In this document: positions 1 through 64,000 of the stretch, one piece after another
How the letters are laid out: every line of letters starts with the position of its first letter
How positions within the stretch are numbered: the first letter of the stretch is position 1
Origin: Candidatus Schekmanbacteria bacterium
GTDB taxonomy: Bacteria; CSSED10-310; JACPHN01
DNA length: 64,000 bases
NCBI GenBank assembly: GCA_016188575.1
Contig: JACPHN010000022.1
Coordinates: forward strand, 45,397 to 109,396
Direction of reading: 5' to 3'
The notes under the pieces: model-generated
What the model saw: the letters and a program-made list of their open reading frames with translations, nothing else
What the model was told of the DNA's origin: nothing
Database searches by the model: none
Position numbers and translations under genes: made by a program

Positions 1-63
1 CTGGCGACAGCGCACGAGCTCGAGTCCTTTTTGCGCGCCATGGAGCTCAAGAAGCCCCGCTGA
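1..63 (+). CDS. C-terminal end of an unidentified protein (partial)
   Basis: The window opens inside a plus-strand reading frame that ends at TGA 61-63. Only 20 residues are visible, an amphipathic stretch with charged residues (HELESFLRAMELKKPR). That is too little to assign a family. A gap of about 115 bp separates it from the next gene. Confidence 0.5.
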   Translation: MATAHELESFLRAMELKKPR

Positions 64-179
64 TCCACCGGCGCCGGAGCGGCCGCGGCGACGTGCCGCG
101 CATGCGGCATGCCGCGCACCGCGCGCCACGGGTCCAATGCTCGAGCATCACGACAAGAACCACTCCCAGGAGCAGCGAG

Positions 180-1199
180 ATGAGCCGTCTCGAGTCTCGG
201 CAAATGCGCAGCAGCCTGCACGCGTACCCTGCAGCGTCGGCACTGGGGAGCGTCGCGGCCGCGGCAGTGCTCGCCCTCGCCCTCGGGAGCTGCGGCGACG
301 CGCTGGTGGAGCACGGCTACCGGGGCGAGCCGCTCTTTACCTTTGTCGGCCAGATTCGCTCGTTCGGTGAAATCCAGGTCGGTGACTGGCCGATCCGCGC
401 GTCGCTGTTCTGGAGCCGCACCGGGCGCAGCGATGAGGCCATGGACGCGCTCATCGAACAGCGCTCGGTCACCGTTGGCGTGACCTTTCCTTCGGCATTC
501 ACCGTCAATGTCTTCGAGCCGCCGCCGCCGGAGCTCGGAGCGGACGCCCTCTCTCCATACGCCGTCGGGCTCGTGCTCGCCTACCAGGATGTCGACGGCA
601 ATGACGCCTACACCCCGGGGCAAGACCCGGAGGAGCTGCTTGGCGGCGCGACGGAAAGCGCCGTCCTGTGGGTGCCTCAGGAGCTCGCGGCCGATGAATC
701 ACCCACCGGTCGCGACCTCGCAGCGGGCTTCTCGATTGTGCACCTGCCGCTACCCTGCGGCGCCTTCGAGCCCGCCTCGGGAGACGCGGAGGACGACTGT
801 GGCGTCGCTCTCGGCAGCGCCTGTCAGAGCGACGCGGACTGCGGAGATGCCGGCGTCTGCCTGAGTGCCCCGGATTGGAGCACCTTTCGCAATGGCTACT
901 GCGTTCTACCCGAAACGGTAGGCGGCTGCGCGCCCCTTCACGGATCGCTGATCGGGCTGTTTGGACTGGATTCGTTCGGCTTTGAGATTGGTTCGTGGTA
1001 CTGGTTCAGAGTCTGCACGGATGACGCCGAGTGCCGCCTGAGCGAGTCCTACGGATGCGATTATGTGCTTTCCGCCTGTTGGCCGCGAGACCCCGTGTGG
1101 CTCGACATCACCCGGGACTTCTCCGTCTGGCCGCTCTGCGTCGAAATCATCACCGAGGAATCGGGATCATCCCTGCGTCAGCTAGAAACTAGAAACTAG
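180..1199 (+). CDS. Exported lipoprotein with Cys-rich repeats
   Basis: Predicted 339-residue cell-envelope lipoprotein of unknown function. An AGGAG at 168-172 sits 7 bases before the chosen ATG; the frame is open further upstream (to 93) but those residues do not look coding. The N-terminus has a hydrophobic stretch (about residues 18-36) ending in a lipobox-like LGSC with Cys38 as the likely lipidated residue. The middle looks like a beta-rich domain. The C-terminal third carries Cys clusters of the type ACQSDADCGDAGVC and CTDDAEC, a pattern common in myxobacterial-type surface lipoproteins. The last codons (QLETRN) are encoded by a short tandem repeat, so the natural C-terminus may have been altered. 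It is convergent with the AAA ATPase gene, with only 4 bases between stops. Confidence 0.7.
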   Translation: MSRLESRQMRSSLHAYPAASALGSVAAAAVLALALGSCGDALVEHGYRGEPLFTFVGQIRSFGEIQVGDWPIRASLFWSRTGRSDEAMDALIEQRSVTVGVTFPSAFTVNVFEPPPPELGADALSPYAVGLVLAYQDVDGNDAYTPGQDPEELLGGATESAVLWVPQELAADESPTGRDLAAGFSIVHLPLPCGAFEPASGDAEDDCGVALGSACQSDADCGDAGVCLSAPDWSTFRNGYCVLPETVGGCAPLHGSLIGLFGLDSFGFEIGSWYWFRVCTDDAECRLSESYGCDYVLSACWPRDPVWLDITRDFSVWPLCVEIITEESGSSLRQLETRN

Positions 1200-1203
1200 A
1201 AAC
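1182..1203. repeat. Three tandem copies of CTAGAAA
   Basis: Three perfect 7-bp units span the 3' end and stop codon of the lipoprotein gene. They encode the LETRN-type peptide often seen where such minisatellites intrude into genes. A related (cgtttcgagtttcg) repeat lies at about 51900-51935. Confidence 0.8.
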
Positions 1204-2772
1204 CTACAACCTCACCACCCTGACCACCCGTTCCCCATGCTCCACCTCCTGGATCCCACACCGCTCCGCCAGCGGCGGCGCCTGCGCGCGCCGGTCGAAG
1301 ATCACCAGCGTGCCCGTCGCCAGCCCAAGCCGCTCCAGATACCCTCCAAGCTGCTCGATCCCGCGCCCCAGCGGGTCGGCTTGGCGGTCGCGCCAGACCT
1401 TTAGCTCGAGCGCATGGCGCTCCTCGCCCGCCGGTCCGCGCCAGCGCACCAGCAGGTCCATGCGGCCGCTGCCGGCGGCATACTCGCGCGCGATCGTGCC
1501 GCCGGCGTTGACGATGCGCTGCAGGTAGGCCAGGAGCACGAGCTGCGGGGCGGCCTCGGAATAGGGATGCCGCCCGAGCAGGAACTCGGCGTGCTCGCGC
1601 CAGAAGGCGACGAAGTCCTCGAGCACTTTCCCGAACCGCAGCGCCCCACCGGCGGCGATGTAGGGCGCGCGCGGGATCGGGAGCGTTTCCTGGAGCACCC
1701 AGGAGAGCGCCCGCGGGATCACCTCGCGGTAGATCGGATTGGCGATCTCCAGCCCCGACGGGCCGCTGGTCACCAGGCCCAGGTCCATGGCAAAAGCGAT
1801 GTCGTCGCTGAGGGTATCGGGCGGCAGCATTTGCCCGGCGAGGATGGGCTCGATGATGCGCTGTACGCGCGGCTCGTGCAGGCGCTCGATCAGCGAGTCG
1901 AGGTGGGTGTCGCGGCGCAGGATGAGCGCCTCTCGGGCGGCGTCGATGTGCGCGGCGGTGATTGCCAGGGCGCGGTCGCGAACGTCCTTCTCGACGACCT
2001 GACGCGCAAGGGCGTTGACCAGCCACGGTTGCCCGCGAGTCAGCTCGAAGGCGAGGGACTTGGCCTCGGCCGTGAAGACTTGACCCGTGTCGGCGGTATG
2101 CTGCTCGTAGAGCTCGACAACTTCGGCGGCCGTGAAGTCCCGGATGGTAATCGATTCGACCTTGATATTGAACGGCGAGGAGGTGCCGAGGCTGTTGCGG
2201 TCGGGCCGCACGTGGACCTGATAATCGCGCACGTCGCGCAGGCCGATGAGCGCGACCGCTTGCGGGAAGCCCTGCGGGCGGCTGGGGTAGCCGCTGCGAA
2301 GCTGCCGGAGCACGGCGATGAGCGTCTCGTCGAGCAGCGCGTCGATCTCGTCGAGGAAGAGGACCAATGGCACGGGTGCCAGCTCGCTCGACCACCGCGA
2401 CAGGAGCTCCTCGAGCCGACGTTCCGGCGTGACCCCGGCATCTGGATCCGGCGGCTGCCGGCTCGCCGGCAGGCGCTTGCGGGCATCCAGCTCGATCCCC
2501 TGAATCACGGCCATCACGCCACGCTCGACATCCCGCCCCGCTGCCTGCCCGGTCTCGCAGCTCGTGTGCAGCGCCACGTAGCGACCCTTGGCCGTGAGGT
2601 CTTCGGCAAGAGCGCGACAGGCGGTGGTCTTGCCGACCTGCCGCGGCGCGTGCACCACGAAATAGAGCCGCTGGTCGATCAGCTCACGCACGCCGGGAAG
2701 GCGCCGCTCGGGCGGCAGCATGTAGTGATACTCGGGATCGCAGGGGCCGGCGATGTTGAAGAAGCGCGCCAT
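1204..2772 (-). CDS. AAA-like ATPase with C-terminal PD-(D/E)XK nuclease-like domain
   Basis: A 522-residue protein. The N-terminal P-loop ATPase has Walker A HAPRQVGKTT (residues 41-50) and Walker B LVLFLDEIDALLDE, which places it with the AAA_35-like/archaeal-type ATPase group. A winged-helix-like middle follows. The tail has a PD-(D/E)XK signature: the Asp in RMDLLVRW and the E-x-K in ALELKVWRD, as in many ATPase-nuclease fusions. Start ATG 2772 (MARFFNIAGP) has a GAGGA upstream; the frame continues further upstream but without family-like sequence. Such proteins are often mobile or defence-associated, but the actual substrate is unknown. No partner gene is adjacent. Confidence 0.8.
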   Translation of the reverse strand: MARFFNIAGPCDPEYHYMLPPERRLPGVRELIDQRLYFVVHAPRQVGKTTACRALAEDLTAKGRYVALHTSCETGQAAGRDVERGVMAVIQGIELDARKRLPASRQPPDPDAGVTPERRLEELLSRWSSELAPVPLVLFLDEIDALLDETLIAVLRQLRSGYPSRPQGFPQAVALIGLRDVRDYQVHVRPDRNSLGTSSPFNIKVESITIRDFTAAEVVELYEQHTADTGQVFTAEAKSLAFELTRGQPWLVNALARQVVEKDVRDRALAITAAHIDAAREALILRRDTHLDSLIERLHEPRVQRIIEPILAGQMLPPDTLSDDIAFAMDLGLVTSGPSGLEIANPIYREVIPRALSWVLQETLPIPRAPYIAAGGALRFGKVLEDFVAFWREHAEFLLGRHPYSEAAPQLVLLAYLQRIVNAGGTIAREYAAGSGRMDLLVRWRGPAGEERHALELKVWRDRQADPLGRGIEQLGGYLERLGLATGTLVIFDRRAQAPPLAERCGIQEVEHGERVVRVVRL

Positions 2773-3249
2773 CGGAGCTGTCCTCGGCAGGCTTGCGGGT
2801 GGTCTTGGCAGAGGTTGTACAGGGTTGCGCCCCAAGGGGCAAGGCAGTTGAGGCAGCAGGCGACCCACAGGGGGTAAGCGACGGGAGTGTCGGTTCGCTC
2901 CACTACGAGCTCATCGCAACCAGCGTCCAAACGCGCGCGCGCGTTGTTGCGCGATTCCTGATCGCCCACCCTCTGTCCCCCCCGGCAAGCAGGGGGAGGT
3001 GAACAAGTTCTCGCGCGCGCTACCGCTTGCGTCCGGCCGCCGATACCGGTAACCTGTGACGTGACTTGAGCCCGCCCCGCCCTACGCACGGTGCCCGACA
3101 GTCCGCAGCACCTGCGGGCCGTGCCAGGGTTCGGGCGAAAACACCGCAACGGGGTCGTCTCAGGGTGGCGCATGACGCACGCGTCGACATGGCTTCTTCC
3201 CAGGAGGTCGCACGCCGTGCTGGGCACGCCACACTAATCGGGGGCAGAA
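2773..3249. other. Non-coding interval with a repeat fragment
   Basis: No convincing gene. A short piece around 2967-3005 (pyrimidine run, then GCAAGCAGGGGGAGGTGA) resembles the dispersed ~100-bp repeat seen complete at 7374-7477. The interval must contain the divergent promoters of the flanking genes, but no clear -35/-10 pair was seen. Confidence 0.5.
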
Positions 3250-5868
3250 GTGGCCTGGCATGGAAAACTCGCCTCTCTGTCGCTGGGGAGCCTGGTAGAG
3301 GTCCTTTGCGACAGGCGCTGTTCCGGTGAAGTGGTTATCATGTCGCCAACGGCCAGCGCTCGCCTCCTTTTTCGGCTTGGCGCGATCGTGCACGCCGAGC
3401 ATTCCCGGTGGCGGCAAAGCTCCCTGGATTTCCTGGTCGAGCAGGGCATCATCCCCGCGGACGCGGCCATGCCCGACGCCGTCGAAGGTACGCGCCCGTC
3501 GTTAGTCCGCGTCTTTGAAGAGCTCAGCGCGGAGGAGAAAGCGGGGGCGCGGGCGGCCTTGCGTTCGCGGGCGTCGGTAATCTTGTTTGAAGCGACTGCG
3601 TGGCAGGAAGGAACGATCGATTATTCGCCATACGACTTGAGCCCTGCCGAGCTCGGGGCGCTCGGCAAGAAATTGGCCGACGACACGGGACCGGAGGAGG
3701 CGATGCGGGTCGTCAGTCTCAGGCGCTCGCTGCCGTGTCTGGACATGCGCGTCGAGGCGGTCGACGGCGGCGGAGAGGTCGATGTGGCTCAGCAGGATGA
3801 GCTGGCGCGCGCGCTGCTGGAAAAGGTGGCCAGCGCCCACACCGTACGCGAGCTGCTGTCCGCGGAGTCGGCGGACCCCTACTTCCTCGTGGGCGCCCTG
3901 CAGCGGCTGCGCGAGGCCCACCGCGTGGCGCTCAAGCCAGCGCTCGCGGCGCTCCCGCTCACCGAAATCAGGCGACAACTGCAGTCGGCCGTGGCCGTGT
4001 ACAACACGGTGATGAGGAAACTCGGCGCGGTCATCCACGAGCGGTGCGGAGAAACTGGTCAGGTCGAGCTCGAAATCGCCATCGGTGGGTTGCGGAATCG
4101 CGCGCCGGCGATTCTTGGGGACGTGCAGGTAGACCGGAGCGGCGCGGTAGACCTCGAGGCGGTGCTCCCACGTCTGGGGACCCTGGCCTTCATGAGCGTC
4201 GGCCCTGGGTTCCGGGACGTCGCCAATGCCATGGTGGTCCACGGGCTGCTTGCAGCGCGCAACGCCCTGGGCGACGCCGCGACCTGTGAGCTGATCGAGC
4301 AGCTCACGCCACCGCTTTCCTCCCTGCTCGAGCGGGGCAAGGAACAGCACCGCGAGGCGGCGCGGGATATTCTCTCGGCAATTGACTTCGCCGTGGCCGT
4401 GCCGAGCACCTACGGCGTCGCGGAGACGCTCGCAGATGCCGGCTTGCCGCATGAGAGCGAGACGTTCCTACGCAACATCCCCGCGACCCACCCCGACGCC
4501 GAGCGGGCGGGCAGGCTCTCCGAGCGCATCGCCGGCCTCCTCGCTTCGGCCAGCCACGCCAGAACGCGTGAGCTCGAGCTGCGCGCGGCGTTTACCGGGG
4601 CTCACGAGGCGGCCGAGCTCGCTTTCATGCATGGCGATCTCAAGCTGCTTCGCGCCGAAATCGAAAGGATGGCGGATCTGGAAGTAGACGCGGAGGCCTT
4701 GCTGGAAATCGAGCTCAGAATGTCCTCGGCTCTCGAGCGCTACCGGGCGACCTGGTCGGAATCGCAGGGATGCCCTCGAATCAACCCTCGCTTCGACATG
4801 CGAGGGCTGCAGAACTTCGAGCTTGCCCCTCATTGTGGCTACCTGCTATCGCGCATCGACGGCCAGACGACCACGCACGAGCTCCTGGTGGTCTCGGGAA
4901 TGGGCACCGACGAAGCGATGTTCGCGCTGGGGCGGCTGCAGGCGCTCGGGATTGTCGCGGAACCGCAGCCGATCGCGAAGCGACCGGTGGGGCAGACAGC
5001 GGCCCGCGTGCCCGGCGTCATCGCGACCGCTTCCGGAGCGGCGCCGCCAACGCCGCCGCTCGCCCCGCGCACAGGTCCGGCGGTGTCCAATGCCTTGCCA
5101 GCGGCCTCCCAACGTACCGTTGATGCGCCGCCCGCCGCGGCGAGCAGCGCTTCCGACCATCCCGCCAGGGTAGCGGTGGTCGCACCCGTCGCCGCGGTCA
5201 ATGCCGGCGCCCCGTCCGCACCCGAGCCGCGTCCCGCGCCCATGACGGCGGCTCCCGATCGAGCACCCGCGGCGCCACCGGTGCGCGAGGCCGCCAGGCC
5301 CACGGACTCGCGCCGGGCAAAGGCCCGCCCCGACGCCGCTGAAGGCACGCCTCCAGAGGTACGCGACGAGGCCGGCCGCCTTTTCAGCGCCGGCATGAGC
5401 ACGCTCTATCAGGGAAACGCCGCCGCCGCCGCGGACCTCTTTCGCCGGGCAATCGCCCTGGCCCCAGGAAGAGTCGCATACTACGGCTTGCTCGACCAGG
5501 CCACGGCAAAGATGAGCAGCGCACAAAGCGCCGAGCTCGCGTTGCGGGCGGTGCAGGCGCGAAACACAGGACAGCTCCGCGAGGCGGTTTCCCTCTTCGA
5601 AGCCGCCTGCCGGCACGCCCCAAAGGACGTCGGCAATATTCTCGCGTTGGCCCAGACGCTGCTCGACCTGCGCCGCTTCGACACGGCGAAGGTCGCCGCG
5701 AACCGGGTGATCGCCCTGGAGCCGGGAAACAGCCACGCCTACGTCTTGCTCGCCCGCGCTCTCAAGGCAGAGGGAAACATCGCCGAGGCTCACCTGCAAC
5801 TCAAGCTGGCGCTACGGTGGAATCCGAAAGATGACGAGGCGCGCAGGGAGCTCAAAGGCCTCCCCTAG
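3250..5868 (+). CDS. DUF4388 domain protein with C-terminal TPR repeats
   Basis: Large (872 aa) cytoplasmic protein, probably a regulatory or scaffold component. The N-terminus matches the DUF4388 pattern (GKLASLSLGSLVEVL... GEVVI), common in Myxococcota-like genomes and often linked to two-component or gliding/secretion regulation. The middle is alpha-helical. A Pro/Ala-rich linker (about residues 585-695) leads to about four TPR-like helices at the C-terminus (LFRRAIALAPGRVAYYGLL and following). GTG 3250 is the only start that keeps the whole DUF4388 domain; the ribosome-binding site is weak. It stands alone, convergent with the next gene 45 bp away. The molecular role is unknown. Confidence 0.75.
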   Translation: MAWHGKLASLSLGSLVEVLCDRRCSGEVVIMSPTASARLLFRLGAIVHAEHSRWRQSSLDFLVEQGIIPADAAMPDAVEGTRPSLVRVFEELSAEEKAGARAALRSRASVILFEATAWQEGTIDYSPYDLSPAELGALGKKLADDTGPEEAMRVVSLRRSLPCLDMRVEAVDGGGEVDVAQQDELARALLEKVASAHTVRELLSAESADPYFLVGALQRLREAHRVALKPALAALPLTEIRRQLQSAVAVYNTVMRKLGAVIHERCGETGQVELEIAIGGLRNRAPAILGDVQVDRSGAVDLEAVLPRLGTLAFMSVGPGFRDVANAMVVHGLLAARNALGDAATCELIEQLTPPLSSLLERGKEQHREAARDILSAIDFAVAVPSTYGVAETLADAGLPHESETFLRNIPATHPDAERAGRLSERIAGLLASASHARTRELELRAAFTGAHEAAELAFMHGDLKLLRAEIERMADLEVDAEALLEIELRMSSALERYRATWSESQGCPRINPRFDMRGLQNFELAPHCGYLLSRIDGQTTTHELLVVSGMGTDEAMFALGRLQALGIVAEPQPIAKRPVGQTAARVPGVIATASGAAPPTPPLAPRTGPAVSNALPAASQRTVDAPPAAASSASDHPARVAVVAPVAAVNAGAPSAPEPRPAPMTAAPDRAPAAPPVREAARPTDSRRAKARPDAAEGTPPEVRDEAGRLFSAGMSTLYQGNAAAAADLFRRAIALAPGRVAYYGLLDQATAKMSSAQSAELALRAVQARNTGQLREAVSLFEAACRHAPKDVGNILALAQTLLDLRRFDTAKVAANRVIALEPGNSHAYVLLARALKAEGNIAEAHLQLKLALRWNPKDDEARRELKGLP

Positions 5869-5913
5869 ATCCGCGGCCGCGGCCGGGCCAACGGGCGACC
5901 GGGGCGACGCTCC

Positions 5914-7191
5914 CTACTTGCGGGGCGGCATCCACCAGGGATCTGTGCGGTCAAGCTCGTCGGCGGCGGCGGGGTGATGGACGCGGTCTTCGTGCAAGTA
6001 CGTGGTGATCGCCTCGGCCACCTTGCCGGCGACGCGCTGCACGTTTTCCACCTTCGGCTGGAGCGGTCGTCCCGCGCCGTCGAGCTCGTGAATGATGTCC
6101 TTGCGCACCTCGATCACCAGCGAGCTGGGCCGGCTCGGCGAAAAGCGATACGCATCGACCATGCCAGGGCGCTGGCCCCGCATGAACGAGCTAATGTGCT
6201 CGTACGCCCGCTCCGCAGCGGCGAAAATCACGTCCTGGCCGCAGGGCGCACGCCGGTACATGTGCAGGTAACTGCGCAAAACCTCGCTCTCCATCCGCCG
6301 CAGGCTGGTGTCCTGCAGCATCCGCCAGACCATCTCGTACGCCGGGGCTTCCACCGTCTCCGGGTGCCGGCTCTCGAAGGCGCGACGCAAGTAGCGAAAA
6401 TACGCCCACACTTGAAAACGGACCTCGAGGCTTCCCTCCGGTAGGCAGTATGGGTAGTTGTGCTCGACCGCGATATTTGCCTTCTCGAGAGTGAGCGAAA
6501 TGCGATCTCGCAAGATGCGGTGGCACGTGAACTCACACAGAATGTCCGGGTAGAGCGGGTCGTAGAGGCCGACCGGCAGCTCGGAAGCGGTCTGATAGCC
6601 AATCGAGCGGGTGATGATGCTGACGGGAGGACGCTCGGTCCCGCTTTGATTGAAGCGATCGTACGTGTGAATGGCGACCTTGATGAGGATATCCTCGAGC
6701 AACTCGTCAAAGCGCGCGGAAATGGGATCGTAGAAGCGCTCCAGGAGGTCCTTTTTTTGTAGATAGGAGAGCCGGCGGGAAAACGGATAGTTGATCGCGA
6801 AGCGTTCGAGGTGATTGGCTTGCCTGGGCGTGCTGCCGGGAAAGCGGCCGAAATCCAGAAGCACACGCGCGACGTTGACCCGGCAGTAGCTCGCGAGCCC
6901 CAGGGCAACCGTCAACTGTTCTGCCATGAGGCTCGCACCCCAGTCGCGCTCGGCGATGTAGCACGGCTCGATTTCGCCTGCCTCGATCGGGCATCCGACG
7001 CCATCCGTCAAGAAATCGTCGGGAATCCACTCACCGTCATGAATGACGTCGATCAGCACCCGCTGCCGGTAGCGCTCGGGCAACCCCTCGGCCGCCACGG
7101 CGTCGCCACTGCCGCCCACCGCGACGAGCTCCACGAGCGGAGGCGCGAGTCGACCATGCGAGACCTTCGCCGGTGGCGTATTTGGAGTCAC
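5914..7191 (-). CDS. N-formylglutamate amidohydrolase-like protein
   Basis: About 425 residues. Resemblance to N-formylglutamate deformylases, which hydrolyse N-formylglutamate to formate and glutamate in histidine degradation, rests on three segments. These are the N-terminal VLIDVIHDGEWIP (family: hydrophobic-IPHxGxxIP), the VNVARVLLDFGRFPG segment (family RxxxDxNR) and the C-terminal LVIEVRKDIIHEL. The usual HAG is IHDG and the DxNR is DFGR here, so activity on the classic substrate is uncertain. GTG 7191 is the best start because residues beyond it look non-coding; no clear ribosome-binding site is seen. No histidine-pathway neighbours are present. Confidence 0.6.
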   Translation of the reverse strand: MTPNTPPAKVSHGRLAPPLVELVAVGGSGDAVAAEGLPERYRQRVLIDVIHDGEWIPDDFLTDGVGCPIEAGEIEPCYIAERDWGASLMAEQLTVALGLASYCRVNVARVLLDFGRFPGSTPRQANHLERFAINYPFSRRLSYLQKKDLLERFYDPISARFDELLEDILIKVAIHTYDRFNQSGTERPPVSIITRSIGYQTASELPVGLYDPLYPDILCEFTCHRILRDRISLTLEKANIAVEHNYPYCLPEGSLEVRFQVWAYFRYLRRAFESRHPETVEAPAYEMVWRMLQDTSLRRMESEVLRSYLHMYRRAPCGQDVIFAAAERAYEHISSFMRGQRPGMVDAYRFSPSRPSSLVIEVRKDIIHELDGAGRPLQPKVENVQRVAGKVAEAITTYLHEDRVHHPAAADELDRTDPWWMPPRK

Positions 7192-7653
7192 TGCGGCACC
7201 TGTGCTGCCAGAGCTGGTGAGCAGCAAGGGAGAAGTGGGAAAGAGAGCATCACCGCGCCGTGTTTCGCCGGGTCGGGGAGGTAGGACGATGCGCCTTTCT
7301 GACCGGGCCCGCGCGCGTGGTGGCCGTCGGGTTACTGTACGGTGCGACCGCAACGTTGTCAACGAACGCACCAGCCCGCCATCCACTGCCCGTTCGGCGC
7401 CGGAGCGACAGCTCCCCCTCCGTCCCTCCTCCCGCTTGCGTGGGGAGGTGAGGTGGGGGGTCCTCGTGATGCGCTTGCCAGCAGGCGAGCGATCCCGGCG
7501 AGCAGCGGGCACTTGCAAGCGCGCGGTCAGGCCGGGATAATCAGGCCACGAGGCGGCGTTCGCCGCCAGGGCGCGCTTCCGGGGCGCGGGTGAGCCGGGA
7601 GCACGTGGCGACAACCGGGATGAAGGCGGTAGCTGAGCGCAAGGAGACGATCT
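7192..7653. other. Intergenic interval carrying a complete dispersed repeat
   Basis: 462 bp between divergent genes. It contains repeat copy 7374-7477. The ribosome-binding site AAGGAGA (7641-7647) for the downstream oxidoreductase is at its end. No gene is supported here. Confidence 0.6.
7374..7477 (+). repeat. Dispersed ~100-bp repeat, complete copy 1
   Basis: Most complete copy of a family with a left part (ATCCACTGCCCGTTCGGC), a central GCGACAGC, a pyrimidine run (CCCCTCCGTCCCTCCTCCC), a GCTTGCG turn, then GGGGAGGTGAGGTGGGGG and a right end TCGTGATGCGC. The pyrimidine and purine halves can pair as a long hairpin. Other copies are at 10863-10961 (minus), 47757-47835 and 51834-51986, with partial copies at 19014-19066 and about 2967-3005. 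Confidence 0.75.
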
Positions 7654-8775
7654 GTGAGAATCATCGTGTTGGGCGGAGCTGGCGACGTTGGGAGCCGCGC
7701 GGTTCAGGAACTGGCGCGCGAGCCCGGAGTTTCGGCGATCACGATCGCCGACCGGCGACAGGAAGAGGCAGAACGTCTGGCGCGCGACCTGTCCACCGGC
7801 GCGCACCCGGTCCAGGCTCGCGCCTTCGACGCCAACGATCACGAAGCAACCGTGGCGGTGATGCGCGGCCACGAAGTTGTCGCCTCCGCGCTCGGACCTT
7901 TTTTCCGCTACGAGGCCAGGATGGTCGCGGCGGCGCTCGACGCCGGAGTCGATTACACGAGTGTTTGCGACGAGTGGGATGCCACCGAGTCCGTGTTCGC
8001 CATGTGCTCGGCGACAGCCCGCGAGCGCGGCCGTATCGTTCTGAGCGGACTTGGCACGAGCCCGGGGATCTCCAACGTCGGCGTCCGCTTTCTTGCCGAA
8101 GACCTCGATCGCGTCCGGCGAGCGGAGATTTCTGTGTTCCAGCCGCTCACCGCCGGCGGCGGCGAAGCCGTCATTCGGCACCTGCTCCACATCATGACCG
8201 GCGATACTCTGGTCTGGCGCGCCGGGGAAGCGAAGACGGTGCGTGCGCTAGGCGAATGCCGGGTGGTGGCCTTTCCGAGCTTTGGACGCGTGAAAGTCTG
8301 GAACATGGGGCATGCGGAACCCGCGACCATTCCGCGCTTTCTTCCCGATATCGAGGAAGTGAGCTTTTTCATGGGCTTTGGCCGCGGCGCAAGCTTGCTC
8401 GTGCATGCCGCCAAGCTCGGCCTCTTTCAGTCGCAGCGCTTCGTGGACTGGCTCGTGAGCAGACTGCTGAGACTTGAGAACCGGATGGGCCTCGCGGGCC
8501 GCGCTACTCGCGGCGCGGTGCGGGTCGACGTCTGGGGCGAGCGCCACGGGGAGCCGGTCCATCGCCTGGCGTGCGGTGTGGGCCTCATGCGCGAGGCGAC
8601 CGGGGTGTCGCTGGCGGTGGGCGCCTTGATGCTGGCGCGCAAGCAGGTCACGGTGGCGGGAGGCGGCGTCTACGCACCGGAAGCCTGCCTGGACGCGCGC
8701 ATCTTCATGCAGGCGATGAAGGACAAGGGAATTGTCGCGTTCCGCGATCTCGGCATGACGCGGGTGGCGCTGTAG
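7654..8775 (+). CDS. Saccharopine dehydrogenase-like NAD(P)-binding oxidoreductase
   Basis: A 373-residue soluble dehydrogenase-like protein. The N-terminal Rossmann motif GGAGDVGSR (residues 7-15) is followed by the acidic strand end ITIADRR. The segment HEVVASALGPFFRYEARMVAAALDAGVDYTSVCDE matches the saccharopine dehydrogenase/trans-enoyl reductase family (usual pattern: xN.agPfxxyGxxvvxACxxxGxxYxDxxGE). AAGGAGA lies 6 bases before GTG 7654. No lysine-pathway or lipid genes adjoin it, so the substrate is unknown. Its stop is followed within 13 bp by a dispersed repeat. Confidence 0.75.
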   Translation: MRIIVLGGAGDVGSRAVQELAREPGVSAITIADRRQEEAERLARDLSTGAHPVQARAFDANDHEATVAVMRGHEVVASALGPFFRYEARMVAAALDAGVDYTSVCDEWDATESVFAMCSATARERGRIVLSGLGTSPGISNVGVRFLAEDLDRVRRAEISVFQPLTAGGGEAVIRHLLHIMTGDTLVWRAGEAKTVRALGECRVVAFPSFGRVKVWNMGHAEPATIPRFLPDIEEVSFFMGFGRGASLLVHAAKLGLFQSQRFVDWLVSRLLRLENRMGLAGRATRGAVRVDVWGERHGEPVHRLACGVGLMREATGVSLAVGALMLARKQVTVAGGGVYAPEACLDARIFMQAMKDKGIVAFRDLGMTRVAL

Positions 8776-8788
8776 ACGGCGCGCAATA

Positions 8789-8850
8789 CCGGCGGGAGCT
8801 CGCGCGCAGCGGGCCGACGCGACCGGGACGGGCGGCATCGGCCGAATCTG
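8789..8850 (+). repeat. Dispersed repeat B, copy 1 (gene 3' end)
   Basis: Starts ACCGGCGGGAGCTCGCGCG and ends GACGGGCGGCATCGGCCG. It is nearly identical, over about 58 bp, to 11049-11106. Both copies sit immediately at or inside a gene's 3' end, here just after the oxidoreductase stop. Confidence 0.75.
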
Positions 8851-8946
8851 CTTTACACCTGAGGCCGCGATGAACCGCACCCCCGCTCACCCAAGCCTGC
8901 GGCGGAAAGAAGTGTAAAGGACGAAACCGGACATTCGGCCGACGCC
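8834..8946. repeat. Inverted pair of GTGTAAAG-ATTCGGCCGACGCC motifs
   Basis: The left arm (8834-8859) reads GGTGTAAAGCAGATTCGGCC on the minus strand. The right arm (8912-8946) reads GTGTAAAGG, then ATTCGGCCGACGCC on plus. About 52 bp lie between them. Further single copies are at 32812-32837 (plus) and 36529-36554 (minus). Function unknown; it could be a remnant of a miniature element. Confidence 0.6.
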
Positions 8947-8990
8947 AGCAATGGGGAGCCGTGCTTGCGGTGGAGGTCTATTCCGCTCGG

Positions 8991-9317
8991 CTACGCTCCG
9001 GGTTGACGGTAGCCGACCGCCTGCGCACGGCGAAGGGCGTCGAGGGTCTCCTCGACCGTGAGCAGCACCGTCGTCTCGAATTTCGACAACGCGCCACCGC
9101 CGCTGATCGCGATCGCGACTGCGGCCATCGAGACGTTATCAGGCGCTTCCCAGAGGTTGTAGCCGTCGTACGCACCAAGGGCGTACCAGAAACCGTGCAG
9201 CTTCCCGCCGACTGACTCGATGTACTTGCGTGCCGCCTCGCGGCGGTCTTCGGGGTTCTTGGTCAATCGCGCCCAGGTTTCCGGCGTATAGCTGAAGCGC
9301 GTCAAATAGAAAGCCAT
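8991..9317 (-). CDS. GYD domain protein
   Basis: A 108-residue cytoplasmic protein of the GYD family. The fold is recognised from MAFYLTRFSYTPETWARL, the central GGKLHGFWYALGAYDGYNLWEAPD and a C-terminal helix. The family is small, dimeric alpha/beta-barrel-like and of unknown biochemical role, sometimes near stress or dehydrogenase genes. The start at 9317 has an excellent ribosome-binding site, AAGGAGG. Longer upstream reading is not supported. Confidence 0.85.
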   Translation of the reverse strand: MAFYLTRFSYTPETWARLTKNPEDRREAARKYIESVGGKLHGFWYALGAYDGYNLWEAPDNVSMAAVAIAISGGGALSKFETTVLLTVEETLDALRRAQAVGYRQPGA

Positions 9318-9471
9318 GGTCAAATCCTCCTTCCCGCGTCCTGGCCCGCTCGCAATCCACGGGCGATACGCATTGGAATCCTCCGCGAAGGGCGGCGTGA
9401 GAGTTGAGCCGGTCGGCCTAGCTTGTGGATAGGCGGTGGTCGACCTGTTCCCCAGGAATGCTCGGTTCTCC

Positions 9472-9900
9472 TCACGGCCTGGCCTCCGGCGCCCGGAACC
9501 GCGCATGCCCGTCATGGCCATAGGAGTCCCCTACGTCCACCGAGTACGCGATGCCGGCCGAGAGTTGCGGGAATTCACCAATCGCCGGTGCCTGCTGGCT
9601 CCAGTCCGGCGGCACGCTCCCGAAGCGGATCGCCTCGTGCGTGCCCGGGCCGTAAATGTCCCAGACCAGGGTCCCCCGGTCCGCGTCCGAGTCGTCCGCG
9701 TCTTCCCAGACGCGGAGCTGGGAAACCTCCCAGTCGCCGTCGAACCAGCAGCCGCGGTCGGGTTTCTCGAAGTGAAATATCGGCGTGCTTCCCTCCCACC
9801 GAACCTCGACACCGATCGGGGGCGGCTGGCAGGTCAAGAGCGCGAGCATGGTGGCCGCGGTGGCGAGGCCGGCGAGGCGATGGGAGAGAGGCTGGCGCAT
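9472..9900 (-). CDS. Small putative lipoprotein, unknown function
   Basis: About 142 residues. The start at 9900 gives a basic N-terminus, a hydrophobic stretch and Cys24 after LALLT. This is a plausible but weak lipobox, because Thr at -1 is unusual. The mature part is acidic and Trp/Asp-rich (EVRWEGSTPIFHFEKPD, VWEDADDSDADRGTLVWDIYG), suggesting a small beta-sandwich. No family was recognised. It lies upstream of the GYD gene on the same strand, about 155 bp away. Confidence 0.6.
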   Translation of the reverse strand: MRQPLSHRLAGLATAATMLALLTCQPPPIGVEVRWEGSTPIFHFEKPDRGCWFDGDWEVSQLRVWEDADDSDADRGTLVWDIYGPGTHEAIRFGSVPPDWSQQAPAIGEFPQLSAGIAYSVDVGDSYGHDGHARFRAPEARP

Positions 9901-9969
9901 GACGATGATCCTAGCACAGCGCCACGACCTCCGCCCGCCAGAGCGGCGGTTCATGGAGCAACGCGGGAG

Positions 9970-10007
9970 TTGTCTGCGGCGGCTCATAAGGCTATGCTAA
10001 ACATAGC
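9970..10007 (+). promoter_or_regulatory. Putative promoter with inverted repeat
   Basis: TTGTCT (9970-9975), a 17-bp spacer and TATGCT (9993-9998) form a moderate sigma-70-type promoter. A perfect inverted repeat GCTATG-ctaaa-CATAGC (9991-10007) overlaps the -10 and could be an operator. It precedes the small gene at 10038. Confidence 0.4.
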
Positions 10008-10037
10008 TCACATTTGGCTCTCAGGGCGGAGGCAACA

Positions 10038-10343
10038 GTGAAGACCGAAGATGGCCAACACAAGTGCGCGCCAACGGGCTCGCAGCCGCCGGACCAGGCC
10101 GCAGAAACGGCGCCGGTGGCGGCGTTCATCCGGGCTGAGGATTCCAGGCCGCCCGCAGCACAGCCGGTCGCGGCGGATACCTTCGAACAATCCGAGGCCG
10201 ATCCGTTCGGTCTTTCCCGCCAGTTGCCCGACCCTGCCGGCTTCTACAGTGGCCGCGCCGGCAAGGCGATCCCGGTACAGCACTTCCGCGCCGGTGCCCT
10301 CGCGGCGCTGCCTCGTCAGGAGCCGAAACTCCGCTCAGGATAG
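10038..10343 (+). CDS. Small hypothetical protein
   Basis: A 101-residue reading frame starting at GTG. A strong GGAGG (10028-10032) lies 5 bases upstream and a promoter-like element lies before it. The product is hydrophilic and Pro/Ala-rich with no recognised family. Support comes from the expression signals rather than homology; the region is otherwise decayed, so it may not be real. Confidence 0.35.
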   Translation: MKTEDGQHKCAPTGSQPPDQAAETAPVAAFIRAEDSRPPAAQPVAADTFEQSEADPFGLSRQLPDPAGFYSGRAGKAIPVQHFRAGALAALPRQEPKLRSG

Positions 10344-10703
10344 CACTCCGAGTCGGCGCTTTGCGAGGCGCCCGCGTCACCGGTGAAGGGCAGATGCGGA
10401 ACCGTTCCGGCTGCGACCAGAGCGCGCGGCTCGGCGTCGTCCGCCATACCCGCGGCCACTCTCGAACCGATGTCGAGCTCGATCGCCCGGGCGAAGCTGA
10501 CCGCCGCTGGCCGGGGCACCGTTTTCCGCGCGCCTCCATCAGCGGCGACTGCGGACAGAAGGGAGGTCACCAGCACGAGCTCCCCCGCCCCGTTCATATG
10601 CACCCAGTCGGCAAGGCCCAGCCATCCGCCGGCGTTTCTGGCGCCGCTCCCCGTTACCTACCGACGCACGCGGAATGCGCTTCGACCCCTATGATCTCGC
10701 TCC
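10344..10703. other. Interval without a supported gene
   Basis: Reading frames exist on both strands, but none has a ribosome-binding site or family resemblance. It lies in the decayed stretch before the response-regulator remnant. Confidence 0.4.
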
Positions 10704-10879
10704 ATGGCTTTCCTCTTTTCCGCCGCGGTCGAGAAGCGCAGTCTGTCGAAGATAGACGTCCTTGCCGCGTGCCGCGCCGTCAACCGCAATCTCCCCGTAC
10801 TCATCACCGCTCATGGCACGGTCGAGGCCGCGGTCAAAGCGATAAGGAAAGGCGCGTTCGATTTCATGACGAAGGCCCC
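10704..10879 (+). pseudogene. Receiver-domain fragment of an NtrC-type response regulator
   Basis: The segment LPVLITAHGTVEAAVKAIRK...GAFDFMTKA is the beta4-alpha4-beta5 part of a receiver domain (family pattern: PVIMITGHGTVETAVEAMKxGAYDFLxKP), ending at the conserved Lys. The phosphoacceptor Asp part, the AAA+ domain and the DNA-binding domain are missing. The homology ends about where repeat copy 2 begins (10863), so the gene was probably truncated at the repeat. Confidence 0.6.
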
Positions 10880-10961
10880 ACACCTCACCTTCCGCAGCCA
10901 GCGGGAGGAGGGACGAAGGGGTGCGCCATCGCGCCGCCGTCGAACAGGCGATGGCTTCAGG
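10863..10961 (-). repeat. Dispersed ~100-bp repeat, copy 2 (inverted)
   Basis: Read on the minus strand it aligns end to end with 7374-7477: TTCGACGGC, CTTCGTCCCTCCTCCCGCT, then AAGGTGAGGTG and CTTCGTCATGA. It fuses to the receiver-domain remnant. Confidence 0.7.
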
Positions 10962-11046
10962 GTTTGGAGGCAAGTTGCACTTGGCGCGGCCACATCGTTC
11001 GCAGCGGGCCGGTGACGAGCCCGGGGATCTCGCATGTCGGCTCCCC

Positions 11047-11997
11047 CTACCGGCGGGAGCTCGCGCGCAGTGGCTCGACGCGACCGAGACGGGCGGCATC
11101 GGCCGCAAAAATATGGCGCGCGATGCGCTCGGCCACCCGCGAGTGCAGCAGGGGTGGCAGGTCGTGGCCCAGGCCGGCGATGATTTCCAGCGACGCGCCG
11201 GGAATCGCGGCCGCCGTGTCGTAGGCCGCGGCGACGGGAATGAGTGGATCGCTGTCGCCGTGGATGACCAGGGTCGGCGCGGAAACGTGGCGAAGAAGCC
11301 GTCGCCGATCGCCCGCCGCAAACACCGCGGCGGCCTGACGCGTAAACCCGAGGCGATAGGGGGAGCGATCATAGCTCGTGGTCACAATGGCGCGGATGTC
11401 GTCGCGGCTCGCCCGAAACCCCGGGCCACCGAGCTTTTCGAAGGTCGCGATGGTGTGCTCGATGATGTTCTCGCGGGACCCCGTCGCGGGGCGGCGAGCC
11501 AGGTGCAGCAGCACGCGAGGACTGGGACCATACAGCAGTGGATTGCGTGGCGCCGACATCATCGAGGTCAGTGTCGAGACTCTTTCGGCGTGAAACACGG
11601 CCAACAACTGCCCGATCATGCCACCCATCGAGGCGCCGATGACGTGCGCTTGCCCCACTCTCAGCGCGTCCAGCAGCGCCGCAGCATCGTCCGCCATTTC
11701 GGTGAGCGTGTACGGCGTCGGGGGGTTCATGCCCAGAAGCGAAAAGAGCGCATGCCGGACCACCTGCGGCCGGCCCTGATGGTCGAGCTTCGTCGATAAC
11801 CCAACGTCGCGATTGTCGAAGCGAATGACCCGGAGCCCGGCGCCGGCAAGGGCCTCGCAAAACGACTCGGGCCACATGGTCAACTGGGAACCGAGGCCCA
11901 TGATGAGCAGCGCCGGCGGCCCAGACGGATTGCCCCCCAGCTCGTACGCCAGCTCGATCTTGCCGATGCGTGCTCGTTTCGCTTCCGTCCACTCCAT
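11047..11997 (-). CDS. Alpha/beta hydrolase
   Basis: A 316-residue serine hydrolase-like protein. The nucleophile elbow is GASMGG (Ser123). The acid is probably the Asp in IHGDSDPLIP and the base His is in GLGHDLPP. The N-terminal oxyanion region LLIMGLGSQLTMW and RFDNRDVGLS resemble haloalkane/aclacinomycin-esterase-like hydrolases; the substrate is unknown. ATG 11997 has GAGGA upstream. The last 18 or so residues (ARLGRVEPLRASSRR) are encoded by dispersed repeat B, so the native C-terminus was probably replaced. Confidence 0.85.
   Translation of the reverse strand: MEWTEAKRARIGKIELAYELGGNPSGPPALLIMGLGSQLTMWPESFCEALAGAGLRVIRFDNRDVGLSTKLDHQGRPQVVRHALFSLLGMNPPTPYTLTEMADDAAALLDALRVGQAHVIGASMGGMIGQLLAVFHAERVSTLTSMMSAPRNPLLYGPSPRVLLHLARRPATGSRENIIEHTIATFEKLGGPGFRASRDDIRAIVTTSYDRSPYRLGFTRQAAAVFAAGDRRRLLRHVSAPTLVIHGDSDPLIPVAAAYDTAAAIPGASLEIIAGLGHDLPPLLHSRVAERIARHIFAADAARLGRVEPLRASSRR
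11049..11106 (+). repeat. Dispersed repeat B, copy 2 (inside a gene 3' end)
   Basis: Nearly identical over about 58 bp to 8789-8850. It supplies the stop codon and C-terminal codons of the alpha/beta hydrolase on the opposite strand. Confidence 0.75.
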
Positions 11998-12322
11998 GAT
12001 GCGGTATCCTCGCTCTTGCTTGCCGGGGGTCGGGCGCGGCCTCGTGCCGCGGATGAGCACAATTGTAGGCCGGAACGGCAAAGATCTCACGCTGCCAGCG
12101 CCGAGCCCGGGCACTCGCCATTGGCGACCCGACCATCAGCAGGGGGGCGCCGCTCGCGGGCATGGCCGGCAAGCCCGGTTTCATTTCAAAGACCCCGGCG
12201 CTACGCTCACATCCGTGATGAATACCTCATGGCCAGCTATTGCTTCCCGTGGGCGCGTGATGCACCTTGCTCCGTCTCCCCGGCGCAACCCGGGGTCTAC
12301 ACATGCGGTTGCGCCAGGACGA
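11998..12322. other. Divergent intergenic interval
   Basis: No gene seen. Around 12250-12300 the minus strand reads CVDPGLRRGDG, a peptide typical of common intergenic palindromic repeats. The interval must hold the promoters for the hydrolase and the transglycosylase. Confidence 0.45.
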
Positions 12323-14878
12323 ATGTGCATCATGCGTCGTGGGGTAGAGCTTGCTTGCTTGCTCGTGGCAGTCTTTGCACTGGTCTCGCTCGGGCGCGCC
12401 CCCATCGCTTCCGGCGAGGTCGAAGCAGCGCTTGCGACCCCAGAGAGCCAGAGCGCCCGCGCCGAAACGCTGCTCGGCCACCTGGCTGTGCTTTCGGCGG
12501 TTCACGCCGAGGGAAACGCTCTTACCGTGCCGGATGTCGAGAACCGGCTGGCGCCACTGCTGACAGCTCCCCTGGTGAGCCAGCACGCCCGCTGGGAGCT
12601 CGCCGGTCGCTATCGCGATGCCGGAGACCCTGCACGAGCCGCCGCCGCATACGCGGCCATCGTGGAGGCGGCGAGCGGGACAACGCCGGCGGTGATGGGG
12701 CCAGGCGACGCCCGTCTCGCGGAGGCGTACTTCGCGGCGATCGACGCCTGGCTGGCGGCCGGTGAGCTGGCGCGTGCCGATGCCGCCCTGGCGGCGATGC
12801 CGGTCCGGCTGCACAGCGCCGCCGCCGGCCAACGCCTGGCCCTCCGCCGCGCCGAGGTCCTGCGCCTGCGCGGAGATGCGCGTGGAGCAACCCGCGCGTA
12901 CGCCGCGATCCTCGCGGCCGAATCGCAGGACGGCGTCGCCGCGGCGGCGCTGGCCCGACTCGACGAGCTCGATGCGGCCAACCCGCGCACCGCAAGCGAC
13001 CTCGGCCCGGAGGAGGTCTATGGCTGGGCCGCTGCCAGACATCGAAGCGGCAATCAGGCCGGTGCCCGCACTCTGCTCCACCACGTGATCGCGGGACCGC
13101 ACAAGCGCTGGCGTGACCAGGCCATGTATCTGCTCGGCCGCACCCACCAGCGGGACGAAAGCTGGCTCGAGGCAGCAGCGGCGTTTCGCCGCGCCGCCGC
13201 CGCCGCAGGACGATCTGGTGTCGCGCCCCAATCACTCCTGCAGGCCGGACGCTGCCTCGTGATTGCGGGCAAGCTGAACGAGGCCCGCGACGCTTATCGA
13301 CAGCTCTATCGCGCCTTTCCGCGCTCCGACCACGCACCGGCGGCACTTTTCGACATCGGCAGCATCTACGAACGGCGAAACAACACCAAAAGCGCGGTGC
13401 AAGCCTATGCCTCGCTCATTCGTCGCTACCCGCGCGCGCGCCAGGTAGGAGCGTCGCGCTGGGAGATCGGCAAGCTCCGGCTGCGATCCGGAGACCCCGG
13501 CGGTGCCGTGGCTGCACTCGAGAAAGTGGAGGGCTCCCCCGGCGGCGACCGCTTCGCCGAGGAGGCCGATTTCTTTCTGGCGGCGGCTTACGAGCAGGCC
13601 GGCGACCTTGCCGCCGCGATTGAAGCCAATCGGGTCTTCCTGGAACGGCACCCGAATTCCTACTACGCCGACGCCGCCAGATCCGCGTTGCAGCGGTTGA
13701 CCGCGGATCCGACCGCCCCCGCCGCCACGACGGCGAGAGAGGCGGCCGGTACGCGGGTTCAGTGGGCACGTGAGGGCCTTGCGCCATCCGGCACGTCGGC
13801 GGAAACTCTCGACGCGCTGCGCACGGCACTGGCGGCGTACCCCTTGGCGGAGATCGCCGGCGCCAGCGAGCGCGAGCTGGGCGATGCGATCCGACGCCGA
13901 ATGGCCGCGGATGCGCTCTGGGCCGAAGTCCTCTCCGCGGGCTCCGCCGCCGAGGTCGCGGGCGTGGGAGCGTCGCGTGAGCGTCTGACGGCGCTCGCGC
14001 TGGCGTGGGTATCGGCAACGGATAGCGGTGCAGCCACGCCGTTGCACCGCGGTCGCCTCCTCCTGGCGGCGGGGCTTGCTGAGGAGGCCGCAAGCGAGTT
14101 TGCCGCGTCACGCGCGACGGCGGCACCCGAGCGCCTGGACGCGCTCGCGGGGCTCCTGGCCGCTGCGCGCGCCACGGGCAACCTCCGACGGTCTATTCAG
14201 GCCGCCGAGCGGCTACGTGAGCTGCTCGGATCCCGCTTCTCGCCGCGGCTGGAGCTGCCGGTCGCGCTCCTGCCCGACTGGCTGCTGCGCGAGCTCTACC
14301 CGCTCGGCTACGCGGAGGAGATCATCGGCGCGGCGGTGGCGCGCGAACTTCCCCCCGAGCTCGTTCTGGCGCTCGTCCACCAGGAGAGCCGGTTCGATCC
14401 GACGGCGCAGAGTCCGGCGGCCGCGCGCGGCCTCTTTCAAATCATCCCGGCCACGGCCGCCGCCGTCGCTTCCGACCTCGGCGCCGCCGCGCCCCCCGGC
14501 ACCAGCGACCTCTTCCAGCCTCCCGTGGCGGCTCGCCTGGGCACCGCCTATCTCGCCTCACTTGTGAAGCGATTCAACGGCTCGCCCGAGCGCGCTCTCG
14601 CCGGGTACAACGGGGGCCCCGACAATGCCGCGAGCTGGCTGGACCGGTGCGCCTGCCCCGAGCGCGCAGTGGAGTATGTCGCCTCCATACCGTTTTCAGA
14701 AACGCGCACCTACGTGAAGCTCGTGATGCTCCGCAGTCGCCTCTACGCCTGGCTCTATGGTGAGACACTTGCCGCATTCAGACCTGGGAAGCCCGCGCCC
14801 ACTCCCGCGGGAGACGCGGGCTCGGAAAACGTTTCGCCCACACCAACCGCCGGCGCTCGCACGGATCCAGGCAGTTGA
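12323..14878 (+). CDS. Soluble lytic murein transglycosylase (SLT family) with TPR-like N-terminus
   Basis: An 851-residue periplasmic peptidoglycan lytic transglycosylase that cleaves the MurNAc-GlcNAc bond to give 1,6-anhydroMurNAc. It has a signal/anchor helix near the start ([14 protein letters not shown]). A long Ala-rich superhelix of TPR units follows ([30 protein letters not shown]). The C-terminal SLT domain has catalytic Glu688 in [22 protein letters not shown] and ALAGYNGGP. It is somewhat longer than E. coli Slt70. ATG 12323 is chosen because it gives a proper signal sequence; AGGA lies 5 bases before. The B12-binding gene follows within 50 bp. Confidence 0.9.
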
Positions 14879-14928
14879 TCCAGGCAGAGCTGCACCCAGA
14901 TGCCGCACCCGACCCGGAGAAGATTCCG

Positions 14929-15381
14929 ATGAATGAAGCCGCTCGCCCCGAAGATCGGGAAACCCCCATTCGCGTTCTGATCGCGAAAGCCGGGCTCGAC
15001 GGCCACGACCGCGGCGCGAAGATCGTCGCCCGAGCACTGCGAGACGCAGGAATGGAGGTGATCTACACCGGCCTGCGCCAGACTCCGGAACAGATCGTCA
15101 CCGCCGCCGTTCAGGAAGACGTGGCCGCGATCGGCATTTCGAGCTTGTCAGGGGCGCACCAGTATCTGTTCGTCCGCGTTCTGGAGCTGATGGCCGAGCA
15201 AGCGCTCGATGATGTCGTCCTGTTCGGTGGCGGCGTCATGCCGGAGGCGGACCGCGAGCTGCTGATCAAACGCGGGGTCGCCGGTATCTTCGGCCCCGGC
15301 TCGGCGCTGGCGGACATCGTCGCATTTGTACGCAGAGTGGTCGCGGAACGACAAGGCAATGGCGAACGCCATAGCGAGTGA
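14929..15381 (+). CDS. Stand-alone B12-binding protein (methylmalonyl-CoA mutase C-terminal type)
   Basis: A 150-residue cobalamin-binding domain with the base-off/His-on motif DGHDRGAKI (His26), the SSLSGAH strand and the GGG loop in VLFGGGVMP. The family is the small subunit of coenzyme B12 mutases, but no large subunit is in the window, so its partner is unknown. ATG 14929 has GGAGA 9 bases upstream; a longer TTG start at 14875 overlaps the transglycosylase stop. Its 3' end overlaps the next gene by 23 bp, implying co-translation with the kinase. Confidence 0.85.
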
Positions 15382-18300
15382 GACGCCTCCGGAACGACTG
15401 GGCCCGTATCGCGTGACCGGCACGATCGGTCGCGGAGGCATGGGGGTTGTCTATCGCGCCCGGCACGAATCGACCGGCGCTGAGGTCGCCATCAAGACCG
15501 TTCGCGGTGCGAGCGAGAGCTTGCTCGCAACAATCCGGCGCGAAATTCATGGCCTGTCGCGCATCGAGCACCCGGACATTGTCCGCATCGTGGATCACGG
15601 AATTGATGATGGCCTTCCGTGGTATGCAATGGAGCTCCTTGACGGCTTGCCGATGCGGCGATTCTGGGAACAGCTCGACGACGGCGAGGGCCGCGATGGT
15701 GGTCATGGTCGCCGAGCTGACAGGGCCGGCGACGAACGCACCGGGCCAGCCGCTACCGTTCTCGTCGGAACGCAGGCACATGCGGCGCTAACCAGCACGG
15801 ACGCGTCGACATTGCCGGCCCCTGCAGGAGAGGCGTCGCCTGGCCCGTCGCCACCGCGGCTGTCCGGGATTCTCACGCTCGTGCGCAGACTCTGCGTGCC
15901 GCTCGCCTATCTCCACGGCGAGGGCATGGTGTTTCGCGACCTCAAGCCGGACAACGTGCTGGTGCGACCCGATGGCTTTCCTGTGCTCGTCGACTTCGGC
16001 CTGCTCACCTCCTTCGGCGGCGAGCGCTCTCCAGGCGCGGGCTGGCACCGCGAAAGCCTGGAGGTCGCGGGCCTGGCGTCCGGGACCGTGCTCTACATGC
16101 CGCCGGAGCAGATTCGAGGCGAGCTGGTCGATGCGCGCGCCGACCTCTACGCCTTGGGGTGTATTCTGTACGAGGCGTGCATCGGCCGGCCGCCCTTCAC
16201 GGGCGAAACCCTGGCGGAAATCGCGCTGCAACACTTGCGCCGCCAGCCGACACCGCCGACGATGCGGTTTCCCGACTTTCCGGCGGATCTCGAGCGGCTG
16301 ATCCTGCGGCTGCTGCAGAAGGAGCCGCGCCGGCGCATGGGCTACGCCAGCGACGTGGCGAGCGCCCTCGCCGCGCTCGGCGCCACCAACGGCAGTTCCC
16401 GGCGCCGGCCCCCCGCCCGCGCCTACCTCTACCGGCCGGCCCTCGCCGGTCGCACGGAGGTCCTCGCGGGCCTCGATCAACTCCTCGAGGCGCTGGAGCA
16501 CCGGCGCTTCGGCGCCGCGGCGATCGTTGGTCCGAGCGGCATCGGCAAGACCCGCATCGCGATGGAGCTGGCTCGCGGCGCGGCGCGGCGCGACCTCCAG
16601 GTGATCCCCGCCGAATGCGTGGAAGGTGGCACGCCGTTGCACGGCTTTGCCGTCTTTCTCGAGCGACTCACCGACCGATGCCTCGCGAAGGGGGCGGGAG
16701 CTCAGAAGACGCTCCTCGGTCCCCGCGGCGCGCTGCTTTCACTGTATGAGCCACTGTTGCTCAGCCTGCCGGGCTTGGCCGAAACCGCCGGACAGGAAGA
16801 GATCACTCTGGACGTTGCCCGGCGAAAGGTGGTCGACGCGGTCGTCGAGACCGTTCTGGCGTACTGCAGCGATGAACCGAGCGTGATGATATTCGACGAC
16901 TTCCAGTGGGCGGACGAGCTGACGGCGGACGTCGTCCATGAGCTCGTGGAGCGCGGCGGAACCCGGGGCGTCCCCGCGCTCGTGCTGCTGACCTGTCGCA
17001 GCGACGAAGTAGCACCGCGGCTCGCCGAGATCACCGCGAGTCCGGCAGTGCGGCGGTTCGAGATCGCAGCTCTCGATACCGGGGCCGTCGGTCTGATCAT
17101 CCGCGACATGCTGGCGCTGGACTCGGCGCCGCCGAAGTTCGCGCGGCACGTCGCCGGCCAGTCCCAAGGGAACCCGTTTTTCGTTGCGGAATATCTGCGC
17201 GCCGCCTTCGAGGAAGGCATCCTGTGGCGCGACCTGGCGGGCGTGTGGCAGGTGCTCGAGCCCGAGGGGCTGGCGACCGAGTCGGACTACTCCCGGCTGC
17301 CGCTACCGTCGTCGCTGCGCAAGCTCGTCGAACGCCGCCTCGAGGCGCTGACGGGAAGGCTGTTCGACGTCGCGGCTGCAGCGGCGGTGCTCGGAAAAGA
17401 AGTCGACAGCAAGGTGCTCCAGACCATGGTCCGGGGGACCGACCGCGATTTCCTGGAAGCGACGGCCGAGCTCTTGCGGCGAGCGATCTTCGAAGAGCCC
17501 CGGCCCGGATTCTTGCGGTTCTCGCACGAAAAGGTGCGCGAGCTCAGCTACGCCCGCATCGTCGGGAAGGCCGCGGAGCTGCATCGCCGGGCCGCGGAGG
17601 CCATCGAATTGGTGCGCGCTGCGGACACCGAGGAGCGCCTCGCGGCCGAGCTCGGCATGCACTGGGAGGCCGCCGGCGAGCCCGGGCGCGCGCGGAGCTA
17701 CTACCTTCTCGGTGCACGGCGCGCGGTGCGGATTTTCGCGCACGAGGAGGCGGAGCGACTCTACAAGTCCCACCTGCGCCTGTTCGGCGCCCCCGACATC
17801 GCGGCGGTGCGCGCCCGCAACGAGCTCGCCCGGAACGTCTACACGGCCATCGGCCGCTCCGACCTCGCCGAGGTCGAGCATCGCGAGGCGCTCCAGCAGG
17901 CGTTGATGCTCTCGGAGTACGGCGCGGCCGGGGATAGCGTGCTGGGCGTGGCGCATACGCACTTCCTCCGATCGCGCCAGAAGAAAGCCCGACGCTGCTC
18001 CGCCACCGCGCTGCGACTGTTTCGGCAGGCGGGAAGCAAGGAGGGCGAGGCACGAGCGATCGGCGCGTTGGCGAGCAGCTACATGGCTGAAGGCCGACTC
18101 GAGCGGGCCCTCAAACTCTACCGCAAGGTGCTGGCGCTCTTCACTGCAATGGATGCTCGGTTCTTTGTGTGCACGACTCTCAACAACATGGCGGCTATCT
18201 GCTATTATCAGGGAAAGCTGACTGAGGCAAAGGAGTACTTCGAGCAGGCCATCGGCGACGCCAGGTCGGCCGGCCAGAAGGGCCAGGAATGCCAGTCCGC

Positions 18301-19039
18301 GGCCAACTTGGCGGTCTTGATCCTGTCGCTAGGCCACGTGGAGCAGGCGATCTCCCTTGGCAAGAACAACCTCAGGAGGCTCCGGGAGATTGGTTATCGC
18401 ATCGGCTTCGGCGCACAACTTCAACAACTCGGCTTTTTCGAGCTCATGGCAGGCCGCGACGATGCGGCTGCAGAGCTGGTAGATCAGGCCATCGCGATTC
18501 ACCGTGAGGTCGAGGATCGCGAGTCGGAGGGGGGCGCCCTCGTTCTTCAGGGTCGGATCGCAATGCGCCGTGGGGACCTCGAGGCCGCCTTGGCCTACTG
18601 TCGGGCGGGCGTCGGGCTGCTACGCGACTCCGGCAGCTCTATCCACGAGGCGGACGGCCTCTGCTGGGTCGGCGCGATTCTTCGCCTGCTGAGCCGCCCT
18701 GCCTGCGAGGCTATTTCTGCGCTTGAACGCGCCGTGGAGATCTCGCGTGACAACCCTGCCCTCGCTATCCGACTCGGCTGCGAGAGAGGGCACCTCGCTC
18801 TGTGTCGAGGGGAGTCCGCTGCGGCCGAGCTTCAGGCCGCGGAAGGACTGTGCCGCAAGCTTGGGTTCGGCGAAGCGAGCGAGCCCGGGGTTGCCGTTCG
18901 CGGTCTGGCCGCCGCCGTGGCGGCAACTAACCGCGGCCAAGAGCTCCTCGCCGGTCACGCAGCCGCGGATCTTCCAGAATCTCTGCGCGTGGCGCTCCGA
19001 CTCATCCATGACCGCGGCTCCGCAAGCGGGGGGAGCTGA
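15359..19039 (+). CDS. Ser/Thr protein kinase fused to AAA ATPase and TPR repeats
   Basis: A 1226-residue signalling protein of PknK-like design. The kinase domain has glycine loop GRGGMGVVY (24-32), Lys46, the catalytic loop RDLKPDN with Asp194 and DFG Asp212. A Pro/Thr/Ala-rich insert (about 110-165) separates the hinge from the C-lobe. An AAA_16-type ATPase follows with Walker A GPSGIGKT (about 391-398) and Walker [13 protein letters not shown]. The C-terminal half is a TPR array ([28 protein letters not shown]). Such proteins integrate signals to phosphorylate targets. The start overlaps the B12 gene. The last codons come from a dispersed-repeat fragment. Confidence 0.9.
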
Positions 19040-19066
19040 GGTCGGGAGTCTTCATGATGCGCATTC
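19014..19066 (+). repeat. Dispersed ~100-bp repeat, right-half fragment
   Basis: CCGCAAGCGGGGGGAGCTGAGGT and TCTTCATGATGCGC match the right half of 7374-7477. It covers the stop codon of the kinase gene. Confidence 0.6.
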
Positions 19067-19090
19067 TGCAACCGCCGGGCCACCGAAGCC

Positions 19091-20014
19091 TCAGGGCAGG
19101 CGCCACAAGCGGCGATTCGCCTGCACCAGGTCCCACGTGAAAATCGCCAGACCAAGCCATACGAGCGCAAAGCTGCGAAGCTGTGCGCTCGAAAAGTCCT
19201 CGCGATACACCAGCACGGCGAGCAGAAACTGGCCGGTCGGCGCCAGGTATTGGAGGATGCCGATCACGTACAGCGGCAAGCGCTTGGTCGCCTTGGCGAA
19301 GAGCAACAGTGGAAACCCGGTCACACAGCCCGCTCCCAACAAGAGCAGGTGCGAAACGGCGTCCCCGTTTCCGGTAACGCTTTGGTGGGTACCCATGAGG
19401 AACGCCAGAATGCAGAGACCTACGGGAAACAGGAAAAGGCTCTCAATGGTCGATCCCAGGAGCGGTGCCACGGTGAGCGTCTTGCGGAGCAGCCCGTAGA
19501 GGCCGAAAGAAAGGGCGAGCGCGAAGGCAATCCACAGGTGCGAGGGAGCGCGCATCGCGAGTTGCGCCACTCCGGCGGCGGCCGCCCCGATGGCAAGCCA
19601 GTGAGCGCGCCGTAGACGCTCCTGGAGAAAGACCATACCCAGTGCCACGGACACCAGTGGCGTGATGAAGTAGCCGAGACTGGCGGCTAGAACGCGATTG
19701 GCGCTTATTGCGTAGATGAAAATCGACCAGTTGAGGCCAAGCAGCGCCGCGGTAAGCAGCAGGGCGCCGCACGCGCGGCCAGAAGAAAGCAGACGGCGAG
19801 CTTCGCCGAGGCCGGTGCCGCGGGACAGCATGAGCCCGGCAAAGAACAGGAGCGTCCAGGACATGCGGTGCGCCAGCACCTCGACCACGGGCACGTGCGC
19901 GAGGTGTTTCCAGTACACCGGGATGAGTCCCCAGAAACTGTACGCCGCGACCGCCAGGCCGACGCCTCGGAGGTCATGTCCATCAACGTGTGCTGCCATT
20001 GCGCCGCCGCTCAT
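19091..20014 (-). CDS. rarD: RarD-type EamA permease
   Basis: A 307-residue inner-membrane protein with about ten transmembrane helices. RarD hallmarks include AYSFWGLIPVYWKHLAHVP, EVLAHRMSW and LNWSIFIYAI, GYFITPLVSVALG and GILQYLAPTGQFLLAVLVY. The family belongs to the drug/metabolite transporter superfamily; the RarD substrate is unproven (chloramphenicol sensitivity in Pseudomonas). The start at 20014 overlaps the stop of the upstream surface-protein gene (ATGA), suggesting coupling; an alternative ATG is at 19999. Confidence 0.9.
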   Translation of the reverse strand: MSGGAMAAHVDGHDLRGVGLAVAAYSFWGLIPVYWKHLAHVPVVEVLAHRMSWTLLFFAGLMLSRGTGLGEARRLLSSGRACGALLLTAALLGLNWSIFIYAISANRVLAASLGYFITPLVSVALGMVFLQERLRRAHWLAIGAAAAGVAQLAMRAPSHLWIAFALALSFGLYGLLRKTLTVAPLLGSTIESLFLFPVGLCILAFLMGTHQSVTGNGDAVSHLLLLGAGCVTGFPLLLFAKATKRLPLYVIGILQYLAPTGQFLLAVLVYREDFSSAQLRSFALVWLGLAIFTWDLVQANRRLWRLP

Positions 20015-23000
20015 GGGCTGTTAGCATCTCTACATGCGCTTTGGGCGCGCTTTGCAGGCGATCCGGCGGTGGCTTGAGGCAGGCGCAACCCGGCTCCCAT
20101 CGCTACGAGCGCAACCGCCAGCAGCATCAGGCGCTCCGGCCCGGGACCGGGAACGGCGCCTGGTCCGACCTCGACGGGCAAGATCGAGCTGTTGTCGGAC
20201 GGGTCCGGGTCGGATTGTCGCGCCGTGATGGACACCTCGTTGCTCCCGGCTCCCACCGCGATCGGGATCGCCGACACCGTCACGGTCGCCGTTGTCCCCG
20301 AGAGCACGCTGCCCAGTGAGCACGTCAGCGCGCCGCCAAAATCCTCGCAGAACCCGTGGCTCGTCTGCAGGCCCGTTATGCGGAAGCTCGGCCCATACTC
20401 ATCCACCAGAGTGACCTCGTCCGCGGCTTGCGGTCCCTCATTGGCGACAACCACGGTGAACTGGAGGGCTGAGCCCAAGGTGCCGGGATTGGCAGTGACG
20501 TCCTGAGAAAGGGAGAGATCGGCTTCACCGGTGGCGCGGACAGCGGGGCCGACTTCAACGATGAGCGCCGAGGTGGCTTCCTCCGGCCTGTAAAAGGCGA
20601 TCTGCATGATTCCAGCCCTCTGGAGACCCGCCCCGCCTGCTGGCGGCGCCGTCCGCGCGCTCGGGCAGATTCCTGAATAGACGCTGATGCGTTCGCCGAT
20701 ACCGTGATCGACGCTGTAGCCGCCGCGCGGCGGATCGAACAGGCAGCAGATGTGGGTCTCCCCTTGCACGGTGCATTGCAGCGCGGCCGCCGGCAATGCG
20801 GTGCCGTCGGGCTTGTAGAGCGTCGTGACCGTGCCTCGGCGCGACGCCGCGGCTCGGCCAGCGCCTCGTCCCGCCACGCCGTCGCTCGCGCGCACGAACG
20901 CCTGCTCGCTATACCCACTCTCGTTTCCGGCAGCGTCGACCGCAGTAACCGCGTAGTAGTACGAGACTTCGAGCGAAACGGCATCGTCCTCGAAGGTCGT
21001 TTGCGCGATCGGGGCGGCGTTGATTCGCTGAAAGTCGCCGCCGGCGATGGCCGACCGATAGGCGTTGTAGTGATCGACGCCCGTCTCGCCTGCCGGTGCC
21101 GACCACGTCAAGTGCACAACAGGGCCATCGGCGGCGCGGGCGATGAGCTCGGACGGCGGCATGACGCTGCCGTGAAACTCCACGAGGCCGTACGACGACA
21201 CGAGCCAGGCGCGTGACGGGTCCACAGTGGTGATGTCCGAGACGTCTGTGATGCCGCTCCTGCGGGGGATTACGGTCCAGTTCTGCCCGGCATCGCTGGA
21301 CCCATACACCGCGGACGCGGACGAGCTCAGCCAGAGCTGTTCATCCGCCACAGCGACGTGTTTTTTCCCCGGAATCGCAAGCGACGCCCACTCGTTCTTG
21401 TCGCCGCCGCTATCCGTCCACACGCCTCCGTCGTCACCTGTGGCAACCCCCAGAGAGGCCGTCAGGAAGAAAACGTCGTTGAGCTTTGGGCCGTCCGAGT
21501 ACACCTCTTCCCACCCTAGCGCGCCCGAGCGCTTCATGATCCGGCCGATATCGTTTACAGCCCAGACATTCGCCGTGTCATAGGCGAAGATGTCGCCGCC
21601 CAGGGAGAATGGCTCCTCCCGGCTCCAGTCGCCGCCGCCGTTGCTCGTGCCCCAAATGTGCGTGGCGCCACGGCACCAGCCGCGCGCGGCGGTGGCGAAA
21701 TCCATCCCGTTGTCGCAGGAGCTGAAGTCGGACCGGGCGGTGAACGTCTGCCCGCCATTGGTCGAGCGATACAGCCTTCCCGGCTTGTCCTTCCAGACGA
21801 ACACGGTGTCGGTGCCGACCGCGGACACCTGGGCGTACGTGCCGATCGCCTCCAGCCCGGTTTCCGCTGCAGCGACCTCGGCGCTGCGCGAAATCCAGGT
21901 GCGGCCGCCATCCGTGGTCCCCATGAGAACCTCGTCGCCGGCCACGATCCACCCGACGTGCGCAGTCGCCATGTCGATCTCCTTCAGCGTGGCCGCGACG
22001 CTCCGCGGATCGAGAGACCACGACGTGCCCGCGTCGAGCGACCGCGCCACGACACCGCTTTCACCGACGATGATCGCCCTGGCCGTGTCGACGACGTGGA
22101 TTCCGGCCAGGGGTTCCGGCGGGCTCACACGCGCCGCCTTCGCCCAGGTCACGCCCGCGTCGCCGGTCGTATAGACGGCGCCGAGCAGCGGAAAGATCAT
22201 CATGCCAAAACGATCGTCAGCCGCGAAGTGGACGTCGATTGGGTTGGCTGAGACCATGTCGAGAGCCGGGCTGAAGCTCGTGATCGGCTGGAAGGTCCCA
22301 CCTCCGTCGGTCGTGCGAGAGGCGATTCCGTGCCCCACCAGGAAACCGGTGAGCTCGTCGAGAAAGAGCAGCGACGAAGCGGTGTCGCGATGTATGGCCT
22401 CCGCATCGACGAGCTCGATGACGTCCCAATTTGTTCCGTCCACCGTGCGGTAAACGGAATACCGCGGAGTAGGAAGCGTGCCGTCTACGGGAACGGCGCC
22501 GGCCCAGCCGTGGCTCTGGTCGGTAAAATACAGCGCCTCGAAACGCAACTCCGCGTCTTCGGCGCCGGCCGCGGGCAGGAACGTCTCGCCGTCATCGGCG
22601 GACGTGTACACCGCCCCGGCGCACGCGGCGTAGAGCGTCCCGGCGACCGGCAACCAGAGATCGCGGCAGGGAAACTGCAGTCCGGTAGCGGCCACCGTGA
22701 CCCAGGTGACGCCGCCGTTGGTCGTCTTGAGCAGGGCGTCTCCGATCGCGTACGCCGTGGTGTCGTCGTAGGCGAAGACGGCCTCGAGATCGCCGTCGAG
22801 CCCGCTAACTTGAGCGTTCCAACTGTTTCCGCGGTCGGTGCTGCGCAGTATGAGGGCGTCCTCGCCGAGGCTCGAGAAGCTGTTCAACAGCCACTGGCTG
22901 GTGCGGCTGCCGACGATCCAGCCGCTGGTGCCGCTCGGCGCGAAGTCGACATCGTGAAAGTGGCTCGACCATTCGCCGGCGCGTTGGACGGTGAACGGGA

Positions 23001-23109
23001 TCGAGCTCCAATCGGCGGCGCCTGCCGGCGGCGCGGCGGCGCAGAAAACCGCACCGGCAGCCAGGAGCAGCAAGCGGGCAAAAGCGGCGCTCGTACGCGA
23101 TGTCCTCAT
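20011..23109 (-). CDS. Exported Ycf48-like/DUF11 surface protein with sorting-type tail
   Basis: A 1032-residue secreted protein. It begins with a signal peptide (LLLLAAGAVFCAAAPPAGA). Many BNR/Ycf48-like beta-propeller blades follow (LRSTDRGNSWNAQ, LKTTNGGVTWVTV, YRSTNGGQTFTAR). Next are a fibronectin-III-like domain (VHLTWSAPAGETGVDHYNAYRS) and a DUF11 domain near the C-terminus (ADLSLSQDVTANPGTLGSAL). The end has a VP-initiated hydrophobic segment (VPGPGPERLMLLAVALVA) with basic residues after it, resembling PEP-CTERM variants, but with about 20 extra residues. Likely displayed at the cell surface; no enzymatic motif. Confidence 0.8.
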   Translation of the reverse strand: MRTSRTSAAFARLLLLAAGAVFCAAAPPAGAADWSSIPFTVQRAGEWSSHFHDVDFAPSGTSGWIVGSRTSQWLLNSFSSLGEDALILRSTDRGNSWNAQVSGLDGDLEAVFAYDDTTAYAIGDALLKTTNGGVTWVTVAATGLQFPCRDLWLPVAGTLYAACAGAVYTSADDGETFLPAAGAEDAELRFEALYFTDQSHGWAGAVPVDGTLPTPRYSVYRTVDGTNWDVIELVDAEAIHRDTASSLLFLDELTGFLVGHGIASRTTDGGGTFQPITSFSPALDMVSANPIDVHFAADDRFGMMIFPLLGAVYTTGDAGVTWAKAARVSPPEPLAGIHVVDTARAIIVGESGVVARSLDAGTSWSLDPRSVAATLKEIDMATAHVGWIVAGDEVLMGTTDGGRTWISRSAEVAAAETGLEAIGTYAQVSAVGTDTVFVWKDKPGRLYRSTNGGQTFTARSDFSSCDNGMDFATAARGWCRGATHIWGTSNGGGDWSREEPFSLGGDIFAYDTANVWAVNDIGRIMKRSGALGWEEVYSDGPKLNDVFFLTASLGVATGDDGGVWTDSGGDKNEWASLAIPGKKHVAVADEQLWLSSSASAVYGSSDAGQNWTVIPRRSGITDVSDITTVDPSRAWLVSSYGLVEFHGSVMPPSELIARAADGPVVHLTWSAPAGETGVDHYNAYRSAIAGGDFQRINAAPIAQTTFEDDAVSLEVSYYYAVTAVDAAGNESGYSEQAFVRASDGVAGRGAGRAAASRRGTVTTLYKPDGTALPAAALQCTVQGETHICCLFDPPRGGYSVDHGIGERISVYSGICPSARTAPPAGGAGLQRAGIMQIAFYRPEEATSALIVEVGPAVRATGEADLSLSQDVTANPGTLGSALQFTVVVANEGPQAADEVTLVDEYGPSFRITGLQTSHGFCEDFGGALTCSLGSVLSGTTATVTVSAIPIAVGAGSNEVSITARQSDPDPSDNSSILPVEVGPGAVPGPGPERLMLLAVALVAMGAGLRLPQATAGSPAKRAQSACRDANSP

Positions 23110-23730
23110 AGACGGGATCTCTCTTTTTCGGAGGATGCCCCGCGCTACCGGGCATCACCATGAGCATAGCGGCTGCGGGAGCGAGGGGCAATGACTCGTT
23201 TTTGGGATTACGAAGGTGGTCATTTTCAGGAAGCGTGCCACCGTCGGCGCGCGCGGGATGGCACGCTGCCGCCGGGAAGGAGGAGCACGCGCGCAGGCGT
23301 AGCGACGTGTACCGTCGTCATGACACAATGCGCCACAACCCGCCCGCCCCCAGGGTCGCTCCGCTCCTTGCCGCCTACGGCACCTGCCGCTTGCGCCGCC
23401 GCACCGCCCGTGCGCTCGCGCGTGCCCATGGCGCGCTCAACATCATCGCTCCGCTCGCCGGGCAGGTTAACACCGTGGAAAACGCCCGGAAGAGCTTGCT
23501 AGAGGTAGCCGAAAAGCTGGCTGTGATCGAGACTGCGGCTGGCCGGGAGGGCGGTGGGGTACCTGAAGCGTATCCGCCAGGAGTGTTGCGCTCCATGCCC
23601 CCAGGCTGACCTTGTTGCACGCGGGATGGCAGCGAGGAACGCCTTGTCAGAGCACGGAGATGAACCACGCGCCCCCACGGGGGAGCGAGCAGAGACCGCT
23701 GTCATGCGGAGTGAGACCGGTTCAAGCCGC
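23110..23730. other. Intergenic interval, no gene supported
   Basis: Short frames on both strands lack ribosome-binding sites and family resemblance. The part near 23109 holds the upstream region of the surface-protein gene (AGAGAG ribosome-binding site). Confidence 0.4.
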
Positions 23731-24084
23731 TCAGGACTCCCGACGGATGCGGACTTGCCGTGGCGAGACGACGCTGAACGCTCCGAGGACTTCCGCGGCG
23801 TGCTCCCGGAACACTGCCGCTACGAGCCCGGCTTTCGCTGCGTTCGGCAAGCCCGAAAGGCGAAGTAGAACCACGCCAGAGTGCGAGAGGCGCTGGCGAA
23901 ATACGAGATCGCCGAAGTCCTTGTCTGTGGTGATCAAGAGGGCGCTTCGAGCGTTGGCTTGGCGCAAGACCTCCTCATCTCCAATGCCGGGAGACAGCTC
24001 CGCCACGTAGATTACGTCATGACCGTCCCGACGCAGTCGCTCCACCACCGCACGATCGACACCCTCATCGGCAACGAGGTTCAT
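23731..24084 (-). CDS. DUF5615 PIN-like toxin
   Basis: A 117-residue protein with the DUF5615/PIN-like pattern: LVADEGVDRAVVERLRRDGHDV at the start, ALLITTDKDFGDLVF in the middle (TxDxDF-type acidic site) and GVVLLRLSG. The family is the presumed RNase toxin partner of DUF433 antitoxins. ATG 24084 overlaps the antitoxin stop by 4 bp (ATGA), so the two are co-translated. Confidence 0.85.
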   Translation of the reverse strand: MNLVADEGVDRAVVERLRRDGHDVIYVAELSPGIGDEEVLRQANARSALLITTDKDFGDLVFRQRLSHSGVVLLRLSGLPNAAKAGLVAAVFREHAAEVLGAFSVVSPRQVRIRRES

Positions 24085-24317
24085 GCCGATTTCGCGTCGA
24101 GCGGGTAAACCACCTCGGAGCGAAGTGCCTTCGCGGCGAAACGGAGGGCGGCCAGGACACCATCGCGCGTCAAACGGGGGTGCGACTCGAGCACCGCGTC
24201 GATCGACTCGCCACTACCGAGCTTCTCCAAGATAAGGTCCACGGTGATCCGCGTGCCCGCAACAACCGGCTTGCCCATCATCACCTTGGGATCAGAGAGA
24301 ATCATCGGCTCGTTCAT
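24081..24317 (-). CDS. DUF433 antitoxin
   Basis: A 78-residue protein with the canonical DUF433 sequence ILSDPKVMMGKPVVAGTRI, then VDLILEKLGSGESIDAVLESHPRLT. DUF433 proteins have a DNA-binding-like helical fold and act as antitoxin and likely autorepressor. The start at 24317 has GGAGG upstream. It is the first gene of the pair, as expected. Confidence 0.9.
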   Translation of the reverse strand: MNEPMILSDPKVMMGKPVVAGTRITVDLILEKLGSGESIDAVLESHPRLTRDGVLAALRFAAKALRSEVVYPLDAKSA

Positions 24318-24613
24318 TACTCGCCTCCAGAGGACCATTCTAGCAGACCCGCCTTTGCTTCAGGAACACGCGCGCAACGGGGTAGCGGGGCGCCGGGTCA
24401 GCGGCAGCCCCCAGAGGTAGCTTACTACTGCAGAGCGCTGCCCGCTGTACCCGGTGGGCCTGCCGCGCAATCAGCGCGGCGGAACCACCGGGCTTTGCCC
24501 GGCGCCACGTTCTTCCAACGTCCGACGCGCAGCGTCGGAAGAACGTCGCCGCTAAGCTGCGCGAGCGCCAGCGAGCGTCAGGTTCAGCGCATTGTTCTGC
24601 AGCCGTCTGCCCT
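24318..24613. other. Intergenic interval with two hairpins
   Basis: CCGGGC-ttt-GCCCGG (24488-24502) and a compound hairpin 24507-24546 with 10-bp perfect arms (ACGTTCTTCC/GGAAGAACGT) and an inner CCGACGC-gca-GCGTCGG. No T-run follows. No gene seen. Confidence 0.6.
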
Positions 24614-26341
24614 CGAGTTGCGCAACAGTATGTGACCCGTAAGGGCGAGAGTCGCCGTGGGAGCGAGTTTTTGGGCGCCAGGCAGGGCGGGGGGGTTGAA
24701 AGCGAACGGCCAACCGTGCTGCGGACCGTCGCGTGCGCCCCCGGCTACGCGGGCCGGAAGCGTGGCGAAGCGATTCGCTCGCGCACCACCGTCCAGCAGG
24801 CGCACACCGCGGAGTGGCTGGGAAGCTTCGGTGCGCCGGGAAACGGTGATCTCTGGGGAGAGCTGGCGCGGGGATGTGAGGTGGTGGTGCGCTATCTTCG
24901 CCACCACGGCCTCGAGCCCTCCGTGGGTGTACTGCGACTCGACGGTCTGTACGGCTCGGTGCGAGGAGCCGCGCTCATCGTGTCGTCCGGACTGGGATAT
25001 CTGATGCGCTCGGCAAGCTACCACCTGCTCCCTGACGCCGAAGTCCGACGACGCTTGAAAACGGCCACCCCCGTGCGGTTTTCCCCGCACGGAGAAGTCA
25101 CGCCCCGGGAAATCATCGAGGTCGGCTGGATCACCTGGAAAAGCGGCCGGGGCCGATCCCAGCGCACCACGAGCACGCGTCTGATCGTCACCAAACGCGC
25201 ACCCCAACCGGGCGAAGAAACCACCCCGAAAGTTGGCGTGCTGCGGCAAGGGACCATCTGGGAGCTCTTCGTGACGGATCGGGAGGAGAAGGGGCTGACC
25301 GCTTGCGACGTGGTCGACCTGTATCTGGGCCGGGGTGGCTTCGCAGGGACTTTGGCGCAGGAAGACCGCGAGCAAGACGCCGATCGGTGGGTGAGCCAGA
25401 ACCCGGAGGGGCAGGAGCTCTGGCAGCAGATCTGCCTTTGTGTATGGAATACGCGGGTGTGGTTGGGGCGGGTAATGAGCGACCGCCCGCGCCGGCGTAC
25501 TCTGTGGTCGGAGCCGCTGCTCGCAGCGCCGGAAACCGACTCGATGCCGAAGAGTGCCGCAGCGGATGTCGTGGCGCCTACGGTGCCGGACAGCGAGTCG
25601 ACCGTACCCGTGCCGCATGGTGCGCGCATCGCCACCAACCGGGGCGCCGGCCGAGGGAAGTTTGGCGGAGACGACTTTTCCTGGGTCGATGGCCAGACTC
25701 TGCAGTGCCCGAACCTGAAGACACTGCGCTTGTCGCATCGCGAGGTGGCAGCCGATGGCGGCGAGACCCTGCGGTTCCGGGCGCGGCGAGCGCATTGCCG
25801 GGGGTGTCCGCTGGCGGATCGATGCCTGGGCAATGGCGCCACCGGCCGCAGCGGCCTGACGGTCACCGTGTGCCTGCCCGCGGAGGCGAAACCGGCGATG
25901 CCCGAGCTGTGGCCAGCGGTGCCGGAAAGGGATGCGATCCCGTGCGGACTCGGCAGAGAACCCGTCTTTCTCGACGACATCCCGGCCGCCGCGCTGCGGC
26001 GGGCGATCACTGACCTTTGCGCGGCCAGTCAGTGCGGCTCGTCCGCAAGCCGGCCATCGCCCCGCTCCCGCCGCAACCGCAACGCGTGTGCCTGATGACG
26101 CGGGACGAGCGCGCACACCGGCGGCTGACTTTCGCACGACAACGGGCACGCAACGCCATCGGTCCTCACCACGGTAAAGCGATCCTCGCCATCAGCAGCC
26201 TGCCGAGGCGACTCCTCGACTTTCTCAGCAACCTCGAGCCGAAGCGAACAGCGGCATGAGCTCGCTGGCCCCCAAGACGCCCCGGAATGCGCATCCTACT
26301 GCCGTCTCACGCCGCTTTGGCGCCCCCGGTTGCGCAACTCG
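24614..26341 (+). mobile_element. Degenerate insertion sequence
   Basis: A broken transposase gene is flanked by a perfect 13-bp inverted pair, CGAGTTGCGCAAC (24614-24626) and GTTGCGCAACTCG (26329-26341). These may be terminal repeats, although the motif is itself partly palindromic, so the boundaries are tentative. No target-site duplication was established. Confidence 0.45.
24632..26259 (+). pseudogene. DDE (IS4-like) transposase, truncated and frameshifted
   Basis: Recognised from APGYAGRKRGEAIRSRTTV, VLRLDGLYGS (second catalytic Asp), LFVTDREEKGLTACDVVDLYLGRG with the following EDREQDADRW (Glu region), and a Cys-rich RAHCRGCPLADRC part. The frame breaks near 26030-26060. The tail QRVCLMTRDERAHRRLTFARQ continues in another frame to 26259. 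Homologues known to me have a longer N-terminus, so the 5' part seems lost. It cannot encode an active transposase as it stands. Confidence 0.75.
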
Positions 26342-26478
26342 TGGGTCCGTGACGTCTCAAGCCTGCACCCGAAGTCGTCCCAGGCGCCCAAAAGCCGCTT
26401 GGGAGGCGAGATGTGCCGGGATGGGTGCAGCCACAGCACAAGGCACATTCCGCCGGCGCCGAATTTCGGGTGGTGTCC

Positions 26479-26522
26479 TTGACAGGGGCGGGAAGCGTGA
26501 TTATAAAACTGACATGTCAGTT
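26479..26522 (+). promoter_or_regulatory. Sigma-70-type promoter with TetR operator
   Basis: TTGACA (26479-26484), a 17-bp spacer and TATAAA (26502-26507). A perfect 16-bp palindrome AACTGACATGTCAGTT (26507-26522) follows, lying across the expected transcription start. The same palindrome core recurs at 27236-27249. Together with the TetR gene just downstream this is a textbook autorepression layout. Confidence 0.8.
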
Positions 26523-26549
26523 CAATATCGCCTTCGGAATGACGAAACT

Positions 26550-27182
26550 ATGACTCGCAAGCCCAAAAGCGACCGCGGCGCTGCGCGGCAGGACGAAATC
26601 CTCCGGGCCGCCGCCGTGGTGTTCGCCGAGCATGGCTACGAACGCGCCAACATCGACAAGGTCTGCAGCGCGGCCGGCATCGCTCGCGGCACCCTGTATC
26701 AGTACTTCGCCGACAAGCAATCGCTGTTTCGCGAGGTTCTCGAGCGGTTCGTGGCGCGCATTCGGCCGACGATGCAACCATTTGTGCCGCTCGGCATCCC
26801 CATTCCGAAGGACGAAAAACTGATTCGCGGATTCTTGACGCTCCGCCTGCAGGGAGTCTTTGAGTCCCTGGCCGAAGAACCCCACGTCTTCCGCATTCTT
26901 GTCAATGAGGGCACTGCCAAGAACGCGGAAGTCGAGGACCTGGTCGCGGCGTTCGACCTGGAGCTGCGAGCCATGATCGAGACGGAGCTGAGCTATGGCG
27001 CGCAGACGGGGTTGTTCGTGATCGACGATGTCCCGTTTCTCGCCAACTTCATCGTGGGAGCCGTCCTCAAGACCGCGCAGGCATACTTGTTTCGGCCCGA
27101 AACCAGTATGGATCCGGCGCGACTGGGCGAGAAAACCGTGCAGATCGTGATGCGGCTCATCCAGCCGGCGCCAAGGCAGTAA
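26550..27182 (+). CDS. TetR/AcrR family transcriptional regulator
   Basis: About 210 residues. The N-terminal helix-turn-helix reads ILRAAAVVFAEHGYERANIDKVCSAAGIARGTLYQYFADK, the classic TetR pattern. The C-terminal domain is ligand-binding and variable. ATG 26550 gives a normal leader after the promoter. ATG 26514, inside the operator, is in frame but would require an almost leaderless message. The adjacent operon starts 60 bp after its stop and carries the same operator, so it is the likely target. Confidence 0.9.
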   Translation: MTRKPKSDRGAARQDEILRAAAVVFAEHGYERANIDKVCSAAGIARGTLYQYFADKQSLFREVLERFVARIRPTMQPFVPLGIPIPKDEKLIRGFLTLRLQGVFESLAEEPHVFRILVNEGTAKNAEVEDLVAAFDLELRAMIETELSYGAQTGLFVIDDVPFLANFIVGAVLKTAQAYLFRPETSMDPARLGEKTVQIVMRLIQPAPRQ

Positions 27183-27235
27183 CGTACCGCTTTCTTGAGC
27201 ACCATTGGGAGTGCTCATTACCCGTGAGGAGAAAA

Positions 27236-27249
27236 ACTGACATGTCAGT
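27236..27249 (+). promoter_or_regulatory. Second TetR operator, overlapping a start codon
   Basis: ACTGACATGTCAGT is identical to the core of the operator at 26507-26522. The ATG of the first oxidoreductase gene (27242-27244) lies within the palindrome. An inverted repeat GAGCAC-8 nt-GTGCTC (27197-27216) lies just upstream. No strong separate promoter was seen. Confidence 0.7.
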
Positions 27250-28723
27250 GCAAGTCGAAACCAGGCACCCTGTCGATGAGGCCATCGACGCCATCCCGGG
27301 CATCACCGTGTCCCGGGCGCTCCCGCGACTCCAGGACTTCACCGGCGATCGCAGCCAGCCAAGCGCATGCTCGCCCGTCGCCATCTTCACCCCCAAAGGC
27401 CGAAACGAGCTTCAGGCGCTCGTCGAGGTCGCCCGCACCGTCGGCCTCCGCCTGCTTCCCGTGAGCTCGGGTGTCCCCCACTATCGCGGCGACACGCTTG
27501 CCGCGGAAAACACCGCGATCGTCGACATGAGCGCCTTCAGCAGCGTTGTGCGCGTCGACCGCCGCAACCGCGTCGCGCTGCTCGAGGCCGGCGTCCGCTT
27601 CCCCGAGCTCACCAAGGTGCTCGCCAACCACGGGCTGCGACCCCTCTTGCCGCTCGTCCCCCGCAACGCCAAGTCCGCTCTCGCCGCCTACTTGGAGCGC
27701 GAACCGACGATCTATCCGCGCCACCAGTGGGACCTCGCCGATCCGCTGCTGTGCACCGAGGTTATCTTCGGGACCGGCGAGCATTTCCGCACCGGTAGCG
27801 CCGCCGGCCCCGGATCGCTCGAGGACCAGTGGGCCGCGGGCGATGCGCAGACCAATCCGATGGGGCCTGGCCAATCTGACCTCATGCGCGTGGTTCAGGG
27901 GTCGCAGGGCACCGTGGGCATTGCCACGTGGTGCTCCATCAAATGCCGCCCGGTGCCCACAAGCGAGGAGCTGTTCGTCTTTGGCAGCGCGGATCTCGGT
28001 CCCCTCGTCGAGGCCGCCTACCACCTGCTGCATCGCAAGCACCCCGAAATCCTCTTTCTTGGCGACCGCGCGCTGCTGTCGGCGTTGACGACGGGGCGAA
28101 TGGCCGATGTCGCGAGCGTTTCGGGGCGGTACCCACAGTGGTTTCTGGCCGCGAGCATCGCCGAGCCTCCCTTCGCGGGAGCGCCGAAGATGCGCCTGAT
28201 GAAGGGTGAGATCGGCGAAATGGCGCGCCTGCTCAATCTGCAGCGCGTCGAGCGCACCCCCGGCGGGACCGTCGAGGACTTGCTGCGCGTGCTGTTGGAG
28301 CCGTCGCGCGCCGGCAGCGCCTCGTGGCGCGAGGCCGGAAAGGGCAACACCGCCGAGGTGTTTTTCCTGACCACGCTGGATCGGGCTTCCCGATTCGTGG
28401 ACATCGTCACGGCCTTCCAGGCGCGGTATCTGCGGCGCGATCAGGAACCGATCTTCTACATCCAACCCCTGCTGGGCGGCAGAAGTTGCCATTTCGAGGC
28501 GTCGTTCCCGCACGCGCCGGAAGCCTCGACGGAGCTCTGGCGACAGCTCCCGGAGCTGGTCCGGCGGCTCCGCGCCGCGGGCGCTTTCTTCTCGCGCCCC
28601 TACGGCGCGCTCACTGCGGCCGCCACGGAAGGGTCTCCGGCGGCGCGGCTCGTTTCCCGCATTCAGGGCATGTTCGACCCGGACAGCATTCTTTCGCCGG
28701 GAAACTTGCGCATCACCGGCTGA
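27242..28723 (+). CDS. FAD-binding oxidoreductase (GlcD/PCMH-type), first subunit
   Basis: A 493-residue flavoprotein of the FAD_binding_4 (PCMH) type. The N-terminal part VAIFTPKGRNELQALVEVARTVGLRLLPVSSG fits the FAD-binding fold. QGSQGTVGIATWCSIKC corresponds to the family's GxxGxxG-like turn, and a C-terminal cap ends in MFDPDSILSPGNL. It lacks obvious substrate-specific motifs. The ribosome-binding site GAGGAG is 10 bases before ATG 27242. It begins a three-gene operon with an Fe-S protein and a second FAD protein, like the GlcDEF glycolate oxidase layout. Confidence 0.85.
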   Translation: MSVQVETRHPVDEAIDAIPGITVSRALPRLQDFTGDRSQPSACSPVAIFTPKGRNELQALVEVARTVGLRLLPVSSGVPHYRGDTLAAENTAIVDMSAFSSVVRVDRRNRVALLEAGVRFPELTKVLANHGLRPLLPLVPRNAKSALAAYLEREPTIYPRHQWDLADPLLCTEVIFGTGEHFRTGSAAGPGSLEDQWAAGDAQTNPMGPGQSDLMRVVQGSQGTVGIATWCSIKCRPVPTSEELFVFGSADLGPLVEAAYHLLHRKHPEILFLGDRALLSALTTGRMADVASVSGRYPQWFLAASIAEPPFAGAPKMRLMKGEIGEMARLLNLQRVERTPGGTVEDLLRVLLEPSRAGSASWREAGKGNTAEVFFLTTLDRASRFVDIVTAFQARYLRRDQEPIFYIQPLLGGRSCHFEASFPHAPEASTELWRQLPELVRRLRAAGAFFSRPYGALTAAATEGSPAARLVSRIQGMFDPDSILSPGNLRITG

Positions 28724-28744
28724 CGATAGAGGGAGGAACAATCC

Positions 28745-30037
28745 ATGACGCTCACCAACAATTATCAGTCCATGGCGGAGCTCAAGAGCCTCGCCGGCAA
28801 GTGCCCGCGCTGTTCGCTGTGCAAGTTTCCCCCGCTGGTAGCGGTGCGCGACGCCGGGTTCAGCAGTATTTGCCCCGCCTACGAGGTCAACAAGATGCAT
28901 GCGTCGTCCGGCGGCGGCATGCTGGTGATGGGGATGAGCCTGCTTGAGGGGCGGAGCGAGGTCACTGACCGCGTGCGGCGGATCGCTCAGGAATGCACCG
29001 CCTGCGGCGGTTGCGACATCGCCTGCAAGTTCAGCTCGGACATCGAGGTCCTCGAAGTCATCTTTCAACTGCGCGCGCACATCTACAAGACCGCGGGGGC
29101 GGCGCCGGCGCACGAGGCCGTGCTGCAATCGATGCGAGCCCGGCTCCACCCGCTCGTGACGGCCTCGGGCGCTCTCGGCGACTGGCTCAAGGACGTCCCG
29201 GCGGAGCAAAGCTCGACCCCGGACTACCTGCTGTGGGTGGGACCGCACTACGCCTTGCTGCCGGAGCTGCGCACGACGCTCACACACGCGCTGAAGCTGC
29301 TCGCGGCGGGCGGCGTGCGCTACGCCGTGCTGGGCGCCTCCGAACCGTACACCGGCCGAGCCGCGCTGGAAATCGGCGACCGCGAGCTCTTCGCGAGCTT
29401 TGCCCGGCGGGCCGCCGCGGCGGTCGCGGCGAGCTCGGCGAAAGGCGTCGTTTGCCTCTCCGCCGAGGACTACGCGACGTTCCGGGCGCTTCTCCCGCGC
29501 TTCTCTGCGGTTGGCAAGCCGGTGCTGCACGTCGTGGAGTTGTACGACCAGCTCATACGCGATGGCAAGCTGAAGCCGGCGAAGCCCGTGGCGCGAGCGT
29601 TGGCGTGGCACGACCCGTCGTACCTCGGCAGGCTCTCGGAACCCTGGACGAGCTGGTCGGGCGAGCGCGTCAAGACGCTTGGCCAGATGATTCTCGAAAC
29701 GCCGCCGCGACCGGTCAATCGCGGAGACCACGGCTGCTACGACGCGCCGAGGCGAGTCCTCAGCCGCGTTCCCGGGCTGCGCACGCTCGAGTTCTTCCGC
29801 CGCCGCGAATACGCCTTCGACAGCGGCGAGTGCGGCCAGGCACTGGCGGTAGCCCCTGGTTTCGCCCTGTCGACGGCCCAGCACCGGCTGGCCGAAGCCC
29901 GCGCCGTGGGGGCGGACGCCATCGTCACCGAATGCCCGCAGAGCGCGTCGATGCTCCGCGCCGCCGCCTCCAGCAGTGACGGCACGACCACCGTGCAGAT
30001 GCTTACCGACGTTCTCTTCGAGAGCGTTCTTGCCTGA
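28745..30037 (+). CDS. Fe-S protein of GlcF/HdrD type
   Basis: A 430-residue electron-transfer subunit. Two N-terminal 4Fe-4S motifs are visible: Cys20-x2-Cys23-x2-Cys26 with Cys43, and CTACGGCDIAC (Cys84, 87, 90, 94). The C-terminal half resembles the CCG domain of GlcF/heterodisulfide reductase (LAWHDPSYLGR, GECGQAL, ECPQSASM), though the CCG Cys pairs are reduced. It probably passes electrons from the flanking FAD subunits to a quinone or other acceptor. It is 21 bp after the first FAD gene and 11 bp before the second. Confidence 0.85.
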   Translation: MTLTNNYQSMAELKSLAGKCPRCSLCKFPPLVAVRDAGFSSICPAYEVNKMHASSGGGMLVMGMSLLEGRSEVTDRVRRIAQECTACGGCDIACKFSSDIEVLEVIFQLRAHIYKTAGAAPAHEAVLQSMRARLHPLVTASGALGDWLKDVPAEQSSTPDYLLWVGPHYALLPELRTTLTHALKLLAAGGVRYAVLGASEPYTGRAALEIGDRELFASFARRAAAAVAASSAKGVVCLSAEDYATFRALLPRFSAVGKPVLHVVELYDQLIRDGKLKPAKPVARALAWHDPSYLGRLSEPWTSWSGERVKTLGQMILETPPRPVNRGDHGCYDAPRRVLSRVPGLRTLEFFRRREYAFDSGECGQALAVAPGFALSTAQHRLAEARAVGADAIVTECPQSASMLRAAASSSDGTTTVQMLTDVLFESVLA

Positions 30038-30048
30038 GGAGATTAGAC

Positions 30049-31923
30049 ATGACCGTAGCAGCAAAAACCAGTGCAGGGTGGGCCGACAAGCGGACGCCCG
30101 AAGAGATAGCGGAGCTTCGCGAAACCGTCCGCCGGCGCCTCGTGCTCGAGCTTGGCGAGCGCTGGGTGGAGACGGACCCCTGCGTGCTCGACACCTACAG
30201 TTGGCAATACATCGCGGAAGCGGCCACGGGATCTCAGTACATGCCGCGCGCGCTGGCCATCGCGCTGCCGGCAGACGCCGAGCAGGTCGCCGCCGTGGTG
30301 CGCCTGTGCAACGAGCTCGGCGTGCAGTACAAGGCGATGAGCACGGGCTTCGGCATGTGGAACTCGCCGATCGAACCCGACAAGGTGGTGCAGATCGACC
30401 TGCGGCGGCTCGACCGCATCATCAAAATCGACGCCAAGAACATGTATGCCATCGTGGAGCCGTACGTCACCGGAAACCAGCTCCAGACCGAGGCGATGAA
30501 GCTCGGGTTGAACACTCACATCGCGGGCTGCGGCGCGCAATGCTCGGTGCTGGCGTCCGCCACGTCGATGATGGGGCAGGGCCTGGACGGCGTGAGCATG
30601 GGATTTTCCAACCGCAACCTGCTCGGCTTCGAGTGGGTGATGCCGGGAGGGGAGATCGTGCGCGTGGGTTCGTTCGGGGACGCCGGGGATTACTTCGCCG
30701 GTGACGGCCCGGGCCCTTCGGTGCGCGGCGTCATCCGGGGGTTTGCGGGCGCGCTCGGCGGCCTCGGCGTGTTCACGCGTTGCGCCGTCAAGCTCTACCC
30801 CTGGAGCGGGCCGAAGCAGCTCGACCTGGAAGGAGGCTCACCGAATTTCTTCGCCCGCATCCCGCGCCATCACACGGCGGCGGTGGTCGTGGTGAAGGAT
30901 TGGAAGAGCCTTGCGGAGCTCGGCTATCGCATCGGCGAGGCGGAGATCGCGGACTACCTCGGGCGCAACGCGCCGTCGCTGATGGCCGGGGTGCTGACCG
31001 TGGACAACGCCGAAGCCGCGGAAGTCTACAAGATCCCCATGCTCCATGAGCTTTACTACGCGCTCGTCGTGGTGATGACCGCGGCGAGCACCGAAGAGAT
31101 GAATTACAAGCGGTCCGCGCTGCGGGAGATCGTGCGCGGGCTCGGCGGCGGCGCGCTTTCCAACGATTTCTCGCCCGCCGGGATCCAGGACTTTCTGCGC
31201 TTTCTGAAGGTCGTTTCGGCCCGGCTCGGGACGCGGGCGTTTCTGAGATCGATGCCGAGCTTCCTCGGGCTGGTCTTGCGGGACGCGCGCCGGTACGGGA
31301 TGGCGAAGGCGCCGATGGCGCTCACGAGCCTGCTGTATCAGAGCTTGTTGCGCTCGGGGATGAACATGCGGGGCGTGTTCCGGTTCGCGGGCACGTTCTG
31401 GACGGCCATGGGCTCGCTGGTGACCTGGGACAACGCCATCCGCGGCGCGCGGGTCGGCGCGCAGATCAAGCGGAAGTACATCGACCAGGGGGTCATCGTG
31501 GACGACGGCGGGGACAACGCCTGGGGCGGTCTGTATGAGGGAGGCACGTTCAGCCACCTCGAGGAGCTGGCGATGTACGACCAGACCGACCCCGAGGCCG
31601 GCGACCGGGTGGCGGAATACGTCGCCGAGACCAACCTGGCGTGCGTCGACTACCACTGCGGTGACAGCCTCAACGCCGTAGGGCCGCCATTCCACCGCAT
31701 GTTCTCGCCGGCGTGCATGGACTACGACAAGTATACCTATCGCATCAAGACGACGTTTGATCCGCAGAATGCAGCCGACGCGACCATGTTCACGGATCCG
31801 GCGTTCGCGCCGGACGCGCGCCTGGAAGCGCGCATGCAGGCGGTGCTTGCCGATCGGGCCAAGGTGAGCATCGACACGAGCCACGCCGGCGCCCCGGTGC
31901 GGGTGCTGGCGCCGCTCCACTAG
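30049..31923 (+). CDS. FAD-binding oxidoreductase, second subunit
   Basis: A 624-residue FAD_binding_4 flavoprotein. ALAIALPADAEQVAAVVRLCNELGVQYKAMSTGFG forms the PCMH N-terminal lobe. SMGFSNRNLLGFEWVMPGGEIVRVGSF and GPGPSVRGVIRGFAGALGGLGVFTRCAVKLYP form the FAD-binding second lobe, the latter resembling D-lactate dehydrogenase/alkyl-DHAP synthase-type enzymes. It is larger than GlcD. It ends the operon. The unusual pairing of two different FAD subunits around one Fe-S subunit suggests one is catalytic and one an accessory or second-substrate site. Substrate unknown. Confidence 0.85.
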   Translation: MTVAAKTSAGWADKRTPEEIAELRETVRRRLVLELGERWVETDPCVLDTYSWQYIAEAATGSQYMPRALAIALPADAEQVAAVVRLCNELGVQYKAMSTGFGMWNSPIEPDKVVQIDLRRLDRIIKIDAKNMYAIVEPYVTGNQLQTEAMKLGLNTHIAGCGAQCSVLASATSMMGQGLDGVSMGFSNRNLLGFEWVMPGGEIVRVGSFGDAGDYFAGDGPGPSVRGVIRGFAGALGGLGVFTRCAVKLYPWSGPKQLDLEGGSPNFFARIPRHHTAAVVVVKDWKSLAELGYRIGEAEIADYLGRNAPSLMAGVLTVDNAEAAEVYKIPMLHELYYALVVVMTAASTEEMNYKRSALREIVRGLGGGALSNDFSPAGIQDFLRFLKVVSARLGTRAFLRSMPSFLGLVLRDARRYGMAKAPMALTSLLYQSLLRSGMNMRGVFRFAGTFWTAMGSLVTWDNAIRGARVGAQIKRKYIDQGVIVDDGGDNAWGGLYEGGTFSHLEELAMYDQTDPEAGDRVAEYVAETNLACVDYHCGDSLNAVGPPFHRMFSPACMDYDKYTYRIKTTFDPQNAADATMFTDPAFAPDARLEARMQAVLADRAKVSIDTSHAGAPVRVLAPLH

Positions 31924-33018
31924 GCCGCGTCTACATGGGGGCGGGCAGCCTGTCCGCCCGCGAGTAGCACGTCGACCTTTTGGGCGAGCGGCGGCGGGGC
32001 GATTCCCGCCGCCGCCATCGGCATCCGGCAGCGGGAAGACGCACCTCATCGAAGCGAGCATGGCGAGAAGTTGGGCAGGGCAAGTGGCACGAGCCTCGGC
32101 TTTCCGGTAGTGGCCGAGGCTTGCAGGAGCAAGGCGGTATCCACCGGAAAACGCGTTGCGGCTCGCGCGAAGATGGGTGACGCCGGGGCGGAGCTGCCCG
32201 TGCCGGTCTACCCGCTCGTGGTGAGCGACGACCGCCGCGAGACTGCAGAGGTGCGGCTGGCGGGGCTGCGGGCGCGCTGCAGGTGACGGAGGCGTAGCTG
32301 CGCGACGGCCTGGATGCGGTGGTGAACGGGTGAGGCAGCGGCCGGGACTTAGGAGTGGCGGCTGGACCGGCCATACTTGCCGAAGATAAGACATCTGAGG
32401 CGATTCTGGCCGCCAATTCGACTCAATTCTCCCCCGTTTCCGACCATTTTTCGCGCAGATGACCGTATCTAGGGCGATTTTGGCCGGTTTTTCGGGAATT
32501 CCTCGGCCGAATTCGCGTTAGATGTTTTATCTCATCGGAAAGTGGCCGGTCAATCGTGTGACCCTCGCGCCCTTTGATGGGCAGGTATCTCGAGAAGGCT
32601 CGACAGGAGGGGATCTGGGGAGCACATCGGATGAGCTCCTGCGCGGGGTCAGAGGAATGCTTTGGCGTTGCCCCTCTGTTGAGCCTGCCCGGGCGCGCGG
32701 GCCGAAACCACGGGCATACTTTTCGTCAGCTCCCCGAATCTCATGAGGAGCCGAAGCCATTTGGGTTAGTGCATAAGGGGGGCCGCCCCTACGGGGTGTC
32801 GACGGACACAAGGTGTAAAGCAGATTCGGCTGACGCCCAATCGTTGGTGTCGGAATTGCGCCACCTGACGGTCGATTGCGCGCCGGCGACGCGGGCGGCG
32901 CCCATCGCGGCGTCCCGCGACCCTGCCGCGACCTGTGAACGCTCGCGCCGGCGCACTATTGTGTTCGCTTGGGCTCACATCGCAAGTCACCCTGTCGGCC
33001 CTCAGGATTCGGGCAGTC
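31924..33018. other. Long non-coding interval with repeats
   Basis: About 1.1 kb without a convincing gene. 32160-32340 reads as short protein-like fragments in different frames (GDAGAELPVPVYPLVV, then LRDGLDAVVNG after a stop), possibly a decayed gene of unknown family. 32365-32551 is an inverted-repeat element, and 32812-32837 is a copy of the GTGTAAAG motif. The G+C content drops around 32400-32550. Confidence 0.5.
32365..32551. mobile_element. MITE-like element with imperfect terminal inverted repeats
   Basis: The left end starts GACCGGCCATACTTGCCG and includes GATAAGACATCT. The right end includes AGATGTTTTATC and finishes AAGTGGCCGGTC. Read inverted, the two ends match over about 37 bp with a few mismatches and a small gap. 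The interior is relatively AT-rich, non-coding, and has two related GGCGATTYTGGCCG segments. The size (187 bp) suits a miniature non-autonomous transposon. Confidence 0.55.
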
Positions 33019-35133
33019 ATGCACGTAGACAAGACGCTATCCGTCGGTTACTTGACCATCAGGCTGGTGCAGTCGATGGTGACGGATACGCTGCTTGCCA
33101 TTCTGATCGCGACAGTCTACTTCCACCTCGTCGTCGACCTCGATCTGACCAAGGGCGCGTTCTTCGTGCGCGGCCTCGTGCGCATCGCCCCACCCGTGAT
33201 GATCCTGTACGGAGCGGTGCTCTTCGCGCTTCACGGTCGCGTCGTGCGGTTCTTGTCGATGCTGGCCGCCAGGCGCCGGCGCGGCGAGGTCGCGATCCCG
33301 GAGGACGAGGAGAGCCTGCGCCACCTGCGCGCGGCCCGGGGCCGCTGCCTCTGGGCTCCCGCACTGTTCGCCTCGGTCGGGCTGGCGGGCTGGCTCATCG
33401 GCACCGCCCTGCTTGCCGCGTGGATGCGCACGCGCGCCGATCTGCCCACGGACGAAACCCTCCTGCTGGTCTGGGGTGGGCTGCTGTGCGGTCTGGCGAC
33501 CAACAGCTATTCGTACTTTCGCGTGCGCCGGATCTCGCGGGTCGTGCTCACGGCGCTGCAACAGGCGTCGCCGCGCGCGGCGCGGGATGAGCCGCTCGCC
33601 GGCGCGAGCCTGCAGCGGCGCTTCCTCATGACCGTGGCGCCGCTCATGGTGTTCGCCGTGCTGATGGGCAGCATGGCTACGGCGGCGCGCGTCGTCAGAG
33701 ACCACCAGAGCGCGGGCGCGACGCAGGTGCCGCAAGCTGGAGCCGCGGCGGAAAGTCCCGCGCGCTCCTTTCTGGCGAGCAAGACCGGAGTTTCGAGCGC
33801 CATGCTCACCGGTCTGAGCAGCCTCGGCCCCGTGATCGGGCTCAGTCTGTTTCTGACGCTGATGCTCGCCATCGCCGCTGCCAGGGACATCGCCGAGCCG
33901 GTTCGCGGGCTCCTCGACGAGGCCGACGCGGTCGCTGCAGGGCGGCTCGATACCGTGATCTTCCCGGCCAGTGGCGACGAGATCGGCCAGTTGGCGCGGT
34001 CGGTGGAAGTCATGCGCCGCCACCTGGTCGAGCTCCTCGAGCGCGAGACCGTGCGCAACAAGCACCTCGTGGCGATCAACGCCGAGCTCACGGCGACCAT
34101 CGACAATCTGAAACAGCTTCGCGACGCCGGCCGCCAGCTCAGCAGCACGCTCGACGCCGGCGAAATTCATCGCCTCGCACTCGACGTGTTTATCGGTCAC
34201 CTACCGATCGGCCGCGCGGTGCTGCTCCTGTACAACGCCGAAACCAGCATGCTGGAATCCGTTCTCGCGCACGGATTCGAGTCGTCCGAGTGGACCGACT
34301 TCGGCCTTCGCATCGACAACAGTATCCGGCGCTACCTCCTCGAGCTGGACTACCTGCTCGTGGACGACGGCATCGACCTCGGCCTGGTGGAACCGCGGAC
34401 GCGGGAATCCCTGGAGCGCATCTTCTCCAAGTATCGCCCGAGCCTGCTGCTGCCGCTGCGCATTGAACGAGAGCTCGTCGGGCTGGTCGCGCTCGGCCCG
34501 CTGGGCGCGCTGGGCACGCCGGAGCCGTACACGGACGGACAGGTGAAGTTCTGCGCCACTCTCGCCAGTCAGAGCGCCATGGCAATCCACAACGCGCGCC
34601 TGTACCAGCTCGCGACGACCGACGCCCTCACGGAGCTCTACGTGCGGCGATACTTCGAGCAGCGCCTCAAAGAGGAGGTGTCACGCGGCAGGCGTTACGG
34701 GCAGCCGGTAACGGTCCTCGTTCTGGACATCGACTTCTTCAAGCAGATCAACGACGAGCACGGCCACCCCCGGGGCGATCGCGTGCTGGAGGATGTAGGG
34801 TCGATCCTGCGGGCGTCTTGCCGTGCGATGGACATCGCGGCGCGGCTCGGCGGCGAGGAGTTCGCGATCGTCCTGCCGCAGACGACCCTGGCGGGCGGGA
34901 TAGTTATCGCCGAGCGACTGCGAAAGACCGTTGAGGAGCATTCCTTTCTCGGGCTGGGCGCGGACGATCCGGTGCTGGCGGTAACGGTGTCGATCGGGGT
35001 CGCGGTGATCGATCCGGAAGGCGACGAGTCGAACGCGCGGCTTATGGCGCGCGCGGATGAGGCGCTCTATCTCGCCAAGAAAAGCGGGCGAAACCGCGTG
35101 TGCGCGAGTCGGCTTGGCGCGCCGCCCGAGTGA
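33019..35133 (+). CDS. Diguanylate cyclase with membrane, HAMP and GAF domains
   Basis: A 704-residue membrane sensor producing cyclic di-GMP. It has hydrophobic N-terminal segments (LLAILIATVYFHLVV, VMILYGAVLFAL, further helices to about 290). A HAMP-like part follows (PVRGLLDEADAVAAGRLDT), then a GAF-like domain and a C-terminal GGDEF domain with active motif GGEEF (residues 611-615). RAMDIAARLGGEEF keeps the inhibitory I-site RxxD. The GGEEF signature is catalytically competent in the family. ATG 33019 has AGGATT upstream; the longer frame start is less likely. It stands alone. Confidence 0.9.
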   Translation: MHVDKTLSVGYLTIRLVQSMVTDTLLAILIATVYFHLVVDLDLTKGAFFVRGLVRIAPPVMILYGAVLFALHGRVVRFLSMLAARRRRGEVAIPEDEESLRHLRAARGRCLWAPALFASVGLAGWLIGTALLAAWMRTRADLPTDETLLLVWGGLLCGLATNSYSYFRVRRISRVVLTALQQASPRAARDEPLAGASLQRRFLMTVAPLMVFAVLMGSMATAARVVRDHQSAGATQVPQAGAAAESPARSFLASKTGVSSAMLTGLSSLGPVIGLSLFLTLMLAIAAARDIAEPVRGLLDEADAVAAGRLDTVIFPASGDEIGQLARSVEVMRRHLVELLERETVRNKHLVAINAELTATIDNLKQLRDAGRQLSSTLDAGEIHRLALDVFIGHLPIGRAVLLLYNAETSMLESVLAHGFESSEWTDFGLRIDNSIRRYLLELDYLLVDDGIDLGLVEPRTRESLERIFSKYRPSLLLPLRIERELVGLVALGPLGALGTPEPYTDGQVKFCATLASQSAMAIHNARLYQLATTDALTELYVRRYFEQRLKEEVSRGRRYGQPVTVLVLDIDFFKQINDEHGHPRGDRVLEDVGSILRASCRAMDIAARLGGEEFAIVLPQTTLAGGIVIAERLRKTVEEHSFLGLGADDPVLAVTVSIGVAVIDPEGDESNARLMARADEALYLAKKSGRNRVCASRLGAPPE

Positions 35134-35173
35134 GCGGTCGCGAGGCGCGGGCGGAGGGCGCGGCGCGGCGGAG

Positions 35174-36259
35174 CTACGGCGTCGCGGCTCCGGCGGTGAG
35201 CGCCGCGGCCACCCCGGCAGCCGTCGCGGGGAAAATCCCATGCGGCGTGATGAGGCCGGTAATGAGCCGCGCCGGCGTGACGTCGAACGCGGGGTTGCGC
35301 GCCGGCGAATGGGTGAGGCGGATGCGCTGAACCGCGCCGGACTCGGTCAGCCCGGCCATCGTCGTCAGCTCCTCGGCGGGTCTCTCCTCGATCGGGATGT
35401 CGCGCCCGCTGGAGCAAGCCGGATCGATCGTCGTCAGCGGCGCAGCCACGTAGAACGGGACGCCGTTGTCGCGCGCCACGACGGCCTTCTCGTAGGTGCC
35501 GATCTTGTTGGCGACGTCGCCGTTTGCCGCGATTCGGTCCGCGCCGACGATCACGACCTGGACTTCCCCCCGCTGCATGTAATACCCGGCGGCGTTGTCG
35601 GCGATAACCGCGTGCGGCACGCCCTCGTGCGCCAGCTCCCAGGCCGTGAGCGACGATCCCTGGCACCGCGGCCTCGTCTCGTCCACCAGGACGAAGGGGC
35701 GCGCGCCGCGCCGCACGGCCGCGTACACGGGCGCCAGGGCCGTCCCCCAGTCGACGAACGCGAGCCAACCGGCGTTACAGTGGGTAAGCACCGTCGCCCC
35801 CTCGCCGATCAGGTGAGCTCCGGCAGCGCCGATGCTGGCACACGCTGCAGCGTCCTCCGCGGCGATCTGTTGCGCCGCGAGGCGCGCGCTGTGCCGCGCC
35901 GCCGCGACCTCGGGAGCGGCGCCAGTCGCCGCGAGAAAAACGCGCCGCGTTGCATAAAACAAATTCTGCGCCGTCGGTCGGGTAGCCTCCAGATGCTGCC
36001 GAGCCTCCGCGAGCGCCCGCGCAAAGGTGGGCCAGCCGGCATCCGGCGCCTGCAGCGCCGCCTGCGCCAGGCCATATCCCGCCGCCGCGCCGATGGCGCC
36101 CGCACCGCGCACCAGCATGCCGCGTATCGCCTCTGCCGTCTCGCGGTAGGTCGCACACCGCTTGATGGCGAAGCTGTGAGGCAAGGCGAGCTGGTCGATG
36201 AGGACGACCGCGTCCCCCTCCAGCCAGACCGTCTGATAGTGGCGATCGTGAACGATCAT
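35174..36259 (-). CDS. mtnA: S-methyl-5-thioribose-1-phosphate isomerase
   Basis: Converts methylthioribose-1-phosphate to methylthioribulose-1-phosphate in the methionine salvage pathway. The 361-residue length fits the family. Motifs: the N-terminal VVLIDQLALPHSF, MLVRGAGAIGAAAGYG (family RGAPAIG), THCNAGWLA with the catalytic Cys (family THCNTGxLA), and GADRIAANGDVANKIGTY with the catalytic Asp. ATG 36259 is chosen to match the normal family start. No other salvage genes adjoin; the PLP enzyme at 55.3 kb is on a distant strand. Confidence 0.92.
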   Translation of the reverse strand: MIVHDRHYQTVWLEGDAVVLIDQLALPHSFAIKRCATYRETAEAIRGMLVRGAGAIGAAAGYGLAQAALQAPDAGWPTFARALAEARQHLEATRPTAQNLFYATRRVFLAATGAAPEVAAARHSARLAAQQIAAEDAAACASIGAAGAHLIGEGATVLTHCNAGWLAFVDWGTALAPVYAAVRRGARPFVLVDETRPRCQGSSLTAWELAHEGVPHAVIADNAAGYYMQRGEVQVVIVGADRIAANGDVANKIGTYEKAVVARDNGVPFYVAAPLTTIDPACSSGRDIPIEERPAEELTTMAGLTESGAVQRIRLTHSPARNPAFDVTPARLITGLITPHGIFPATAAGVAAALTAGAATP

Positions 36260-36675
36260 GCGCGCCGCGCTCTCCGCGATTCCGTGGGCACCTATCGCCG
36301 CATTATCAACAGATGATTGTGGATAGTCAACCGCCGTGCGCGGCGCCCGCGGGCCCTCCGGCGTGCGCTGTTCTCCGGCCTCCCGGCGCCCGCGCCGGCG
36401 GCGCCGTACACGCATTTCTTTACGCCTGCCGGCTTGTGGATGAGCGGCGCGCGGGCCGAAAACGCGGTCGCGGTCCCGGCGGCACAACCGCTCGCCGGAG
36501 AGTTATCAACAGGTTGTCCACAATTCCTGGCGTCGGCCGAATGTGCCTTCCACCATGGCGAGCGCAATGCGCTTGCCATCTGCCCCTCCCCATTCGCGCG
36601 CGGACAAGACGGATGCGGCTTCCTGTCTCCCTCCCCCCGCTTCCGCACCAGCCCCCGGTCGCCAGTTTCGAAGGC
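36260..36675. other. Intergenic interval with DnaA-box-like cluster
   Basis: No gene supported between the divergently arranged mtnA and TetR genes. It contains five DnaA-box-like 9-mers and a copy of the GTGTAAAG-type motif (36529-36554). Confidence 0.6.
36303..36522. promoter_or_regulatory. Cluster of five DnaA-box-like 9-mers
   Basis: Each differs by one base from TTATCCACA or its complement: TTATCAACA (36303-36311), TGTGGATAG (36318-36326), TGTGGATGA (36435-36443), TTATCAACA (36503-36511) and TTGTCCACA (36514-36522). Such a density is unexpected in GC-rich sequence. Whether it is an origin, a DnaA-titrating site or a regulatory cluster cannot be told; dnaA and dnaN are not in the window. 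Confidence 0.55.
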
Positions 36676-36708
36676 TTGACATCATTATTAATCGTACGTA
36701 TGATTAAT
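36676..36708 (+). promoter_or_regulatory. Sigma-70-type promoter with palindromic operator
   Basis: TTGACA (36676-36681), a 17-bp spacer and TATGAT (36699-36704). A perfect inverted repeat ATTAATC-8 nt-GATTAAT (36687-36708) covers the spacer and -10, which is where a repressor would block RNA polymerase. It lies 30 bp before the TetR gene that starts the glycyl-radical-enzyme operon. Confidence 0.8.
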
Positions 36709-36737
36709 TTAATCGAAAGCACCGCGAGCGAAAACCC

Positions 36738-37460
36738 ATGGCCCGACCCGTTCACGCCAACGCTGCCGTCACGCGCGACCGCCTGCTGCGGAGCGCTTCC
36801 CAGCTCTTCGCTGAAAGGGGACTGGATGGCGCTTCCTTGCGCGAAATCGCGCGCGGCGCCGAGGTCAATCTCGCCATGGTCCACCACTACTTCGGCAACA
36901 AGGAGCAGCTCTACGCCGCCTGCCAGGCGGCCGCGTACGAGGACCTTGCGGACGACATCGCAGGGTTTCAGGGTCTGTTCGGCGAGCTCGCGGGCGCGGT
37001 GGAGCGGGCTGGCACCAGAGCGGAGATCGACGTGCTGATCGCGCCGGTCGTGGGTCGCGGTTTCCGCTTCGTGCGCGAGCACCGCGCCGCGGTCCAGATG
37101 CTCATGCGTGGCGTCATCGAGCGCGGGGAGCTCGACCCGCGATGGCGGAACCAGGCACTACTGCCGTTCGTCGGCAGAACCGCGCGCCGGGTCGCCGCTG
37201 CGTGCGGCCAATCCGAAGCGCGCGTGCGGCTCGGCATCCACAGCTTGGTCGCGCTCATCATGCGCTATTCCCTGAGCACGACGCGCGAGCTCGCGGCGAT
37301 GCTCGGCCGGCTTGACGACCCGGCGAGCACAGGTCAAGAAGAACGTGGTAACAATACGGAAGAGGCGATCCTGGAGGCGTTCGAGGAGCATCTCGTCGAC
37401 GTCGCGCGGGCGCTGATCGGCGCCGGTCCGGGCGCCGGGGAGGTTGGTTGTGAACAATAG
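36738..37460 (+). CDS. TetR/AcrR family regulator of the GRE operon
   Basis: A 240-residue repressor-type protein. N-terminal helix-turn-helix: LLRSASQLFAERGLDGASLREIARGAEVNLAMVHHYFGNKEQL. The C-terminal ligand domain is of the CecR/DUF1956-like type by general layout (FRFVREHRAAVQMLMRGVIERGE). Its gene overlaps the downstream GRE gene by 11 bp and is preceded by a promoter with a palindrome, so it probably represses its own operon. The inducer is unknown but may be the GRE substrate. Confidence 0.9.
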   Translation: MARPVHANAAVTRDRLLRSASQLFAERGLDGASLREIARGAEVNLAMVHHYFGNKEQLYAACQAAAYEDLADDIAGFQGLFGELAGAVERAGTRAEIDVLIAPVVGRGFRFVREHRAAVQMLMRGVIERGELDPRWRNQALLPFVGRTARRVAAACGQSEARVRLGIHSLVALIMRYSLSTTRELAAMLGRLDDPASTGQEERGNNTEEAILEAFEEHLVDVARALIGAGPGAGEVGCEQ

Positions 37461-40125
37461 CGCTCTGCTCGACGTGGCCGAACGACAGGAAGAACTGACC
37501 GCCGGCGCCTCACGAGCTTACCCTCCCGCTTTCCCTCCCGCGTGCGGCGGGGATGAGGCGGGAGCGGAAGTAGCCAGGGACCTTCCGGGTTCGGCGCGCC
37601 TGGCGCGCCTGCGCCAGGCGCTGCTCGCGGCGCCGTATGCCGTCTGTGCGCAGAAAGCCATCCTCATGACCCGGTATCTCGCCGGCGCGCCGGCGGGGTC
37701 GCTCTTCGCGCGCGGCCTCAGCGCCGCGCACTTCGGCCTGTATCGAAAATCTCTCGAAGCGACCGCCGCTGGCGCCTGCCAACCGGCCTGGAAGTCGCGC
37801 CTGAATACCTCCCTGCTGGCGTACTACCGGCGCCGCGAGGGGCTGACGCCCGCGCGCCGCCTCGTGCTTTTCGCCGAGGCGCTGGCCTACATCCTGGACA
37901 ACATGGCGCTGCGCGTCTACGACGACGAGCTCATCGTGGGCAATTTGTCCAGCCACCGCATCGGCGCGCCGCTGCACCCCGACTACGGTGCGCTGCTGCT
38001 GTTGCCGGAGCTCGACGGCATCGCCACGCGCGCTGAAAACCCCCTGCGGCTTTCGGGTGCGGATCGCACGGCGCTGCATGACGAGGTGTTTCCGTTCTGG
38101 TTTGACAGGTCCGTCCTGGCGATGATGCCCTCGTTCAGCGATGACCCGGAGCTCATGAACACCTTGATGGAAGGCGTGAGCTTCGTGCTAACGCAGTTTT
38201 CGGGCATTTCGCATCTGACGCCCGACTACCCGACGGTGCTCCGCAAAGGGTTCGCAGGGATCGCCGAGGACATCGAAATGGCGCGGGCAGAGGCAGCGCG
38301 GGAGCGGGCCGGAGCGAGCTCGAAGCGGGACCGCACGGCGCTCGACGGGCGCCTGGCATTCTACGAGGCAGCGGCCATCGTCACGTCGGCGGCGCGCCGC
38401 TACGGCAGGCGGTGGGCCGCGCACCTGCGCGCGGCGGCCGGGGAGGCGGAGAGCGGCCGACGCCTGGAGCTCGAGGCGCTGGCCGAGATTTGCGAGCGCG
38501 TTCCCGAACGGCCCGCCCGCACGTTCCACGAGGCGCTGCAGAGCCTTTTCCTGACGCACGTGATCGTGCACCAGGAGAGCTTTCAGCATGGCGTATCGTT
38601 TGGACGCGTTGACCAGTACTTGCGGCCCTTCTACGAAAGCGACGTCGCCGCGGGGCGGCTCAGCAAGGAACGCGCGGTCGAGCTCATCGGCTGTTTCCTC
38701 GGGAAGGCGGCCGAGCTCTTGCCCCTATTTTTTGCCCGCGCCACGGAGTACTTCAGCGGCCTGTCCTCTGCGTCGGGGTTGACGCTCGGCGGCACCTTGC
38801 CCGATGGGAGTGACGCTGTCAACGAGCTCTCTTTTCTGTTCCTGAACGCCTACGACCTTATGCGGCTGCGCCAGCCCAACATCCACGTGCGCGTCCACCC
38901 GCGCAGCGACCAGCAGTTTCTGACGCTGTGCTATGAGACGCTGAAAAAGGGGAGTGGGATCCCCGCGCTGTTCAATGATGAGCAGATCGTTCCGGCCCTC
39001 GAGCGCGCCGGCTACGCGCGTGCCGACGCGGAGGAATACGCGGTGGTCGGTTGCGCGGAGTGGGGAGTACCCCACTGTACGTTTCAGGCGGCGGGCGCCG
39101 GCTTCATCAATGCGGCATATCCGCTGGTCCTGGCGCTTCACGAGGGAAGCTGGCTCGGCACGAAGGTCGGTCCCAAGACTGCGCCGGTCACGGCCATGCG
39201 CTCAATGGCGGACCTGCTCGCCGCCTATCGCGCGCAGCTCGCCGGCCAGGTAGCGCGCGCCATCGCCGGCAATAACGCCATCGAGCGCGCCCACGCGGCC
39301 TACCGCCCCACGCCCTTCCTGTCGGCGATCGTCGGCGGTTGCATCGCCAAGGGAAGGGACGTGACCTGGGGCGGCGCGATCTATAACCCCAGCGGGATGC
39401 AGGGTGTCGGCGTCGCCGACGCCGCGGATTCTCTGGCGGCCATCGAGGAGCTCGTGTTCCGCCGCCGCGAGATTTCGTTGAGCATGCTTGTCGCGGCAGT
39501 CGATGCGAACTTCGAGCAGGACTCGCCGCTCCGGTGCACGCTGCTCAACCGGGTGCCCAAGTATGGCGAAAATCGCGGTCGCGTCGATACCCACGTCGCC
39601 TGGCTGACCGCGGCGTTCGCGGCGGAGGTCCAGCGCCATCGCAACCCCCGCGGAGGGTCCTACATCGCGGGGTTTTGGACCATGACGACGCACCAGGGGT
39701 TCGGCCGCCGCATGGGCGCTCTCCCCAGCGGCCGGCGCGCCGGCGAGGCGCTGGCAAACGGCGTCTCTCCGAGCAATGGGCGCGATCGGCGCGGCCCGAC
39801 GGCGTCGCTTTCCGCGGCGGCGAGCGTCGTCGCGGCGGGCGTCGGAAACGGCTACGTCCTCAACCAGAAACTCGACCCCGCCTATGTCCGCGGCAGCCAC
39901 GGAACGCTCATCATGGACGGGCTCGTGCGCGGCTATTTCCGCAAGGGCGGCATGCAGGTCCAGTTCAACATCATCGACCCGGCGGTGTTGCTCGATGCGC
40001 GAGCCCACCCAGAACGGCACCGCGACCTTGTTGTGCGCATCTCTGGCTATTCGGCCTATTTCAACGATCTCACCGAGGCCATGAAAGACGAAATCATCGC
40101 CCGCACCGTTCACGGGAGCTGCTGA
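37450..40125 (+). CDS. Glycyl radical enzyme of the pyruvate formate-lyase superfamily
   Basis: An 891-residue anaerobic radical enzyme. The thiyl-radical loop is VVGCAEWGVP, with Cys535 and, two residues on, Glu537. This is the GCxE pattern of dehydratase/lyase-type GREs (glycerol and propanediol dehydratase, CutC, HypD), not the CC pair of pyruvate formate-lyase. The radical-site loop is RISGYSAYF with Gly866. Conserved middle segments include LTLGGTLPDGSDAVNELS. Tryptophan after the Glu is unusual in the members I know. GTG 37450 has GGGGAGG 6 bases upstream. The N-terminus has an extra Pro/Gly-rich stretch (about residues 22-45) that may be a repeat insertion. Substrate unknown; oxygen-sensitive when activated. 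Confidence 0.88.
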   Translation: MNNSALLDVAERQEELTAGASRAYPPAFPPACGGDEAGAEVARDLPGSARLARLRQALLAAPYAVCAQKAILMTRYLAGAPAGSLFARGLSAAHFGLYRKSLEATAAGACQPAWKSRLNTSLLAYYRRREGLTPARRLVLFAEALAYILDNMALRVYDDELIVGNLSSHRIGAPLHPDYGALLLLPELDGIATRAENPLRLSGADRTALHDEVFPFWFDRSVLAMMPSFSDDPELMNTLMEGVSFVLTQFSGISHLTPDYPTVLRKGFAGIAEDIEMARAEAARERAGASSKRDRTALDGRLAFYEAAAIVTSAARRYGRRWAAHLRAAAGEAESGRRLELEALAEICERVPERPARTFHEALQSLFLTHVIVHQESFQHGVSFGRVDQYLRPFYESDVAAGRLSKERAVELIGCFLGKAAELLPLFFARATEYFSGLSSASGLTLGGTLPDGSDAVNELSFLFLNAYDLMRLRQPNIHVRVHPRSDQQFLTLCYETLKKGSGIPALFNDEQIVPALERAGYARADAEEYAVVGCAEWGVPHCTFQAAGAGFINAAYPLVLALHEGSWLGTKVGPKTAPVTAMRSMADLLAAYRAQLAGQVARAIAGNNAIERAHAAYRPTPFLSAIVGGCIAKGRDVTWGGAIYNPSGMQGVGVADAADSLAAIEELVFRRREISLSMLVAAVDANFEQDSPLRCTLLNRVPKYGENRGRVDTHVAWLTAAFAAEVQRHRNPRGGSYIAGFWTMTTHQGFGRRMGALPSGRRAGEALANGVSPSNGRDRRGPTASLSAAASVVAAGVGNGYVLNQKLDPAYVRGSHGTLIMDGLVRGYFRKGGMQVQFNIIDPAVLLDARAHPERHRDLVVRISGYSAYFNDLTEAMKDEIIARTVHGSC

Positions 40126-40127
40126 CC

Positions 40128-41051
40128 GTGTCCACCACCGCGTGCTCCAGCTCGACGGTCACGGCGACGGTGTTCGACGTGCAGCGCTTTTCAATTCACG
40201 ATGGCCCGGGCATTCGCACGGCCGTCTTCTTCAAGGGATGCTCCTTTCACTGCGCCTGGTGCCAGAACCCCGAGTCCATTCGGCCTCGGCCGGAAATGGC
40301 CTTCTATGCGGACCGCTGCATCGGCTGCCGGCGCTGCGAGTCGGTCTGCCCCGAAAGGGCGCTGCGCTTCGACCGTGCCGGCAGAATCGACCGCTCGCGG
40401 TGCACCGCCTGTGGTCTGTGCGCGCGTTCCTGCCCGTCCGAGGCGCTGCGACTCGTCGGCCGCGCCTGCGACGCCGAGTCACTGGCGGCGGAATGCCTCG
40501 AGGATCGCGAGTTTTTTGAAAGCTCCGGCGGTGGCGTGACCTTGTCGGGGGGTGAGCCGATCTTGCAAGGTCAGTTCCTGCAGCAGCTTCTGCCGCGCTT
40601 GCGCGCCGAACGCATCCACGTCCTGCTCGAAACCGCCGGAAACTACCCCTGGCGCCTGCTGGAGCCCGTAGCTCCCTTGCTCGACCACATCTACTTCGAC
40701 TGGAAGGCGCCCGATGACGCGGCGTATCGCCGCGTCGCCGGTGCTGGTTGCGCGCAGGTCGCGGAGAACCTCGGGCGGCTGCGTGCGCTGGGAGCTTCGG
40801 TGACCGTGCGAACGCCCGTCGTACCAGGGGTCAATACCGAGGACGAACAAGTGGAGGTCATGAGTCGCACCTTGGCCGACCTCGGCGAGCGGCATCTTTG
40901 CCTGCTGCGCTACAACCACTTCTGGGAGGCCAAGCTCGCCCGGCTCGAGACGCGCCAGACGGCGCTTGGCCGGCGCGGCGAAGAGATCGACTACGAACGG
41001 CTGCAGGCGGCGTTCGCCCGGCACGGCATCGCGGCCACGATGGCCACCTGA
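40128..41051 (+). CDS. Glycyl radical enzyme activase (radical SAM)
   Basis: A 307-residue [4Fe-4S] radical SAM enzyme that installs the glycyl radical on the preceding GRE by H-abstraction with the 5'-deoxyadenosyl radical. The SAM cluster motif is GCSFHCAWC (Cys38, 42, 45). Two extra ferredoxin-type clusters follow, CIGCRRCESVC and CTACGLCARSC, as in activases of dehydratase-type GREs and unlike PflA, which lacks them. GGVTLSGGEPILQ is the SAM-binding GGE motif. GTG 40128 is 2 bases after the GRE stop with GGGAG upstream, so the pair is co-translated. Confidence 0.92.
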   Translation: MSTTACSSSTVTATVFDVQRFSIHDGPGIRTAVFFKGCSFHCAWCQNPESIRPRPEMAFYADRCIGCRRCESVCPERALRFDRAGRIDRSRCTACGLCARSCPSEALRLVGRACDAESLAAECLEDREFFESSGGGVTLSGGEPILQGQFLQQLLPRLRAERIHVLLETAGNYPWRLLEPVAPLLDHIYFDWKAPDDAAYRRVAGAGCAQVAENLGRLRALGASVTVRTPVVPGVNTEDEQVEVMSRTLADLGERHLCLLRYNHFWEAKLARLETRQTALGRRGEEIDYERLQAAFARHGIAATMAT

Positions 41052-41088
41052 CGGCCAGGCCGCCTGCGCTCCTTATTACGCTTCCCCG

Positions 41089-41727
41089 CTACCGCGTCAG
41101 AAACGGGTTCGTCCGTCGCTCCTGGCCGATTGTCGAATCGGGGCCGTGGCCGGAATAGAACATCACGTCGTCGCCGAGGGGGAGGAGCTTGGTCGTGATC
41201 GAGTGCAGAAGCTGCGCGTAGTCTCCGCCGGGAAGATCCGTCCGCCCGATTGAACCCGCAAACAGCACGTCGCCGACGAAGGCGATCCTGTCCTTGCGGG
41301 AAAAGAGGGCGATGTGCCCGGGCGTATGACCGGGGCAGTGGAGCACCTCGAAGGTGAGATTACCGACCTCCACCCTGTCCCCATCCGCGAGCCAGCGATT
41401 CGGCGTAAACGAGCGCACCGGCGGCAGCCCAAACATCCTGCCCTGTTGCGGCAACGCCTCGATCCACCCGCGGTCGCCGAGCTCGGGACCCTCGATGGGC
41501 ACGCCCAGGAGCTCGGCCACCTCGGCCACCGCGCCGACGTGGTCGATGTGAGCATGGGTCACGAGCACCTTGTCCACGGCACAGCCGACCTGGCGCACGG
41601 CCGCCAGAATCGTGGCGACGTCGCCTCCGGGGTCCAAAATGGCGCCGCGATTGGTCTCCGAGCACGTCACCACGCATGAATTTTGCACAAAGGGCGTCAC
41701 CGGAACGACCCTGACCTGCATTGCCAT
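41089..41727 (-). CDS. MBL-fold metallo-hydrolase (GloB/YcbL-like)
   Basis: A 212-residue zinc hydrolase with THAHIDH (metal site), HCPGHTPGHIAL and the C-terminal YSGHGPDSTI. The layout fits the glyoxalase II-like YcbL group, which hydrolyses thioesters such as S-lactoylglutathione in some members; the substrate here is unproven. AGGACAAGG precedes ATG 41727. It is convergent with the GRE activase and upstream of nothing on its own strand but probably separate from recR, 94 bp away. Confidence 0.85.
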   Translation of the reverse strand: MAMQVRVVPVTPFVQNSCVVTCSETNRGAILDPGGDVATILAAVRQVGCAVDKVLVTHAHIDHVGAVAEVAELLGVPIEGPELGDRGWIEALPQQGRMFGLPPVRSFTPNRWLADGDRVEVGNLTFEVLHCPGHTPGHIALFSRKDRIAFVGDVLFAGSIGRTDLPGGDYAQLLHSITTKLLPLGDDVMFYSGHGPDSTIGQERRTNPFLTR

Positions 41728-41821
41728 CCTTGTCCTTCTCCTGTCTTACATGTCACCGGGCGCTCATCCGGTCGGTAGCCGCATGGGCCGTGCCGGATGC
41801 GGTGGCCGCGGTGCGCCCACC

Positions 41822-42430
41822 TCACACGTCCGCCCGTCCCTGCAGCGCCTTCGCCATGGTGACCGGGTCGGCGTACTCCAGGTCCCCCCCCATGGGCACG
41901 CCTCGGGCGATGCGCGTGACGCGCACGCCCAGCGGCCGCAGCAGGCACGCCAGATAGTGAGCCGTCGCCTCGCCCTCCGCGGTTGGGTTGGTTGCCACGA
42001 TGATCTCTTCGGGTGCTTCCTCCTGGATCCGTTGTACGAGCTCGCCGATGCGCAGCCGCTCGGGGCCCACGCCGTCCAGGGGAGACAGCGCGCCGCCGAG
42101 CACGTGATAGCGCCCGGCAAACGCTCCCGAGCTCTCGATCGCCCACAGATCGTTGGTTTCCTCCACGACGCAGAGCGCTCGGCCGCGGCGCTGCTCGTCG
42201 GCGCAAATCTCGCACGGGTTGCTCTCGCTGAGGTTGCCGCAGACGGCGCACGGCCGCACGCGCTCTTTGAGGTGCCGGATGGCGTCGGAGAGCGCGAAGG
42301 CGAGCTCGTCGGGCAATTTCACGACGTGAAAGGCGATGCGCTCGGCGCTCTTGGTACCGATCCCCGGAATGCGCTTGAGCTCCTTGACGAGGCGGCCAAA
42401 CGCTCCGGTCCCTTTCCGCGCGATCGTCAT
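41822..42430 (-). CDS. recR: Recombination mediator RecR
   Basis: A 202-residue protein that with RecO and RecF loads RecA at gaps. Motifs: the helix-hairpin-helix IPGIGTKSAERIAFHVVK, the four-Cys zinc finger CAVCGNLSESNPCEIC, and the Toprim part LCVVEETNDLWAIE through GEATAHYL. Usual length. It follows ybaB by 7 bp on the minus strand, the conserved dnaX-ybaB-recR order. Confidence 0.96.
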   Translation of the reverse strand: MTIARKGTGAFGRLVKELKRIPGIGTKSAERIAFHVVKLPDELAFALSDAIRHLKERVRPCAVCGNLSESNPCEICADEQRRGRALCVVEETNDLWAIESSGAFAGRYHVLGGALSPLDGVGPERLRIGELVQRIQEEAPEEIIVATNPTAEGEATAHYLACLLRPLGVRVTRIARGVPMGGDLEYADPVTMAKALQGRADV

Positions 42431-42437
42431 GTCGAGA

Positions 42438-42737
42438 TTACAATCCCGGGATGGAGATCCCGCCCGTGAGCTTCTGCATCTCGCCGGTGGCCATATCCTG
42501 GGCCTTGCGCAGCGCTTCGTTCACCGCCGCCGTGATGAGATCCTGCAGCATCTCGACGTCGCCCGGGTCGACGACCTCGCGGTCCAGATGCACGCTGACG
42601 ATGCGCTGTGCGCCGGTGGCGACGACGCGGACCATGCCGCCGCCGACGCTCGCCTCGACCGTCCTCGCCGCGAGCTCTTCCTTGATGGCTTCCATGCGGG
42701 CGGCCATCGCTTTTGCCTGTTCAAGTAGATCCCTCAT
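42438..42737 (-). CDS. ybaB: YbaB/EbfC nucleoid-associated protein
   Basis: A 99-residue DNA-binding protein of the YbaB/EbfC family. Recognised from MRDLLEQAKAMAARMEAIKEEL, the GGGMVRVVATG turn and DLITAAVNEALRKAQ. It forms a tweezer-shaped dimer in the family. Its start overlaps the end of the dnaX C-terminal part by 4 bp. Confidence 0.93.
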   Translation of the reverse strand: MRDLLEQAKAMAARMEAIKEELAARTVEASVGGGMVRVVATGAQRIVSVHLDREVVDPGDVEMLQDLITAAVNEALRKAQDMATGEMQKLTGGISIPGL

Positions 42738-43573
42738 CGACTGCTCCTCTCCAAGGTCGCGTCAAACAATCGCTGCGCCTTCTGAACGAGCGGGTGACCG
42801 CGAATGAATTCTTCTTGTTCCTGCGCCTCAGCGCTCGTTTCGCACCGTTCGAGGTCGAGCTGGGTGAGGACGTTTTCTGACTTGTCGGTGACCGCCACGG
42901 TGACGATCAGGGGTCGGCCGAGCGCCCGCGAGAACGCCTCGGCAAGGTCGCTCAGCGAGCTTTTGCGGAGCTCGTCGGCGATTTTTTGGGCACGCGGCCC
43001 GGGCCGAATGCCGAGGGCAACTTCGGTGGCGTTTTCGGAGCGGATCCCCACGCTGAGGCGAAGCTCGGAGGCGGTGCGGTGTCCGAGTCGGTTGCGGAGC
43101 TCCTCGACCACGCTGGGCCAGACCTCGGTCGCCGTACGCACGGGCACTCCGGGAAGCGGCGCGGGCGGCAGTGCCACGGCGGCGGGCTCGGGGTCCGGGA
43201 CCGGCGGTGTGGCGGGCGAAACTGACGGTGCTTGTGGGGGCGGCAGTGGGCTCGACGCGGCTTGCGGCGCGGCCGGCGGTGGTAGCGGAGGCGCGGTTTC
43301 GGCCGCGATCGCGGGGGCCGCCGGTGCCGCCAGCGTGGGGAGCGGTGCCGGCGGTGCCGGCAGCTCCGGTCGCGGCATCTCTGCGGCCACCTGGCGTGGG
43401 ATCGGGGCGACCGGGGCGACACGGGCGGCGGTGGCGAGCAACGGCCGGTCGGCTCTGGCGGCGGCGAGCTGAGCGACGAGCTCCTCGAGCGGCAAGAGCC
43501 GGGGCACGCGGGCCATCCCGAGCAGCGTCATCTCGAGCATCACGCGGGGGTGGCGGGAGCGGCGGATCGCCAT
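42734..43573 (-). CDS. dnaX: DnaX C-terminal part in a shifted frame (domain III to tail)
   Basis: This 279-residue frame continues DnaX. AIRRSRHPRVMLEMTLLGMAR is the conserved domain-III motif, followed by a long Pro/Ala-rich linker and a C-terminal domain of tau type. In-frame codons just upstream read STDEAERHLRILTAAE, matching domain III, so 43573 is only the first ATG. Relative to the N-terminal part the frame is -1, and about 45-60 domain-III residues normally present after LLELL appear missing. If real, this part would be expressed only by shifting or re-initiation. Confidence 0.7.
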   Translation of the reverse strand: MAIRRSRHPRVMLEMTLLGMARVPRLLPLEELVAQLAAARADRPLLATAARVAPVAPIPRQVAAEMPRPELPAPPAPLPTLAAPAAPAIAAETAPPLPPPAAPQAASSPLPPPQAPSVSPATPPVPDPEPAAVALPPAPLPGVPVRTATEVWPSVVEELRNRLGHRTASELRLSVGIRSENATEVALGIRPGPRAQKIADELRKSSLSDLAEAFSRALGRPLIVTVAVTDKSENVLTQLDLERCETSAEAQEQEEFIRGHPLVQKAQRLFDATLERSSR

Positions 43574-44493
43574 CTCCGCGGCGGTGAGGATCCGCAGGTG
43601 TCGTTCGGCTTCATCTGTCGAGGAGACAGGAGCTCGAGCAGGGCATCGTAGAGCACGGAAATCTCGACGCCCTCGGCGATGAAGGCATCGACTTCGGCAA
43701 ACACGCGCTTGCCATCACCGGACAGGATCGCCGCCAGGCAGGTGCCGAGACGGCTTGGGTCGAGCACGCCGAGCAGATCCTGCACGGCTTTTGCGGTCAG
43801 ACCGTCGGGCGCGCTCGCCAGCGCCTGATCCAGCAGGCTTTGGCCGTCGCGCAGACTGCCGCGCGCGCAGCGCGCGACCAGGTCGATTGCGGTGCTTTCC
43901 GCGGTCGCTCCTTCCTGCGCGACGATGGCCTCGAGGTTCGTGCGAATGGTCTCGTGGGGCACAAGGCGAAACGCGTAGCGCTGGCAGCGGCTGGCGATGG
44001 TAAGGGGGACCTTGTGCGGCTCGGTGGTCGCGAGAATGAACTTGACGTGGGCGGGGGGCTCCTCGAGCAGCTTGAGCAAGGCGTTGAAAGCCTCGTTGGT
44101 GAGCATGTGGACCTCGTCGATGGTGCACACGCGAAAGCGCATCTCGGAAGGCCGATAGCCGACGAGCTCCTGAACGGAGCGGACTTCGGCGATGCCGCGA
44201 TGGGAGGCGCCGTCGATCTCGAGCACGTCGGCGGAGGATCCCTTGGCGATGGTGGTGCAGGGGACGCATGCGGCGCATGGATCAGGCGTCGGGCCGTGCT
44301 CGCAGTTGAGAGCCTTGGCAAGGAGCCGGGCGGTGGTTGTCTTGCCGACGCCGCGCGGGCCGGAAAAGAGGAACGCATGCCCGAGGCGCCCGGTGCGGAC
44401 AGCGCTTTGCAGCGTTCTGGTCACATGCTCCTGGCCAACGACGTCTTCGAATCGCTGCGGCCGGTATTTTCGTGCCAGAACGAGATAGGCCAT
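43540..44493 (-). CDS. dnaX: DNA polymerase III subunit tau/gamma, N-terminal part
   Basis: The clamp-loader ATPase, here 317 residues. It has the family start MAYLVLARKYRPQRFEDVVGQ, Walker A GPRGVGKTT, the four-Cys zinc site around CEHGPTPDPCAACVPC, IDEVHMLTNEAFNALLKLLEEPP (Walker B) and the SRC motif in IASRCQRYAF. Domains I-II are intact. The frame ends abnormally in SPRQMKPNDT, just after LYDALLELL where domain III should continue. The rest is in the overlapping frame 42734-43573. No slippery heptamer of the E. coli type is visible. Confidence 0.88.
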   Translation of the reverse strand: MAYLVLARKYRPQRFEDVVGQEHVTRTLQSAVRTGRLGHAFLFSGPRGVGKTTTARLLAKALNCEHGPTPDPCAACVPCTTIAKGSSADVLEIDGASHRGIAEVRSVQELVGYRPSEMRFRVCTIDEVHMLTNEAFNALLKLLEEPPAHVKFILATTEPHKVPLTIASRCQRYAFRLVPHETIRTNLEAIVAQEGATAESTAIDLVARCARGSLRDGQSLLDQALASAPDGLTAKAVQDLLGVLDPSRLGTCLAAILSGDGKRVFAEVDAFIAEGVEISVLYDALLELLSPRQMKPNDTCGSSPPRRWRSAAPATPA

Positions 44494-44814
44494 GGTGTGG
44501 CTGCCAACAACCAGAGCGGACCGGCGCTCGTGCGCTCTCGCGCCCGTTCCGTCATCCATTCGTCAGCCGGTCCGAAATCCCGCCCTTCAGGGCGGAATCG
44601 CCGCGGAACGCCGGGCTTTCAGCGGTGTTTGAGCGGGGTCCAAACCCCGCCCAGACATGTCGCCGGCCTGAAGGCCGGCATCCTCATTGGTCACCTCGAG
44701 CAGGTGGAACCGGCCCCGATCCCCGCCGGCGGTTCTGGGTTCCGGGGCCCGCGAAACTAGGCCGCACACCTTCCGTTTGCGGCTTCTCCACAGCGAGCTT
44801 CCCACAGCGGCTCG
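44494..44814. other. Interval between SRP RNA and dnaX with three hairpins
   Basis: No gene. Three strong stem-loops (44580-44679) occupy the middle. Because ffs, the tRNAs and dnaX all read leftwards, these stems may separate their transcripts. Confidence 0.6.
44580..44679. repeat. Cluster of three perfect GC-rich hairpins
   Basis: CCGCCC-ttca-GGGCGG (44580-44595), GCGGGGT-ccaa-ACCCCGC (44633-44650) and GCCGGCC-tgaa-GGCCGGC (44662-44679). Two have four-base loops of the TTCA/TGAA type typical of dispersed intergenic palindromes. No T-runs follow, so intrinsic termination is uncertain. Confidence 0.75.
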
Positions 44815-44911
44815 GGCCAGAAGCCCCACGGCACATGAGAGTTGCTCCTTACCGCTGCTTCCTTCCGGACCTGACGGGGTTCGAAGTTCCCATTGCGTGG
44901 GTTCTGACCGT
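44815..44911 (-). ncRNA. ffs: Signal recognition particle RNA (4.5S type)
   Basis: The minus strand contains the SRP core CAGGTCCGGAAGGAAGCAGC with the GGAAG tetraloop region, which binds Ffh. The outer helix is formed by GGTCAGAACCCACG at the 5' end pairing with CGTGGGGCTTCTGGCC at the 3' end, giving about 97 nt. Location next to dnaX is a known arrangement. Confidence 0.9.
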
Positions 44912-44975
44912 CAACACCGCCGCGAGACGCCCGTGCGATCAAAGCGCCTCCGGTTGAGGTAGTGCGGCCATATAG

Positions 44976-45066
44976 CGGAGAGAGAGGGATTCGAACCCTC
45001 GAGACGAGTCGTCCCCGTCTACACGATTTCCAGTCGTGCTCCTTCGACCAGCTCGGACATCTCCCC
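44976..45066 (-). tRNA. tRNA-Ser (anticodon GGA)
   Basis: A 91-nt type II tRNA on the minus strand. Acceptor GGGGAGA/TCTCTCC (one G-T pair), D-arm TCCGAGCTGG, anticodon loop CTGGAAA, a long variable arm and the T-arm GGGTTCGAATCCC. The CCA is not encoded. Confidence 0.95.
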
Positions 45067-45087
45067 TGATTCAGATTTTCAAAAGAG

Positions 45088-45176
45088 CGGAGAGGGTGGG
45101 ATTCGAACCCACGTGACGGGGACACCGCCAACTCGATTTCGAGTCGAGCCCGTTGCGGCCACTTCGGTACCTCTCC
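45088..45176 (-). tRNA. tRNA-Ser (anticodon CGA)
   Basis: An 89-nt type II tRNA on the minus strand. Acceptor GGAGAGG/CCTCTCC, anticodon loop CTCGAAA, long variable arm, T-arm GGGTTCGAATCCC. The CCA is not encoded. Confidence 0.95.
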
Positions 45177-45195
45177 TTGGTAGCCATGTAATGAG

Positions 45196-45285
45196 CGGAG
45201 AGAGAGGGATTCGAACCCTCGGTGGGGTTTAACACCCCACACTCGCTTAGCAGGCGAGCGCCTTCGACCACTCGGCCATCTCCCC
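45196..45285 (-). tRNA. tRNA-Ser (anticodon GCT)
   Basis: A 90-nt type II tRNA on the minus strand. Acceptor GGGGAGA/TCTCTCC, anticodon loop CTGCTAA, variable arm TGTGGGGTGTTAAACCCCAC, T-arm GGGTTCGAATCCC. It is 19 bp upstream of the CGA isoacceptor on the same strand, so the three may form one transcript. Confidence 0.95.
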
Positions 45286-45343
45286 AAAGCTGCTCAGCAG
45301 CGTTGCGCTAGTATACAACCGGAAACAATCCTCCGCCATACCT

Positions 45344-45370
45344 TGAATCCACCGGCCCGCAGTGGATTCA
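45344..45370. repeat. Inverted repeat TGAATCCAC/GTGGATTCA at a gene end
   Basis: Perfect 9-bp arms with a 9-base loop, overlapping the stop of the acyl-CoA dehydrogenase-like gene. The CCTGAATCCACCG motif recurs at about 47757, 51835 and 56685-56720 as the left edge of the dispersed ~100-bp repeat or as isolated fragments. Confidence 0.65.
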
Positions 45371-46354
45371 GGGCCCCGCAATCCGTTGCCAGGCGGACGC
45401 GGCGCGCTGTTGCCGCGCGCGCTCGGCCACTGACAGCAGAGCGATATCGCGCTGGTAGCGTGCCCGTTCCGCCTCGCCGGCCAGCCCCCAGTGCGGCTCG
45501 TGCGCGCCGAGCAACCGGTGCAGTAGCGAAAAAAAACCAGCCAGCGCCAAGTGTGTTTCCGCGGCGACGGGCTCCTCATCTCCCAGCGCGCGAAGCTGAA
45601 TGATCAGCCCGAGAATTTCTTCCCGTGCCGGCCGCGGCCACTCGTAGCGCTGAGCTACCCGAAAAACGTATCCGAGCAGCGCGGCGCCGACGTGGATGTC
45701 CTCCACGGTGCGAAACGGCTTGATATACCGGTCGTATCCGTCTCCAGGGAGAATATCGCTGCCGCGGACCGCAACATCAGCGAGAGTCAGCTCGGCGTGA
45801 GGAATTTCCGGGGTGAACGGCAGCTCGGGCATGTCGCGGATTTCAATGCCGGCCTGCCGAGCGCGCACGCGCACGAGCCGGAGCTGGTTGCGAGCGCTGC
45901 TCGGGTCTTCTCCCGCGGAGGCGGCGATCAACAGCACGTCGGCGTGCTGGCCAAACGTGATGAAGCGCTTCTGGCCGTCCAGGCGGTACCAGCGGTCGCC
46001 CGCCGCAGCTTGTCCGCTGTCGCCCGCGCTCGCGGGCCGCGGGCGAATCGTGGTGCGAATGAATCGCGGGTGGCCTCCGTGGTCCTCAGTTACGCAAAAC
46101 GCCGCCAGCTCATCGGGCGGCAGGTCGGGAATGAGCCGCTCCTGAGCCGCCTGATAGCCGGCCGCGAACGCCCAACCCACACCGTCGGCGAGACCGCCGC
46201 CAACCAGAGCGCGGTCCACCGTGTTCGACCACGGACGGATGGCGTGTGCGAGCACACTCCAGCGCGCTCGCGGAGTTTCCGCCGAGAGGGCGCGGCGGTG
46301 TAGATCCGCATCCGGGTCGCGCAGCAGATGACCCAGGACGGCCTGGGCGCTCAC
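45368..46354 (-). CDS. Acyl-CoA dehydrogenase-like protein
   Basis: A 328-residue protein. The segment FCVTEDHGGHP...WYRLDGQKRFITFGQHADVLLIAAS matches the acyl-CoA dehydrogenase middle domain (family: TEpxaGSD...YxLNGxKxfIT.g..ADxxlv.A). It is followed by VRARQAGIEIRDMPELPFTPEIPHAELTLADVAV. The C-terminal helical domain is short and no clear catalytic Glu was identified, so it may not be a working dehydrogenase. GTG 46354 overlaps the methyltransferase stop (GTGA). The two are probably functionally linked. Confidence 0.7.
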   Translation of the reverse strand: MSAQAVLGHLLRDPDADLHRRALSAETPRARWSVLAHAIRPWSNTVDRALVGGGLADGVGWAFAAGYQAAQERLIPDLPPDELAAFCVTEDHGGHPRFIRTTIRPRPASAGDSGQAAAGDRWYRLDGQKRFITFGQHADVLLIAASAGEDPSSARNQLRLVRVRARQAGIEIRDMPELPFTPEIPHAELTLADVAVRGSDILPGDGYDRYIKPFRTVEDIHVGAALLGYVFRVAQRYEWPRPAREEILGLIIQLRALGDEEPVAAETHLALAGFFSLLHRLLGAHEPHWGLAGEAERARYQRDIALLSVAERARQQRAASAWQRIAGP

Positions 46355-47244
46355 GCCGCGGTCTCCGCCTCGAGCACACGAACGACGTCTGGGGGACCGG
46401 GGCGTCCCCACTTCAGGCGCGATACCAGTGCTGCGGCGCCACGCGGGCGGGGTGCTGGCGGGGTGTGCACGCGCACCGAGGCGAATCCCAGTCGCCGAAG
46501 CGACGCGACCGCCTCTGACTCCTCTTCAAAGTGCCATTGCACCGTGCCCCCGGAGTACCAGCTCAAGAAGCGGCGAAACGACTCCACCGCGCTCAGCCCA
46601 TCGGCGGCGCTGCGCAGGTTCAGATCCGACACGTACACCCCATGCGGAAAACCGCGCAGGAACCGGTCAACTCGACCCCAGATCGCCTCTACCGCGGGAA
46701 GCTCGAAGTAGGGTAAAAGTCCTTCCGTGACGACGGCAGTCCCTTGCTCGGGGTCGACGATGTCGCGGGTTGCCTGCATCAGGCTCAGGGCGCCGTCATC
46801 GACAAGCGCGTTGAGCGGCACGATCTGGTGGTTGGGCGCGACCAGACCGGCAGCGGCCAGGGTCGCTCGCTTTCGCTCCGCCATTTCCGGGAGGTCGCCC
46901 TCGACGTACACGAGCCCCTGTTGGCGATACCGCTCCGCGAAGCGCACGCCTCGGGCCGACAGGCCACCCGCAATCTCGACGATCTGCCGCACTTTGCCGT
47001 GCTCGACCAGGCGCTGCAGAGTCGCGTCGATCAACTGGTGGCGTTGCAATAGCGCCCCTTCCAGCGTGAGACCACCGGTGAGCACCGAGCCCAGGCGCAT
47101 GAAGGGCTCCAGGGAATGGAACATCACGAACCCGCGCCGTGTCGCCAGTGCGTCCCGGGACAGGCCGTTTCGATACCACACGTAGCCGGTGTAGTGAGCC
47201 GTGGGAGAGATTCGCCCGCTATTGGAGTCTGTCCGTTCTGCCAC
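46351..47244 (-). CDS. LCMT-family SAM-dependent methyltransferase
   Basis: A 297-residue class I methyltransferase of the leucine carboxyl methyltransferase/YktD-like group. Motif I VEIAGGLSARGVRF, GLVYVEGDLPEMAERKR (acidic strand 2) and VVTEGLLPYFELPAVEAIW, the hallmark of the family (TEGLxxYL). The start is GTG 47244; no better start was seen. The substrate is unknown. It is the first gene of a two-gene unit with the acyl-CoA dehydrogenase-like protein. Confidence 0.85.
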   Translation of the reverse strand: MAERTDSNSGRISPTAHYTGYVWYRNGLSRDALATRRGFVMFHSLEPFMRLGSVLTGGLTLEGALLQRHQLIDATLQRLVEHGKVRQIVEIAGGLSARGVRFAERYRQQGLVYVEGDLPEMAERKRATLAAAGLVAPNHQIVPLNALVDDGALSLMQATRDIVDPEQGTAVVTEGLLPYFELPAVEAIWGRVDRFLRGFPHGVYVSDLNLRSAADGLSAVESFRRFLSWYSGGTVQWHFEEESEAVASLRRLGFASVRVHTPPAPRPRGAAALVSRLKWGRPGPPDVVRVLEAETAA

Positions 47245-47310
47245 CCCATGCCCCCAGTTCCGGGCGGCGACTCACGAAGGCGGTCGCGGTCGCCGCAAAC
47301 GGCATCCAGC

Positions 47311-47670
47311 TCACATTATCGCGTGAATGAGGACCTTTCCGATCCATCCGCCAATGCTGATCAACACCGCGGCCAGCGCTGTGGTCCCGAGGCTGTCGAT
47401 CTCGAAGTCCTCGACGAGCTGGTCCGTTGCCCACAGCGCTCCGACGTTCACCGCCAGGTAGCCAAGACCCAGGGTAAGCACCGCCAACACATCGAAAAGG
47501 CCCAGCGTCAGCAGCCGCAGCACGGTGTACGCGAGGCTGCTGATCAGACCATAAACCAATGCCACGACCGCTGCGGTACCGAAATCCTTGACGCGGACTC
47601 CTGGCACCGTCTGCGACACGACCAGGACGACGGCGGAAACGACGAGCCAGCCCAAGACGAGCTCGATCAT
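47311..47670 (-). CDS. Phage holin family (DUF/Phage_holin_4_2) membrane protein
   Basis: A 119-residue protein with four hydrophobic helices: LVLGWLVVSAVVLVV, AAVVALVYGLISSLAYTVLRLLTLG, LAVLTLGLGYLAVNVGAL and TTALAAVLISIGGWIGKVL. It matches the chromosomal Phage_holin_4_2 family of unknown function. There are no phage genes around it. A good candidate ribosome-binding site (AAAGGAGAC) precedes the ATG. Confidence 0.85.
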   Translation of the reverse strand: MIELVLGWLVVSAVVLVVSQTVPGVRVKDFGTAAVVALVYGLISSLAYTVLRLLTLGLFDVLAVLTLGLGYLAVNVGALWATDQLVEDFEIDSLGTTALAAVLISIGGWIGKVLIHAIM

Positions 47671-47756
47671 GGAGAGTCTCCTTTCGCGTTATCGGGATGA
47701 TGAGTCCCTTATAGTCTAGGACTGCCCGCTGCCGTTGTAAAGCGGCATTCATTCTC

Positions 47757-47835
47757 CCTGGATCCACCGCCGGTTCGACATCGACGCGACAGCGCCTCCC
47801 TCCCCCCGCTTGCGGGGGGAAGTCTCGCGCCCGAG
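47757..47835 (+). repeat. Dispersed ~100-bp repeat, copy 3
   Basis: CCTGGATCCACCGCCGGTTCGAC, then TCGACGCGACAGCGCC, a pyrimidine run, GCTTGCGGGGGGAAG. It aligns with the left and central parts of 7374-7477 and lies just after the end of the lipid-kinase gene. Confidence 0.75.
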
Positions 47836-47844
47836 GTCTCGTGC

Positions 47845-48777
47845 CTACGGGACCAGCACCTGGAGCCTGCCGACGATGTCACAGTCGACCTCGGCCGCCG
47901 CCGGCATCGGGTCACCATCGACCTGCACGGCGCGGGCGAACGCAAAGCGGAGCTGGATCTTGCGGCCGTGTAACGTGCGCGGACGGCCGGTCACAGCGTC
48001 CGCGATCTCACCGACACCGAGCTTCAGGATGTCCATCTTCTTGATTGCGTAGCTCAGGAGTTTCGAGCCGTACTCGACGCGGTCGAAGAGGTGCAGGTCG
48101 AGCAGTCCGTCGCCCCGGTCGCCGGGCAGCACCAGCGCTCCGGCGTATACGGGGACGTTGGTCACGACAATGTTGAACACGTGCGCTGCCAACAGCTCGT
48201 CGTCCACGCGAATGCGGACATCCACGCTTCGCTGCTCGACCGAGCGCTCGACCAGAGCCGCGGCATAGCTGAGGTAGCCTTCGAGCTCCCGGTAGCGCTG
48301 GCGCGACGCAACGATGCTGGCGTCCATGCCGACGCCCGCGCAGTTCAGCCAGATGCGGTCTGCGGAGAGCCCCGGAGCCCGCAGACGGATACGAGCGACG
48401 TCGAGCTGCTGGAGATGGTGGCCGACCGCGATGCCGGCCATACGCTCGACGTCGTGGAGGGGTAAACCAAGGCTCCGCGCCACGTCGTTGGCCGTGCCGA
48501 ATGGAATGACCGCGAGCTCGGGCAGACGTGTCCCGCCAGCCGACCAGATGGCGCTCGCGACGGCGCGGATCGTACCGTCGCCGCCGATGGCCAGCACCCG
48601 GTCGTGGACCACGGCAGACAGCTCGCTGCGAATGCGCTCGGCGGTCCGCTCCTCGTTTGCCTCGGTTTCAACAATCGTTAGCTGTGCCTGGCCGCGAAGA
48701 ATCCGCTCCAGTTGTGGCCAACGCCGGCGCGCTTCACCGTCGTGCGCCGACGGGTTCATGATGACCAGTAGCCGCAT
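47845..48777 (-). CDS. Diacylglycerol kinase family lipid kinase
   Basis: A 310-residue DgkB/YegS-type kinase phosphorylating a lipid such as diacylglycerol. It begins with MRLLVIMNPSAHDGEARRRW (family NPxSG variant). The catalytic GGDGT is at residues 65-69 and IPFGTANDVARSLGLP follows, the classic phosphate-binding GTxNDxAR. The C-terminal beta-sandwich contains LVLPGDRGDGLLDLHLF. The first base overlaps the upstream lyase gene by 22 bp. Confidence 0.92.
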   Translation of the reverse strand: MRLLVIMNPSAHDGEARRRWPQLERILRGQAQLTIVETEANEERTAERIRSELSAVVHDRVLAIGGDGTIRAVASAIWSAGGTRLPELAVIPFGTANDVARSLGLPLHDVERMAGIAVGHHLQQLDVARIRLRAPGLSADRIWLNCAGVGMDASIVASRQRYRELEGYLSYAAALVERSVEQRSVDVRIRVDDELLAAHVFNIVVTNVPVYAGALVLPGDRGDGLLDLHLFDRVEYGSKLLSYAIKKMDILKLGVGEIADAVTGRPRTLHGRKIQLRFAFARAVQVDGDPMPAAAEVDCDIVGRLQVLVP

Positions 48778-51734
48778 TTTGCTCCCCTCCGACAGCGCAG
48801 CGCCAGCCCCAGCAAGACCACCGCGGCCGCTGCCGTCGCGGGGCCACCCGCGGCGGGCACGTCCGCGGCGCTACCGAGATAGCGCGCGGCGAAGTGATAC
48901 ACCTTGCCCGGTTCCAGGCCCGAGACCGTCATCGTCTGCACCGTGCCGGCCGGCGCCGGAGTCGGCTCGCCGGCAACGTTTTGCGCCGCGAAAAACGGTT
49001 CGTACTGAGCGGGATCAAACGCAAACTGTCCCGTATCACGAGCGAATCCCAGCCACGCGACAATCGGTCGGTCCGCGTACTTGATCCAGTACTGCCGCGC
49101 ACCTTCGGGCGCCTCCCAGCTCAAGTCGAACGCGCCCCCTCCCGGCGGATTCTCCACCGCGTCTACCGCGAGCGGCAGCCAGGTCGCGAAGCGCTCAGGA
49201 TGCATCAGCAAGCCGTCGAGCGCCTCCTTCTCGGGGAAATTGTAGTTCCAGCGATTCTCTCCGAGCGCCAGCCCCTTTTGCAACAGGGTGCCCTGGCGCA
49301 GAAATTCCTGCTCTCCCGTCAACAAGTAGCCGTGGAGAAACGTGGCGAAGCACTCGCGCACACCGCCGTACCAGTCTTCATCTTGCCGCACGTCGCGGAC
49401 AGGCTCGTCAGGAGAGACGCGGTACGGGAACCCGAAATTGCCCGGCTCCTGCGAGTATTCATACCACAGCTCGCCCGCCGCGTAACGGACGGCACCCTCG
49501 AGGACATCGCGCGTCCGGTCTCGCTCCAGCTCGGTTTCCGCACCGTAGTCGTGGAAATACGCGTAGGAGCGCGGATACATGGCGGCCTTGATGAACGGCG
49601 CCATGGAGCGCTCGGCATAGAGGTTTCCGCTCCAATCCCATTGATCGCGCAGCGCCACATAAAAACCCCGGTCCCAGTCGGTGCCGTACGCTTGTTGGTA
49701 GACGGCGGTGCGGTCGAGCACCTCGTCGCGCAGCATCGCCCAGGCCTGGTCGCGGAATTCCCGGCGCGCGGTGAAGCGGTAGAGATCGGTCAGGTTGAAG
49801 AGAAGCCAGGCGAGCGACCGATCGCCCTGCTCGAAGTCGTTGGGAGTCAGCATGACCTCGCCCCATTGCAGATAAGCCTCCCGCAGCCGTTCGTCTCCGG
49901 TGAGGAAATACGCCATGCCGATTCCGGACGCGTGGGGGTGCTCATAATCGAAGTTGTCACCGTAGATGTCCACGAATTCAAAGTTGGGAGCCTGCACCCA
50001 GGCGGAATTGTTACCTCCATAGGCCGGGATGCCGTGCTCGGCATCACCGGCGCCGATCGGGTAGTCGTCCGCGTGCAGAACACCGCGGTCTGACGTGAAT
50101 GACACGCGTTGCTCGGCGTCCAGCAGGTAGCCCGCTCCGTAGCTGGCGTCCTCGCGCAGAAAGTTGAGCAGTCCCCGGCGTGACAGGTCGTATTGATTCT
50201 CACCGCCTCCTGATGGCCAGCCCCAGGCCCGGAAAATGCGGAAGCTCGGGCGCAGGTCGCGCGGCACGCTGGCGCAGGCATTGGTGTCGCCGGGGTTGCA
50301 ATAGGTGGTCGGCGTGTCGGGATCCGCCCAACCCTGGGCGACATTGAAGCCGTACTCGTCGGAGAAGGACACGAGGTCCTCCCAGATCGCGCCGGTGTCG
50401 TGGTAGTAGCCGCGGTTCGCCGCCCGTCCCGCGAGCGGATATTGAAAGCGGAACAGCGCCTCGCGGGCGGTCGCGGAGCCGCTGTCGCTTCCGGGTCCGG
50501 AGAAGTCGAGCAACACTTCGTGGGTGCTCCACGAATTGAACCGCACGTAGAAAGTCTTGTCGTTGCCTGGCGGGAGCAGCCCGACGCGCACCGTACCGTC
50601 GCCATCGATCCCCAGACCCTGCGGATATCCACCGGCTGCAAACCTGCGGCCGAAGGTGACGGCGCTCGCGGCAGCATCCTGCGCCCGAGCGTAAAAAAGA
50701 TTGATGATATGCCCGCGCGTGCCGCTCGCCACCTCGAGACCGTTCTTGGTCAGGCGGTACCCCTCCAGCGACGTCGGTTCGACGATCTCGCTCGCCCACC
50801 CCGACGCCTCGATTGGGAAGTCGTTGACGCCCTGAAAGAGCCGCATCGAGTCCGCAGGCGCAAGAGCGTCGCGGTACTCACCGAGCTCGCGGCCGAACGC
50901 GACCTCGGAGGGCGCCAGCGTGGTCTTCAGGACGAGCTCCAGCGTCGCAAGCGGAGCGTTTGTGAACTGTTCCTTGCTGGCGTTGCGCAGCGTATAGAAG
51001 ATTCGCACGCGACTTTTCCCCTTGAAGAAGTGCATGCGAACGGTAAAGTCGAGATAGCGCCCGCCTTGATCCGAGCGATGTGTGCCTTTCGCGACGACCA
51101 CTGCCCGGACCGGGCCGTTCTCCTCCAGAGACACCTGCACGGAGCCATCGTTGGCCGCACTGTAGGTGACGCCGTCGGGATCAGTCAGCACGACTCCCGC
51201 GCTGGATCCGGGCAGCACCAGCGCCGTGCCGCCGACGGTGACCGCATCGATGAGGTTGAACCCCTGCTTGCGCACCGAGAACAGTGCCGCGCCGGTGTCG
51301 ATGGCGATCGTCGCGGGGAGGTCGGTCGCGAGGTCCGGACCACCGAAGTTGCCCGCACCTACGGTGAGGCTGACAGAGCGAGCTTGCGCGCCTGCCGGGC
51401 AATCTACCTGGGTGTCCAGAAGCACCCACTGCAGGCCGCCGTCCGGCCAGCGGCTCAGAACGCGGAATTGAGCAGCAGTGACGCCGGCGAGGCCAAGCTC
51501 GTCGATGCTCGAAACGCCGGAGTCCGTCGGCAATGGGATGCCAAGGGTCACCGGCTCCTGGACGCGATCCACTCCGGGCAGAAGCTGAAAACCCTCCTGT
51601 GCGGGATCGTCCGCGAGCGCCTCCTGAATTAGCAGCGGAAGAGGCAGCCGGGCCGCGGCGCGGCCGGGACTCGCCAAGGCGGCGGTGACAGCAATGAGCG
51701 TCGAGCTCATGAACAGTACCGGCATTCGCGTCAT
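48756..51734 (-). CDS. PcRGLX/YetA-like exported polysaccharide lyase-type protein
   Basis: A 992-residue secreted protein. The signal peptide is MTRMPVLFMSSTLIAVTAAL. The N-terminal domain (residues 40-130: VQEPVTLGIPLPTDSG, VLSRWPDGGLQWVLLDTQ) matches the RIFT-barrel of the PcRGLX/YetA exo-rhamnogalacturonan lyase-like group. A catalytic helical toroid follows (EHPHASGIGMAYFLTGDERL, YDLSRRGLLNFLRED). The C-terminal VPAAGGPATAAAAVVLLGLAL plus RCRRG looks like a sorting tail. The frame extends much further upstream, but ATG 51734 with AAAGGTG gives the proper signal peptide. Substrate unproven. Confidence 0.75.
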   Translation of the reverse strand: MTRMPVLFMSSTLIAVTAALASPGRAAARLPLPLLIQEALADDPAQEGFQLLPGVDRVQEPVTLGIPLPTDSGVSSIDELGLAGVTAAQFRVLSRWPDGGLQWVLLDTQVDCPAGAQARSVSLTVGAGNFGGPDLATDLPATIAIDTGAALFSVRKQGFNLIDAVTVGGTALVLPGSSAGVVLTDPDGVTYSAANDGSVQVSLEENGPVRAVVVAKGTHRSDQGGRYLDFTVRMHFFKGKSRVRIFYTLRNASKEQFTNAPLATLELVLKTTLAPSEVAFGRELGEYRDALAPADSMRLFQGVNDFPIEASGWASEIVEPTSLEGYRLTKNGLEVASGTRGHIINLFYARAQDAAASAVTFGRRFAAGGYPQGLGIDGDGTVRVGLLPPGNDKTFYVRFNSWSTHEVLLDFSGPGSDSGSATAREALFRFQYPLAGRAANRGYYHDTGAIWEDLVSFSDEYGFNVAQGWADPDTPTTYCNPGDTNACASVPRDLRPSFRIFRAWGWPSGGGENQYDLSRRGLLNFLREDASYGAGYLLDAEQRVSFTSDRGVLHADDYPIGAGDAEHGIPAYGGNNSAWVQAPNFEFVDIYGDNFDYEHPHASGIGMAYFLTGDERLREAYLQWGEVMLTPNDFEQGDRSLAWLLFNLTDLYRFTARREFRDQAWAMLRDEVLDRTAVYQQAYGTDWDRGFYVALRDQWDWSGNLYAERSMAPFIKAAMYPRSYAYFHDYGAETELERDRTRDVLEGAVRYAAGELWYEYSQEPGNFGFPYRVSPDEPVRDVRQDEDWYGGVRECFATFLHGYLLTGEQEFLRQGTLLQKGLALGENRWNYNFPEKEALDGLLMHPERFATWLPLAVDAVENPPGGGAFDLSWEAPEGARQYWIKYADRPIVAWLGFARDTGQFAFDPAQYEPFFAAQNVAGEPTPAPAGTVQTMTVSGLEPGKVYHFAARYLGSAADVPAAGGPATAAAAVVLLGLALRCRRGAKCGYWSS

Positions 51735-52079
51735 GCAAGACACCTTTCCAAGAAGGACCGACCACCGCGCTCCGCGTGCCCACATTCTGTCGAAGCTAGC
51801 GCCGTTTTTCGCGTTTGTCAGGTGTCGACTTTTCCTGAGTCCACCGCCTGTGCAGCGTCGACGCGACAGCGCCCCCCTCCGTCCCTTCCCCCGGCCCATT
51901 CGTTCCGTTTCGAGTTTCGCGTTTCGAGTTTCGCTCTTATCCGAGCGCGCATGGGGAGGTAGGGTGGATGAAGCATCTTCGTGAGGCGCCACGGGCCTCT
52001 TGCCACGCGCCGGCCCTGGAAGTAGAACGGTGACCCGAGCCCGGCATGCTGCCGATGCGCTCGCAGGAGCTTCGTGGCG
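51735..52079. other. Divergent intergenic interval with repeat copy 4
   Basis: No gene. It contains the interrupted dispersed repeat at 51834-51986 and the ribosome-binding site AGGAG (52065-52069) for the HlyD gene. Confidence 0.6.
51834..51986 (+). repeat. Dispersed ~100-bp repeat, copy 4 with minisatellite insert
   Basis: CCTGAGTCCACCGCC, TCGACGCGACAGCGCC and CCCTCCGTCCC match the left half, and GGGGAGGTAGGGTGG with CATCTTCGTGAGGCG the right half of the family. Between the halves is a tandem (cgtttcgagtttcg)x2 stretch (about 51900-51935), seemingly inserted at the loop. Confidence 0.75.
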
Positions 52080-53114
52080 ATGGCCGAAACGCGGCCGTGG
52101 GCAAGACTCTTCGCCGTTCTGCTCGGCGCCTTGTGCGCGTGTGCCGCCGGCTGCGCTGGAGATGACCCGCACTCTTTGGTGCTGCTCGGGACGCTGGAGC
52201 GTGACGCGATTCAGGTCGCGGCGCCCGCGTTTGCAGCGCTGGTCGAGCTTTCCGTGACGGAAGGAGATGAAGTCGAGGCGGGGGCGGTGCTGGCGCGGCT
52301 GGACGGCGCGGACATGCAAGCGGCGCTGAACGCCGAGGCCGCGGCGCGCGATCGAGCGCTGGCGGTGCTCGCGCAGGTGCGCAAGGGGGCGCGGGCAGAG
52401 GAGCTCGACCGCGCCCGCGCGGCCCACGACGCCGCGGTCGCCACCGCCGAGGGAGCGGAAATCGAGCTGCGCCGGGTGCAGGGTCTGGCGCAAAAACTCA
52501 TCGCCAGCCCGAGCGCCGTCGATCGCGCCGAAACCGCCGTGCGCGAAGCTCGGGCGCAGGCGCGGTGGCGCGCCGCGGCGCTGGCGGAGCTCCGCGAGGG
52601 CACGCGCGTCGAGGAGATCGACGCCGCTGCGGCGGCCGTTGCCCAGGCGGAAGCGCGCGTCGCGCAACTACAGACGCGCCTCCGGGAGCTCGAGCTGCGC
52701 GCGCCGGTGGCGGGCCGCGTCGAGGCGCTTCTGTATGACGTGGGTGAGCGGCCGCCGGCAGGAGCGATCGTCGCCACGCTCGAACCCCGGCATCCGCCTT
52801 ACGCCCACGTCTTCGTCCCCGAACCCGTCGCCGCGCGGCTGCGTCCGCGTCAACCCGCGCGCGTCACGCTCGACGGTCGGCCCGACGCGTTCACGGCGCA
52901 TTTTCGGTTCGTCGCCTCGCGCGCCATGTTCACGCCCTACTATGCGTTGACCCGACAGGAACGCGAGCGCCTCGTGTTCGAGGCCAAGGTGGAGCTCGCC
53001 GGCGAGCCCGCTATGGACCTGCCGAGCGGGATTCCGGTGCGCGTTCTGGTCGACCTCTCCGACCTCGCCCCGGGGCCGGCGGCCGCAGGCGAGCCCGCCG
53101 CGGGCACGCCGTGA
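52080..53114 (+). CDS. HlyD/YbhG-type membrane fusion protein
   Basis: About 344 residues, a periplasmic adaptor of an ABC exporter. It has a signal region with Cys near ACAAGC (possible lipoprotein) and a barrel-sandwich start IQVAAPAFAALVELSVTEGDEVEAGAVLARLD. Long Ala-rich coiled coils follow (LAVLAQVRKGARAEELDRARAAHD), then a return strand LRAPVAGRVEALLYDVGERPPAG. Start: ATG 52080 (10 bases from AGGAG) or GTG 52074 (4 bases). The downstream ATPase start overlaps its stop (GTGA). Confidence 0.85.
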   Translation: MAETRPWARLFAVLLGALCACAAGCAGDDPHSLVLLGTLERDAIQVAAPAFAALVELSVTEGDEVEAGAVLARLDGADMQAALNAEAAARDRALAVLAQVRKGARAEELDRARAAHDAAVATAEGAEIELRRVQGLAQKLIASPSAVDRAETAVREARAQARWRAAALAELREGTRVEEIDAAAAAVAQAEARVAQLQTRLRELELRAPVAGRVEALLYDVGERPPAGAIVATLEPRHPPYAHVFVPEPVAARLRPRQPARVTLDGRPDAFTAHFRFVASRAMFTPYYALTRQERERLVFEAKVELAGEPAMDLPSGIPVRVLVDLSDLAPGPAAAGEPAAGTP

Positions 53115-54070
53115 GCGAGCCGGACTACGCGATCCAGACCGCTGGCTTGACGCGCTCCTTCGGCGCGCTCGTCGCCGTGGACCACCTGACCCTGGACCTG
53201 CCCGCCAGGCGCATCTCCGGATTTCTCGGCCCGAACGGTTCCGGCAAGTCGACCACGATCCGCATGCTGTGCGGCCTCGTGCGACCGAGCGCGGGGTCCG
53301 CCTCCGTTCTCGGGATGGACGTCCGCCGCCACGCCAATGAGATTCGCCAGCGCATCGGCTACATGACGCAGCGCTTTTCGCTGTATGAGGATCTGACCGT
53401 GCGCGAGAACCTGGACTTTCTCGGTGAGATCCGTTCGCTGTCGCGCCGCCGCCTGCGCGAGCGCATCGAGGAGCTGTTGGAGACGTACGCGCTGCGGCCC
53501 ATGGCCGATCAGCGCGCCGGGACACTCAGCGGCGGACAGAAGCAGCGGTTGGCGCTTGCGGGCGCCGTGCTGCATCGGCCGGATCTGCTCATCCTCGACG
53601 AACCGACCTCGGCGGTCGATCCCCAGAGCCGGCGCGAGTTTTGGGAAAGCCTCTTCGATCTTTGCGACCAGGGCACTACGGTGCTCGTCTCCACTCATTT
53701 CATGGACGAGGCGGAGCGCTGCCACGAGCTCGCGATCCTCGACCGCGGCATGCTGGCCGCATTCGGAGCGCCGGAACGTCTGATGGCCGGAATCGACGCC
53801 GCCACGTTGGTCGTCTGGAGCGACCAGCAGCGCCGCGCCGCGGCGATTCTCGCGGCGAGCGCCGAGGTCAAGAGCGTCGCGCAGATCGGCTCCGCCCTGC
53901 GCGTGCTGGTCCGGCGGGACCTGGAGGCTCCGTGTGAGCTTCTGCGCGAAGTGCTCTCCCGGGCGGGCCTTTCCGCTCGCGTCGAGGCCGTGCGGCCGAG
54001 CCTCGAGGACGTATTCGTCGCCGCTACCGGCAGCCTACGTTCCGCTGCCCGGCCCCGGGAAATGCCATGA
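53111..54070 (+). CDS. ABC transporter ATP-binding protein (YbhF/drug export type)
   Basis: A 319-residue ATPase. Walker A GPNGSGKST (40-48), signature LSGGQ (139-143), Walker B LLILDEP (159-165), switch His in STHFMDEAERC. It resembles ABC-2 exporters of the YbhF/CcmA type, but as a single ATPase rather than the double one of YbhF. The C-terminal extra domain (about 210-319) is typical of this group. It overlaps the genes on both sides by 4 bp. Confidence 0.92.
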   Translation: MSEPDYAIQTAGLTRSFGALVAVDHLTLDLPARRISGFLGPNGSGKSTTIRMLCGLVRPSAGSASVLGMDVRRHANEIRQRIGYMTQRFSLYEDLTVRENLDFLGEIRSLSRRRLRERIEELLETYALRPMADQRAGTLSGGQKQRLALAGAVLHRPDLLILDEPTSAVDPQSRREFWESLFDLCDQGTTVLVSTHFMDEAERCHELAILDRGMLAAFGAPERLMAGIDAATLVVWSDQQRRAAAILAASAEVKSVAQIGSALRVLVRRDLEAPCELLREVLSRAGLSARVEAVRPSLEDVFVAATGSLRSAARPREMP

Positions 54071-55212
54071 ACAGCCCGCGCCGCATTCTCGCAGTCACGC
54101 ACAAGGAGCTCCGCCAGCTCCGCCGCGACCGACTGTCCTTCGGCATGATTGTCGGGATTCCAGTAGTCCAGCTTCTCGTTTTCGGCTATGCCATCAACAC
54201 CAACGTCCGCGACCTGCGCGCCGGCGTCGTCGATCAGGCCGGCACTACGGCCTCCCGCAACGTCATCGCGGCGATCGCCGCGACGCAGGTGGCGCGACCG
54301 CTCGCACGCGCGAGCTCCCCCGCGGAGCTCGAGGAAATGCTGCGCACCGGCGCCATCGACGCCGGGATCGTGATCCCCGCGGACTACAGTCGCCGCGTGG
54401 CCCGCCGCGAATTCCCGGCCGTGCAGATCCTGGTCGACGGAACCGACACGGCGGTCGCCGGAGCGCTGCAGGCGCTCGCCAGGATGCCGCCCCCTATCGA
54501 CGCGCCGCTGCTGCCGCAACAGGACCAGGTGGCAGCCGCTTCGGACGGCGCCGTGGGCAGCGACCCCGCCGCCGGGTTTCTCTCCATTCTCGTCCTGTTC
54601 AACATGGAAAAACGCTCGGCCGTCAGCGTCGTTCCGGCGCTGATCGGCGTCATCCTGACCATGACCATGGTGCTGTTCACCAGCATCGCCATCGTGCGCG
54701 AGCGCGAACGCGGCACGCTCGAGCTCCTGATCACCACGCCCGTCCGTTCGGTCGAGCTCATGCTCGGCAAGATCATTCCCTACGTGCTGATCGGCGCGAC
54801 CCAGCTTTCCATCGTCCTGTTTCTCGGCTCCCACCTCTTTGCCGTGCCCGTGCGCGGTTCGCTGGTCGACCTCTATCTGGCGGGGCTCGCGTTCATCACG
54901 GCCAACCTCGCGCTCGGGCTACTTTTCTCGACGATCGCCAGGACGCAGTTTCAGTCGGTGCAGCTCGCTTTCTTCATCTTTCTCCCCTCGATCTTGTTGT
55001 CCGGGTTCATGTTTCCGTTTTCCGGCATGCCCGGAATCGTTCAGAAGCTGGCGGAAATTCTGCCGCTGACCCATTTCAACCGCCTGTCCCGCGGCATCCT
55101 GGTGCGCGGCGCGACGCTATACGAGCTGCGCCATGAGGTCGCGCCCCTGGGGATCTTCTTCATCGTGGTGCTGGCGCTCGCGCTCGCGCGCTTTCGCAAG
55201 CGACTCGATTAG
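54067..55212 (+). CDS. ABC-2 type permease (YbhR/YbhS-like)
   Basis: A 381-residue inner-membrane protein: helix 1 FGMIVGIPVVQLLVFGYAI, a large periplasmic loop (INTNVRDLRAGVVD...), then about five C-terminal helices including VVPALIGVILTMTMVLFTSIAI, the cytoplasmic VRERERGTLELLITTPV (ABC-2 hallmark) and ILLSGFMFPFSGMPGI. Only one permease gene is present, so it probably homodimerises, unlike E. coli YbhS/YbhR. Start ATG 54067 overlaps the ATPase stop. Confidence 0.9.
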   Translation: MNSPRRILAVTHKELRQLRRDRLSFGMIVGIPVVQLLVFGYAINTNVRDLRAGVVDQAGTTASRNVIAAIAATQVARPLARASSPAELEEMLRTGAIDAGIVIPADYSRRVARREFPAVQILVDGTDTAVAGALQALARMPPPIDAPLLPQQDQVAAASDGAVGSDPAAGFLSILVLFNMEKRSAVSVVPALIGVILTMTMVLFTSIAIVRERERGTLELLITTPVRSVELMLGKIIPYVLIGATQLSIVLFLGSHLFAVPVRGSLVDLYLAGLAFITANLALGLLFSTIARTQFQSVQLAFFIFLPSILLSGFMFPFSGMPGIVQKLAEILPLTHFNRLSRGILVRGATLYELRHEVAPLGIFFIVVLALALARFRKRLD

Positions 55213-55250
55213 CGCGCGGCGCCGCCGGCCGCCGGCCGCCCCCCGCGCGC

Positions 55251-56528
55251 TTATACCGCGCGGAAAGCGCGTTCCAGGTCGAGCACGAGGTCTTCGGGGT
55301 TCTCCACGCCCACCGACAGGCGCACCATCCGGTCGCCGATCCCGAGCCATTCGCGGTCGGCGACGCTCACGTCCGAATGCGTCATCGACGCGGGATGCTC
55401 GGCAAGGGATTCCGTCCCACCCAGGCTGACGGCAAGCTGAAAGAGCTTGAGCGCGTTCAGAAAGCGAAATGCCTCGGCCTCGCCGCCGACGATGTCAAAC
55501 GAAATCATGGCACCCGGGGCCAGGCACTGCCGCCGGTAAAGCTCGAAATCGGGGTGGTCCTCGCCGAGCCGCCCCAGATAGTAGACGCGCTCGACCTTCG
55601 GATGGTCCTCCAGGAAGTTGGCCACGTAGCGAGCGTTCTTCATCTGGCAGGTCATGCGCAGCTTCAGGGTCTCCAGGCTGCGCAGCAGCAGCCACCCCGA
55701 CCACGGTTCCGTGATCGTTCCGAAGATGGTGCGCAACGTCCTGACGCGCTGCATGAGCTCGACGGAACCGAGGCAAACGCCGGCAATGATGTCGCTGTGC
55801 CCGCCGATGTATTTCGTGGCCGAGTAGACGACGAGGTCGGCGCCGTGTTTGAGCGGGTGTTGCCACAGCGGGCCGAGAAACGTGTTGTCCACGGCCACCA
55901 GAATGCGCCTCGCGGGTGTCGAAAGCTCCGCGGCAAGGTCTGCCAGGGCGCGGATGTCGACCAGGGCGTTGGTGGGGTTTGCCGGCGTTTCGATGAGAAT
56001 GAAGGACAGCGCGCCGAGCTTTCCGGAGGCGGCGAGCTGCTCGCGGATCTGCGCGACAGAGGCGCCGGCGCGGAAGCCCTGGTGCTCGATACCGAAGCGC
56101 GGCAGGATGTGCTTGAGCAGGTAGTCGGTGCCGCCGTAGACGGGCTCGCTGTGGAGCACCAGGTCGCCGGGTCGGGCGAACTCGAGAATGGTCGTCGTGA
56201 GCGCCGCCATGCCGCTCTGGAACACCGCGCAACCTTCCGCGTTGTCCCACAGCTTGAGGCGATCCTCGAGGATCTCGAGGTCCGGGTTGTTGAGCCGGCT
56301 GTAGATGAGGCCGAGCTCCTCGCTCGGACCTTTTTCCCGCAGCCCGTAGGCGACCTCGAAAAACGACTTGCCGTGCTCCGCGCTCTTGAAAACGAACGTC
56401 GAGGTGAGAAAGACCGGGCACTTGATCGCGCCTTCGGACAGCTCCGGCCGGTAGCCGTACTTCATCATGAGGCTTTCGGGTTTGAGCGGCTTTCCGTCGA
56501 TGTACGCTTCAGGCTTCCAGACCGGCAT
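55251..56528 (-). CDS. Cys/Met metabolism PLP-dependent enzyme (cystathionine gamma-synthase family)
   Basis: A 425-residue fold-type I PLP enzyme. PLP Lys239 is in YSATKYIGGHSD. FQSGMAALTT, YGGTDYLLK and EPWSGWLLLRSLETLKLRM are family hallmarks. It could be cystathionine gamma-synthase, gamma-lyase or methionine gamma-lyase; the sequence does not settle which. Start ATG 56528 has GAGGAG. The frame opens slightly upstream without a family start. It is convergent with the ABC permease. Confidence 0.9.
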   Translation of the reverse strand: MPVWKPEAYIDGKPLKPESLMMKYGYRPELSEGAIKCPVFLTSTFVFKSAEHGKSFFEVAYGLREKGPSEELGLIYSRLNNPDLEILEDRLKLWDNAEGCAVFQSGMAALTTTILEFARPGDLVLHSEPVYGGTDYLLKHILPRFGIEHQGFRAGASVAQIREQLAASGKLGALSFILIETPANPTNALVDIRALADLAAELSTPARRILVAVDNTFLGPLWQHPLKHGADLVVYSATKYIGGHSDIIAGVCLGSVELMQRVRTLRTIFGTITEPWSGWLLLRSLETLKLRMTCQMKNARYVANFLEDHPKVERVYYLGRLGEDHPDFELYRRQCLAPGAMISFDIVGGEAEAFRFLNALKLFQLAVSLGGTESLAEHPASMTHSDVSVADREWLGIGDRMVRLSVGVENPEDLVLDLERAFRAV

Positions 56529-56686
56529 GGCAAACTCCTCTGGTTGGCGGCTCCGACACGCGCGCATCACGCGAACGGCGCGCGACGGCGAGGGGCCCGC
56601 ATCCCCGGTTGCGGAGCACGAGCCAATTTAGCCCGTGGGCTGTTTTGCGCAACGGCGCGACAGGAGCTGAGGCCACCGCAGCTCGA

Positions 56687-56720
56687 CGCCGACGGTGGAT
56701 TCAGGGTCGGCGGTGGATTC
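56687..56720. repeat. Tandem pair of the CCTGAATCCACCG motif
   Basis: Two adjacent ~18-bp copies of GGTGGATTCAGGG on the plus strand, matching the left edge of the ~100-bp repeat and the hairpin at 45344. They lie between the radical SAM and PLP enzyme genes. Confidence 0.6.
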
Positions 56721-56747
56721 AGGGCGAACCGGGGCTGTTGACGGAGC

Positions 56748-58757
56748 TCATCTGCGGGCTTTTCGTGACGTCACCGGCTGCTGCGCGGCGGGTTCGACGG
56801 GTTCTCCGGCCATGAAGCGCCACCGGCGCGACCGCGGCAGGGCGGGTGGCATTTGCTCCGCGAGGGCGTGGTATTCGCTCCGCGAGACGCGGCGCTGCAC
56901 GCGGACGAGGGTGTCCCAGATCTCCGCCTCGCGTTCGGCGGATTGCGCGTCGAGGCGCGCCAGATCGAAGCGGCCGAGCGCCGCCCGCGGGGTGGCGCCG
57001 GGGACCTTTGCCGCGGGTGCCGCGGCAAGCGCGCGGAACGCGGCTGGCCCAAAGTGCCGGTACCAGAGCAGCGTGTGAGCGGTCGACAGCGCCCCCGCCC
57101 AGGGATACCGGCGGAGAAGCCAGCGGCGTGAAAGCGCGGCCAGTGCCGCGTCGATGGCGGCGCGGTCCGCTTCACTCTTGGCGGCCCGGGCCTCGGCGTA
57201 GAACAAGCCTGTGCCGAGCTCGTCGCCGGCCACCTGCCAGGTTTCGCGGATGCCGATTTCGTGGGGTCTCTGCGCCGCGACCGAGCCATGGGTCAGAGCG
57301 AATTCGCCGCAGACGAACAGCGCGATTTGCTCGCGCGACGCATCGAGCAGCCGCAGCGTGGCCAATGCCTCCTCACCGGTTTCGGTCGGGAAATCCGTGA
57401 AGCACATGGTCTCGACAGCGACGCCGGCCGCCGCGAGGTTGCCGATGGCCGCGCGCACCGTGTCGACGCCAATACCCTTGTTGATGAGGCGGAGCACGCG
57501 ATCCGCGCCGGACTCCACGCCGAGGGCCATGCTCAATGCCCCACCGGCGGCGAGCTCGTGACAGACTTCGGGCTTGAGGGTCTTCTCCGCTCGCATGTCC
57601 GTGGCCCAGCGCCACGGGAGGCCGGCGTCGCGGATGGCCCGTGCCAGCTTGAGAATCGTCTTCGGCGCCACCGCGTCCTGGGAGAAATAGAAGAGCGAGC
57701 AACCATGCTTGCTCGCCAGCTCCCGCAGGTGCTCGATCGTACGGTCCACCGGACGTTCGCGGTAGGCCGCGGTGCCCGTCTCGGCGAGCCCATAATGGCA
57801 GAAGGTGCACGCGCCCCAATAGCAGCCGCGCGTGGGATCGTACGGGAGCACGATTTCCGGGGCGAAATACCGCTCGAGCGGCAACCCGTCGAAATCCGGC
57901 GCCGGCAGCCGCGCCATGTCCGGCCGCTCGGATCCGCGGATGAGCGGTGGGGGCGACGCCAGGCCGCGTTCAAGACCGCGGGCGAGCTCGAGGAGCGCTT
58001 CCTCGCCGTCGAAGAGAACGGCCGAGTCGAACGGTCTGAGGGCACGCTCCAGGGCGTCTCCGCTCAGGCGCACAAGGATCTGCGTGATCGCCGGGCCGCC
58101 GACGACGAGGCGGATGCCGGGGAGGGTCGCACGCAGCACGTGGGCAAGCGACCACGCCGGCTGGAGCTGGCCGGGGAAGGCCACGGAGATGCCTACCAGG
58201 CCGACCCCGGCAGCGCGGAGCCGAGCGGTGAGCGGCCCGGAGAAATAGGCGTGGAACGGGTTGCGCTCGGGGCGCGCATCGGCCTCGATCGCCGTGGCGT
58301 CGAGCAGGGAAAATGGCGTGCGGTAGGCCGTGAAGTCCAGGGTCAGCGGCGCGTGGGCGGCGCTAACGAGGCGCAGCGCGCTCGCGATAGCAGCGACGGA
58401 CTGGCCGTAGAGCACGGGATCGTAAAAACGCTCCGGGTCGCGCAGGGTGGCCACGGCGGCGGCGATGGCGGCCGGCGCGGCGGCGGCGTCACCGCGCGCT
58501 TTCCACAGCGCGACGTAGGCGAGCTGTTCGACGTGGCTCAAGGCCGGCTTGCGGTCGAGTCTGGCGAGTCGCCGCTCCAGGCGCTCCGCCAGCGACTCCA
58601 GCGGCGCGCGGCGGAGGAGGAAATCGTATGCACCGACGTTCGCGTCGATGGGGAGGACTTCCACGCTGTGGCTGCGCAGGTAGCCGCAGAGGGTTGGAAC
58701 GGACAGGTAGGGAGCGGTCGGATCGCCGGTCGGCGGATAGATGAGAGCGACTTTCAC
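56748..58757 (-). CDS. B12-binding domain-containing radical SAM protein
   Basis: A 669-residue cobalamin-type radical SAM enzyme. The N-terminal B12 domain starts KVALIYPPTGDPTAPYLSVPTLCGYL and includes GVGLVGISVAFPGQL and IRLVVGGPAI. The SAM cluster is GCYWGACTFC (Cys312, Cys317, Cys320), a C-x4-C-x2-C spacing seen in this subgroup rather than the classic C-x3-C-x2-C. WATDMRAEKTL and GVESGADRVLRLINKGI are the downstream SAM motifs. The family performs methylations or RiPP/natural-product steps; no precursor peptide gene was seen nearby. It stands alone. Confidence 0.88.
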   Translation of the reverse strand: MKVALIYPPTGDPTAPYLSVPTLCGYLRSHSVEVLPIDANVGAYDFLLRRAPLESLAERLERRLARLDRKPALSHVEQLAYVALWKARGDAAAAPAAIAAAVATLRDPERFYDPVLYGQSVAAIASALRLVSAAHAPLTLDFTAYRTPFSLLDATAIEADARPERNPFHAYFSGPLTARLRAAGVGLVGISVAFPGQLQPAWSLAHVLRATLPGIRLVVGGPAITQILVRLSGDALERALRPFDSAVLFDGEEALLELARGLERGLASPPPLIRGSERPDMARLPAPDFDGLPLERYFAPEIVLPYDPTRGCYWGACTFCHYGLAETGTAAYRERPVDRTIEHLRELASKHGCSLFYFSQDAVAPKTILKLARAIRDAGLPWRWATDMRAEKTLKPEVCHELAAGGALSMALGVESGADRVLRLINKGIGVDTVRAAIGNLAAAGVAVETMCFTDFPTETGEEALATLRLLDASREQIALFVCGEFALTHGSVAAQRPHEIGIRETWQVAGDELGTGLFYAEARAAKSEADRAAIDAALAALSRRWLLRRYPWAGALSTAHTLLWYRHFGPAAFRALAAAPAAKVPGATPRAALGRFDLARLDAQSAEREAEIWDTLVRVQRRVSRSEYHALAEQMPPALPRSRRWRFMAGEPVEPAAQQPVTSRKARR

Positions 58758-59242
58758 AGGCGGTCATGGTAGCTCGGAGGCGGATCGGCGGTCAACAGCA
58801 GCGGCGGATCTCCTTTTCGGCCGATGCCCAAAAATCGTCGACGAGCGCACTTGAGGCGGAATTGAGGACCCTGTCGAGATTCGACGAGGTCACCTGGCCC
58901 GGCCCATGTCGGGTCCACACTCTCGACAGGCAGCCCTGGCCCGGTCCGAGTGAGCCGGTTGAATGTCGACGGAGCGCCCTGAGGCGGACTGTGGTGGCTC
59001 GTCGACATGCGACCACCGCCACAAGAACGGACTGGATCGTCCTGTCGATAGTCGACAGGTACCCTCGGCCCGCCGGGGCTGCGGTTGTCGAGGTTCGACG
59101 AAGGCACTGGACCGTTTGGAGTCGCTGCATGTACAACCGTCCGCCGAGCCAGGCAGGAGCGTAGTCGGTGGCGGGGCCCCGTGCACCGTTTCGGCCGCGC
59201 GTGGATGCGAGGGCCGCCGGCCCGCTCGGCGCCAAGGTGCTC
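58758..59242. other. Non-coding interval with palindrome array
   Basis: No gene supported. It contains the GTCGAC-core palindrome array (58870-59104) and the end of the Uma2 remnant. Confidence 0.6.
58870..59104. repeat. Array of six degenerate GTCGA palindromes at ~43-bp spacing
   Basis: Centres near 58879, 58925, 58967, 59004, 59050 and 59093, i.e. 37-46 bp apart. The best unit is CCTGTCGATAGTCGACAGG (59041-59059), with 8-bp arms and a 3-base spacer. Others are CCTGTCGA-gat-TCGACGAGG and TTGTCGA-ggt-TCGACGAA. The spacers share CCTGGCCCGG-type sequence after some units. It could be iterons, operators or a decayed element. Confidence 0.7.
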
Positions 59243-59463
59243 CTGCGGCCCTGGCCGAAGATCTCGTCCACGAGGCAAGCGAAGCCGGGCAGGACGGAAC
59301 CGCCCTCGAGGGTCTCGCCGATGCCGAGCACGCGGGGGGCCGTGGCGAGTACGTAGACGGTGACGGTGAGGGAGGCGGGATCGACGGTCCAGACGGCCTC
59401 GGAGCCGGCGGCGATCCGCTCGTTGGCTTTGTCGCGGACCTCGCGCGGGCTGTCGTCGGGGGA
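59243..59463 (-). pseudogene. Uma2-family endonuclease C-terminal remnant
   Basis: The minus strand reads SPREVRDKANERIAAGSEAV and WTVDPASLTVTVYVLATAPR, ending ETLEGGSVLPGFACLVDEIF, an exact match to the C-terminal half of Uma2 (PD-(D/E)XK) proteins. No start or N-terminal nuclease half is visible upstream (ALPGCATSPDDS only) and no stop follows in the expected place. Probably a truncated, non-functional copy. Confidence 0.65.
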
Positions 59464-59625
59464 GGTTGCGCACCCGGGCAGTGCCGAGGCGTAACCCGGC
59501 GCGGGCCGGATCCGGTGCGGAGGCCGGCCTTCAGGGCGGCGCGGGGCCGGCGAACCCCTTGCCCCGCGACCGGGTCGACCGTGGACAGCAGCAGCCTGAT
59601 CTCGTCGGAAGTGGGCCGCGCGGGC
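59464..59625. other. Short interval before the pentapeptide gene
   Basis: About 160 bp with short frames and no ribosome-binding site. Nothing was recognised apart from a GGCCGGCCTTCAGGGCGG segment like the hairpins near 44.6 kb. Confidence 0.4.
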
Positions 59626-60336
59626 TCAGCGTTCCCAGTGGGCGAGGATCTCCTGGCCGTCTACAAGCAACGAGCCGTCGCGCTCCCTCGAAAGGTCGCA
59701 GCAGCAGAAGTCGCACGGCGCCTTGAGGACCGGAAAGCCCAGAAGCCCGTACAGGCCGCAGCGATCGAAGAGGCAGTCGGCGAGGCTCATGCCAGAGAGA
59801 TCGGCGCCGCGAAAATCGCACTGCTCGAAGCGCACGTTCCAGGCGAAACCGCGCGACAGGTCGGCGCCGCGAAAGTCGCATTCCTGGAACCAGCCGCCGT
59901 TCCAGACGACCTCTACGGCGCACGTTCCGGAGAAATCGACGGCACGGGCGACGGCGCCGTTCCAGGACGTGCGGGCCACCGACCCGCCGCGAAAAGACGT
60001 GTCGCAGAGCTGCACCTCGTCGAACGCCGCAGCTACGGCGTGTCCTCCCATAAACGCGCAGCTCTCGATGCGCGCGCCGGTGAGCACCGCCATTTCCAAG
60101 TCGACGTCAACCAGCGAGCAGCTCACCAAGACGGCGCCGTCCAGATGCGCCAGCCCCAGGTCAGCGCGGTCCAGCTTGCAGGAATGGAGCTGCGCCTGAT
60201 ACAGCGCCGCCCCCACCAGCTCCGCCGCGCTCAGGTCCTCGTTTTGAAAGAGTCTCCCGATCTCGATGCGCTTTTTCGCGGCGCGCGGGGCACCGGCGAG
60301 CGAGGAGCGTGCATGAGGAAAGACGCGGTTGCGCAT
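59626..60336 (-). CDS. Pentapeptide repeat protein
   Basis: A 236-residue protein with A(D/N)LxG-type pentapeptides along its length: LSAAELVGAALYQAQLHSCKL, DLGLAHLDGAVLVSCSL, FRGGSVARTSW, CDFRGADLSRGFAWNVRFEQ, CDFRGADLSGMSLADC. Such repeats form a right-handed beta-helix. Some homologues mimic DNA and protect gyrase, but no such role is shown here. A Cys-rich end (DFCCCDL) is notable. The start at 60336 is the first ATG. Confidence 0.85.
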   Translation of the reverse strand: MRNRVFPHARSSLAGAPRAAKKRIEIGRLFQNEDLSAAELVGAALYQAQLHSCKLDRADLGLAHLDGAVLVSCSLVDVDLEMAVLTGARIESCAFMGGHAVAAAFDEVQLCDTSFRGGSVARTSWNGAVARAVDFSGTCAVEVVWNGGWFQECDFRGADLSRGFAWNVRFEQCDFRGADLSGMSLADCLFDRCGLYGLLGFPVLKAPCDFCCCDLSRERDGSLLVDGQEILAHWER

Positions 60337-61044
60337 TTCGAGGCGCTACCTCCTAGTGATCAAGAAGAAGCGGCTCAGAGCGATTCGCTTGGACGATACC
60401 CATTCTTGCCCAGTGTATTCCCCGTGCCCTGCCGGCGCAAGCACGGCTGCCGCGGGCCCAGACTTGGCCGGAAGTCGTCGCGACAGGTATCGGTGTGAAG
60501 GCCTGGGTCTGCCTTTGAGGCCAGCGGGCGCTCCTCCGATGCCTCAGGGCTTCTCCGCCAAAGGCGGTTTTGGCTCTGAGATCGCTCTTGGATGTATGTA
60601 GGGCGGCGCCGTCATCGACATCACTGGGTGACACGATTTCGCCACGAATGCTGTGGCGGCGCACGGCTCGGGATCCGAGGCAGAAACCCCCACGCGGCCA
60701 CCGAGGAGACGGGTTGCAATCCCCGGAACCGGCACGCCGTAGGAGCGCCGGAAAAATGACCACAAAGACAGGAAGGTTTTCTGGTGTCCTTCGTGATCAC
60801 AGCCATTCCTGGCCATCGCTGCCCGTACCGCGCCACAGGACGACGCAAGCCAGCGCTCGACGCGCATTCGCGCTCCTCGCGCCGGACCTCTCCGGGGTCG
60901 CCCATGTTGCGCTCGCCATGCTGCTTTTGCCCATGCACGCGCGGATTCTCCCGACGGACTTCCGGGCAAGTCTCAAGCCTGGCCCGGAACATTTGGGAGG
61001 CAAGCAAGGATGACTTGAACGGCTCGGGATGGGATCCGGGGAGC
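60337..61044. other. Non-coding interval
   Basis: About 700 bp without a convincing gene. Around 60770-60800 the minus strand reads DHEGHQKTFLSLWSFF, a peptide typical of a common intergenic repeat (cttcgtg-type). The rest shows no clear structure. Confidence 0.45.
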
Positions 61045-62325
61045 TCACCGGTGGCCTCGCCCGCGGGAGGCCGCCGCGCCGGCCCAGAGCATCAACGCTG
61101 CCGCCAGTGCCGCGATCGACGCGGCGGGGACGACCGGTGCGCCGTCCATGATGGTGACGGTGGCGACGGGTGGGCCGGAGAGCGCCGCCCCGGCCGACGG
61201 GTCGCTCATGTTGACGCTAGAGGTCTCCGGGCCCTCGATGACGCCGTCATCGACGATGGCGATGAAAATGGGTTGCGTCGCGCCGTCGACCGAGCCGGCC
61301 GAAAACGCGAGCCGGCCGGCTCCAGGTCCGTAGTCCTGGACCGCGTAAGCTGTACCGTCGGCAGGGGTGACATACACGCTCACCTCGGCAGCGCTGGGCT
61401 GTCCATCACCCGTGTGCAACCGGACGAACAGCTCGATGGTGCCCTGGCTCTCCCAGGTGGTCATCGCCGCCGGCTCGAGACTGATGCCGGCCAGGGCGAC
61501 GGCGGTGTCGAGTGTCGCCGCGTTGCTCGCCGGGCGCTGATCCGGTTGGTCGGCAGTGATGGAGACCTCGATCGTCGCGGTGCCGGTCTCCGGGGGGGCA
61601 GTGAGCGCGAGCGACACCGACGCGCTCGCTCCCAGCGGCAGCGCGCCGAGGGCGCAGGTGACCGGCGCGGGACCAGTGCAGTCGCCCTGGCTCGGAGTCG
61701 CCGAGCCGAAGGTCGCACCCGCCGGCAGCACCGCCGACAGGGTCACTCCGGTCGCCTCCGCCTCGCCGAGGTTCTCCGCGGTGAGGGTGTAGCGCAACGG
61801 GCCGTTCGTCAGCACCGGGTCCACGTGTTCGGTCACCGCGACCGTCAGGTCGGCGGCCGGCGCGAGGCGGACGAGGAACCCGTCCCGCTCTCCCATGGCG
61901 ACCGGCTGGATGCCGTCCGCGGTAGTCGGGAAACCCGGCTGCTCGGTGTATCCCGCGACCAGCGCGTCACCGCCGGCGGTGACGGCGACCGCGGTCACGT
62001 CTTGCCCCCAAGAGCCGGTGGAGCTCGCGAGGGCCGTCGAGTAGAGCAGCCCGCCGCCGCTGGAAAACCGCGCCGCAAACAAGCTCCACGTGGAAAAGTC
62101 GGTGAGCGATCCCAGCGCGGGAAAGTCGCTCTCCGCGCCCGAGCCGACCACGTCGCCGGTGCCGCCGGCGGCGATACCGGTCGCCCGCTCGTCGGTGGAG
62201 GTTCCGCCGAGATAGGTAGAGAAGCGCAAGCTCGATAGCGTGGCGTCGAAGACGGACACGAAGACGTCTCGGGATCCGCCGGCGAGAGTCCCCTGGTAGG
62301 CGTCCTTGACGGGGAAGTCAGTCGA
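61045..62325 (-). pseudogene. C-terminal part of the beta-propeller surface protein (after an in-frame stop)
   Basis: Continues in the same frame as 62326-63927 after a TAA. It holds the last propeller blade (STDFPVKDAYQGTLAGG, FVSVFDATLSSLRFSTYLGG). A DUF11 domain follows (ADLTVAVTEHVDPVLTNGPL, TCALGALPLGASASV), then a Calx-beta-like domain (DGQPSAAEVSVYVTPADGTA). The tail is VPAASIAALAAALMLWAG then basic residues. The first in-frame start is GTG 62259, so separate translation would lack a signal peptide. Confidence 0.7.
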
Positions 62326-63927
62326 TTACGTGATGCCGGCCACCGCGATCTCCCCCGCCGCGGTCACGGCGATCGCGGTGCACTGGTCGAGCTGGCTCCC
62401 GCCCAGAAAGGTGGCGCGCTCGACGCGCGAGCCGTCCGGGTCGAGAACCGCGACGAAGGAGGAGCCGTCGGCGTCGAGGGCGCCCTGGAAAGCCCCGGCG
62501 GTCACCGGGAAGTCCGGCGAATAGGTAATGCCGCAGGTGTGGACCTCGTCCGCGGAGCTAACGGCGAGCCCGTAGACACGCTCGCCACCGGATCCCCCGA
62601 GAAAGGTGGAGTAGGCGATCGCTCCGCCGGCGTCGATCCTGGTGAGGAAGCCGTCATTGATCCCTCCGAGGGTGGCGTCGAGGGCGTTCACCGTCGGGAA
62701 GTCCACCGCGTCGGTCCATCCTCCGACGACCAGCGCGCCGTTGCTGTCAGCGGCGATGCCTGCCATGGTCTCCACGCCGTTGCCGCCCAGGTAGCTGGCG
62801 TAGCGCAACGACGCCCCGCCGGGAGCGATCGCGGCCACGAACAGGTCATCCGCGAGCTCGTCCCCGTTCTTGGTCGGCTGGAACGCGGCGACGACGGGAA
62901 AGTCCACGGAATCCGTCACCCCGGCGAGCAAGATCGTGCCGTCGGCGGCGACCGCGACGCGGGTGTCGTAGTCCTGGCCGCTGCCGCCGAGCAGGGTGGA
63001 GTAGAGGAGCTGCTTGCCGTCCGGGGAGAGCTTGCTCACGAAAGCCGTGGTGGAGTCAATGTCGCTCTGCAGGGCGCCCTGCAGCGGGAAATCCGCGGAG
63101 TACGTGTTCCCGGAGAGATAGATCTCGCCGCCGGAGCCCAGCGCCATGCCGCGGACGCTGTCCGCGTCCCCGCCTCCCCAGAAGGTGCCGTAGGCGACGA
63201 CCGGGTCGATCACGAGCGGGAGGTCGGGACGAACCGGGTCGCCGAGGTCGAAGCTCACTCGCCAGGAGCGGCCGGGCGCCGTCTCGACCGCGGCGAGCCG
63301 GTAGGCGCAGGCAACCATCTGCCGGGTCGCGCCTTCCGGCTGATAGGCACGCGGTCGCAGCAACCGCATCGTCTGGCCGCCCGCCGCGAGCACCAGCTCG
63401 CCTTCCGCCCCGAGGGTCACCGCCTCCGCTCCCTCGACCAGGAGCGCGGCTCGGCCGACATCGGTTCCGGGGGCAGCGATCAGGTCGAGCTCGACCGCCT
63501 GACCGCTCCCGTAGTAGGTCGCGTCGATGCCGGGGTAGACCGCCCGCGCGGTGACCCGCGCGAAGTGCGGCACGTCGGGCCGCCAGCGCGCCGGGTCGGC
63601 GCCGACGAAGTAACTGGTGCGCCCCGGCAGCGGCTCGCCGCCGAACAACCCGGAGCCGGGCGCGGCGCCGGCGAAGCGCAGGCGGATTCGCGCCGACTGC
63701 TGGCCGCGCCGCGGGACGATGTCGGCCTGGCCCGGCGACAGAATCATGTCGTAACCCCGCGCACGCGCCCAGAAACCGCCGCCGTCCGCCGACGGCTCGA
63801 AGTGGAGCGGCAAGCCGGCCAACAGCTCGGCGCCGTGAGGCGCCGGAGACCCCCCGGCCGCGGCCCCCCAGAGGCAAACGAGGACCGCAAGCGATGCCAG
63901 CAGCGGGCGGCGGAAACAGAACCTCAT
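62326..63927 (-). CDS. Exported SBBP beta-propeller protein, N-terminal part
   Basis: A 533-residue frame ending at TAA 62326-62328. It has a signal peptide (LLASLAVLVCLWGAAAG), an N-terminal domain of the DUF7948 type (GLPLHFEPSADGGGFWARARGYDMIL, RVTARAVYPGIDATYYGSG) and at least four SBBP propeller blades (YSADFPLQGALQSDIDSTTAFV, YLGGNGVETMAGIA). Between ACG and TCG, codons for the conserved Tyr in ITYSxDFPV are replaced by TAA; the downstream frame continues without a shift. Start ATG 63927 overlaps the stop of the upstream gene (ATGA). Confidence 0.8.
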   Translation of the reverse strand: MRFCFRRPLLASLAVLVCLWGAAAGGSPAPHGAELLAGLPLHFEPSADGGGFWARARGYDMILSPGQADIVPRRGQQSARIRLRFAGAAPGSGLFGGEPLPGRTSYFVGADPARWRPDVPHFARVTARAVYPGIDATYYGSGQAVELDLIAAPGTDVGRAALLVEGAEAVTLGAEGELVLAAGGQTMRLLRPRAYQPEGATRQMVACAYRLAAVETAPGRSWRVSFDLGDPVRPDLPLVIDPVVAYGTFWGGGDADSVRGMALGSGGEIYLSGNTYSADFPLQGALQSDIDSTTAFVSKLSPDGKQLLYSTLLGGSGQDYDTRVAVAADGTILLAGVTDSVDFPVVAAFQPTKNGDELADDLFVAAIAPGGASLRYASYLGGNGVETMAGIAADSNGALVVGGWTDAVDFPTVNALDATLGGINDGFLTRIDAGGAIAYSTFLGGSGGERVYGLAVSSADEVHTCGITYSPDFPVTAGAFQGALDADGSSFVAVLDPDGSRVERATFLGGSQLDQCTAIAVTAAGEIAVAGIT

Positions 63928-64000
63928 CGGCGGTGCTCCTTCTTTCTCCCCCAGGCCATCGCCCCGGCGAGCAACGCCAGCAACGGCAGCCACCACCCCC
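63924..64000 (-). CDS. C-terminal end of an exported protein with sorting-like tail (partial)
   Basis: Only the last 25 residues are in the window: hydrophobic LPLLALLAGAMAWGRKK followed by a basic end, preceded by WW and a Gly. This is the anchor part of a PEP-CTERM/GlyGly-CTERM-like signal. It ends 4 bp into the start of the propeller gene. Confidence 0.6.
   Translation of the reverse strand, partial: GWWLPLLALLAGAMAWGRKKEHRR

Follow-up and report, generated by a model that had tools for sequence, protein, structure and literature searches.

The window, by which we mean the whole 64,000-nucleotide stretch analysed here, contains a cassette of three plus-strand genes lying head to tail, which encode a TetR-family regulator, a glycyl radical enzyme (GRE) and a radical SAM activase (Table 1). 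The first two genes overlap by 11 bp and the last two are separated by 2 bp, which is the order and spacing given in the first-pass annotation. The near-consensus promoter that had been noticed ahead of the genes is the sole match within 36488-41200 (4.7 kb), where 0.5 would be expected. An inverted repeat covers this promoter, as had been stated, but it is near-perfect rather than perfect: its 11-nt arms are 91% complementary, with 10 of 11 pairs formed and one mismatched pair. It is a single-copy element in the 9.2-Mb genome, even when up to 3 mismatches are allowed. TetR is likely to repress its own gene by way of this presumed operator, and the predicted site supports the autoregulation proposed earlier. 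Palindromes were also read by eye at the TetR-gene promoters of two related loci, L011 and L016 (see below), and their sequences differ. At about 41% identity, the window's TetR is a full-length relative of its counterparts next to the GRE at L011 and L018; the TetR proteins of L015 and L016 do not belong to this group.

Table 1. Positions of the cassette features in the window and of the SDR orthologues elsewhere in the same genome (G000, contig C128)
Feature	Position	Strand	Remarks
Sigma-70-type promoter, TTGACA-17-TATGAT	36676..36704	+	11/12 consensus matches
TTGACA box	36676-36681		followed by the 17-bp spacer
TATGAT box	36699-36704
Near-perfect inverted repeat, ATTAATCGTAC/GTATGATTAAT	36687..36708		lies over spacer and TATGAT box; presumed operator for TetR
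TetR-family regulator	36738-37460	+	PF00440, 50.1 bits
GRE, GCxEWG clade	37450..40125	+	891 aa, GTG start; PF02901 540.5 bits, PF01228 86.6 bits
Clade-specific 51-residue insert, codons 81-131	37690..37842	+	two helices in model
Cys loop codons, Cys535-Ala-Glu537-Trp538	39052..39063	+	from alignments
Gly866, predicted radical site in RISGYSAYF	40045..40047	+	from alignments
GRE-activating radical SAM enzyme	40128..41051	+	GTG start; TIGR02494; two ferredoxin-type cluster motifs
Classical SDR orthologue	C128:50573-51367		precedes extended SDR
Extended SDR orthologue	C128:51434-52393		58% identity vs 30% for next best

The GRE belongs to the PFL-like superfamily: both Pfam domains score above their cut-offs, and the predicted fold matches solved GREs. 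The alignments show that the catalytic Cys535 and the radical Gly866 are kept across its clade and, with the GRE start at 37450, Cys535, Glu537 and Gly866 are the residues that had been named before. The CxE sequence is the mark of GRE eliminases and is found in CutC and IslA as well (PMC8473560); it is Cys-Ala-Glu in the window GRE and is present in all nine members of the clade. The activase scores 282.8 bits with TIGR02494, against a cut-off of 174.35, which places it among the activases with a ferredoxin domain. It has a CX3CX2C motif and eight further cysteines, conserved in its relatives. The cysteine motifs for two extra 4Fe-4S clusters are present as annotated, but these clusters are ordinary rather than a special feature, since most GRE activases carry auxiliary clusters (PMC11528403).

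A scan of 84,980 species gave ten related loci (L011 to L020); as it ran on short exact peptides, it may understate how widely the clade is distributed. Eight of the ten (L011-L017 and L019) have the GCxEWG sequence, making nine members with the window, while the sequence of L018 stops short of the Cys loop and the motif of L020 is GCVEPN. The nine form a single clade with support of 100/100. The branch is separate from every reference row of the tree, namely glycerol dehydratase (GD), propane-1,2-diol dehydratase (PD, two), CutC (partial), HypD, AfPFL2, YbiW and PflD, with IslA, HpsG, BSS and HPAD outside the set. The hosts come from at least five phyla, comprising Pseudomonadota, Myxococcota (including Enhygromyxa salina), Bdellovibrionota, Candidatus Binatota and the phylum of the window. 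One of seven other genomes of that phylum, G007, has a relative, at 56% identity; the searches at GTDB family, order and class level covered the window's own genome only. In the phylum of G014, where 395 genomes were covered, a clade member occurs solely in G014, with 1483 bits versus at most 756 for other GREs. No relative was present in the viral contigs searched, no literature on GREs in Enhygromyxa was found, and among the titles and abstracts listed for GREs in Myxococcota or Binatota there was nothing about the GCxEWG clade. The members are 45-64% identical to one another; at such identities the functions of GREs may already diverge (PMC11528403). The GRE is a real, rare and uncharacterised branch of the eliminases.

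An all-against-all comparison of the reading frames around the loci showed that an extended SDR (VVHLAGAVGYGQ, YGDTK motif) is conserved at six of them, lying upstream of the GRE in L016 and downstream of the activase in L011, L014, L015, L017 and L019. A classical SDR of one type is found at L011, L016 and L019, and a different SDR at L017. Neither partner gene is present in the window; the genome has the pair on another contig (Table 1). The classical SDR orthologue (55-58% identity) adjoins the extended SDR in four genomes, the window's included. Thus, contrary to the annotation, the cassette is not self-contained, and the view that its chemistry cannot be read from context is not supported either, since the loci of its relatives carry conserved SDR partners. 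The extended SDR belongs to the PF01370 Epimerase family, with OleD and HpnA as its best-scoring described relatives, but the protein of the window's genome falls well short of both types (NF042422, 154.6 versus 580; TIGR03466, 125.4 versus 367.65).

Extended SDR orthologues were found in eight of ten genomes with the GRE and in one of 401 without it (six phylum mates, G017 and 394 others), for a Fisher p of 2e-14, a value that ignores shared ancestry and MAG incompleteness. It is possible that the GRE is as described above and that the SDRs accompany it through joint horizontal transfer of adjacent genes rather than as parts of one pathway. The patchy phylum distribution is consistent with this, as is the lack of an extended SDR orthologue, at E 1e-40, in two GRE genomes, Enhygromyxa (G010) and G015. 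Furthermore, in G049, the one genome that carries the extended SDR but not this GRE, the gene lies 11 kb from another GRE (GCLEPN; contig C41, L079 and L080). However, the co-occurrence holds where the genes are unlinked, in the window's genome and in G007, the gene order varies among the loci, and the GRE-less phylum mates lack the extended SDR as well. We consider transfer alone a rather unlikely explanation of the link, and favor a functional association of the SDRs with the GRE.

A shared operator was dropped as proof of co-regulation, as the palindrome is absent at the SDR pair and occurs nowhere else in the genome. We also looked for a third partner conserved among the loci, and claim none. 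The 2-oxoacid acyltransferase domain, encoded by an E2-like gene directly after the pair in the window's genome (L027:10513-11343), stands alone there and is matched only loosely in L018; an MFS gene was seen after the activase in L016 alone. Neither the sucrose genes that precede the SDR pair nor the glycosyltransferases close to the extended SDR of G007 are conserved, and we regard both as chance neighbors. At L018, the stretch upstream of TetR-GRE (L018:3-4498) has genes for an SDR and a CoA-transferase, as well as for a more distant extended SDR and an acyltransferase domain of the E2-like kind. The GCLEPN enzyme of G049 is adjoined by its own SDR, another extended SDR and CoA-transferase-like genes.

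None of the NCBIfam GRE class models reaches its own cut-off with the window GRE. The broad model TIGR01774 comes just under (649 versus 678), and the class models for CutC (TIGR04394, 403.4 bits versus 1050), for the trans-4-hydroxyproline dehydratase HypD (NF043068, 443.7 versus 1100) and for the sulfopropanediol dehydratases HpsG/HpfG (NF048011 and NF048009, 441.2 and 408.1 versus 1000) are all far from theirs. HypD and CutC have the eliminase architecture and CxE in common with the window GRE, at about 33% identity; IslA, for which no model was among the hits, was compared by structure only, with Z of 37. The roles of the CutC, HypD and IslA pocket residues have been described (PMC8473560). 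Both HypD Asp278 and CutC Asp216 are replaced by His in the window GRE, and CutC Thr502 by Ala. Although CxE would also suit an eliminase releasing an amine, sulfite or another group instead of water, these replacements and the low model scores argue against it, and amine or sulfonate genes were not recognised at the loci examined; such a reaction is improbable.

The residue following CxE is Trp in 9/9 clade members and in 0/22 other distinct GRE reading frames that were readable. The annotation was right that GCAEWG is distinguishing, and it is so clade-wide, but taken alone it does not prove new chemistry. The post-CxE position varies among known classes (P, T, L, I, A), and we have dropped Trp538 as a stand-alone argument. 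The whole pocket fingerprint together with the insert is stronger evidence. The insert, whose helices span residues 85-106 and 113-130 in the AF2 model (mean pLDDT 81), occurs in at least 7 of 9 clade members and in at most 1 of 8 other GREs compared.

The structures closest to the model are PD, GD and AfPFL2, with Z of 42-43 and rmsd of 2.1-2.3 over 763-777 residues, and Foldseek gave a similar result. The B12-independent enzymes GD (1r8w) and PD (5i2g and 9rco) resemble the window GRE in fold, Cys-x-Glu, Gly and two pocket histidines. In the alignment, His255, His380 and Glu537 correspond to GD His164, His281 and Glu435. In contrast, Ala441 replaces GD Tyr339, Ala548 replaces His446, Gly549 replaces Asp447, Gly381 replaces Ser282 and Trp743 replaces Tyr640, and these changes are identical in all nine members. 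GRE eliminases usually have an aromatic residue at the β-3 site (PMC8473560), which makes its loss from the window GRE notable, although AfPFL2 and PflD are also without it in the alignment. The clade pocket would appear roomier than those of known diol dehydratases, because Gly or Ala replaces the Ser, Asp, His and aromatic residues found there, and a substrate exceeding propane-1,2-diol in size is probable.

The closeness of these structures and the retained Glu and histidines would be expected of a diverged glycerol or propane-1,2-diol dehydratase acting on ordinary small diols. However, the identity to GD and PD is 33-35%, the window GRE has the 51-residue insert and lies outside the clade formed by GD, PD and 9rco (100/99), and Asp447, His446, Ser282 and the β-3 aromatic are lost throughout. 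Furthermore, no microcompartment or diol-dehydrogenase genes adjoin the cassette. Action on small diols is thus likewise improbable. A GRE of the decarboxylase, X-succinate synthase or pyruvate formate-lyase type shares the fold and Gly loop, but these structures are less similar to the model (Z of 29-36), the models for PFL, HPAD and indoleacetate decarboxylase fall well short of their cut-offs, and the eliminase CxE is present, so that we give this reading hardly any credence.

The best PDB sequence match is AfPFL2 from Archaeoglobus fulgidus (2f3o), with 492.6 bits and 37% identity. It lies on the same side of the tree as the clade, with weak support (88/92), and retains the first pocket His; however, its second His is Gln, Asp447 is retained, and it has GCVEI rather than GCxEW. 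To our knowledge, its physiological reaction has not been established. Sister to the clade (96/94) is the uncharacterised GRE of L020 from Candidatus Abyssobacteria, which is 47% identical with most pocket residues the same. It differs in having GCVEPN, with Pro for Trp538, Cys for Ala548 and no insert, and its genome has no extended SDR orthologue (best match 31%). No characterised class compared here has high identity and the same active site: the identities are 33-37% and the pocket differs. The cut-offs and the tree together support the earlier description of a dehydratase/lyase-type GRE outside every characterised class tested.

We favor, with moderate confidence, the reading that the GRE is an eliminase, most likely a dehydratase, from a clade that acts on a substrate of its own, and that it is encoded alongside its activase and a TetR that represses its own gene. 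From the pocket residues, the enzyme probably dehydrates a 1,2-diol larger than propanediol in the absence of oxygen. Through the palindrome, TetR would hold its own promoter closed; a small ligand, perhaps the substrate itself, would end the repression. When oxygen is absent, the activase would cleave SAM and abstract hydrogen from Gly866, as is known for the family. By analogy with GD and PD, the glycyl radical would generate a thiyl on Cys535, which would abstract hydrogen at the substrate's carbinol carbon; Glu537 would accept the hydroxyl proton, and the vicinal hydroxyl would leave, aided by His255 and His380, to give an aldehyde or ketone. The linkage and co-occurrence suggest that the classical and extended SDRs reduce or oxidise this carbonyl product or prepare the substrate.

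A protein of the haem-copper oxidase family is encoded in 10/10 GRE genomes, with strong best scores. This family also includes NO reductases. The GRE may be used under low oxygen by bacteria that are also able to respire; with terminal oxidases encoded in the same genomes, one may ask when such an oxygen-sensitive radical enzyme comes into play. The related loci, with their two reductase genes, suggest an undescribed anaerobic pathway on a larger diol-like compound. The fuller proposal, that the GRE, activase and two SDRs constitute an undescribed pathway of anaerobic dehydration of bulky vicinal diols in oxygen-respiring bacteria of at least five phyla, is one that we advance tentatively, as a possibility. 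Several characterised GRE classes have each revealed an anaerobic pathway, for choline, hydroxyproline, isethionate and anhydroglucitol phosphate. Many GRE clusters remain without an assigned function (PMC11574389). Unlike a bare cluster of this kind, the GCxEWG clade brings a testable set of partners, and a pocket unlike the compared classes together with two candidate partner enzymes narrows the search for the substrate.

The window's genome encodes two more GREs. One forms an activase-GRE pair at L028:841-4133 (contig C119) and has GCVEPV; with a GRE of G007 (L010, contig C168) it makes up a clade of its own (100/100), and both genomes also carry the GCxEWG enzyme. The other, at L029:7744-10224 (contig C160), has GCVQP, with Gln replacing the catalytic Glu, and lies among nucleotide-sugar and aminotransferase genes with no activase beside it in the stretch read. 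A near-identical N-terminal region is found in ATPase genes at 1204-2772 of the window and at L028:1-327 and L028:13594-14844, the latter two at either end of contig C119, as if a repeated gene had broken the assembly. About 5 kb from the cassette, at 26550-31923, an apparently separate oxidoreductase operon encodes, after a TetR, two FAD-binding oxidase-like proteins and an Fe-S (Fer4_8) protein. Three tandem tRNA-Ser genes (GGA, CGA, GCT) lie on the minus strand at 44975-45285.
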